A DNA stretch of 35,040 nt from a virus, in the IMG/VR virus record IMGVR_UViG_3300006737_000087, positions 1 to 35,040 of that record. One strand, written 5' to 3'. Numbering within the stretch: the first letter of the stretch is position 1; each line of letters starts with the position of its first letter. The notes beneath the pieces were generated by a model. The model worked only from the letters and a program-made list of their open reading frames with translations, ran no database searches and was not told where the DNA came from. Shown one piece after another: positions 1-35,040 of this stretch. The position numbers and the translations under genes are program-made.

Positions 1-3
1 GGA

Positions 4-276
4 GTGTGGCACTGGGAGGGTAAGAAGATACCTTTGTTGGGCAACCACTTACCTGTACCTGAGAAGGTCCGACTAGATATGGACCCTGAACGCCAAGAGG
101 TATTGGCTATAGTTGATGCCGCCGATTGGATGGAGGGTGGCGAGTGCGTGTGTGGTGTCAAAGCAGAAGGCATCATACTAGTCACAGAGTTTACAAAACT
201 ATTCCCTGCACATTGCTGTGAGCAAATGGTATGGATGACAGACGAGAGGGATTACAGTGAAATCTACGAAGCGTGA
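4..276 (+). CDS. Unrecognised small protein, possibly 5'-truncated
   Basis: About 90 residues starting at a GTG at position 4. The frame is open to the first base of the window, so the true start may lie upstream. I do not recognise a family. The protein is acidic and has five cysteines: a CVCG pair at residues 48-50, then a CC pair near residue 70 in a HCCEQ context. Metal binding is therefore possible but unproven. Its 3' end overlaps the next gene by 20 bases, which fits the tightly packed transcription unit that follows. It is probably co-expressed with the small accessory proteins downstream. Confidence 0.6.
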   Translation: MWHWEGKKIPLLGNHLPVPEKVRLDMDPERQEVLAIVDAADWMEGGECVCGVKAEGIILVTEFTKLFPAHCCEQMVWMTDERDYSEIYEA

Positions 277-985
277 AGAGACACCGGAAGAACAGATAGA
301 GATGTTGTTAAGTGGCCTAGCCATTGGTGCCCTATGGGAGCCAGCAGGCTACGGCTTGACATACATGAAGATAGGCGATAGAGAAATCGAATTGATGGTG
401 CAACAGGACAGTGCTGAATCAGCACAAGCCCGTATCAGATTCGGTATACTCATGGCTAAGACTGGCTGGCAGGTTATGGAGGACAATGTACAAGTTGCCC
501 CTAGTGAGAACTTGTCGCCGCAGCAACAGTACATGAAAGAACAGATGAAGCGACAGGAGATAGCACAGAGCACTTGGAAGTGTCAGACACCTGAGTGTGG
601 TTGTTTGTTGTCAGCATTTGCTTTAGACAAAGCCGAGTGGATTTTCGTGGGCCAAGATAAGATTGTTGATGACGGAGGCCAAGAGCAAGATGTAGAGATA
701 TGGGCAGTCAATGTCGTCTGTCCTGTATGTGACACAACTATTGCAATGGAACCACTAGAGTATGCACTGATAGCAGGAGATGATTTGATGATGTCTTACC
801 GTACACCTGCTGCTCAACTAGAGGCACTGGACAGACCCACCATCATCAAGATAATGGATTCGGGTAAGGGTAATACAGAGGTAATCATAACAGGTTCCTT
901 CTGTCCATTCAGTGGTACATTGTTGCCACCGCATGTCAGAGGAGCCGTAGTTAGTTTCAAAGAATTGGAGAGTGAAGAGGAATGA
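257..985 (+). CDS. Unrecognised 242-aa protein with a C-terminal-half zinc ribbon
   Basis: The GTG start at 257 lies inside the end of the preceding gene. The N-terminal ~110 residues are acidic/helical and Gln-rich around residues 85-100. The middle (about residues 110-170) has a Cys pattern of C-x4-C-x-C, then about 50 residues later a CPVC pair. This is typical of a treble-clef or zinc-ribbon fold with four ligands. No catalytic motif is recognised. The last codons are Glu-Glu-Glu then stop, and that GAAGAGGAA stretch doubles as the Shine-Dalgarno of the next gene, whose ATG overlaps this stop. A nucleic-acid-binding accessory protein is possible, but that is inference. Confidence 0.75.
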   Translation: MKSTKREETPEEQIEMLLSGLAIGALWEPAGYGLTYMKIGDREIELMVQQDSAESAQARIRFGILMAKTGWQVMEDNVQVAPSENLSPQQQYMKEQMKRQEIAQSTWKCQTPECGCLLSAFALDKAEWIFVGQDKIVDDGGQEQDVEIWAVNVVCPVCDTTIAMEPLEYALIAGDDLMMSYRTPAAQLEALDRPTIIKIMDSGKGNTEVIITGSFCPFSGTLLPPHVRGAVVSFKELESEEE

Positions 986-1200
986 ATAGAGAAGAGTTAG
1001 ATAAGAAAAAAGAACAAATGATGAAACACTATGAAAACACCTTAGTTGCAGATATTTTTGGTGAGTTTTCATTTATCGATCACCTATTAATGACAATTGA
1101 TTTTCTTGAATACGAAATTAAAGATTATAGGGATAAAGAAATGCACAACAATTGGGTATTAGCAGGTGGAGTAAGTAAACCAAGAGGCGAATTAAGATGA
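982..1200 (+). CDS. Unrecognised 72-aa protein, A-rich codon use
   Basis: Starts at an ATG overlapping the previous stop by four bases (ATGA), preceded by GAAGAGGA as ribosome site. The product is charged and probably helical, with a Lys/Glu-rich first 20 residues and no cysteines. Codon use is clearly more A+T rich than the neighbours, which may mean recent acquisition. The first bases (ATGAATAGAGAAG) are repeated at 1203-1215 near the start of the next gene, so both products have a Met-Asn-Arg-Glu motif close to the N-terminus. Function unknown. Confidence 0.65.
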   Translation: MNREELDKKKEQMMKHYENTLVADIFGEFSFIDHLLMTIDFLEYEIKDYRDKEMHNNWVLAGGVSKPRGELR

Positions 1201-1652
1201 AAATGAATAGAGAAGCATTAGAGGAAGAAGCGAAGTCAATACAGGAGCGAGCGAAGATAGTACAGGCTGGACTACAGACCATGAAGAACCTACAGAAGTG
1301 TTTGGTACATGGTCACCGATTCGACTTGCATGTAGAACAAGATGAGTTTCATGAGATACTTCAGATGGGAGTGAGGTGTAGTGTATGTGGAGCAGAGACA
1401 GAACTGTTTGAAAACATTGCACTAGAGATGCCTGACGATGAGATGAAAGTCGGTCGCTTGGCTGCTTTAGGATTAGACGAAATAGATGTAGAGGAGCCTG
1501 AAGAGGAAGAGGAAGAGGAACCTGAAAAGAAACCTACTCCTTATGAATACAACCCAATGGAAAGACAAACACAAGAAGATAACGGGCCGTACAGAGTAGA
1601 CACTAGGCGGTTTATGTTCCCCGGTACACCTTACTTACCACAGGAGGAATAA
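1197..1652 (+). CDS. Unrecognised 151-aa protein: coiled coil, zinc site, acidic tail
   Basis: The ATG at 1197 overlaps the previous stop; an alternative ATG two codons in (1203) gives a Met-Asn-Arg-Glu N-terminus like the previous gene. Residues 1-35 look like a charged coiled coil. A Cys/His region follows (C35, H38, H40, H45, H52, then CSVCG near residue 61), suggesting one zinc site. Residues about 98-115 are an almost pure Glu/Pro tract. The C-terminus contains MFPGTPYL and then ends Gln-Glu-Glu-stop, which encodes the GGAGG site for the next gene. The MFPGTPYL stretch is encoded by DNA that recurs exactly, in inverted orientation, inside the giant structural gene (29867-29887). Function unknown. 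Confidence 0.75.
   Translation: MKMNREALEEEAKSIQERAKIVQAGLQTMKNLQKCLVHGHRFDLHVEQDEFHEILQMGVRCSVCGAETELFENIALEMPDDEMKVGRLAALGLDEIDVEEPEEEEEEEPEKKPTPYEYNPMERQTQEDNGPYRVDTRRFMFPGTPYLPQEE
1613..1633 (+). repeat. 21-base exact match, copy in early gene
   Basis: This stretch (TATGTTCCCCGGTACACCTTA in two parts: TATGTTCCCCGG then TACACCTTA) occurs in reverse complement at 29867-29887. In both genes it is read in the same codon phase as MFPGTPYL, counting the codons that follow. Partner of the entry below. Confidence 0.85.
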
Positions 1653-1654
1653 AT

Positions 1655-1858
1655 ATGGATATAATTGAAAGAGCAAAGCAAGATTTGAAAATGATAGTAA
1701 CCACTAGTTGGATTAACTGGTGTGTAGAAAATGGAATAGATTGGGACAAGAGTTACCCAGTTATCAGTGACTTTGGTACTAAGTTTACAGTACAAATGCC
1801 TGAGAACTTGATACCGGGTCCGTTTGCAACACCAGCAACAGCGGGTGAAGAGGAATGA
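1655..1858 (+). CDS. Unrecognised 67-aa protein
   Basis: The ATG is two bases past the preceding TAA and follows a near-consensus GGAGG at 1643-1647. The product is short, with aromatic residues in the middle and one cysteine. I see no motif or membrane segment. It ends Glu-Glu-Glu-stop; the final 15 bases (GGTGAAGAGGAATGA, 1844-1858) are identical to the end of the zinc protein at 16437-16598 and serve as ribosome site for the overlapping next gene. It looks real from spacing and ribosome sites, but its function is unknown. Confidence 0.65.
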   Translation: MDIIERAKQDLKMIVTTSWINWCVENGIDWDKSYPVISDFGTKFTVQMPENLIPGPFATPATAGEEE

Positions 1859-2124
1859 GCAGAAACATACGAGCACAGTTTGTCGATCTAGCAGAGGAAG
1901 TATTAGCAGAGGCTGACGAAGCACTGTCCGTTGATGTTATCATTGACAAAGTTGCTGCTAAAGCACTGACCAAGAAACTGAAAAGTGGACGCAAGCCTAG
2001 TAACAGATACTTACAGGAGATTTCCAACCGCACTGTCAATCATTTGTTTAGAGTAGACAAGCGGTTTGCTAAGTTTGCTCAAGAAGAGTGGCGTGTCAAC
2101 TTATGGACACTATCGGAGGAATGA
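1855..2124 (+). CDS. Small helical protein, possible winged-helix/HARE-HTH type DNA binder
   Basis: 89 residues, ATGA overlap with the previous gene. The pattern is a helix with a DLAEEVLAEA core, a turn, another hydrophobic helix (VIIDKVAAKAL), a basic segment with several Lys/Arg (about residues 42-52), and an aromatic C-terminal strand-like part ending VNLWTL. This order resembles small HARE-HTH or winged-helix domains of archaeal transcription proteins. The resemblance is only by eye and weak. It could regulate this transcription unit, but no operator is visible. It ends Ser-Glu-Glu-stop with an embedded GGAGG for the next gene. Confidence 0.65.
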   Translation: MSRNIRAQFVDLAEEVLAEADEALSVDVIIDKVAAKALTKKLKSGRKPSNRYLQEISNRTVNHLFRVDKRFAKFAQEEWRVNLWTLSEE

Positions 2125-2129
2125 ATATG
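2115..2129 (+). promoter_or_regulatory. Gene-junction cassette, copy 1
   Basis: GGAGGAATGAATATG: the last codons of one gene (Glu-Glu-stop), a strong Shine-Dalgarno (GGAGG) and the next ATG packed into 15 bases. Exact copies lie at 2243-2257 and 2338-2352, and a variant (TAA in place of TGA) at 1643-1657. It fixes the start of the next gene at 2127. Confidence 0.8.
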
Positions 2130-2252
2130 AGTAAAAAGTATATGGCTAAAAAAGGACGCAGAAGATTTGATAATAACGGATATGAAAGCCCCGTATGGAA
2201 AGCATATTGGGCTAAAATAGACGCAGAAGAAAAAGCAAAACAGGAGGAATGA
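2127..2252 (+). CDS. 41-aa basic micro-protein
   Basis: Reads ATG (2127) to TGA (2250-2252), flanked on both sides by the same GGAGGAATGAATATG cassette, which is the main reason to accept it. The first 15 residues are strongly basic (KKYMAKKGRRRF) and the rest is mixed with three aromatics before an Ala/Lys/Glu helix. No cysteine and no membrane segment. The basic N-terminus may suit nucleic-acid or acidic-protein binding, but that is a guess. A+T rich compared with the large genes. Confidence 0.6.
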   Translation: MSKKYMAKKGRRRFDNNGYESPVWKAYWAKIDAEEKAKQEE

Positions 2253-2257
2253 ATATG
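2243..2257 (+). promoter_or_regulatory. Gene-junction cassette, copy 2
   Basis: Second exact copy of GGAGGAATGAATATG; identity with copy 1 extends to 18 bases (to 2260). It provides the ribosome site and start of the 30-aa zinc peptide at 2255. Confidence 0.8.
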
Positions 2258-2347
2258 AGTTGGATTGAAGAATGGTTTCCACCCGAATGCACCAAGTGCA
2301 TGAAGTTCGGGAAGGAATGCAAGTGTAAAGAAAAAAAGGAGGAATGA
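2255..2347 (+). CDS. 30-aa cysteine micro-protein (zinc knuckle-like)
   Basis: Reads ATG (2255) to TGA (2345-2347). The whole product is one tryptophan/acidic N-terminus followed by CTKC, six residues, then CKC and a Lys/Glu tail. Four cysteines in 13 residues fit a single bound zinc ion. The perfect ribosome-binding cassette before it and another after it argue that it is translated. It is among the shortest of a series of cysteine-pair proteins in this window. Function unknown. Confidence 0.6.
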   Translation: MSWIEEWFPPECTKCMKFGKECKCKEKKEE

Positions 2348-2352
2348 ATATG
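2338..2352 (+). promoter_or_regulatory. Gene-junction cassette, copy 3
   Basis: Third exact copy of GGAGGAATGAATATG. It decides the start of the next gene: the ATG at 2350 has proper spacing from GGAGG, whereas the in-frame ATG at 2344 directly abuts it. Confidence 0.75.
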
Positions 2353-2631
2353 GAAAAGGACATTGGTAAAGCATATCCACAATACATTGTATGGCGTAAA
2401 CCTGCTACAAGCAAGCGCCACAAAGGTAAGATGGAAGCAGTGCTTACCAAGGTCTATCCACCAAGCGGTTCACAAGTGGACATCAGATTACGCAACATCA
2501 ATACAGGTGGGTTTACTAGAGAAGGTGTACGCCTGTCCTTAGAAGACGCAGTGTCTTTGAGCAAAGCACTGTCGAGACTGGTCGAACACTTAGAGGAAGA
2601 GAGGGAGAGTGAAGAGGTTGTTACTGGCTGA
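2350..2631 (+). CDS. 93-aa protein, weakly PC4/ssDNA-binding-like
   Basis: Start chosen at 2350 because of ribosome-site spacing. A basic N-terminal third (about residues 10-30) is followed by strands around VDIRLRNI, a short GGF turn, then GVRLSLEDAVSLSKAL and a Glu-rich helix. The order IR, glycine turn, REGVRLSLED, hydrophobic helix resembles PC4/YdbC-type ssDNA-binding domains (strands ending in a G-I-S-L-T-x-E helix). This is a visual resemblance only. The C-terminal Glu/Arg tract supplies the purine-rich ribosome site of the overlapping gene at 2609. Confidence 0.6.
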   Translation: MEKDIGKAYPQYIVWRKPATSKRHKGKMEAVLTKVYPPSGSQVDIRLRNINTGGFTREGVRLSLEDAVSLSKALSRLVEHLEEERESEEVVTG

Positions 2632-4084
2632 AGCAGCAATGCTGTCACGCAGACTCAAGGAGTCCTATACAAGATGGAGGCGTGAAACCGAATCAAGATC
2701 GGATGCCTTCAAAATATCAATCAAAGCACTGAAAGACAGACTCAGCGAGCGGGCTGAAGTAATTGAAGATGTGATAGATATACTCTATCCAAAGTATTCT
2801 AAATACGAGCAGCAGTTTGTTTCAGTCCTTTGGGTCAGAGACAATGTGTGTACTGAGTTGGGTATATCACCTATACACTGGAACACAGTCATGACTGGTA
2901 AGCCAATCGTTCCTCTTCTAGCAACCGAGTCTTCTGAGATAGGAGGCGAGGGCTGGACAATCAAGCAGGCACTGATGGCAATGCATCGTATAGAGGACGA
3001 GGGCGTACTACCTATGTCCCAAAACATGAATGAGGATGAGGCGCTGCTGTTTTGGTCTAGGGCACTGGGCGAACAGGAGCCAATGCCAATCGATAGGTTC
3101 TTGCAAATGCTTTCGTATCTACCTGAGTCAAACGGCATAACCAATCTACAAAGCATTCGCCACCTACTGACTACCATGAGTCCTCAAGAGGTAGCAATCA
3201 AGATACTACACAAGGAAATGATTACACCCAACAACGAACTATTCCTACAGCCGGGTCAACCATTCGTAGCACCGATCTATCAAGCATGGTCTTCGATGGT
3301 AGCGCCACCTGCTGTATACGCTGATGTGATGAAGGGGTCGAGAAGATACTTACACATCACTGAGTTCCCAAAGGGGTCATTCAGGGGCACCATCTATTCA
3401 AGAGACAGACAGATTGTAGGCAAGATGCACACATTCGATCTGCCCTTCAAGGTGGAAGCAATTGTAGAGATAGAGATGTCGGGTGACAAGATTACCAAGA
3501 TAACTGATGCCTACTCAATTGGAGAGGACTGGGGTGTTTACAAACTAAATAGGGCCGAGCGGATTTCTATGGCGAATAGTTTAGAACCAAGCGTACCAGT
3601 TGATGGTGGTAATCTGATAGAGAGCGGGTCGGACATCGGCTCTCTGTTGAACCAACTAGACGGTAGAGAGCGACTGCGTTTAGTTAAGTCCGGCCCAGTG
3701 GAGATGCGTGATAGCAACGGATGGGTTGTCATACAACAGGCGTTCCACATACACTTCTTAGTAAGTGCAATCCGTAAGGATAAGGAATTCGACACAATCC
3801 TACGCCTGTCTGTCTTAGATGGTTATGAGACATTTGAGGTAGGCGAAAGCAGAATCCCGACTGATGTAGCCCAACACATAAGAACAAGGCTGGGTCAACA
3901 GGGGGTGCTTGCGGGGAAATCTTGGATGCCTATAGACGAATATGGTTTGGTTGTAGTAGCCGAAGTAACCGGCTTTGATCTTGAGAAGATGAAAGCCACA
4001 CACTTGAATATACTATATGCAGATGATACACTGGGTTACAGTGATACATCACAACTAACAGATTTGATAGAATTAGCGGAGTGA
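2609..4084 (+). CDS. Divergent ATP-dependent DNA ligase-like protein, canonical active site not visible
   Basis: 491 residues from a GTG preceded by GAGGGAGA; it overlaps the previous gene by 23 bases. An in-frame ATG at 2639 lacks a ribosome site. Overall order resembles archaeal ATP-dependent ligases. A helical N-terminal domain contains a SPQEVAIKIL helix near residue 190 (compare the 'L-SP-EA' helix of ligase DNA-binding domains). A PGQPFVAPI stretch near residue 215 recalls the PGxPvxPMLA lead-in to the adenylation domain. The C-terminal OB-like part has VVVAEVTGF and a final DDTLGYSDTSQLTDL, recalling the 'R-DK-P-D-x-TL-EL' end of ligases. The nucleotide-binding KxDGxR motif is absent; a KGSFRG sits roughly where it would be. 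It may be an inactive or strongly altered ligase, or something else. Confidence 0.4.
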   Translation: MKRLLLAEAAMLSRRLKESYTRWRRETESRSDAFKISIKALKDRLSERAEVIEDVIDILYPKYSKYEQQFVSVLWVRDNVCTELGISPIHWNTVMTGKPIVPLLATESSEIGGEGWTIKQALMAMHRIEDEGVLPMSQNMNEDEALLFWSRALGEQEPMPIDRFLQMLSYLPESNGITNLQSIRHLLTTMSPQEVAIKILHKEMITPNNELFLQPGQPFVAPIYQAWSSMVAPPAVYADVMKGSRRYLHITEFPKGSFRGTIYSRDRQIVGKMHTFDLPFKVEAIVEIEMSGDKITKITDAYSIGEDWGVYKLNRAERISMANSLEPSVPVDGGNLIESGSDIGSLLNQLDGRERLRLVKSGPVEMRDSNGWVVIQQAFHIHFLVSAIRKDKEFDTILRLSVLDGYETFEVGESRIPTDVAQHIRTRLGQQGVLAGKSWMPIDEYGLVVVAEVTGFDLEKMKATHLNILYADDTLGYSDTSQLTDLIELAE

Positions 4085-4407
4085 GAAAAATGAAGAGATA
4101 TGAAATGAAAGGGAGTGAAGAATTAGAAAGACTCAAAGAACAGGTCAAGAAGTTGAAAGAGGAAACTGAATACTTGAAAAAGCAGAAAAAATGGGAGCAT
4201 GAGGTGTTAATGTACATGGAGGATGAGGATTTCTCATATGATGGGTTCCTGTATTATGTGGATAATGCAGGTTGGTGTAATGAATGTGATTCCGTGTCAG
4301 TAACCGAACAGCATTTACAAGGGGGTAGAACCCTTGAAAACCCTAATGCTGATGGTGAATATGAATGCTATTATTGTTGGCAAAAAAATGAGGATGAGAA
4401 AGTATGA
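4081..4407 (+). CDS. Coiled-coil zinc-binding protein, 108 aa
   Basis: The GTG start at 4081 overlaps the previous stop (GTGA); an ATG at 4090 is an alternative. Residues about 10-45 form an uninterrupted Lys/Glu/Leu coiled coil. Residues 60-100 carry CNEC and, some 30 residues later, CYYC, a standard zinc-ribbon spacing, with aromatics around. A+T-rich codon use compared with the ligase-like gene upstream. A dimeric nucleic-acid- or protein-binding factor is plausible; function unknown. Confidence 0.7.
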   Translation: MRKMKRYEMKGSEELERLKEQVKKLKEETEYLKKQKKWEHEVLMYMEDEDFSYDGFLYYVDNAGWCNECDSVSVTEQHLQGGRTLENPNADGEYECYYCWQKNEDEKV

Positions 4408-4928
4408 ACATATTCGTATTAGATAAGAACCCTGAGACAGCAGCAATAATGCACTGCGACAAGCATGTGCCTAAGATGTGCGTAGAAGCAGCACAGATGA
4501 TGGCTTCAGCCCTGCGTAGACATGGTGCTACCGATGAGCAGATGCCACTGACTAAGAGTGGCACACCCTACAAGGGAGGCTACGCTTACCACCCATGCAC
4601 AGTATGGGCTGGTGATAGCGAAGCCAATTTCATTTGGCTTGCTCGTCATGCAATAGAATTGTGTGTCCAATACGAAAATCGCTTTGGCAAAGTTCATGCT
4701 TGTAGAGACCCAATACATTCGATGATTGGATTGATACCTTTGTTTACCGACAAATACCCAAGTCCTAAAGCAGCACTCACACCATTCGCACAGGCTATGC
4801 CTGACAAGTATCGTGATGATGATGTGGTCAAAGCATACCGAGCATACTACCATTCTAAGCAATTCGCCACATGGGACAAGGGAATACTTGCTCCTAGTTG
4901 GTGGCGAGGCGTAGAGGTGATTAGGTGA
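4404..4928 (+). CDS. Conserved viral protein of the MNIFVLD...HCDKH family
   Basis: 174 residues, ATGA overlap. The N-terminus MNIFVLDKNPETAAIMHCDK followed by HVPKM and a helix with AAQMMASAL is a pattern I recognise from many phage and large-virus genomes (MNIFVxDxxPxxAAxxHxDKHVVKMxxETAQ). Other family-like parts are HPCTVWAGDSEANFIWL, LTPFAQAMPDKYR and AYRAYYHSKQF. Conserved His, Cys, Asp and Arg residues suggest an enzyme. Some databases label relatives as pyrimidine-dimer glycosylase-like, but I cannot confirm that and do not assign it. Its place between zinc proteins and the clamp loader would fit DNA metabolism or repair. Confidence 0.75.
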   Translation: MNIFVLDKNPETAAIMHCDKHVPKMCVEAAQMMASALRRHGATDEQMPLTKSGTPYKGGYAYHPCTVWAGDSEANFIWLARHAIELCVQYENRFGKVHACRDPIHSMIGLIPLFTDKYPSPKAALTPFAQAMPDKYRDDDVVKAYRAYYHSKQFATWDKGILAPSWWRGVEVIR

Positions 4929-5071
4929 GTTGTTGCCCGTATTTTATACATGGAAATTGCCAAGCAGGTTGGAGTGACGCAAAGGTATCTATTGACGAAG
5001 CCGAAGATGGGTCATGGACTCTATGGGCTTGCGATGGTTGCGGAACTGAATGGAAAGAGGTGACGGCATGA
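4925..5071 (+). CDS. 48-aa zinc-ribbon micro-protein
   Basis: GTG start at 4925 overlapping the preceding stop (GTGA), TGA at 5069-5071 overlapping the RFC start (ATGA). The overlaps on both sides are the strongest evidence that it is real. The product begins MSCCPYF, has a further Cys at residue 12, and ends with CDGCGTEWKEV, a typical half zinc ribbon. Trp and acidic residues lie between the metal-ligand groups. Function unknown; translational coupling to the clamp loader gene is likely. Confidence 0.65.
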   Translation: MSCCPYFIHGNCQAGWSDAKVSIDEAEDGSWTLWACDGCGTEWKEVTA

Positions 5072-6012
5072 TAGTATGGAGAGAGAAATACAGACCAAAC
5101 AAAATAGACGACCTAGCAGGTTGTAAGGAATTCAAAGAAGCGGCCAAGTCTTGGCTAGCCAAAGGTAGTCTACCAGCAAATATGCTGTATGTAGGTCCAC
5201 CCGGTGTAGGCAAGACCAGTGCAGCGTATGCACTAGCCAAGGAGATGTACGGAGACTACTTCGATCCATCCAACTTCATTGTAACCAATGCAAGTGATGA
5301 GCGTGGTATCGATTTCGTCAGAGAACTAAAGCACATGGCTAAGCAGAAAGGCATAGGAGTCAGGAGGCGCATATTCGTATTGGATGAAGCAGACTCACTG
5401 ACACCTGCGGCACAGAAGGCACTGAGGCAAGTGATGGAGGACAGTCACAGAACTGCGATATTCATATTGACAGCGAATGACATCTCTCCGATACACAAAG
5501 CAATCAGAGACAGATGCCTCACATTTAGATTCAAACCCCTCGCTGATGAGGAGGCAAGGAAGAAACTGTTGGAAATACATACGGCGGAGAACTTGCCTAT
5601 TCCGTGGCGAGAACAGTATACTATGTTGAACCGCTTAACCAACGGTAGTTTGAGACAAAGTATAGACATTTTAGAGGGTACACCTAAGACAGATGAAGGC
5701 CTGTCTCAGAAACTCAGACGCAGTACTGAGAGCCTGAACAAGGCAGCACTCAGTTTCGTTGGAGGAGACTACCAGCGACTAGCGGAGAACATGAAAACCA
5801 ACCTCAGAGAGGGCAACAGTCGTGTCGCAACACTAATAGGGTTGAGACACCGAGGGCGGTCTCTACTGGAGGGTGGTCAGGACGATTGGTACGCATTTAT
5901 GTTAACATATGGAGAGTTTATCCTGTTAGCAAACTTGTGGCCCGATGATGACGATTCCTTTGTAGACTACTTTGTAGCGAAATTAAGGAAAAACAAGGAG
6001 GAAAAAATATGA
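5068..6012 (+). CDS. rfcS: Replication factor C small subunit (clamp loader ATPase)
   Basis: AAA+ subunit that loads the PCNA ring at primer ends. 314 residues, near the usual archaeal RfcS length of about 320. Start taken at the ATG at 5068 (MIVWREKYRP, the conserved N-terminus WxEKYRP), overlapping the previous stop. Walker A GPPGVGKT is at 43-50, Walker B LDEAD at 105-109, sensor 1 TAND near 137, DRC at 148-150 in place of the arginine-finger SRC, and sensor 2 GSLRQ at 193-197. The C-terminal third is the collar domain, fairly divergent. No RFC large subunit is seen here, so the loader may be a homo-oligomer, use the host large subunit, or have its partner outside the window. The Lys-Glu-Glu end provides AAGGAGG for the next gene. 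Confidence 0.95.
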   Translation: MIVWREKYRPNKIDDLAGCKEFKEAAKSWLAKGSLPANMLYVGPPGVGKTSAAYALAKEMYGDYFDPSNFIVTNASDERGIDFVRELKHMAKQKGIGVRRRIFVLDEADSLTPAAQKALRQVMEDSHRTAIFILTANDISPIHKAIRDRCLTFRFKPLADEEARKKLLEIHTAENLPIPWREQYTMLNRLTNGSLRQSIDILEGTPKTDEGLSQKLRRSTESLNKAALSFVGGDYQRLAENMKTNLREGNSRVATLIGLRHRGRSLLEGGQDDWYAFMLTYGEFILLANLWPDDDDSFVDYFVAKLRKNKEEKI

Positions 6013-7292
6013 ACGACGAGAGACAATTACCGGAGGGCGTACTAGAACGCCTACAAGGATATGCAGAAAGAGCACAGAAAAAGATAGGAGAGGCAGCAAA
6101 CGAGTATTTTGCTTGGATAGAGCAAGAGTTTGCAGTGTCTGACTGGAAAGACGAAGACGATGATTTGCTGGTCGAGTGGGCAGAAATGTTTACACTTGAA
6201 ACACGCAATCTTGGTAGCACTGGCGGCGGTGGCCGTGAAACAGTTACCTTCGTTGGTCAGTTTGTAGGCATTGATGACAAAATCAATGACTATAGAGAAA
6301 ACGCTAGAGAGAAGGCAATTGCGTCTTACCGTAACAACTCCGGCCAAGCCATCGATAATGGCGTGGTTGGTATAGTTAAGGCGAAAGACGGAGTATGGCA
6401 TGTCAACGGCGAGCCTACCAAAGAACGCATCGATGGAGACAAACTACCTTGGTTTGGACTACAAGTCGATGGCGATCTCATCTGTCTAATGAATGACAAG
6501 GGTACACCTATGGCACCTGAAAGCAGAGTCCGTAACCTGTACTTGCTTGGTAACGATAAGGAGAACTTCAACAGAGCAATTAGCATTTGGCGTGTTTCCC
6601 TTACAGGTAACAACATGTCTGAAGAATACGAATTCGGCAGACCAGTAACCTGTCAAGTAATCAGGTCTAACAAGGAAGGCGCTGATACAGTTTACACTAA
6701 CAGGGACTTCAGCAAGACTATGGTATACACTGACTCTTTCGTAGAGGAAGATGATAGAGTACTACTTAGGCCTGAAAAGTATCTAGTTAGCACAGGTATG
6801 CACGAATCATATGTCGAAATAGACGAATTGACTGAGGCATACGAAGAGCGCAAGTTACAGAGCAGTAGCGGTAACTACTATGGTCCTACTATCATCACTA
6901 AGGGATATGTCAGTAGACTCAACCTAGAGCCTATGGACAATCAATACGACCAAACAGGTCGTGCATTTAGATTGAGCGTAACCAGCCCTAGCCTACAGCG
7001 TAAGTTCGGCAGGGACTCAGCAATGTCTGAAGTAACTGTATGGGTACCGGGCCGCATCTACGATGACAGTCATCCGTTTGAGTTTAAGGACAATTACGGC
7101 GAATGGCAACCATATGCAGAAAAGACACCAGTAATCATATTTGGTCGCATTCGTATGAGTGTATACAATGACCAAACCACCCCTAACCTAACAGCATTCG
7201 GTATCTATGTACCACCTCGTACAGCGAGACCGGGTGCTAAGGGTGGAGACACTAGCATAGACCAATTCAAGAACAACGGAGATGAATACTGA
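6009..7292 (+). CDS. Probable RPA-like ssDNA-binding protein
   Basis: 427 residues, start overlapping the RFC stop and preceded by AAGGAGG. The N-terminal 60 residues are acidic and helical; a Gly-rich turn (STGGGGRET) near residue 72 leads into strand-rich sequence. At least two OB-fold-like stretches are visible: VTFVGQFVGI near 80, and SEVTVWVPGRIYDD near 345 followed by TPVIIFGRIRM and LTAFGIYV. The last 25 residues look disordered. OB-type folds plus a place between clamp loader and RecA-like ATPase favour a single-strand binding role in replication. No zinc-finger cysteines of typical RPA41 are present. Assignment is inferred from fold pattern and context. Confidence 0.5.
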   Translation: MNDERQLPEGVLERLQGYAERAQKKIGEAANEYFAWIEQEFAVSDWKDEDDDLLVEWAEMFTLETRNLGSTGGGGRETVTFVGQFVGIDDKINDYRENAREKAIASYRNNSGQAIDNGVVGIVKAKDGVWHVNGEPTKERIDGDKLPWFGLQVDGDLICLMNDKGTPMAPESRVRNLYLLGNDKENFNRAISIWRVSLTGNNMSEEYEFGRPVTCQVIRSNKEGADTVYTNRDFSKTMVYTDSFVEEDDRVLLRPEKYLVSTGMHESYVEIDELTEAYEERKLQSSSGNYYGPTIITKGYVSRLNLEPMDNQYDQTGRAFRLSVTSPSLQRKFGRDSAMSEVTVWVPGRIYDDSHPFEFKDNYGEWQPYAEKTPVIIFGRIRMSVYNDQTTPNLTAFGIYVPPRTARPGAKGGDTSIDQFKNNGDEY

Positions 7293-8308
7293 TGGCAGGA
7301 TTTGGAGCAATGAAGAAGAAGGATGAAGAGAGAGCAGAAGCGATCTTCCAAGCGGAGGCAGCAGAAGTAGACAAGCAGGTTGTAGAGGCGAAAGCCCCTG
7401 CACCTGCTCCTGTTTCTAAGAGCAACTTCCCTAACTTGGAAGCAGAGTTCAAAGAACAGACTAACCCTAACAGGATAAGACCTAGCAAGGTATTCTGTGG
7501 AGTTGTCGGACACGAAGGTACTGGTAAGTCCGGTATCGTGATTGACGGACACATGCACAAATACCCTGAAGGTATGCTGTGGGCAATGGATTTCGATAAC
7601 GGAGCAATGGCCTGTAAAGAAGCACACTATCCGGGTTCTGATGAGAGAGTAAGAGTATGGTCTCCTTGGGTTATGCAATCCAATGATAGAACATCTTACG
7701 ATTATCCTGAAACACACAATCGTGTAATGGACTTACTGCGCTATGCTGTAGAGTACGCACAGAAGCAATCTAAGGCAGGCTTTGGGGGCAAGAAACTCAA
7801 CACCTTCTTAGTTACATCTGTAGACCAATTCGATCAAGTCTGTATGAACAACATGAAGATTTACGACTTAGAGGATAACAATGTAAAGGATGCAATTGGT
7901 GCTGCCAAGGTTGAAGTCAACCAAGGTATCGGTTGGAACTGGAACATCAGGTCAACTAGGTTCAAGCAGATGACAGCATTGTGTCAGAAACTAAACGCTC
8001 TAGGCGTGGATGTGTACTGGGAAACCCACCTCAAAGAGGACAAGGATGGCAAAGTCGGATTCGACGGCTGGAAGTTCGCATGGGAGAAGAGTGCAAACAA
8101 CGACCTGTTCCAAATCATTTGGTGTCACGCCCGTAAGGTTCGTGGCGATGATGGTAAGGAAACAGGCGAGATTAGACACACAGCAGAGTTCTTCAAAGAG
8201 AAAACCAATTCTGACCTAAAGGGTCAGGAGAGGCTGTACTTCGTCACCAAGAAGGGCGAGCCTGCTCAATGGCACGGCTTGTCTGAACTGCGTGAAGGGG
8301 TTCTCTGA
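7292..8308 (+). CDS. RecA/RadA-like P-loop ATPase
   Basis: 338 residues; the ATG shares one base with the previous stop (TGATG). Residues 1-60 are charged and Ala/Pro-rich, likely a flexible linker. Walker A is GHEGTGKS at 73-80. A Walker B-like strand LVTSVDQF lies near 170, and WETHLKED near 250 would be the switch strand after a long helix. The general form fits single-core-domain RecA-like ATPases carried by many viruses for recombination or as UvsX/RadA substitutes. It lacks the N-terminal HhH domain and the second half of typical RadA motifs, so strand-exchange activity is not certain. After this gene comes the only non-coding gap on this strand. Confidence 0.7.
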   Translation: MAGFGAMKKKDEERAEAIFQAEAAEVDKQVVEAKAPAPAPVSKSNFPNLEAEFKEQTNPNRIRPSKVFCGVVGHEGTGKSGIVIDGHMHKYPEGMLWAMDFDNGAMACKEAHYPGSDERVRVWSPWVMQSNDRTSYDYPETHNRVMDLLRYAVEYAQKQSKAGFGGKKLNTFLVTSVDQFDQVCMNNMKIYDLEDNNVKDAIGAAKVEVNQGIGWNWNIRSTRFKQMTALCQKLNALGVDVYWETHLKEDKDGKVGFDGWKFAWEKSANNDLFQIIWCHARKVRGDDGKETGEIRHTAEFFKEKTNSDLKGQERLYFVTKKGEPAQWHGLSELREGVL

Positions 8309-8419
8309 GTAAAGTGATTCACTAGGGGTTAATCCAGTAATAAGTGGCAAACTTTCAAAACTCGGAGATAGTGTCTTCTCTTGTACATGAACCGCTTTCC
8401 CCACCCGTGAGGTGATAAT
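8309..8419. other. Only intergenic gap of the forward gene cluster (111 bases)
   Basis: All other + strand genes overlap or nearly touch, so this gap stands out. It contains a weak inverted repeat AGTGA-T-TCACT near the left end and, just before the clamp gene, GAGGTGAT as ribosome site. Two very short open frames are present: 8371-8415 (14 residues, GTG after CGGAGATA) and 8387-8410 (7 residues). I see no convincing TATA/BRE element. It might hold an internal promoter, a leader or an RNA-processing site for the clamp-polymerase genes. Confidence 0.5.
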
Positions 8420-9178
8420 ATGACAAGTTTCAAAGTAAGTAACAAAGATCTAGCCCAGTTCATTACAGGGTTTGGCAAAGAATTGCCTGACATTGTATTC
8501 AGGGTCAAAGATGAATATGTAGAATCGGCAGTGGGTAAAGACACCCACTACCTTAGACGACGACTGGCTGTTAGAGAAGCAGAGGCTGGCAACATTGCAG
8601 TAAGCGATGTATCTAGGCTACTTGCATTCTTGAAGGCCACAAAGACCGGAGAGGTCAGCATCAATCAGATGGGTAAGACATCAGTGTTGCATGTAGCCTG
8701 TGGCAAATCCACACTACAGTTGCCGACATCATCCTACCTGACTACTCAGAAGCAATTGCCTCTGATAGAAAGATTGGTTGGTGAAGGTGAAACTAACATG
8801 TGGCGGAGTTGGGCCAATTTTGACCTAGACTGTCATGGTATAGTAAACGGAGAAGACTTCGCCCCTGCGGCACAGTTTGACAAAGTAATTGGTGGCAAGT
8901 TTTCCTGTAAGTCAGCATTTGACCCATCAGGTGAGTATGTAGTCAGTGCGGGTTCAAAGGCCAAGGGCAAGATGTTTGTCCGTGTACCTATCACCAACTG
9001 TGAATCTAATAACGATACAGTGAACTCAGCATTTGCTTACTGGTTACCATCGCTACTGGCTAACCTACCACCGGGACCACTCAATCTCCACACAGGGGAT
9101 GAAACAGTCCTTGTGATAGAGCAGGGTGACACTGGTTTCCTACTAGTCGTGATGGATCAAGAGTACGAGGAGGACTGA
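8420..9178 (+). CDS. pcn: PCNA-like DNA sliding clamp
   Basis: 252 residues, the expected PCNA length (about 245-250). Start at ATG 8420 after GAGGTGAT. The two-domain clamp pattern is recognisable although divergent: an N-terminal FRVKDEYVESAVG segment, a central linker around TSSYLTTQKQLPL, and a second half with FDKVIGGKFSCKS. The final strands are LPPGPLNLHTGDETVLVIEQGD then FLLVVMDQEYEED, which parallel the 'V-L-F-D-PL-I' and 'L-APR-EE' end of archaeal clamps. It should encircle DNA and tether the polymerase encoded downstream; the clamp loader lies upstream in the same unit. The last codons (GAGGAGGAC) form the ribosome site of the next small gene. Confidence 0.8.
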   Translation: MTSFKVSNKDLAQFITGFGKELPDIVFRVKDEYVESAVGKDTHYLRRRLAVREAEAGNIAVSDVSRLLAFLKATKTGEVSINQMGKTSVLHVACGKSTLQLPTSSYLTTQKQLPLIERLVGEGETNMWRSWANFDLDCHGIVNGEDFAPAAQFDKVIGGKFSCKSAFDPSGEYVVSAGSKAKGKMFVRVPITNCESNNDTVNSAFAYWLPSLLANLPPGPLNLHTGDETVLVIEQGDTGFLLVVMDQEYEED

Positions 9179-9180
9179 GT

Positions 9181-9318
9181 ATGTTCTATCAGTGTAACTG
9201 TGGTAAAGACATACCTTATCACAAAGGTAACAAAAAGAAGCCACTTTGTCCACATTGTCATTGCTACCAAGGCGAAGGCGGTTGTAACGACTGCGAATGT
9301 TTGGGGGAAGAGGAGTGA
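9181..9318 (+). CDS. 45-aa cysteine-rich zinc micro-protein
   Basis: ATG at 9181, two bases after the clamp stop and behind GAGGAGG; TGA at 9316-9318 overlaps the GTG start of PolB. Cysteines come in CNC (residues 5-7), CPHCHC (23-28) and CNDCEC (35-40) groups: eight Cys and two or three His in 45 residues, enough for two zinc ions. It ends Gly-Glu-Glu-Glu-stop like other small genes here. Lying exactly between clamp and polymerase genes with overlap, it may be a replisome accessory, but there is no direct proof. Confidence 0.7.
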   Translation: MFYQCNCGKDIPYHKGNKKKPLCPHCHCYQGEGGCNDCECLGEEE

Positions 9319-11669
9319 TTATCAACACCTACCGACCCGACCCTGAAGGACACGACCACATATACAAGAGATGGCGTGACTCTGAAGGAAACCTGATAGA
9401 AGAGCGAATCAGTGATTTTAAGCCGTACTTTTGGATTTTAAACAAAACGCCTGAGAGAATTGTACAGCGTGTTCTGTCACGATACCCCGGTAGTTCGATT
9501 GATAAAGAGGACACTGCGATTGCTCTAAAGACAGAGGACACACTGGTTAAGGTATATGCCTACAGACAAGCAGATGTCAGACAGATGCAAAAGGAGTTTG
9601 GTAGGACTTGGGAAGCAGACATGAGTCTAACCGACAGGTACCTCATAGATGAAATCAGAGAGATGCCTGAGTGGAAACCCCGTGTATGGCACTTCGATTT
9701 GGAATGGGATCCCCATGACAACTTCACAACTGTTATGTCTGTAGTGGACAACTACAACAATAGGAATGTCACATTTTGCTGGAGCGAAGAAACAGCAGAA
9801 ATAGAAGAGAAAGGGTTCGTAAGAAAAGAGGAACGCCATGTAAAGCATGAAGGTGCCGACTTTGTTTACGAGCGTTTATTCTACACTGATGAAAAGTCAA
9901 TGCACAGTGCCTTCTTAGATTATTTAGAAGAGTGCAACCCCGATATACTCATAGCCCACGCTATCATGTGGGCAGATTTACCTCACCTAGTCAGTAGACT
10001 GGATGAGTTCAGACGACTCAGCCCTCTTGGCCGTGTACTGAAACCACCTAAAGGAGAGCGTGGTTACAAGTACACTGCTCAGCCAATCATAGGCAGATTG
10101 TGCTTCGACACAGCAGCGCCCTACGACAGTGGTACAGGCTTTGAGCGTGTATGGAAGGATAGCGGTAAACCGCAATTAGCCAGTCGAAAACTAGACCACA
10201 TTACAGGCCCCGATGTATTGAATTACGGCGGCAAATTTGACATGGATGTATTTACAGGATGGAGAGAGAGATTTGATGACTATTGTGATTATTGTATGCA
10301 AGATACTTTACTACTCAAAAGAATGGATGAAGAAAATCATGTCCTAAATTTCTTCTTATCATTACAGCGTATATGTGGTGTGACATTCACTTCATGTCAC
10401 AATGTAACTAGATTCGCCCGTGGCCTGCTCAGCAGACGCACACACTGGAAGGCACCTACAAGGCCTGATGTAGAGAAACAGGACTACGAGGGTGCATACA
10501 TTCCTCCGCCCAAACCGGGCAGGTACGAGGGTGTAGCGTGTGTAGATTACAAGGGACTGTACCCTTCACTCATTTTATCACATTCACTATCATGGGAAAC
10601 CCAAGTAGATCGAAGTAGAGCCGGTGAAGACGGTGTACACAAGTTACCTGACGGCTCTTGTTGGGACCAATCCAAGAAGGGGCTACTTCCTCAAATTGTA
10701 GAGGAAATGTTTGAGTTGCGTGATGAATACAAAGGTAAGATGAAAGCGGCAGATAGCCCTACAGAGAGGGCTGGCTGGAATACAATGCAACTTGCTACCA
10801 AGCGAGTGATGGCGAGCCTATACGGTATGGTCGCCAGTGCTCATTGGGGCTGGTGTGACTTCGACATAGCCAACGCTATCACAGCCTGTGGTAGAGAGGC
10901 AATCAAATTCCTAATGGAAGAATCAGAGGCTCAGGGCTACGAGGCTCTGTATGGTCACACTGATTCAGCATTCGTGAGTGTACCATTCGATGAGGCACCG
11001 GCATTAGCCAAGCATCTGACAGACAAGGTACAAGTTGATCTCAACGCAAGTCACCTATTCGTGGAGTTTGAGGCATATATGCCATACTGGTTAGTAGCGG
11101 GGAAAAATCTCTACTACGGTATATGCTCTTGGCCCCCTGAAGATGAGGGTAAGCCTAAGTCGGCTCGATTCGGTAAGATTTCTACTCTCGCACCTATCTC
11201 TCGCAACTTAGAGAGAGATGTGCTAAACTTGGTATGCCAAGGTGCATCAGAAGCAGATGTAATAGACCATGTTAGGCCTATTGCACTCAAGATACAGAAG
11301 GCCAAGGTCGATTTGAAAGAGGTAACTGGAGTAACTAGAATATCTAAGAAATTGAAGGATTATGCCAAGCCTACCTTGGGTGCTAAGGCTGCTGTGTATT
11401 ACAATAAACACATGGCAGAGCGATTCAGCCAGCCCAAGTTTGATGAAGGTGACAGTGTACCGTGGGTATATGTTGCCTCTTCTCCTGACTGGGCCGCACC
11501 TACAGATATAGTCTGTTACAAGGACATATCTGAGATGGAGGGCTTTACGCTCGATTGGGAGAAAATGGTTGACAGGTTAGTTAAGCGCAAGGTCAAGCCG
11601 ATATTCCAAGCCCTTGAATGGGACTTAGAATCGGCTTCAGGTGCAGCACGACCAAAGAGGTATTGGTGA
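9315..11669 (+). CDS. polB: Family B DNA polymerase with proofreading exonuclease domain
   Basis: 784 residues. The GTG at 9315 is chosen because it overlaps the preceding stop and follows GGGGAAGAGGA; it gives MIINTYRPDPEG, like other PolB N-termini. Exonuclease motifs: Exo I FDLEW (D128, E130), Exo II region AHAIMWADLP, Exo III YCMQD (Y326, D330). Polymerase motif A is DYKGLYPS (D411), motif B KRVMASLYG (K496, Y503) and motif C YGHTDS (Y546, H548, D550). Thus the catalytic Asp of motif A and the second Asp of motif C are kept, but the first Asp of DTD is His and the motif B Asn is Ala. It should be the replicative polymerase, working with the clamp and loader upstream. Confidence 0.96.
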   Translation: MIINTYRPDPEGHDHIYKRWRDSEGNLIEERISDFKPYFWILNKTPERIVQRVLSRYPGSSIDKEDTAIALKTEDTLVKVYAYRQADVRQMQKEFGRTWEADMSLTDRYLIDEIREMPEWKPRVWHFDLEWDPHDNFTTVMSVVDNYNNRNVTFCWSEETAEIEEKGFVRKEERHVKHEGADFVYERLFYTDEKSMHSAFLDYLEECNPDILIAHAIMWADLPHLVSRLDEFRRLSPLGRVLKPPKGERGYKYTAQPIIGRLCFDTAAPYDSGTGFERVWKDSGKPQLASRKLDHITGPDVLNYGGKFDMDVFTGWRERFDDYCDYCMQDTLLLKRMDEENHVLNFFLSLQRICGVTFTSCHNVTRFARGLLSRRTHWKAPTRPDVEKQDYEGAYIPPPKPGRYEGVACVDYKGLYPSLILSHSLSWETQVDRSRAGEDGVHKLPDGSCWDQSKKGLLPQIVEEMFELRDEYKGKMKAADSPTERAGWNTMQLATKRVMASLYGMVASAHWGWCDFDIANAITACGREAIKFLMEESEAQGYEALYGHTDSAFVSVPFDEAPALAKHLTDKVQVDLNASHLFVEFEAYMPYWLVAGKNLYYGICSWPPEDEGKPKSARFGKISTLAPISRNLERDVLNLVCQGASEADVIDHVRPIALKIQKAKVDLKEVTGVTRISKKLKDYAKPTLGAKAAVYYNKHMAERFSQPKFDEGDSVPWVYVASSPDWAAPTDIVCYKDISEMEGFTLDWEKMVDRLVKRKVKPIFQALEWDLESASGAARPKRYW

Positions 11670-11673
11670 TATT

Positions 11674-12630
11674 ATGACAAGAGATTTTGAAGCATACAAG
11701 AAGTCCACATACAAGTGGGAACCGGGGCACGAATTACATCTACGAATCACTAAATCTAGCCTGACTAGTGACTTCGATTACTGTCCACAGCAGTATCATT
11801 ACAAGCGTAGAGAGGGACGCAAGACTCCTCAAACAGACGCTATGGTTAAGGGTATCAATGTACACAATGCTATGGAAGAGTTCTATGTATATGTTAGACC
11901 CAACATCAACAAAGTACTGAAACTACTCAATGAAAAGAAGAGAGATGAAGCACTCGATTTGTTTATCAAAAGTGTACCTGAGCCTGAAGAGCCTTGGGAA
12001 CTAGGAGAAGGCCCAGTTATAGTAAAAAGGCTGAATTGGGAGTTGGATCGACTAGAGGCTACACAGGGTGAAAACTTCTTACCAGTCATTAACGAAGATG
12101 AGATACATGTATTCACTGAGCGTGAGTTTGTACATAATGGGGAAACTCACATTGTACCTATTCACTTTGCTGGTATGATAGACCGTGGATTTGAAAACGA
12201 TGATGGCACTATTAGCCTGATGGAGTTAAAGACAGGTAAATGGAAGCAGAAGTGGGACAAGAAAAAGAATGATTGGGCCGATGATAGATACAAGGTACAG
12301 GGCATGCGCAAAGAAATGGCATACTACGCTGACTTACTCAAGATGGCAGACCACCCACTACAGAATGTAACTCATTGGGGCTGGTTCTATCCTGACGGCT
12401 CCTGTGGCGATGATATGGAAGGTGTCAGGTTCATAGATAGTTGGAAGCACGAGAAGGTAGTTAAGTCCTATTCTAAGTCCTTAGATAAGGACATCAATAA
12501 TCTGTTAGAGGCCTACTTTACAGACAACTTTCCACCAAAACCACACCAAGGTAAATGTGCTTGGTGCAGTTTTACTGAAGATTGCCCCGCATGGAAACCC
12601 GGCGGTGAGCATCACTGGCCGAGGTGGTAA
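11674..12630 (+). CDS. Cas4/RecB-like PD-(D/E)XK nuclease with probable iron-sulfur cluster
   Basis: 318 residues from ATG 11674, four bases after the PolB stop and behind GGTGAT. Nuclease motifs: H64, the G-M-I-D-R strand (D170), MELKTGK (E184, K186) and a later QGMRKEMAYY helix (Q209, Y217-218). Four cysteines fit a 4Fe-4S cluster in the Cas4/AddB manner: C37 in FDYCPQQY and C295, C298, C304 in CAWCSFTEDC near the C-terminus. Family members are 5'-directed or end-processing exonucleases. No cas1/cas2 or repeat array is present, so the role is probably in viral replication, recombination or end processing rather than CRISPR adaptation. Neighbours (PolB, primase) support this. Confidence 0.88.
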   Translation: MTRDFEAYKKSTYKWEPGHELHLRITKSSLTSDFDYCPQQYHYKRREGRKTPQTDAMVKGINVHNAMEEFYVYVRPNINKVLKLLNEKKRDEALDLFIKSVPEPEEPWELGEGPVIVKRLNWELDRLEATQGENFLPVINEDEIHVFTEREFVHNGETHIVPIHFAGMIDRGFENDDGTISLMELKTGKWKQKWDKKKNDWADDRYKVQGMRKEMAYYADLLKMADHPLQNVTHWGWFYPDGSCGDDMEGVRFIDSWKHEKVVKSYSKSLDKDINNLLEAYFTDNFPPKPHQGKCAWCSFTEDCPAWKPGGEHHWPRW

Positions 12631-12631
12631 A

Positions 12632-13726
12632 ATGCACATGACTTTTGATTTTCCAAGAGAAGTATTAGAACTAAGCACAGAGAAGGGCAAAGGCTTCAGA
12701 AAACTAGTATCAGACACTGTTCAGTTTGAAAGGTACTGGGCTGGTAAAAACGGCGTATCTAATGCCTATATGACAGTCTATGGTTACCGTGCTACCGAAG
12801 CACCCAATCACAGGAGAGTCAACCTACAAACACCTATCATCAGGCACTTTGTACTCGATTTCGATCCCAAGGACTTTACTAATCCTAAGCGACCTGATGT
12901 ACCACTTGAAGTACCTCTGAATCAGACACTGAAGTTACACCAAGAGTTACTAAAGAATGACATAGAGCATGGTGTGTGGTTTAGTGGGGGTGGCTTCCAC
13001 ATATGGATAGCACTATCGGAGATATACACACCTGCCAGCGGCTCACATCTGTCGGCAATCAGAGAAGCAGGTATGAAACGAGTCAATGACTGGATAAAAG
13101 ATTTAGATTTGTTTTGTTCAGACCCCGCTGTACCATTTGATACAAGTGGACTCATTCGCATTCCTAATTCCTACAATGCCAAGCGTGGATATTGGAGTAT
13201 TCCTCTGAAAACAGAGGATTTACAAAATGGAGTAGACCATATTTTAGAACAGGCCCTTGATGCAACAAGCGGTGTCATTTCTTATGGTTCCAAAGGTGTA
13301 AAACTCAAAGTGAAGAAGCCGGGGGAAAAGAAGGGGGTGTTCCAAAAGAATACTGCTCCTCTCGATCTACCGACTCTCAAAATGGATGGAGTAATCATAC
13401 TCCCCTGTCTAAACCAAGCCGCCTGTCAAGTGGGCGGGAACCCTAGTCACGATGCAAGGGTACAGTTAGTAAAGTATCTAGCAAAGCGTTTGCGGCACTT
13501 CTTACCACTTGACAAGTTCTCACCCGATGTACTACAAGGTCATACAGAGAAGATTGTTTCGTTTATCAAGAGTCTTCAGTGGGCTGACTTTGACGAAGGG
13601 GTAACTAGATACCAAGTACGGACTATTGTGGGTAAAGACTATCCTCAAACCTGTAAGATGCTATGGTCTAAGGGTCTATGCATGGGTAAGTGTCGATACT
13701 GGGACAAAACGGGGGCTGTAGAATGA
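12632..13726 (+). CDS. Archaeo-eukaryotic primase (PriS-like) fused to a PriL-type Fe-S domain
   Basis: 364 residues from ATG 12632 (MHMTFDF), right after the nuclease stop and behind GAGGTGG. The catalytic AEP core shows FVLDFD (D76, D78, metal ligands), SGGGFHIW (H123) and a third acidic residue in PFDTSGLIRIPNSYN (D170). Residues about 225-250 are a Lys-rich linker. The C-terminal part has C259, C341, C350 and C354 (LPCLNQ, TCKMLW, GLCMGKC), the four-cysteine arrangement of the 4Fe-4S domain of the primase large subunit. In cellular archaea these two parts are separate proteins; here one chain could do both initiation and elongation of primers for PolB. The ATGA overlap couples it to the next gene. 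Confidence 0.92.
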   Translation: MHMTFDFPREVLELSTEKGKGFRKLVSDTVQFERYWAGKNGVSNAYMTVYGYRATEAPNHRRVNLQTPIIRHFVLDFDPKDFTNPKRPDVPLEVPLNQTLKLHQELLKNDIEHGVWFSGGGFHIWIALSEIYTPASGSHLSAIREAGMKRVNDWIKDLDLFCSDPAVPFDTSGLIRIPNSYNAKRGYWSIPLKTEDLQNGVDHILEQALDATSGVISYGSKGVKLKVKKPGEKKGVFQKNTAPLDLPTLKMDGVIILPCLNQAACQVGGNPSHDARVQLVKYLAKRLRHFLPLDKFSPDVLQGHTEKIVSFIKSLQWADFDEGVTRYQVRTIVGKDYPQTCKMLWSKGLCMGKCRYWDKTGAVE

Positions 13727-13992
13727 AGAAGAAAACACTGTATATGTCTCGTATAATTAGAGTATTTGAAGCAGAGAAGGGTGCACTCAGTACTAACGAA
13801 ATATACGATATGTTACTTTCACAAAGGTCACATAATGGTAGACCCTATAGTAAAAGCCCCGGAAAAATGACATTGACACAGATTTTGAGCAAGTGTCCTG
13901 AATTCAAAAAAGTAGGACATCGTAGCAGAACAAAGAATGGTAACCGTGAAAGGATCGGTGTGTGGAAATTAGCAGAAGAGGGAAGTCCATGA
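13723..13992 (+). CDS. Winged-helix-like DNA-binding protein, 89 aa
   Basis: Start chosen at ATG 13723, which overlaps the primase stop by four bases. The sequence begins with basic residues, then helix MSRIIRVFEAEKGALSTNEIY (helix, turn, helix start), a basic loop, TLTQILSKCPEFKKVG as recognition helix, and GVWKLAEE as the wing strand. This is the classic order of a winged helix with the 'F-K-V-G...W-x-L' ending. It may bind origin, promoter or replication-fork DNA. Target unknown. A+T richer than the primase gene. Confidence 0.7.
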   Translation: MKKKTLYMSRIIRVFEAEKGALSTNEIYDMLLSQRSHNGRPYSKSPGKMTLTQILSKCPEFKKVGHRSRTKNGNRERIGVWKLAEEGSP

Positions 13993-14207
13993 AGCAACAC
14001 ACATTTCATGGTGCAGAATGCAGCATATGTAAAAGAAGCATCAAGACCAATAATAAGTCTAAAAGAAGCATATGTTTCAGGTGTAACAACAAGGCACCGC
14101 CTGACAAATATAGGTGCAAAGGAATGAATTCTAAAGGAAATCGCTGCGGACAATGGGCCAAGGTAGATAAGGAGCATTGTGCCCATCATGATTCCAAGGG
14201 GGAGTAG
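13989..14207 (+). CDS. 72-aa zinc-finger protein with two Cys/His clusters
   Basis: Start taken at ATG 13989, overlapping the previous stop. The first cluster is CSIC then CFRC about 17 residues later. The second is a C-x7-8-C motif (YRCKGMNSKGNRCGQW) followed by CAHH near the end. The second motif resembles the short 'CKGxxxxGxRC' zinc fingers seen in phage and plasmid proteins. Strongly basic throughout, so binding to DNA or RNA is likely. It sits next to a winged-helix gene. Confidence 0.7.
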   Translation: MKQHTFHGAECSICKRSIKTNNKSKRSICFRCNNKAPPDKYRCKGMNSKGNRCGQWAKVDKEHCAHHDSKGE

Positions 14208-14211
14208 ACTC

Positions 14212-14322
14212 ATGTGGAAGGTAATACAATTTGTCGAAGCGTTGCTTCTGATAGTGGTATTGGTACCCATTCTATTGATTTTATATCCTTTACACATAGT
14301 TAATGAGAAGGTGTTTGGATGA
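14212..14322 (+). CDS. 36-aa single-pass membrane micro-protein
   Basis: ATG 14212 to TGA 14320-14322, whose stop overlaps the next start (ATGA). The chain has a short amphipathic start (MWKVIQFVEA), a ~17-residue hydrophobic segment (LLLIVVLVPILLILYPL) and a polar end (HIVNEKVFG). It is the only clear membrane protein in the window. GGGGGAG at 14198-14204 is its probable ribosome site. Such small proteins in viruses can act as holins, pore formers or membrane anchors; here its place among replication genes would also allow a role in anchoring replication at the membrane. Confidence 0.6.
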   Translation: MWKVIQFVEALLLIVVLVPILLILYPLHIVNEKVFG

Positions 14323-15035
14323 CTAAGGTACCATTAATTATTGACTCTAATGAAAGAGGGCCGCTGAAAGATGCCATCGTTAGGGCAGCAGAAAGACAGG
14401 GCATTCCTATCAAACAAGAGTTCCTACAGGGCATGGGGGATTACAAAGCAGGGGATGGGCACATAGAGTGCAAAAGTATCTCTGATTTGTTTCAATCTAC
14501 CTATTCAGGGCACCTGATGAGACAAATGGAAAACCTAGACGCTAATTGTCAGCGAGTTTTCTTAGTGATACATGGAGATCTAGCGAAGTATGTCAAAATA
14601 TCAAATAACCAAGGTAGAAAAACCACCTATTCCAAGGCCCTCAACACATTAACCGGAGTCATTGCTCGCATTATGGCTGACTTCGATTGTCATGTTTGGC
14701 GGGCTAACAATTACAGTGAGGCGGCTATGTTCGTCACCAAATTACATTCCAAACTACATACCTCTGCATCAAGTCATGGTGCAAAGGCAATCACTAGAGT
14801 CAGCACCAATGATATTAGGGCTGATATGTTACTTTCTATACCCGGATTCGGGCAAGACCTAGTAGAAAAATTACTAGATAAATGTGGCTCTATTGAAGAG
14901 ATGTTACATGTCGAATCCATTAAACAGGTGAGAGGAATGGGTTCAGTTCTGCGCCAGCGATTAGTTGAGGTTTTAACTAGCGAAGAACCAGTAAAGGTAG
15001 AGAGAAAATACAGTAAACGGAGAGGAAAGATATGA
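14319..15035 (+). CDS. ERCC4/XPF-family structure-specific endonuclease with HhH domain
   Basis: 238 residues, ATGA overlap. The N-terminal nuclease domain contains DSNERG (residues 9-14), GDYKAGD (40-46) and IECKSISDLF (E50, K52), equivalent to the GDxxx...ERKxxxD signature of XPF/Mus81/Hef nucleases, with Cys in place of Arg in ERK. The last ~75 residues form tandem helix-hairpin-helix motifs: LLSIPGFGQDLVEKLL and QVRGMGSVLRQRLVEVL. There is no helicase domain, so it resembles the short archaeal XPF form or the C-terminal half of Hef. It should cut flaps, forks or branched DNA made during viral replication; family members usually bind PCNA, but no clear PIP box is seen at the end. Confidence 0.9.
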   Translation: MTKVPLIIDSNERGPLKDAIVRAAERQGIPIKQEFLQGMGDYKAGDGHIECKSISDLFQSTYSGHLMRQMENLDANCQRVFLVIHGDLAKYVKISNNQGRKTTYSKALNTLTGVIARIMADFDCHVWRANNYSEAAMFVTKLHSKLHTSASSHGAKAITRVSTNDIRADMLLSIPGFGQDLVEKLLDKCGSIEEMLHVESIKQVRGMGSVLRQRLVEVLTSEEPVKVERKYSKRRGKI

Positions 15036-16435
15036 TTGAGCACAGCGTAGAGCACTATGAATGCATGCAGAAATACCCTATTTTGAGAGGATATTTAGAA
15101 CACTTTAGAGAAGTATCAAAAGACAACGAAATACCCGGCCTACTATCATTTTTCTTTATTCTAGGGCAGACTGCTCTACCATTTGTAAGAGTACCAATTG
15201 GTGCCTCTAACATCGATCCAAGGGTGAGTGTGTTTTGGATTCAAGACACTAGGACTGGTAAATCAGTGGCGTTTGAAATCATACAGCGTGTAATGACATC
15301 TGCTGGCTTAGATTGCGTTGATTATACAACTGGTACTGACTCCGCTATGGTCGGCTCTTGGAGTCGGGACGAAGATGGCACATTGCACCAAACACCGGGG
15401 GTGTTAGCGGGAGCAAAGGGGATGAACTTCGATGAAGGTTCCATTATCCTAAAACCCACCCAGCACTCAGAACAAACTGTTTTGTTTTTACAATCGGCAT
15501 TGAATTCTGCTGGAACTGGTAGAAACATATTGACCAAGCACATGAAAGATGGTACAATTACCATCGAGTCTTTAGTGTCACTTTGGATTACAACATTCCC
15601 TCCACAGGGTATCAAAGAGCATGTACTTGACAAGGGTATTTTCCAAAGAGTACTAGTTTATTGGAGGCACTGGACTCTTGAGATGAAAAGAAACATTGCT
15701 CACGAATTAGCAGACTCTGTACACAACCATGTTGACTTTGAAGTATCATACGACGAAGTAGTTGACTTCTTTAAAGACTTGAAGGACAACTTGCAAGCAA
15801 GGGTATGTGACTTAGCCGGAATTAGTGCAGATGAGTGGGGTAATTCTACTCGTGAGATGCAAGAAGGATGGACTAAGGCGGTAATGTACGATATGTTCAC
15901 CTTAGATGCCACCTATCGATCTGCTCTACATCAGGCAATTGATGATTATTACGACTTAGTAGAAAACATGGACCCTAAGAAGCAGGGTGTATGTGCATCA
16001 TTCATTATGGGTCTACAGAATTACACCAATGTATTAGCCCACCATATGGCTATGTTGGAAGGTACTTGGGTGGTCACTGGAGACCATGTAGATATGGCTA
16101 AAGAGATTCTATACGACCTGTATCACAATCTAATTGACTGGCTGGAATCAGAGGTCAAGGTAGGCATGGCTAATGCTACTAAGCGTAAGATGCAGGCTAG
16201 TTGGAAAGGCGCTTATTGGCGCTGCGAGCAATATGATTTCAATGACAACCGAGGGCCGGGATGGGTCAAGAAGGCTAAGGTTATGGAAATGTTCGGCAAG
16301 AGTGAGAATCTAAGCAGTAAACCGGGCATTAATAACAAATACAATGAATCGGGGAAAAGTCTGTTTGAGGAAACCCGTGATGGGAAAAGTAAGTATGTCA
16401 GATTGCTCAAAGAGCATAGAAGTAAGGGGGATTAA
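15032..16435 (+). CDS. P-loop NTPase, candidate replicative helicase
   Basis: 467 residues, overlapping the nuclease stop. A divergent Walker A, QDTRTGKS, lies at 71-78 (first Gly replaced), and a Walker B-like MNFDEGSIIL at about 131-140. The region after them has an IESLVSLWITTFP strand and KGIFQRVLVYWR, possibly sensor 1 and an arginine-finger area. The last ~100 residues (WKGAYWRCEQYDF onward) look like a winged-helix domain. AAA+ core followed by winged helix is the order of MCM-like and other viral replicative helicases, and no other helicase is seen in the window. Hence the call is partly by elimination; terminase or another AAA+ role cannot be excluded. Confidence 0.55.
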   Translation: MIEHSVEHYECMQKYPILRGYLEHFREVSKDNEIPGLLSFFFILGQTALPFVRVPIGASNIDPRVSVFWIQDTRTGKSVAFEIIQRVMTSAGLDCVDYTTGTDSAMVGSWSRDEDGTLHQTPGVLAGAKGMNFDEGSIILKPTQHSEQTVLFLQSALNSAGTGRNILTKHMKDGTITIESLVSLWITTFPPQGIKEHVLDKGIFQRVLVYWRHWTLEMKRNIAHELADSVHNHVDFEVSYDEVVDFFKDLKDNLQARVCDLAGISADEWGNSTREMQEGWTKAVMYDMFTLDATYRSALHQAIDDYYDLVENMDPKKQGVCASFIMGLQNYTNVLAHHMAMLEGTWVVTGDHVDMAKEILYDLYHNLIDWLESEVKVGMANATKRKMQASWKGAYWRCEQYDFNDNRGPGWVKKAKVMEMFGKSENLSSKPGINNKYNESGKSLFEETRDGKSKYVRLLKEHRSKGD

Positions 16436-16436
16436 A

Positions 16437-16598
16437 ATGGAAAAAAACTGTTCTCTTTGTCATGCTAAGTTTGAGTACAAAGATGAAGGTATAAGTGGGT
16501 ACTTCGGTCTATTGAAAGTAGATTTCTGCGACTTCTGCCTTGCCTGTATGGGCGCTATGCATGAAAGCCTCAAGGTTTTACTAGGTGAAGAGGAATGA
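16437..16598 (+). CDS. 53-aa zinc-ribbon micro-protein
   Basis: Start at ATG 16437 behind AAGGGGG, one base after the upstream stop. CSLC at residues 5-8 and CDFCLAC at about 31-37 form a zinc-ribbon pattern with a Gly/Phe-containing hairpin between. Ends Leu-Gly-Glu-Glu-Glu-stop; its final 15 bases are identical to the end of the gene at 1655-1858 and make the ribosome site of the next gene. Function unknown. Confidence 0.7.
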   Translation: MEKNCSLCHAKFEYKDEGISGYFGLLKVDFCDFCLACMGAMHESLKVLLGEEE

Positions 16599-17149
16599 AA
16601 GGCAAGCACTTTGTCGTGTTCGCCTATGGTAGTGAATTTTCACATATGGTGAATGCCCCCGAAGTGGTAATTGTCACTAGTGATGATTACTTATCGGTAT
16701 ACACTAGTCACCGATCTTATATCAATTCAAAGCCAATTTCTTATTCAAAAATACAAGACGAAATGGCCTATATCGTAGATAATGGAGGTATATTGGTCCT
16801 AAAGAATACTCAGCCCTATGGCCTGAATACTTCTTGGACAGGTATAGACAAAGGTAGTCCTAGTGATATGGTTGACCATATTGAAAGGCATATCATGGAT
16901 ATAGATTTAGAGATAAAGCGTATTTCGGAACAGCAATTAAATCTAAACGATTTAGATTTGGAGTATTCCCTGCATACAGAAATGTATGCCCCTATTTGGC
17001 AGAAGGGCAGTGAACTGTCAATAATTAAGCACTGCATCGATGATGCGAATATCATACTCACCCTAGTACAGCGCTGTAGTAGCGCAGGTGATATAAGGGT
17101 GAGACTAAGAGACAAGGGAGTACCAAAGGAGTATGATGTAGAATGGTAA
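16595..17149 (+). CDS. Unrecognised 184-aa protein
   Basis: ATGA overlap with the zinc protein. The N-terminal half is strand-rich (HFVVFAYGSEF, EVVIVTSDDYLSVYTS, GGILVLKN), the C-terminal half helical (DMVDHIERHIMDIDLEIKRISEQQL, then a long amphipathic helix around IIKHCIDDANIILTLVQRC). No metal cluster or catalytic motif recognised. It overlaps the chaperonin start by seven bases, so the two are probably co-translated; a chaperonin cofactor or client is an idea only. Confidence 0.65.
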   Translation: MKGKHFVVFAYGSEFSHMVNAPEVVIVTSDDYLSVYTSHRSYINSKPISYSKIQDEMAYIVDNGGILVLKNTQPYGLNTSWTGIDKGSPSDMVDHIERHIMDIDLEIKRISEQQLNLNDLDLEYSLHTEMYAPIWQKGSELSIIKHCIDDANIILTLVQRCSSAGDIRVRLRDKGVPKEYDVEW

Positions 17150-18642
17150 ACAACGGAGATCAACAACAAACAGCACAGAGCCTAAACATTCGTGCTGCGA
17201 AAGCAATCGCAGACACGGTTAGAAGTACGCTAGGTCCAGCGGGAATGGACAAGATGATGGTCGATGGAGGTGGCAATGTCATTGTAACAAATGACGGCGC
17301 TACTATCCTTCAATCACTAGATGTATCACATCCGGGCGCTAAGATGATAATTGAAGCGGCTAACACTCAAGAGAGTATGTGTTACGATGGTACGACCAGC
17401 ACAGTAGTATTAGCAGGGCAACTGCTGAGCAATACTGAATCACTATTTGAAAAGGGCCTACACCCTAATGTTATCTGTAAAGGTTACAGACAAGCAGCAC
17501 AGTGGGCTACTGAACACATTCCAAGCCTAGCAGAATCTGCCAAGCCTCACTTGAGGCATGTAGCGCAGACATCGATTACAGGTAAGTCATTGGAATCCGC
17601 TATGGAACATGTCAGTGAACTATGTGTTAAGGCGGCAGAATTGGCAGGTGGCGATTTTGAGCGCATCCGTGTCCTGTGTCAGCCCGGTGGAGGCTTAGAA
17701 GATTCGACATGCTTCTCAGGTGTAGTATTACACAAGGAATTCATGTTACCTGCTATGCCTCTCACACCTGAAGGCAAGGTACTACTAATCAACACTGGAC
17801 TCAGTAACAAAAAGAATGAGGACAATGTACAAGTGTCACTTGGATCTGCTGCTGAGTATCAACAATACCAGCAGACTACAACTAGGGATATTTGGGTCAA
17901 GAAAGCAGAGTCTATCATCGAGCGCCTACCTAATGGTGGTGCAGTATTGGTCAGAGACCATGTAAACGAGGTAGTTGCGGCTACTTTGGCTAAGGCCAAT
18001 ATCAGCGTAGTTCAGCGTTTACCTGAAAGTGATATATCTGCTCTAGGGTTACTACTAAACACCTCTGCGGCTCACACTGTTGAGGACTTAGGGGATGCAG
18101 TAGATGCAGACATCGAGTGTACTACTATCGGTGACATGAAGTATGTCGTCGTCAAGGGCACAGGTGAAGTCACTACTCTTATCCTAAGAGGTGCTACTAA
18201 GCAAACACTAGATGAGACCGAGCGTGGATTTGAAGATGCTCTCGGAGTCGTATGTGTAGCCTATAACACCCTCAAGGTCGTACCGGGCGGCGGTGCCGCA
18301 TATCTCAACTCTGCTATCAATCTAAGAAGCAGGGCAGCAGAGATTGGTGGTCGTGCTCAGATGGCAATTGATGCCTTTGCAGATGCATTGGAATCGATAC
18401 CTTCTACCATTGCAGAGAATGCAGGTCACGACCCACTAGACATCGTACTGGCGCTCAGGAATGAGCACTTGTCGGGTAACATCGATTATGGGCCTAACAT
18501 CGAAGATGGAGGCACCTGCTCAATGAAGGATGCCAATGTATGGGAACCTCTCAGCCTAGTCAAGCAGGCGATTCAGTCTGCTAGCGAAGTCACTATCAGT
18601 ATACTACGCATCGATGACATCATCGGTAAGCGTGGCGAGTGA
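17143..18642 (+). CDS. Group II chaperonin (thermosome/CCT-like Hsp60 subunit)
   Basis: 499 residues; archaeal thermosome subunits have about 540-550, so it is short, mainly at the termini (no long C-terminal Gly-rich tail) and in the apical region. Signature parts: RSTLGPAGMDKMMVD (27-41), TNDGATIL (49-56), YDGTTSTVVLAG (81-92, the ATP site GDGTTT), VVPGGGAAYLNSA in place of the usual GGGAxE, then QMAIDAFADALESIPSTIAENAGHDPLD and the final ILRIDDIIGK. The ATP-hydrolysis Asp of DGTT is kept. It would form a closed folding cage with a built-in lid. As a viral gene it may fold the very large structural protein on the other strand. Last gene of the forward unit. Confidence 0.95.
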   Translation: MVNNGDQQQTAQSLNIRAAKAIADTVRSTLGPAGMDKMMVDGGGNVIVTNDGATILQSLDVSHPGAKMIIEAANTQESMCYDGTTSTVVLAGQLLSNTESLFEKGLHPNVICKGYRQAAQWATEHIPSLAESAKPHLRHVAQTSITGKSLESAMEHVSELCVKAAELAGGDFERIRVLCQPGGGLEDSTCFSGVVLHKEFMLPAMPLTPEGKVLLINTGLSNKKNEDNVQVSLGSAAEYQQYQQTTTRDIWVKKAESIIERLPNGGAVLVRDHVNEVVAATLAKANISVVQRLPESDISALGLLLNTSAAHTVEDLGDAVDADIECTTIGDMKYVVVKGTGEVTTLILRGATKQTLDETERGFEDALGVVCVAYNTLKVVPGGGAAYLNSAINLRSRAAEIGGRAQMAIDAFADALESIPSTIAENAGHDPLDIVLALRNEHLSGNIDYGPNIEDGGTCSMKDANVWEPLSLVKQAIQSASEVTISILRIDDIIGKRGE

Positions 18643-18882
18643 TTATTGCCTAGAAGCAGTAACTAATTCTCTAGCAAAGCGCCCGTAGGGAAACCTGCGG
18701 GCCTTGCTAGACTTAGATCGAGGCAGGGACTTATCACCCAACTTACACATATGCCCGCAAAGAGGACATTCCTGAATTGCCGTACCTTTGCCGGAAAAGT
18801 AAACGCCCTTTATTACAAGGGGTATGCTTTTCTCTTCGCAACTGACGCATTCTATCCTCAAAGCGGCGAGTAATTTCCCCAT
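18643..18882 (-). CDS. 79-aa zinc-ribbon protein
   Basis: Start at the ATG at 18882 (reverse strand), four bases after the stop of the upstream structural gene; longer in-frame starts run into that gene. CVSC (residues 11-14) and CPLCGHMC (about 38-45) form a zinc ribbon; the C-terminal part is very basic (RSKSSKARRF). Its stop codon directly abuts the chaperonin stop on the other strand with no base between. Its 3' coding sequence holds the strong hairpin described separately. Function unknown; nucleic-acid binding is likely from charge. Confidence 0.65.
   Translation of the reverse strand: MGKLLAALRIECVSCEEKSIPLVIKGVYFSGKGTAIQECPLCGHMCKLGDKSLPRSKSSKARRFPYGRFARELVTASRQ
18671..18710. terminator. 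40-base hairpin beside the convergent gene junction
   Basis: Outer arms CTAGCAA (18671-18677) and TTGCTAG (18704-18710) pair perfectly. After a small internal loop, inner arms GCCCGTAGG (18681-18689) and CCTGCGGGC (18694-18702) form nine pairs (one G-T) closed by a GAAA tetraloop. The outer arms are symmetric on both strands and the inner stem forms on either. It lies 29-68 bases past the chaperonin stop and inside the end of the opposite gene. No long T-run follows directly, so it could be a terminator, an RNA-processing or stability element, or a block against read-through antisense RNA. Confidence 0.6.
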
Positions 18883-18886
18883 AGTA

Positions 18887-20089
18887 TCAAGCCTGTAAGA
18901 ATAGTAGGTGCCAATCGGTACCATCGTATGCGAATCTAGCATACTTACCATTGGCTATGTTGATAGCGGCAGCGCTAGAAGTTTTATCGTCACTTTTAGC
19001 AGTAAATACTGCATTGTAAGAGTTAGCAGTAGATATGTTCCTAATCTCAAGTACATAGCCGGGGGGAAAAGTCCCACTTGGGGTAAGTGTAGCATGTGCA
19101 CTTCCCCCATTAGCATTGATTAACCATATGTTCGCTTGGTCGAAAGTGAAACTGGTATTAGCGGTTATTATCTTGACTTCATCAGGCCCTAACCTATGAG
19201 TGTGCATGGCCTTAGTGCCATTCAGTGTATTAGATGCTGCGTAAAAGAGCATGGCATTAGATTCAGTTGTATGGCTTTGCCAAATAGCACCAAATTCACT
19301 ATTAGTCAAATCGCTACTTTCAGGAGAGCCATACATTGCCGCAAGATCGGTATGGTGAGTAATCTTGTTATTAGCATGACCTAAGTCAGTACCACCTGTA
19401 CTCATAGTCCTAGTACCCTTAGACATGTGCTGAAGATACATAGGGCTGGTTCTGATGAATACCCTTCTATCATGCAATATAGGTGTAGCGCTCAAAGAAG
19501 CAGTTACATTTGCAGTACCTGCCGTCATTGTATAGCGCAATACACCTAGTACAATCGATTGATGATTCTTACGAGTATTGCCGATGGCTGGATCGGTCAA
19601 AAAGCCAGCAGGTATGAGTGGCGTACCTACACTAGGGGCCACTGGAGTACCTACTTCGTACCTTATTCTAGTAGTAGTTCCGCTATCAGAGCATATGTAG
19701 ATTACAACAAATACATCGCTGGTGGCAGTAGGTACGGCTGGCAATTCGCCATTAAAATTAGCAGTACCAGTAGCACCAATTGTGATTTGTTGAGTAGCAC
19801 CAATTCCTCCAGCAAACTTATACAATGCTCCATCAAGTACACACCACCCTCCATGAATAGTAACCACACCTGATGATGCTGTTTCAATATAACCGGGGGT
19901 TGCAGTAGAAATAGCATTCCTATTACTATCACCAACGGCGCTATCTAGTAATCTAATAATGCCGTTACCATGTATGCCTTCATATGGGTTAGTTAAACTC
20001 GGAGATGATAGCCCATCTCCATCTCTTAGCCCTTCAGCACTAGTGCTCATTCCGGCTGCGCTTGTATGTCCTGCTTTTGGATTCGTCAT
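18887..20089 (-). CDS. Tail-fibre-like or receptor-binding structural protein, 400 aa
   Basis: Low-Cys, Gly/Ser/Thr/Ala/Asn-rich, strand-dominated, as in phage fibres. The N-terminal part has GLRDGDGLSSPSLTNPYEGIHGNG, then beta repeats such as VTIHGGWCVLDGALYKF. The last ~70 residues (FPPGYVLEIRNIS, then AINIANGKYARFAYDGTDWHLLFLQA) match the common C-terminal beta-sandwich of tail fibres, where a 'G-x-Y-x-I-x-N' strand leads to a final 'y-d-G-x-x-W' strand. It overlaps the next upstream gene by four bases. It probably sits at the tail tip and contacts the host envelope. Assignment is from composition and pattern, not homology search. Confidence 0.6.
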   Translation of the reverse strand: MTNPKAGHTSAAGMSTSAEGLRDGDGLSSPSLTNPYEGIHGNGIIRLLDSAVGDSNRNAISTATPGYIETASSGVVTIHGGWCVLDGALYKFAGGIGATQQITIGATGTANFNGELPAVPTATSDVFVVIYICSDSGTTTRIRYEVGTPVAPSVGTPLIPAGFLTDPAIGNTRKNHQSIVLGVLRYTMTAGTANVTASLSATPILHDRRVFIRTSPMYLQHMSKGTRTMSTGGTDLGHANNKITHHTDLAAMYGSPESSDLTNSEFGAIWQSHTTESNAMLFYAASNTLNGTKAMHTHRLGPDEVKIITANTSFTFDQANIWLINANGGSAHATLTPSGTFPPGYVLEIRNISTANSYNAVFTAKSDDKTSSAAAINIANGKYARFAYDGTDWHLLFLQA

Positions 20090-20442
20090 GAATTCACCTC
20101 AATAATTGCTGAGAAAACGATTTCGTTATCGTTAGTCTTAGTAATTGAGTCGTATGTGTACCTTGCTATGGCAGTAACATCTGTCGCATCGCTAGGGTTC
20201 TTGTATTGTATTACTACTTCTTTTAGTGTATTGTTGAATGAACTACTAAGTGGTATTTTGGCTTCAACGGATAGACTATGTTCGTCCAATACCCTCACGG
20301 TAGGTGTAACTACAATCGCCGGTTGAGCGGCCCCTGTATCATCCTGTGTTGCTAGTGTTCCACCAAAACCGAATACTACTTCGTTTATTCTCGCCTTTAG
20401 CGTGTCTATCATAAATCTATTTGCTTCGTTTAATAATGGCAT
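20086..20442 (-). CDS. Small tail-associated protein, 118 aa
   Basis: Lies between a hub-like gene and the fibre-like gene, overlapping the latter by four bases. The N-terminal helix (NEANRFMIDTLKARINEVVFGFGG) is followed by strands (IVVTPTVRVLDEHSLSVEAKIPL, LKEVVIQYKN, ATAIARYTYD-like) and ends EIVFSAIIEVNS. A helix followed by beta domain is common in baseplate or fibre-connector proteins. I do not recognise a specific family. Confidence 0.6.
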   Translation of the reverse strand: MPLLNEANRFMIDTLKARINEVVFGFGGTLATQDDTGAAQPAIVVTPTVRVLDEHSLSVEAKIPLSSSFNNTLKEVVIQYKNPSDATDVTAIARYTYDSITKTNDNEIVFSAIIEVNS

Positions 20443-20443
20443 A

Positions 20444-22129
20444 TCAGCCCCTCCTTCTATTTGAGAATGTACCCTTATTCATCTTTATCTTTAGGTGGTC
20501 GTTTGCAGACTCAGGTAATGTATCGATAGAGATTAAAAACAACTCTTCGTTATTCTCAACCGCATAAGGTGATGCCTTAGTAATGACTACTGATGTAGTG
20601 CTTGCACTACTTAACTTACCTAATAGATTACCATTAGCCTTGTAAACAAATGCGTCTGCTTTACCTGCACTGATGATGCCTGATGTAAATATAGAGTTAG
20701 CATTAGTACCATCAGTTGTAAAGTTAGTAGTGCCTACAGCATAACCCCCACCATTGTTGATTAATATACCAGTTGACTTCAAATGCATTCTACCATGAAC
20801 TGTGTTTCTGTTAGATACCCCAATCGCCATCCCACCAGTTGGATCTTTAACCCTGCGGGTTTCAATGCGCCATGCAATTCTAACATTAAAGCCAAATGCA
20901 GTAGCAAACTCTTCCCTGTTATATTGGCGATTTCTTTCTTCGTTATCACCTGTGCTAGAACTGATGTCTACTTCTTGGAATCGTTGTAAAATGTCTTCTA
21001 TAGAGCCTTCGACTGAGTTAATGTCAATATCTGATTTACGCTCTGTAAGATAGTGCCTAGTAGACAAAACTACCTTGCGCTCTGTAGTCGTTAAGGTATC
21101 ATATGACACAATGTCTCCCGGCTGTACTTTACTCGATAGCAATGTACCCTTCAGTTTCTTATTACCCTCTGCTTTCTTTGCCATAGAAAGTAACCTACGA
21201 CCAATCATTTTAGCACTGGCTTTAGTTACGGCTGTAGGGGCATAAATGCCACCGGGTATTTCGTTCACAGTGTCCTTTTGAGGACCAAAGTCGTCAACCT
21301 GTACTACATTTTGGTCATTATTAGCACGGACTTTTCCCCGAACTACTACCCGGTTGAGTGTACTTTTCCCCACCGATTCTACATCGCCTTCACTAACCAT
21401 TGTGTTAGTAATGCGATGCTCACGACCATGTTTACGCTGGTGAGAGTAGTGTATGTTGCCAAACTGATCTGTGCTGGAATTGTAGCCGTCGTGTTTGGCT
21501 AAAAAGCGCATTGCGCTGATACCGTCTACTCCGTAAAAGTCCTGTGCTACGAATGTGCCACTTGGGTTTTTAATAGTCAGCCCGTTGATTGAACTAGTAC
21601 TGGCCTTTGCTATACGACTGACTAAATCTGTGGTCCTTAGACCGACATTTATTTTTTGACCTATGCGTACTGTTTTGTCTGTAAAGCCTATTTGCTTTAA
21701 TTCTCTACCTTTTAAATTGTTTAGCCTATATCGACTACCTTTAGCACTATGCTCTATAGACGCAGGGACTAAGGCTTGGTCAGGATTATCTGCACCTATA
21801 ATCAAAGGAGGAAGACTAAGGTTAGCGCTTAAGGTCGGTTTATTAACTTTATCTTGTCCTAAAAATATGTTACCTGTATATCTATGTCCGTCACTAATGT
21901 TATGGCTTAGCCTAATGGTATCTTCTTCTTCGATTAAAGAATACTTTCGATCGTGAGTAGGCATAAAATCACTAGATGTCGGTACTTTCACTAAAAACCC
22001 ACTTTGTTGTTTAGTGTATTCTCCGTGACGGACACCATTATCTACGAACTTAGGCTTGCGCACGACTTTCATAATTGCATTCTGCACTGCGTCAGCACGA
22101 CCAGTTGCAAGATTCTTACCTAGTGCCAT
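20444..22129 (-). CDS. Baseplate/tail hub-like structural protein, 561 aa
   Basis: Start chosen at the ATG at 22129: GGGGAG lies five bases upstream and overlaps the end of the giant gene, whereas a GTG two codons earlier has no spacing. The middle part (about 180-350) has the style of hub or late-control-D proteins: a LAKHDGYNSSTDQFGNIHYS segment (D-x-x-G-N-I), then VESVGKSTLNRVVVRGKV, and PGDIVSYDTLTTTERKVVLSTRH near 340-365, which is typical of an OB/beta domain. C-terminal 150 residues are Gly/Thr/Asn-rich beta. It probably forms the tail-tip hub or a baseplate ring together with the giant protein. Evidence is pattern and position only. Confidence 0.55.
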   Translation of the reverse strand: MALGKNLATGRADAVQNAIMKVVRKPKFVDNGVRHGEYTKQQSGFLVKVPTSSDFMPTHDRKYSLIEEEDTIRLSHNISDGHRYTGNIFLGQDKVNKPTLSANLSLPPLIIGADNPDQALVPASIEHSAKGSRYRLNNLKGRELKQIGFTDKTVRIGQKINVGLRTTDLVSRIAKASTSSINGLTIKNPSGTFVAQDFYGVDGISAMRFLAKHDGYNSSTDQFGNIHYSHQRKHGREHRITNTMVSEGDVESVGKSTLNRVVVRGKVRANNDQNVVQVDDFGPQKDTVNEIPGGIYAPTAVTKASAKMIGRRLLSMAKKAEGNKKLKGTLLSSKVQPGDIVSYDTLTTTERKVVLSTRHYLTERKSDIDINSVEGSIEDILQRFQEVDISSSTGDNEERNRQYNREEFATAFGFNVRIAWRIETRRVKDPTGGMAIGVSNRNTVHGRMHLKSTGILINNGGGYAVGTTNFTTDGTNANSIFTSGIISAGKADAFVYKANGNLLGKLSSASTTSVVITKASPYAVENNEELFLISIDTLPESANDHLKIKMNKGTFSNRRRG

Positions 22130-22131
22130 GT

Positions 22132-25100
22132 TCACTCCCCGCTATGGTCTCCTGTATTATAAGTTGCATCACCATCGCTACCCTTTGGATGTAGGGTCTG
22201 ACTGTGCCTCGGCTGTACAGTGAAATCGCCTTCTTCATCATCAGGAGACTTGCGACTTGCATCTGCTCTAAAGTGCTCAAGTGTGTTCTCAGACATGACT
22301 ACTCTTGCTACTGGAGATCGGATGTCAGTCTTGTCATATCCTGTTACATCGACACCCTCAATCTTAGGCCCCTGACTTGTAGGTACTGTTGTACTAGAAG
22401 TAGGTGTAATTGAGTAAACTGGCGCATATGGTGGGCTACTCGGAGTCCCTGTCAGTGCACCCGGAGCATCGCTTGTGAATAGGCCATATTTACCGCCACT
22501 TGTCGCTCTATAGAAGTTAGAGCCAACTTGGTCAGCACTAGTTTTCATTACAGGTGCTGGTCTAAAGAACTGAACATGTTTACTGTCTAATACCTGTACT
22601 GGGCGGTACAGGAATTCGATAGTGGAATCTGTAAAGTTAGTATTTTGAATGATTGGGTCGTGGTTAGCATCTTGGTACGGATTAGATGTAGAAGATACAC
22701 CAGTTTGACCCCAGCCTTTGACATCTAATACGCCTGAATACCTACTCCATTCCATGATGTAAGTTCCACCAAGCGGCCAATAAGCGTGAGCGTTGGAGAA
22801 TCTTGTAATTCCCGCAACCGGATTAGTACTGAAGTTTAGAGCGGTCAAATCGAAGTTACCTAAAGTACGACTTGCGCCTGTCATGGCCCCTCGTAAGTTT
22901 GTCCTCTGCCCTACTTCTCTGTCAGTGTGTAGGCTGGCTGCTTCAGTAGACATGATGACATATTCTCTGCTAACACCATCGTTTAGTTCAGCAATAGTGT
23001 CCACATCTAGTCCCATTCTCATATCATCTCTAGCAACTGGGTCAACTAGCCTTGTATCAGCGGTTACGGTCTCTACACCTTCACCTACAGAAGCACTAGG
23101 TTTGAGCAAACCATCTTCGTCTGCCAAGTCTAACCTAGCGCTTATTCCTCTCTCTATTTCACCCGACTGTAAAGTTAAGTTACTAGGCCTCACTAGTCCT
23201 TGACCAAAGGCTGGCTCTGCTGTGCTATGAGACAGCACTAACCCAGTAGCATCGTGCGTTTCGCTGACATCCATGAGCATGCTTTCGTTAAACACAGTAG
23301 GCCAGCGCACTCCTCTGCCATCACCTCTGTCTCCGACTCTAAGTGCACTAGCAGGGTTAAACCAATCAGCCACGCCCATGTTGCTAGCGTCATTGTTAGC
23401 GGTATTAGCGTTGCCACTGTAACGGTCATTGCCATCTCCACCAAACAAAGCACCGGCAGCAGGCCTATGAGCAACATTAGTGTCCGCATATGCATCTTCA
23501 GGATCCCAAGAAGGTCTAATTCCAAACCCTCTAACTGGGAACCTGCGTACATCTTCTCCACGAGTATTGCCCCACCAATCTACCATGTAATATCTGTGCG
23601 CATCGGCTAATTCGGATATACCCTTACCAGCATTATCGCCCGGATATTCTCTTCTAACTGTAGATGCGTTCCTAATTGTCCTTACTGCACAGCCGAATGG
23701 CTCTGACATTCTACGACCATCACTGTATCGCACTTGACGACCAATTTGGTCTTGGTTTAGAAGTGCACTAACCTGAGTCAGTCTTTCTAAAATACCAATG
23801 TAAGTATCACTTATTGATGAATCACTTATCGTCCCTGTGTCTGTCCCTACATAGTCCCAGCCACCGGCTTTATCATCTTGCTGTACAAGAGGACCATTGT
23901 AATAACCAAGCAAAGCATTAGCGTTGGCAACTTCTAACCAACCTCTAACATAGTTAGCCCAGCGTGGCCTATTGTAAGCCTGCCTTAATCCAAATCTAAA
24001 CCCAAAGCAATTGTTGCGAGCATAAGCAGAAGCAGATGTCAATTGTGCGTATGTCCTAGTCCTAACTCCAGTATTGTCATCAAACCCACCACAATCCATT
24101 CCATGAGTTTCACCACCCCATCCAATCAGTGCATCTCCGTAGGCTTCTAGGCGACTTATTGCCCCGCCTCCATGAGAGCCTCCGGGCCAAAAGCCTGCAA
24201 AGTTATACTTCTCTGAACTATCTGTACCACCTTGGTGAGACAAGTTGCCATCACTATCGATCTGTGCCGCTGTGTAAATTGTACCGTCTGCTGATAGGCC
24301 AGCACTGCCCGGTGGACTCAGCCATTTCATCGCTAGTCCAAATGGCCCCTTGCTTGCAACATAATTGAAATCATGATAATGTATAGTCTCAAAGTGCTCA
24401 GGTATATGGTTGTAAGGTTTCTTATCAACAGGCGTATCTGCTACTCCAGTCTTGTCATAGAAGTTGCGAGTTCCACCTGTAGCGGTGTCGCTGTACCAAG
24501 TAAACGGTCTACCTAGATTAGGGTGCCACATACATAGGTAAGCGTCGGGTAGATGTAGTGAATTTGTGTCAGCAGTTCCGTTTGCTATAGATGTGTAGAT
24601 GCTTTCTTCTCCTACCTTCCTCCTTTGAGGTAGTAGTCTTGTCATTATACTACTCTTAGTATCTAAGAACACAGAATCAGATGCATATGTATCATAAGGT
24701 CTAGTTAATTTCAGCACTGTGTCAGCAGCAATGTTAGCCCAAAACTCTGCGCTACCACTTACGCTTGAAAATATAGTAGATACCCCTAATGTAGCATGAG
24801 CAAGTGTCCCAGTCCTATTACCATAGGTTGCAGTATAGCGTTTACCGCTTTTAGTGTACTCTAACTTTTCCCCGTAATATGGGGCTACAGGGAATAAGTC
24901 GTTATTATCGACTGTGATTGTAGAGCCGCTGCTATCAGTTGCAAGTACAACACAGGTAGGGTTTAGACTTCTATTGCGCCTGTGCGCCTCATAAATATCC
25001 ATAAAGGAAGTAGGGTAGCCAGCGATAGTCAATTGGGCACCTACGCAGCCGTAAGACATTCTACAGAATTCGTAATAATTGTCAGGCTTGTGCCACTCTA

Positions 25101-28100
25101 AATGTCTAAACTTCTGAGCAGCAGAATCCCCAGCACCATCTTTGTGCAATATCCCCCACCAAGGTATTGTGACTGTATATCCCGGCGTTGCACTAGAGAA
25201 CATACCCGGCTTGTAAGGTAGACTTCTACGACTCAGTGAAGGAGAACTAGACTCTTGTACACCAAGTGGGTTATAGAGGCCGAGTGCAGGCATGTTGGCG
25301 AAGTGGCTACCGGAATCAGGCTCAATATCAAGAATGACCTCATTGATAATTATTTCACAACCCCTAACATCAGCCATTATAGCCTCTGCTAATATGAGTG
25401 TATGTGCACCATTTGTACTGATGTCTTGCTCGATAGCAATGACAGTGTTGACCTGTTGCCCAGTCAACTCCACTACTTTGTCTCCACTTTCAGATGGCGC
25501 TTTGTTTTCAGTACCGTGGTTAAGATGGAAACCTTTGATTTGTTGTGCAAATACATTCGGTTGTATTACAATTTGGTATGCGCCCACTTCCATTGGATCG
25601 GGGAAGTGATTGTTGAGAGTATATGTTCCAGCAGCCTCTAGTACCAACTCGTGACCACCGGCTGCATTCTTACTACCTGCATCACCAACGGATGCAGCGA
25701 CACCATATCCTTCGTACTTGATTTTAGTTTCAGTCAATAGAGTGAAACCTCCACCGTGGATGTCAGAAGGAGCGAATGCAGCAGTTGGGCCGGAGAAGTA
25801 AATGTAAGGGTCTCGACCCGGCTCATGCGTAGTCGAAGTAGCGGTTGTGCTCGTTCTAGTCCCTTCATTAGTACCAATCAGACTATTGATAGCAGGTGCA
25901 TTGTTAGAAGTTCTACAACTTTGGTTTAACTCGTACAGGCGCTGATATGCTGGATGAGCATAATGGCCCGGCATCAATGCCATTGTTGGGTTAACATAGT
26001 GGTGACCCATACGAGGTATAGGCATAGGTGTCATCTTAGGGCTTGAAGTCCCTGCAAGATGTATGTAAGGAATCGATGGGTTTGTGAAACTACCGCTACT
26101 TGCAGGCAGTTTGTCATATATTTCAAACCAATCTGTAATCTTCATATCAGGGCTAGCACCACTATATTCACTGTGGTCACGCAACCTTCTCGATGCGTAT
26201 ATACGAGTACTACCTGCTGGCATGTAATAACTAGGTGTTATGTTGACTTGGTGGAAAGAATTTTCTTGTATAAATGTTTCAAAATCAGGACCGTACACTA
26301 CACCTGTAAACTTTTTGGCACTGCTACTGTTATCTATACCCGTGTATGAAACAATTACTCCTTTACCAGTTTCTTGATTGTATAGTCTCAAAAAGTATCT
26401 ACCCCCACTAAGTTCACTAGGGTCCGTATAGACAGAAGAACTTATGTCTTCAGGTGATTGTGTTATCAAGTTGGTTCCATCTACACTAAGGTATGTTCGC
26501 TCTTGTGACTCACCATACCTGTAAGTCATACTTGTGCTCATCTTGGTTACATGGAAATAAAGGCTGCGATCGTGTGGCTCGTAAGCCGTGGTAAGTGGTT
26601 TATGACCAGTATAATCTTCCCAACCCTCTGATGTTGATGCCGGGAAACCTAATCGATGCCTGTGCTTAGTAGTTGAAACATCTGTTCTATCTTGACTTAG
26701 ATGCTCCCAACCATTATTTTCCCATGTAGGCCATAATCTAGGACCGGGACTTTGATTATCAAACAGGTTTCTGACAAAGCCACCCTCTTCTCCTTGAGCA
26801 GGGTGCTGCAAACCACCTGAACCAAATGTTTCATTCTGATACGCTTGTATTCTATCAAAGCCGGGCCTTATTATGATATTGCCCGGTATTTCATCAGGAT
26901 TAGGTAAACGGATTTTCATATTAGGTGAAATACCAGTACCTGCTAAGGCAGGTGCTAAACCTTCTATCTCCCTGTCACTTACATGTCTGAAGTCCATGAT
27001 GACAGTACCTAATGGCGAACCGCCTTCTAAGCGATGTTCCTGCCCAGTATCATCTACCACCATCATGCTTTGGAATTGCAATTCTTCATTTGGTATCATT
27101 AGTGCGTTTCTTATCTTCTTAGGGTGCTGTTCTGCCAACTGAGGGTGGGCTAATTCTTGAGCCTGTATAACTGGGAACATAGCAGAATTAGTAGATTCAA
27201 AACTAAATCTAACATTACCAAGTATTTTCTCGCCAACTAACTCATATCTCTCTTCCCCTACTTTTCGCTGAACCCAAGGTATAGCCCCAAGGCCTCTAGC
27301 ATTGGCCGCTGGCATAGTTAGGCTACCACCATCCATACGCTTCCAAACAACATGCTCTGCACTAAAGTTACGAGCAGCAGATCGCTTATCGTAATATCCA
27401 AACAAACCGGGATGAGGCATAGCAGTAGTAGCAGCGCCCGGATTAAGATAATCCAACAAACCACTATTACCAATACACTCTACACCGTAAGTTGCGAAAT
27501 CTTCGTGGAAGTTAGAACCTTTGACTATGCTTTCATCCCAATACAAATCACCAGTCGGATGCAAACATGAATTGAGTTGTACCATTTTGCCGGATGCTAT
27601 TGTAGCATGCCATTTGTTATCAGCGGGCACTGCATTTGTTGCAGGGTAATCACTTGCGTCAAATGGTCTTACGAAATCGCTGTGTACCTGTGCTTCTACA
27701 CGAGGACCAGCGTTAGCGTAAGCCACATATCTTGATTTATTGTGAACTTTATCAGTGTCCCACTGGGTTGTACCAGCATGTAATATGTTGCCGTTTTCTT
27801 TAGCCATCAACCAATCACCTGAACAGAGAATACCGTCCCTGTCGGCCTTTGCAATTAATGGTAATTCACTTTCATTAGTAATAGCAATCAAGTGCCTTGA
27901 TGATAAGCCATTTACACAGTAATCAGAGAATGTTGCAGTAGCAGTATCTCCTGTACCGACAGGCGCTGACGCTGCTAAGCAGGTCTCTGCTGCCCCGTAT
28001 GGATTGAAGCCAAGGAATGGGTGCCAAGCACCTAAGCCAGCGGGATAAACGCCTGAACCAACTTGAGTACCTGTATACGAATTCATGTAAGAATAGGCTT

Positions 28101-31100
28101 CTCCAGCCCATCCTACTGCACCAATAGGCTTAGTTCGATCTACTGCATCGATTAAACCGTTATAGTGTACTTGTGTCATGTGGTCACGATCAGTTACACC
28201 ACTGTCGTTATTATGACGATGAGTACCTGCCTTAGTCCAAACATATACTTTGAAACTGTTAGTTACAGCAACATGCCTATTATTTGTAGGGTCAATGACA
28301 TTTGAAGAGGCATCAAGGACTAGTTCTAACCTAGCATCATTTGAAGAGCCACCTTGTTGAATAACAACTACCTCGCCACTGTTATAACCTGAACCGGAAG
28401 CGGTTATTGTCGCACCTGTAACTTGACCTGAGCCATTTACACTTGTTATTTGTATAGTTAACCCAGTACCTGAACCACCAGTCGTAGCCAAACCGGATGC
28501 TGCAGAATAGCCACTAGTTCCACTAGTTCCTCCTTGGACTGTTACACTCTTTGGTGTGGTCGCAGCCGGACCTTTACCAAGTGTAAAGGTAGTATTAGGA
28601 GCACTAACAGAATAACCAACATAAGGTGCGTAACCGGAAGTTGTACCATCACTTACTCTTAACCAACCATAAGGTGGTAATGTCGTAGAAGTACTAGTTG
28701 CCACTAATGACGCAGCAGTTGCACTGGCTGGGTCGAGGCCGTTCTGAGCAGTGTAAGATGCTACGGCTAATTCTACCCAACCGTATCTGTCTTGCTTGTG
28801 AGCGTTCTGCATAGACGGTAAAAATGTACCACCTATTGCTTTGAGCGGGTCTTTACCGGGGAATGTGTTGATAGATGCACTGATAACTGCCCCTAACTCC
28901 TCTGCGTTCTGTACACGAGTAGCGTCTATCAGTACAACATTTTCGTCACTTACTTGGTCTTCAGGATCGCCATCAGTATCATATTTAGCCAAATATGCTT
29001 TAGCCAAAAGTCCACAAGGCCTGAATGCAGATACATTGTGTTTATTAGCGCTACCTGTGGCTAACCTACCATTCTCTACTGGGTGCTTTGGATTGATATT
29101 GACATGATTATCAAGGAAGTGCCCACCGGGATGATAGCCTCCATCCATGTGCCAAATTGCAAACGCCTTTTTACTTGCGGGATATGTTGCACTCTCTAAT
29201 GCACCACCAGCCAAGTTAGTAAATACATGGTTAAATGGATGTGCCGTAGGAGGCAGAGTTAAACTACCTATAGTAAAGTCAGAACCTTCGTAATAAAATG
29301 CTTTGTTGTACCCTTGCGCAAATGAATCACCACTACTAGTATGAGCAGCGACACTTGGGAATCCCTTTGTTGGTTCCCAATTCATATCGTAATTGAATGC
29401 ACTTAGTCTATTCTTTTGAAAGAAACTGGTCCTTGGTAAGTGAGCAGATGCAGCCAAAGTTCTATTGAAACCACTAACAAAATCGTCACCGTTGGTTAAT
29501 TGATTAGGTAAGAATGACGGGGAGGTACTTGTTGTATAAATTGGGACAGCGCTGTAGCCATTACCTGTAGTCACTATATTCGACCCTTGGGGTTCAAAGG
29601 TAGCACTGTTGTGAGGGAAGGCTTGGCCGGGACCAAACACCATGTAGATAGTTTGGTCAGCAGTGTTTCCAGCAGCGCTATACCTAGCGTGAGGATGACC
29701 AAATCGAAGTATAATTGGACTCGGTATGTTTGTTGATACTGTATTTGTACCATCTGTATATGTTGTACCAGTAGCGTGATTGTTTGCACCCTTAGCCATA
29801 TCGAAAGGTAAAATACCATCTTGGTTAAACATAGGCGGGTTATTTTTACCCCTGTGGTTATCCAAATAAGGTGTACCGGGGAACATAGCCAGCATTGCAT
29901 TCGTATCAAGAAGTGCGTAAGCGCCAGCAACTTCGCCTATGTTTTGTAGACCAGCAGATCCGGTTGGCCCACCTGCGTAAGGATGTGTATAGAAATCACC
30001 GTAATCGTTTTGAGTACCGTCGTTAACATCCATAACTACACCACTGAACCCACCACCGAAGTAAAGTGGCACCCAGTGGTCAGGGCTGTCTCTGCCTCCT
30101 CTAAAGTAGAGGAAAGGGCTGGACATCTTGCTTCCAGCCCTACGAATACCATCTGTTTTCATGCCATTCTTGACATCGCCATTGCGCATGAGGACTTCAT
30201 CATCACTGTCATGGCAGAAAGAAGCAAAGTTAGTACTAACACCTGTAGCCGCTCCGTAAGTAAGTTTGGTTTCAACTGCTGTTCCGGGCGTACTGGCAAC
30301 CTCTGCGTATTCTTCTGAACCCCACCAAATTGTAAACCGCTCGCCCCAAGCCTGTGCATGGTCTGAACCCGGTACACATATTGAATACAAGTAAGTGTTA
30401 CTTGCGGTTGTTATTAGAGTACCATCATCAGTGGTTTTCAAAATCATAGGGCTGTCTACCTTTGGTATAATGTGGTCGCCCGCTACGCCTGTGTAGTTAT
30501 CTCCACGAAGGTTTCTTTGCCATATCGATATATCAACAGGGTTATTCTGATTATCAACTAGAATGGGAGTAGCAGTGTTTGCATTAGTACCCTTGTAACG
30601 AGTAGTAATGTGTAAAAGAGTTTCAGGAATATAACCTACATCTAGGCGTACACCCGCATCTCTTTCAGCATCGCTTAATCCACCAGTGTGTTTACTTGAT
30701 ACTACAGCGTCACTACTTGCACCTTCGACCAATCCCCAATCCTTACTTCTTGAAACTTCAAACAACTTACTAAGAGGTACCTTGTTTTTACTACTGGCCT
30801 TAACTCGTATAGCAGTAGGGCTAACTCCCCATTCGCCTAATGTTTTACCATCAGGTGCAAACATACCTGTGCAATCGAAACTTGTTGCTGATATGCTGTC
30901 GTCACTAGGGTCAGGCATTGTCATAGCGAACTCAACTGCCGCTGCAATCACTTCGTCAGTGAGTACGCTTGTGAAGTTGATTCTTGGACTAATTAACATA
31001 CCTTCGTTAGTAGTTAGTGCACGACCACCTGTGCAACCATAGAAGTAGTGCTTGTTAGATGCACCAGTATCACCATCGTGGTCGTAATGAGATCGGCTGG

Positions 31101-34100
31101 TGTAATGAATAGTAATCCCTTGGTCACCACTAGTGCCTGCATCATCTGTCAATTGCAATACGCCCGACTCAGGGAATCCGAGATAACCTAGTACATCAGG
31201 GTGGGTTAGCGTGTCTCCTGTACTGTAAGGCGCAGTGAAAGTTACATCCATAGTTACTCCGGTATCAGTGGCCTTGTTACCAGTTACATGTATTCCTACA
31301 GCAGGTGAAGGGTAGTTATTCCAAAGGTTACCTTTGTATGGCTCAGCAGTACCTCCACTCTTTTCGCCACATACTTCACCTGTGCCAACCATATGCTTAC
31401 CAATTGTGAATCCACCTTGCGCTACATCTCTGTCATCAAAGTGAATAATGACTTCCTCATCAATTGTAGGGGGAGCCATTGTCAAATCGTTTGCAAACGA
31501 CTTACCATACTGCTTGTAAACCATTCTTACTGTATGGCTGTCACCACGATGATCGACTAACTTAATTCCATAGAGGTTACCATCACCTATGTTAGATGGC
31601 TTCATATCTGCTTCAGGGATGTAGCCTGTTTTATTGCTATCAGAATATGCTGTGCCGCCTAGCGTAGCAGTAGCAGCATTAGATGCATTACCATAAATTG
31701 CTTCAAATTTAGAGTCTCCATCTCTACCTATACCCCACTTACCAGCATTAGGTGCCCAGCCCGGTATTCCAGCCTGAGTCATGCCACCAAAGTTAATTCG
31801 TGCCTTTGCAGAGGTACCAGTCCTCAAACCATCGACTAATGTAGAAGATGGACTTTTTGTTTCAAACGACTCATCGATTACGGTGTTACTGTTTCTACCC
31901 GATGCGCTTTCTCTAAATGCATCTGTTTTCTGAGTAGAACTTGCAACGGTTTCAGGCCCAAGGCTTAGATTGTTTTCAAACGAATCTAGTGTTTCTTCAG
32001 GAGGCAAGAACTCTTTGAGAGTAGTGATTGGAGCAAATGGTCTACCAAATCGATTGATTGGCATAGGAGCAGGGTGCATGTTCTCCCCAGTCATTTCGTC
32101 AGGTTGACACCAATAGTTACGGAATCTTCCGCCATGACCAATAAGATACTGAGGACGATAAGGAGTCTGTGCACGACTACTATCTAACCAAGTACAGAAG
32201 TTACGACCTTCAGCACCCGGTACAGTAGAATGTATTACTATTGAATAGCCTGAATTTCCATCAGAGTCTTGCACAACTCTACCGAGGTGAGCACGAACAT
32301 ACCCCATGTGCGTACCTCTATCATGACTAGAGAAAGATTTCTCAACATCCCAAAACGGTGCAGGATCGTGAGTTGAGCCAGTACTAGCACCAAGATGAGG
32401 GTCATCTGATTCTTTTGTGTAAGTTCTGCCGTTCTTAGCACCGGCCTGATTGATTAAGCGGACAACTTCACGGGCGGCTGACTCTATGTTAGTAACACCA
32501 TCTCTAAGTGCTACTTCTCCAAAGTCCACGGTTAACCTTCTTACGAAGTCCATCTTTGTCCAGTGGTCTAAATGCCGTAGTCGGGTTTCTTCATGGCTTA
32601 TTAAATCAAGTGTATCGTTTCTAATTCCCTTCAGTGCAAGGAATGCAGGTATAGCACGAGTACCGTCAGGAGTATCAAAGAAAGTAGACGCTTCTCTTGA
32701 ATCCTTGTCGATTTGCTGATGAAGTAATAGCGAATCTGCAGAGTTGATTACTGCGTCATTGGTTCTAGGCATGCCGTTATTAGTGGTATAACTAGAACCT
32801 ACATCAGGAGAATGCGGCGACAAAATAGTACCAGTACTAGCATTCCATGTGCTTTTGTGCGAATAGGCCGCTTCCATAAACTGAGACTGTGCAGATACTG
32901 CAAGGTATTTGCTTTGGCTTGGGAAACCTGATGCTACATCTAGCGATGAGCCTGAATTTGCATCGCTATGCAGAATAGCGCCTGCTGTTGTAGTAGGGGC
33001 CGCACCTATCTTGATGGCATCTGCACTGCTTTGTACTTGCATCCACAAGTCTTGGAATGCAATAAACTCACGGTCATGCGCTACATCGTATAGCAACACA
33101 CGAGAATGTTCATCAGATGACTGGTACGGATCTAGATATGCAACAGTAGGTGCTAAAGTTGCTGATAAACCAAGGGCTTCGTAATTCAATTCAATAGTTT
33201 TGTTAACATGTTGCACGAAGTTTTTGGCAGTTTCAGTACAGGTATTACCTATCAAGAAGTTTTCCAAAGGTGTACTGCTTCTTGGGTTTGCATTCATCGC
33301 CCCTTCTCCACCATTAAACCCAGTCCAAACTTGACCTTCATTGAGCGTACCTCTACTCTTAGCGAATAAACCTTCTATTGAATGAGGGTTAGTGTAGTGC
33401 ATGTTCATCCAAACAGTGTCACCGTCACGCAAACCACCCGGAGCATAAGGGTTGGCCCAGTTCTTATTTAGGAAAACGCCTTCTTTTACTTCAGGGTAAA
33501 TTGTACTAGGGCTTGCATGCATATCAACAAGCGTTACCTCATCACCTGCTGACGGTGTGAAGCCGGAGTCTCTCTGCGATAGTGCGAATATAGTACCTGC
33601 TCTTGCTTCGTAGTGCGCATATGTAAGGGTACCACTTGCATTTCTCCAAGCCAGCCTGTAGCGATAACCAGCATACCCATTTACTCCTTCTCTGTTTTCA
33701 GGAAAAGCGCTTCCATCTTTTAAGTATAATATGTTTAGACCTGTATTCAAAGATTCTACTATTCCTTTAGCCCTGCCACTTTGGATTCTGTCAAGGTGAG
33801 GGTTAACACGAGGCCCTGCTCTGAACTCAACTGCGCTGACATACTGCTTCATACCATAGTCAACATTGCCACCTTGAGTCATCACATTGGAACGGTCATA
33901 ATAGAAAGATCGACGACCTTCATATCCAGCACTCTTGAGTAAGGGGTTGTCTGCAATAGAGGTGTAGTTCATATCTTGGTAGCCCGGACCCGGAGTGAGT
34001 TGTACGCCGACTGCAAACTCCTTGACAAAGTTCTTGCTCATTGCCCAGTTACCACCAGCAGTTGCTGCTGCGGCTGCTGTGATTGTGTTATTACCTTCAT

Positions 34101-35040
34101 GTCTAGCAGTATACAGTACCCATTCTCCGCTCGGCAAGAATGCTCTACGATACCTTGCGCTACCGTCAACACCGGCAACGGTGACAGGGGCAGCATCAGG
34201 TATAGGGAATATGCTTGCATCTTCTACGGAAATTGTAGCACCAGTGAAAGGCTTAGTAATCTTAGTACCCGACCTGTGGCTATTGCTAGATATGCTGTAA
34301 GAAAATGCCCCAAATACTTCAGGGTCTTGAGGGGCTATCTCTTCGTGTCTTCTACCGACAGGGTTTGGTGCCCAGTTGCTTGCAGTGTGAGTAGCATCAA
34401 CATGTATCTTCATGCTGTTGTCAGGTCCAACAAATATACCTCTATCTTCATTACTAAAGAACTGGTTATCAAACAAAGGAATCTCTACCATAGCACGAGT
34501 GCTTGCGTACTGTGTACCCAATTGATAATCGTGCTGTACAGTATCAAGTGTTTGGAATAATCTGTCGTTGATTGTAGTACCATCGTTGCACATCGATTCT
34601 TCAAGGAACTTGTCATCGACATGTATGTTACCACCAACTATGTTTGCGGCTCCAACTTCACTAACCCATTCAGAAAAAGTATCTGCTTCGCTTCCATCTG
34701 CTAGTAAAAACTTACCAGTACCTCGATGAGAACCTGATGCAAAGTTGAATACAGTACCCGTCTTTGAACTGTATTCTGCTGAAGCAAAACTAATCCCTTC
34801 ATTTACATCTGTTCTCGCCAGTTCAATATATATTCTGCCAACTTTAGGGAAGCAATATGTGCCCCAAGAACCTAAGTCAGTTGCGTTGTTTTTAAGAGGA
34901 ACGACTGTAATTGTCCTTGCACTTACATCATACTCAGTTCCGTTCGTAACACAGTCACGCCTAGTACTCCAAGCCATTCTAGCAGTAGGACTTGGATCCC
35001 ATGTTTCCTTAGTATTGATTGCACCTTGGCCGGGACCACC
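22132..35040 (-). CDS. Giant structural protein (over 4300 aa visible, 5' end outside window)
   Basis: An uninterrupted frame of 4302 codons ending at a TGA at 22132-22134. The first in-frame ATG in the window (34977) has no ribosome site, and 21 further open codons run upstream to the window edge, so the gene starts beyond 35040. The sequence is rich in Gly, Ser, Thr, Asn, Tyr, Trp and His, poor in Cys and Lys, without coiled coils or membrane segments, so it is not a classical tape-measure. One stretch (about 28320-28540) has Gly/Ser-rich 'GSGTGLTIQITSV...GSGYNSGEVVVI' repeats like those in viral fibres. LDNH, GPD and GGxxGxxG motifs recur irregularly. Probable role: very large tail, baseplate or adhesin component. 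It takes up almost 13 kb, over a third of the window. Confidence 0.85.
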   Translation of the reverse strand, partial: GGPGQGAINTKETWDPSPTARMAWSTRRDCVTNGTEYDVSARTITVVPLKNNATDLGSWGTYCFPKVGRIYIELARTDVNEGISFASAEYSSKTGTVFNFASGSHRGTGKFLLADGSEADTFSEWVSEVGAANIVGGNIHVDDKFLEESMCNDGTTINDRLFQTLDTVQHDYQLGTQYASTRAMVEIPLFDNQFFSNEDRGIFVGPDNSMKIHVDATHTASNWAPNPVGRRHEEIAPQDPEVFGAFSYSISSNSHRSGTKITKPFTGATISVEDASIFPIPDAAPVTVAGVDGSARYRRAFLPSGEWVLYTARHEGNNTITAAAAATAGGNWAMSKNFVKEFAVGVQLTPGPGYQDMNYTSIADNPLLKSAGYEGRRSFYYDRSNVMTQGGNVDYGMKQYVSAVEFRAGPRVNPHLDRIQSGRAKGIVESLNTGLNILYLKDGSAFPENREGVNGYAGYRYRLAWRNASGTLTYAHYEARAGTIFALSQRDSGFTPSAGDEVTLVDMHASPSTIYPEVKEGVFLNKNWANPYAPGGLRDGDTVWMNMHYTNPHSIEGLFAKSRGTLNEGQVWTGFNGGEGAMNANPRSSTPLENFLIGNTCTETAKNFVQHVNKTIELNYEALGLSATLAPTVAYLDPYQSSDEHSRVLLYDVAHDREFIAFQDLWMQVQSSADAIKIGAAPTTTAGAILHSDANSGSSLDVASGFPSQSKYLAVSAQSQFMEAAYSHKSTWNASTGTILSPHSPDVGSSYTTNNGMPRTNDAVINSADSLLLHQQIDKDSREASTFFDTPDGTRAIPAFLALKGIRNDTLDLISHEETRLRHLDHWTKMDFVRRLTVDFGEVALRDGVTNIESAAREVVRLINQAGAKNGRTYTKESDDPHLGASTGSTHDPAPFWDVEKSFSSHDRGTHMGYVRAHLGRVVQDSDGNSGYSIVIHSTVPGAEGRNFCTWLDSSRAQTPYRPQYLIGHGGRFRNYWCQPDEMTGENMHPAPMPINRFGRPFAPITTLKEFLPPEETLDSFENNLSLGPETVASSTQKTDAFRESASGRNSNTVIDESFETKSPSSTLVDGLRTGTSAKARINFGGMTQAGIPGWAPNAGKWGIGRDGDSKFEAIYGNASNAATATLGGTAYSDSNKTGYIPEADMKPSNIGDGNLYGIKLVDHRGDSHTVRMVYKQYGKSFANDLTMAPPTIDEEVIIHFDDRDVAQGGFTIGKHMVGTGEVCGEKSGGTAEPYKGNLWNNYPSPAVGIHVTGNKATDTGVTMDVTFTAPYSTGDTLTHPDVLGYLGFPESGVLQLTDDAGTSGDQGITIHYTSRSHYDHDGDTGASNKHYFYGCTGGRALTTNEGMLISPRINFTSVLTDEVIAAAVEFAMTMPDPSDDSISATSFDCTGMFAPDGKTLGEWGVSPTAIRVKASSKNKVPLSKLFEVSRSKDWGLVEGASSDAVVSSKHTGGLSDAERDAGVRLDVGYIPETLLHITTRYKGTNANTATPILVDNQNNPVDISIWQRNLRGDNYTGVAGDHIIPKVDSPMILKTTDDGTLITTASNTYLYSICVPGSDHAQAWGERFTIWWGSEEYAEVASTPGTAVETKLTYGAATGVSTNFASFCHDSDDEVLMRNGDVKNGMKTDGIRRAGSKMSSPFLYFRGGRDSPDHWVPLYFGGGFSGVVMDVNDGTQNDYGDFYTHPYAGGPTGSAGLQNIGEVAGAYALLDTNAMLAMFPGTPYLDNHRGKNNPPMFNQDGILPFDMAKGANNHATGTTYTDGTNTVSTNIPSPIILRFGHPHARYSAAGNTADQTIYMVFGPGQAFPHNSATFEPQGSNIVTTGNGYSAVPIYTTSTSPSFLPNQLTNGDDFVSGFNRTLAASAHLPRTSFFQKNRLSAFNYDMNWEPTKGFPSVAAHTSSGDSFAQGYNKAFYYEGSDFTIGSLTLPPTAHPFNHVFTNLAGGALESATYPASKKAFAIWHMDGGYHPGGHFLDNHVNINPKHPVENGRLATGSANKHNVSAFRPCGLLAKAYLAKYDTDGDPEDQVSDENVVLIDATRVQNAEELGAVISASINTFPGKDPLKAIGGTFLPSMQNAHKQDRYGWVELAVASYTAQNGLDPASATAASLVATSTSTTLPPYGWLRVSDGTTSGYAPYVGYSVSAPNTTFTLGKGPAATTPKSVTVQGGTSGTSGYSAASGLATTGGSGTGLTIQITSVNGSGQVTGATITASGSGYNSGEVVVIQQGGSSNDARLELVLDASSNVIDPTNNRHVAVTNSFKVYVWTKAGTHRHNNDSGVTDRDHMTQVHYNGLIDAVDRTKPIGAVGWAGEAYSYMNSYTGTQVGSGVYPAGLGAWHPFLGFNPYGAAETCLAASAPVGTGDTATATFSDYCVNGLSSRHLIAITNESELPLIAKADRDGILCSGDWLMAKENGNILHAGTTQWDTDKVHNKSRYVAYANAGPRVEAQVHSDFVRPFDASDYPATNAVPADNKWHATIASGKMVQLNSCLHPTGDLYWDESIVKGSNFHEDFATYGVECIGNSGLLDYLNPGAATTAMPHPGLFGYYDKRSAARNFSAEHVVWKRMDGGSLTMPAANARGLGAIPWVQRKVGEERYELVGEKILGNVRFSFESTNSAMFPVIQAQELAHPQLAEQHPKKIRNALMIPNEELQFQSMMVVDDTGQEHRLEGGSPLGTVIMDFRHVSDREIEGLAPALAGTGISPNMKIRLPNPDEIPGNIIIRPGFDRIQAYQNETFGSGGLQHPAQGEEGGFVRNLFDNQSPGPRLWPTWENNGWEHLSQDRTDVSTTKHRHRLGFPASTSEGWEDYTGHKPLTTAYEPHDRSLYFHVTKMSTSMTYRYGESQERTYLSVDGTNLITQSPEDISSSVYTDPSELSGGRYFLRLYNQETGKGVIVSYTGIDNSSSAKKFTGVVYGPDFETFIQENSFHQVNITPSYYMPAGSTRIYASRRLRDHSEYSGASPDMKITDWFEIYDKLPASSGSFTNPSIPYIHLAGTSSPKMTPMPIPRMGHHYVNPTMALMPGHYAHPAYQRLYELNQSCRTSNNAPAINSLIGTNEGTRTSTTATSTTHEPGRDPYIYFSGPTAAFAPSDIHGGGFTLLTETKIKYEGYGVAASVGDAGSKNAAGGHELVLEAAGTYTLNNHFPDPMEVGAYQIVIQPNVFAQQIKGFHLNHGTENKAPSESGDKVVELTGQQVNTVIAIEQDISTNGAHTLILAEAIMADVRGCEIIINEVILDIEPDSGSHFANMPALGLYNPLGVQESSSPSLSRRSLPYKPGMFSSATPGYTVTIPWWGILHKDGAGDSAAQKFRHLEWHKPDNYYEFCRMSYGCVGAQLTIAGYPTSFMDIYEAHRRNRSLNPTCVVLATDSSGSTITVDNNDLFPVAPYYGEKLEYTKSGKRYTATYGNRTGTLAHATLGVSTIFSSVSGSAEFWANIAADTVLKLTRPYDTYASDSVFLDTKSSIMTRLLPQRRKVGEESIYTSIANGTADTNSLHLPDAYLCMWHPNLGRPFTWYSDTATGGTRNFYDKTGVADTPVDKKPYNHIPEHFETIHYHDFNYVASKGPFGLAMKWLSPPGSAGLSADGTIYTAAQIDSDGNLSHQGGTDSSEKYNFAGFWPGGSHGGGAISRLEAYGDALIGWGGETHGMDCGGFDDNTGVRTRTYAQLTSASAYARNNCFGFRFGLRQAYNRPRWANYVRGWLEVANANALLGYYNGPLVQQDDKAGGWDYVGTDTGTISDSSISDTYIGILERLTQVSALLNQDQIGRQVRYSDGRRMSEPFGCAVRTIRNASTVRREYPGDNAGKGISELADAHRYYMVDWWGNTRGEDVRRFPVRGFGIRPSWDPEDAYADTNVAHRPAAGALFGGDGNDRYSGNANTANNDASNMGVADWFNPASALRVGDRGDGRGVRWPTVFNESMLMDVSETHDATGLVLSHSTAEPAFGQGLVRPSNLTLQSGEIERGISARLDLADEDGLLKPSASVGEGVETVTADTRLVDPVARDDMRMGLDVDTIAELNDGVSREYVIMSTEAASLHTDREVGQRTNLRGAMTGASRTLGNFDLTALNFSTNPVAGITRFSNAHAYWPLGGTYIMEWSRYSGVLDVKGWGQTGVSSTSNPYQDANHDPIIQNTNFTDSTIEFLYRPVQVLDSKHVQFFRPAPVMKTSADQVGSNFYRATSGGKYGLFTSDAPGALTGTPSSPPYAPVYSITPTSSTTVPTSQGPKIEGVDVTGYDKTDIRSPVARVVMSENTLEHFRADASRKSPDDEEGDFTVQPRHSQTLHPKGSDGDATYNTGDHSGE
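28320..28540 (-). other. Gly/Ser-rich beta repeat segment inside the giant gene
   Basis: Encodes TTGGSGTGLTIQITSV, then ATITASGSGYNSGEVVVI and a preceding GGTSGTSGYSAASG stretch. The pattern 'G-S-G-x-G-x-x-I-x-V' followed by 'G-S-G-Y-x-x-G-x-x-V' is the short beta repeat frequent in phage tail fibres and virion adhesins. Composition (Gly/Ser/Thr) differs from the flanking Asn/His/Pro-rich sequence, so it may be an inserted module. Confidence 0.5.
29867..29887 (-). repeat. 21-base exact match, copy in giant gene
   Basis: Reverse-strand copy of 1613-1633, within the giant structural gene, where it encodes the middle of LAMFPGTPYLDNHRG. About 28 kb from its partner and inverted relative to it. 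Confidence 0.85.

Follow-up and report, generated by a model that had tools for sequence, protein, structure and literature searches.

Why should a small early gene and a giant gene of the same virus, 28 kb apart and on opposite strands, carry the same stretch of DNA and, within it, the same eight-residue peptide? We addressed this question in a stretch of viral DNA of 35,040 nucleotides (the window). Nucleotides 1613–1633 of its (+) strand are the exact reverse complement of nucleotides 29867–29887, a 21-nt identity that extends to 23 of 24 matching positions. Translation of the open reading frames (ORFs) yields MFPGTPYL in the gene frame from both copies, as residues 140–147 of the early protein and residues 1698–1705 of the giant protein, and ACCACAGG recurs downstream at both sites, offset by a 5-nt gap (Table 1). 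The exact inverted match, the in-frame peptide and the downstream sequence at differing distances, all listed in a preliminary description of the locus, were thereby confirmed. As explanations, that description had offered a short peptide recognized by one partner, gene conversion or a recombination seam that allows inversion.

The window encodes archaeal-type replication proteins recognized by Pfam (family B polymerase, clamp loader, ERCC4 nuclease and, with a weak score of E 7e-4, primase large subunit), together with a thermosome (Cpn60/TCP-1) gene at positions 17143–18642 (E 8e-130). The polymerase is best covered by records of haloarchaeal tailed viruses, at ~25% identity. Judged by this combination of replication genes and thermosome, the window would belong to a magrovirus-like archaeal tailed virus; a possible host would be Poseidoniales (MGII). 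A scan of genome contigs for a host found no cellular contig with a homologue of the giant protein, and the GenBank phage records gave no match to the DNA or to the early and giant proteins.

Table 1. Positions of the features discussed (window coordinates unless a contig is named)
Feature	Position	Strand	Basis and remarks
Early gene, 151 aa; C-terminus ...DTRRFMFPGTPYLPQEE	1197..1652	(+)	ORF, translation, homologue alignment
Putative acquired patch: exact match of 21 nt, then downstream similarity that reaches the next gene's start codon	1613..1655	(+)	Gapped local alignment
Shine-Dalgarno/start cassette GGAGGAATAAATATGGAT	1643..1660	(+)	Repeat families D1 and D2; further copies at 2115, 2243, 2338
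Next gene (MDIIERAKQDLKM..., 67 aa)	1655..1858	(+)	ORF table; L113 and L115 sequences
Giant gene, 4281 aa	22132..34977	(-)	MFPGTPYL at residue 1698; ORF table
Probable template, giant-gene segment TATGTTCCCCGGTACACCTTATTTGGATAACCACAGGGGTAAAAATA coding AMFPGTPYLDNHRGKN	29841..29887	(-), read from 29887 down	Best of the giant alleles compared
Dam-family methylase PF05869	G001:C1:3455-3922 (L135, L126:3395-3958); G002:C1:1201-1647 (L136); G004:C1:17517-17969 (L137)		

The shared 21 nt exceed the codon-shuffle null

The 21-nt inverted pair is the longest repeat of the window, in which the longest direct exact repeat measures 18 nt. When codons were shuffled within genes, the longest repeat did not exceed 19 nt in 400 trials; by extrapolation from this null, a repeat of at least 21 nt would arise with P ~5e-4 per window. 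The earlier judgment that a chance match is improbable holds against this null, but has to be tempered by a constraint on codon choice. CCWGG is absent from the window and from nearly all of its relatives, so that Pro before Gly is restricted to CCC or CCG, as found in 99% of 879 codons. Part of the DNA identity between the two copies can be ascribed to this avoidance: the exact DNA spelling of FPGTP has a probability of 0.005 under raw codon usage, which we estimate to rise to ~0.03 once CCWGG avoidance forces the Pro codon. In 96% of 71 giant genes, the Pro of the motif is encoded by CCC, though CCC is the rarest Pro codon. This preference had at first suggested a hidden nucleic-acid element, but CCWGG avoidance at all Pro-Gly pairs explains it.

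These figures bear on the possibility that an unrelated tail came to spell MFPGTPYL by chance, aided by a ban under which Pro-Gly must be written CCSGG. With many windows scanned, a ~5e-4 event is expected somewhere; a P value of that size, taken alone, would not survive the scanning of thousands of windows. In addition, the ACAGGAGGAAT part of the similarity is a common cassette. Coincidence would nevertheless have to account for a downstream flank that matches too, for a best fit to the window's own giant allele among the alleles compared and for a site that falls at a lineage-specific replacement of a C-terminus (all described below), for which we estimate a combined probability of the order of 1e-6. 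We therefore consider a chance origin unlikely; given the additional flank evidence, the two copies likely share an origin. A search for further stretches of at least 19 nt common to early regions and giant genes gave no second case.

The motif is old in the giant protein and new in the early protein

MFPGTPYL is present in 18 of 18 close homologues of the giant protein, which had been found by other peptides without use of the motif, and is absent from a giant homologue at 38% identity (L027). Going by this distribution, the motif has long belonged to the giant protein. Among 2.9 million viral contigs scanned, 82 loci can encode MFPGTPY at the DNA level; nearly all of these belong to giant homologues and a handful to unrelated sequences, and the sole early-type protein lies in a twin contig of the window. 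The giant protein gave one weak PHROG match, to head closure (E 1.6e-4) and away from the motif, and no Pfam family was found for it. An hmmsearch of the giant segment against PDB sequences returned nothing, and the AlphaFold2 model of the segment (mean pLDDT 40) was too poor for use.

The early protein, for which neither Pfam nor PHROGs holds a family, consists of a helix plus beta N-terminal domain (residues about 1–97) and an acidic disordered tail, with residues 105–151 at pLDDT under 50 in the AlphaFold2 model. MFPGTPYL is present in none of its nine other homologues in our collection (G002–G007, G010, G011 and G013). Most of these proteins end ...VPSDIMERVQRRYDGGTN, and a remote pair (G010/G011) ends ...GAYRVDVSGIIGKKE(E/ATE). 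Homology can be traced to about DNGPYRVDTRR, while FMFPGTPYLPQEE lacks a counterpart in the homologues; in the window and its twin, the last ~13 residues of the early protein are replaced by this sequence. Where compared, the twin contig shares 99.99% identity with the window, and it carries the identical junction, which makes a chimeric assembly unlikely. The preliminary description had held that relatives with the motif in only one of the two proteins would point to coincidence. Such relatives exist and speak against a shared function; coincidence does not follow from them, as the DNA similarity extends past the motif.

A patch of ~43 nt matches the virus's own giant gene

In a gapped local alignment of the early region with the giant gene, the similarity begins exactly at position 1613 and runs to ~1655 (~43 nt), in the order 21-nt match, 5-nt gap, ACCACAGG and A-rich end; the 37 nt upstream of 1613 show no similarity to the giant gene. 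From this patch come the early protein's new C-terminus, its stop codon and AGGAGG as Shine-Dalgarno sequence. The patch scores 55 against the window's own giant allele and at most 48 against the other alleles compared. The downstream flank reaches a score that is matched by only 0.05% of in-frame giant-gene positions (21, compared with a best of 16 among 139 other Shine-Dalgarno cassette candidates of the virus group). The left edge of the patch shows no clear microhomology, and the right edge falls in the A-rich start cassette. As the right half overlaps this conserved Shine-Dalgarno/start cassette, part of the similarity may be convergent. Viewed as a templated insertion, the locus offers a template identified in the same genome and a sharp left edge at the breakpoint of a relocated gene.

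The new tail sits at a gene-shuffling junction

In close relatives, the early gene is immediately followed by a 661-aa gene, assigned as helicase-like by PHROGs, with whose start codon it overlaps. The window lineage has this helicase gene ~3.4 kb upstream of the early gene, behind a different gene. The early gene of the window is followed instead by the MDIIERAKQDLKM gene, which in relatives is located upstream of the early gene. The start of this downstream gene seems to be hybrid, combining two gene starts that are separate in relatives, with the start coming from one relative gene (AGGAGGAATAAGTATGGATATA) and the body from another. Because the neighbours changed and the joints share a Shine-Dalgarno/start cassette, we place the new tail of the early gene at a shuffling junction. 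The cassette GGAGGAATRAATATG recurs at the gene joints of the early region (window 1643–2355). The overlap of its Shine-Dalgarno sequence with the stop codons of many small early genes explains why their products terminate in EE or EEE.

A sister contig pairs the same giant gene with an unpatched early protein

A sister contig, G007, matches the window at 99.93% identity across 29,984 bases (window 5057–35040, G007:9186–39169), giant gene included; its giant region is 99.97% identical to that of the window, and its early protein is devoid of the motif. The identity ends at the start of the clamp-loader gene, and the early region of G007 is a different mosaic, 73–94% similar. As read from the alignment, the difference between the two genomes is a recent swap of the early module. 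The early region of G007 contains seven ACGT sites, all at 1026–4165, and neither the window nor the shared part contains any; this distribution would point to G007 as the recombinant and to the window lineage as the older combination.

The pairing in G007 weighs on the idea, already contained in the preliminary description, that both proteins display one peptide to the same partner. The early protein would have gained the invariant loop of the giant protein, a common partner (a capsid/tail assembly factor, a protease or a host protein) would bind MFPGTPYL, and the DNA identity would be a side effect of recent copying, with the copy retained by selection. The loop is indeed invariant in close giant homologues, the motif lies near the end of a C-terminal tail predicted to be disordered, a typical site for short linear motifs, and the patch is in frame with the tail intact in both known sequences. 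A random patch would land in frame and on the sense strand about once in six cases, which slightly favours selection on the peptide. As with short linear motifs of partner proteins, a conserved protein and a disordered tail have an identical 8-residue peptide in common; unlike such motifs, the peptide is not conserved in the early-protein family. All diverged early homologues lack it, so that mimicry has no comparative support, and the two near-identical sequences that possess it are too few to gauge purifying selection. Because G007 pairs a nearly identical giant protein with an unpatched early protein, an essential partnership of the two peptides is unlikely, and peptide mimicry in general appears rather improbable to us. 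A specific version, in which the early protein captured the loop of its own giant protein through a 43-nt copy and employs this loop as decoy or timing signal, is doubtful; if true, a viral protein would mimic another protein of the same virus, the mimic having been born in one recombination event.

An inverted repeat could also allow the intervening segment to flip, and the two copies are in fact inverted and 28 kb apart. In all records in which both genes could be placed, however, the early and giant genes are oppositely oriented; no isomer was seen, and a family-wide arrangement cannot be explained by a 21-nt repeat that one lineage alone possesses. We consider a role of the repeat as an inversion seam extremely improbable.

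A templated patch as the probable source of the new ending

Based on these results, we suggest, with a probability of about 0.68, that the tail of the early gene is a recombination scar, left when genes were shuffled and a patch of ~43 nt was templated by the giant gene of the same virus. In the ancestor of the window lineage, the early gene moved from its place next to the helicase gene to a position ~3.4 kb away, beside the MDIIERAKQD gene; in this scenario, its broken 3' end would have been joined via the patch, taken from the opposite strand 28 kb away and copied by illegitimate or template-switching synthesis. The patch would have been in frame by luck, adding FMFPGTPYL, and a 5-nt deletion with small changes would have given rise to the stop codon and to the next gene's Shine-Dalgarno sequence. 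As one disordered tail replaced another variable tail, the change would be tolerated and the new ending need not have a function. The direction of copying follows from the age of the motif in the giant protein and its novelty in the early protein; the template switch, its coincidence in time with the move and the dispensability of the peptide are the presumed parts of the scenario. The scar occurs in one lineage, the window and its twin, as an event without replicate. Gene conversion, as proposed earlier, would be apt for a one-way, very short copy from the giant to the early gene at the relocation junction, but not in the sense of a continuing conversion.

Purged palindromes and a GATC ladder

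The codon analysis exposed a genome-wide signal that is much stronger than the 21-nt match. The window contains no AGCT, ACGT, CCWGG or CGCG, compared with 171, 90, 62 and 36 expected strand matches, respectively. Among the 70 family loci of at least 9 kb, AGCT and CCWGG are lacking in all, and ACGT, CGCG, GATC, CTAG, TCGA and GTAC in some lineages only. This purging looks like an imprint left by restriction systems of hosts.

Across the family, GATC is either absent or kept as an evenly spaced ladder. The window has 47 GATC sites between 1078 and 34995, with a mean gap of 737, a coefficient of variation (CV) of 0.39 and a maximum gap of 1337; none of 20,000 random placements was as regular, and 288 control 5-mers all had a CV of at least 0.68. 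Two relatives contain 70 sites in 55 kb (G002, L144–L146; CV 0.46, maximum gap 1913) and 119 sites in 109 kb (G004, L138–L143; CV 0.51, maximum gap 2460), with most other tetramers at a CV near 1 in this comparison; in G017, a further relative with GATC sites, the spacing is less regular (CV about 0.6). Between relatives that are ~80–85% identical in the giant protein, the sites are partly common and partly shifted, and the spacing persists.

Three GATC-ladder genomes (G001, G002 and G004) encode a Dam-family adenine methylase (Table 1). No PF05869 match was found in seven records of ~91–110 kb (G010, G011 and G018–G022), whose sampled loci are GATC-free, or in the other GATC-bearing records, which are shorter fragments. 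The same early regions encode further N6/N4 DNA methylases (PF01555; G001:C1:2200-2853, L126:2137-2874, and G004:C1:24845-25540, L131), of which the G001 enzyme has MboIIA as its nearest solved relative. The viral Dam could possibly serve in methyl-GATC strand marking or in protection. One published study puts the reach of methyl-directed mismatch repair in E. coli at up to ~1 kb from a GATC (PMC5014478); by analogy, GATC gaps capped near 1.3–2.5 kb would fit a mismatch-repair-like use. Homologues of MutH, DpnII or MutS were not found in the GATC-ladder genomes.

Discussion

Tailed phages are known for mosaic gene shuffling at conserved gene-boundary cassettes. The locus described here resembles such mosaics in its relocated genes, new neighbours, shared Shine-Dalgarno/start joints and early-module swap, and differs from them in that the joint also bears a stretch of an unrelated gene. 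That stretch has its closest parallel in templated insertions, which are known, mostly at 5–34 bp, from repaired DNA breaks in yeast (PMC11724301). Templated insertion and template switching at breaks (PMC11724301; for MMBIR, PMC2621351 and PMC8421209) likewise leave a short inverted patch from the same genome at a rearrangement junction. The present case, known from sequence alone, concerns an archaeal-type virus instead of a eukaryotic cell, lacks clear microhomology and has a patch that was turned into coding sequence.

If our preferred reading, a scar copied from the giant gene, is correct, the junction would be a clean natural case of a virus gene gaining a new ending through relocation combined with a patch from elsewhere in its genome. 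An exact match between two genes, in peptide as well as in DNA, thus need not imply a shared function.
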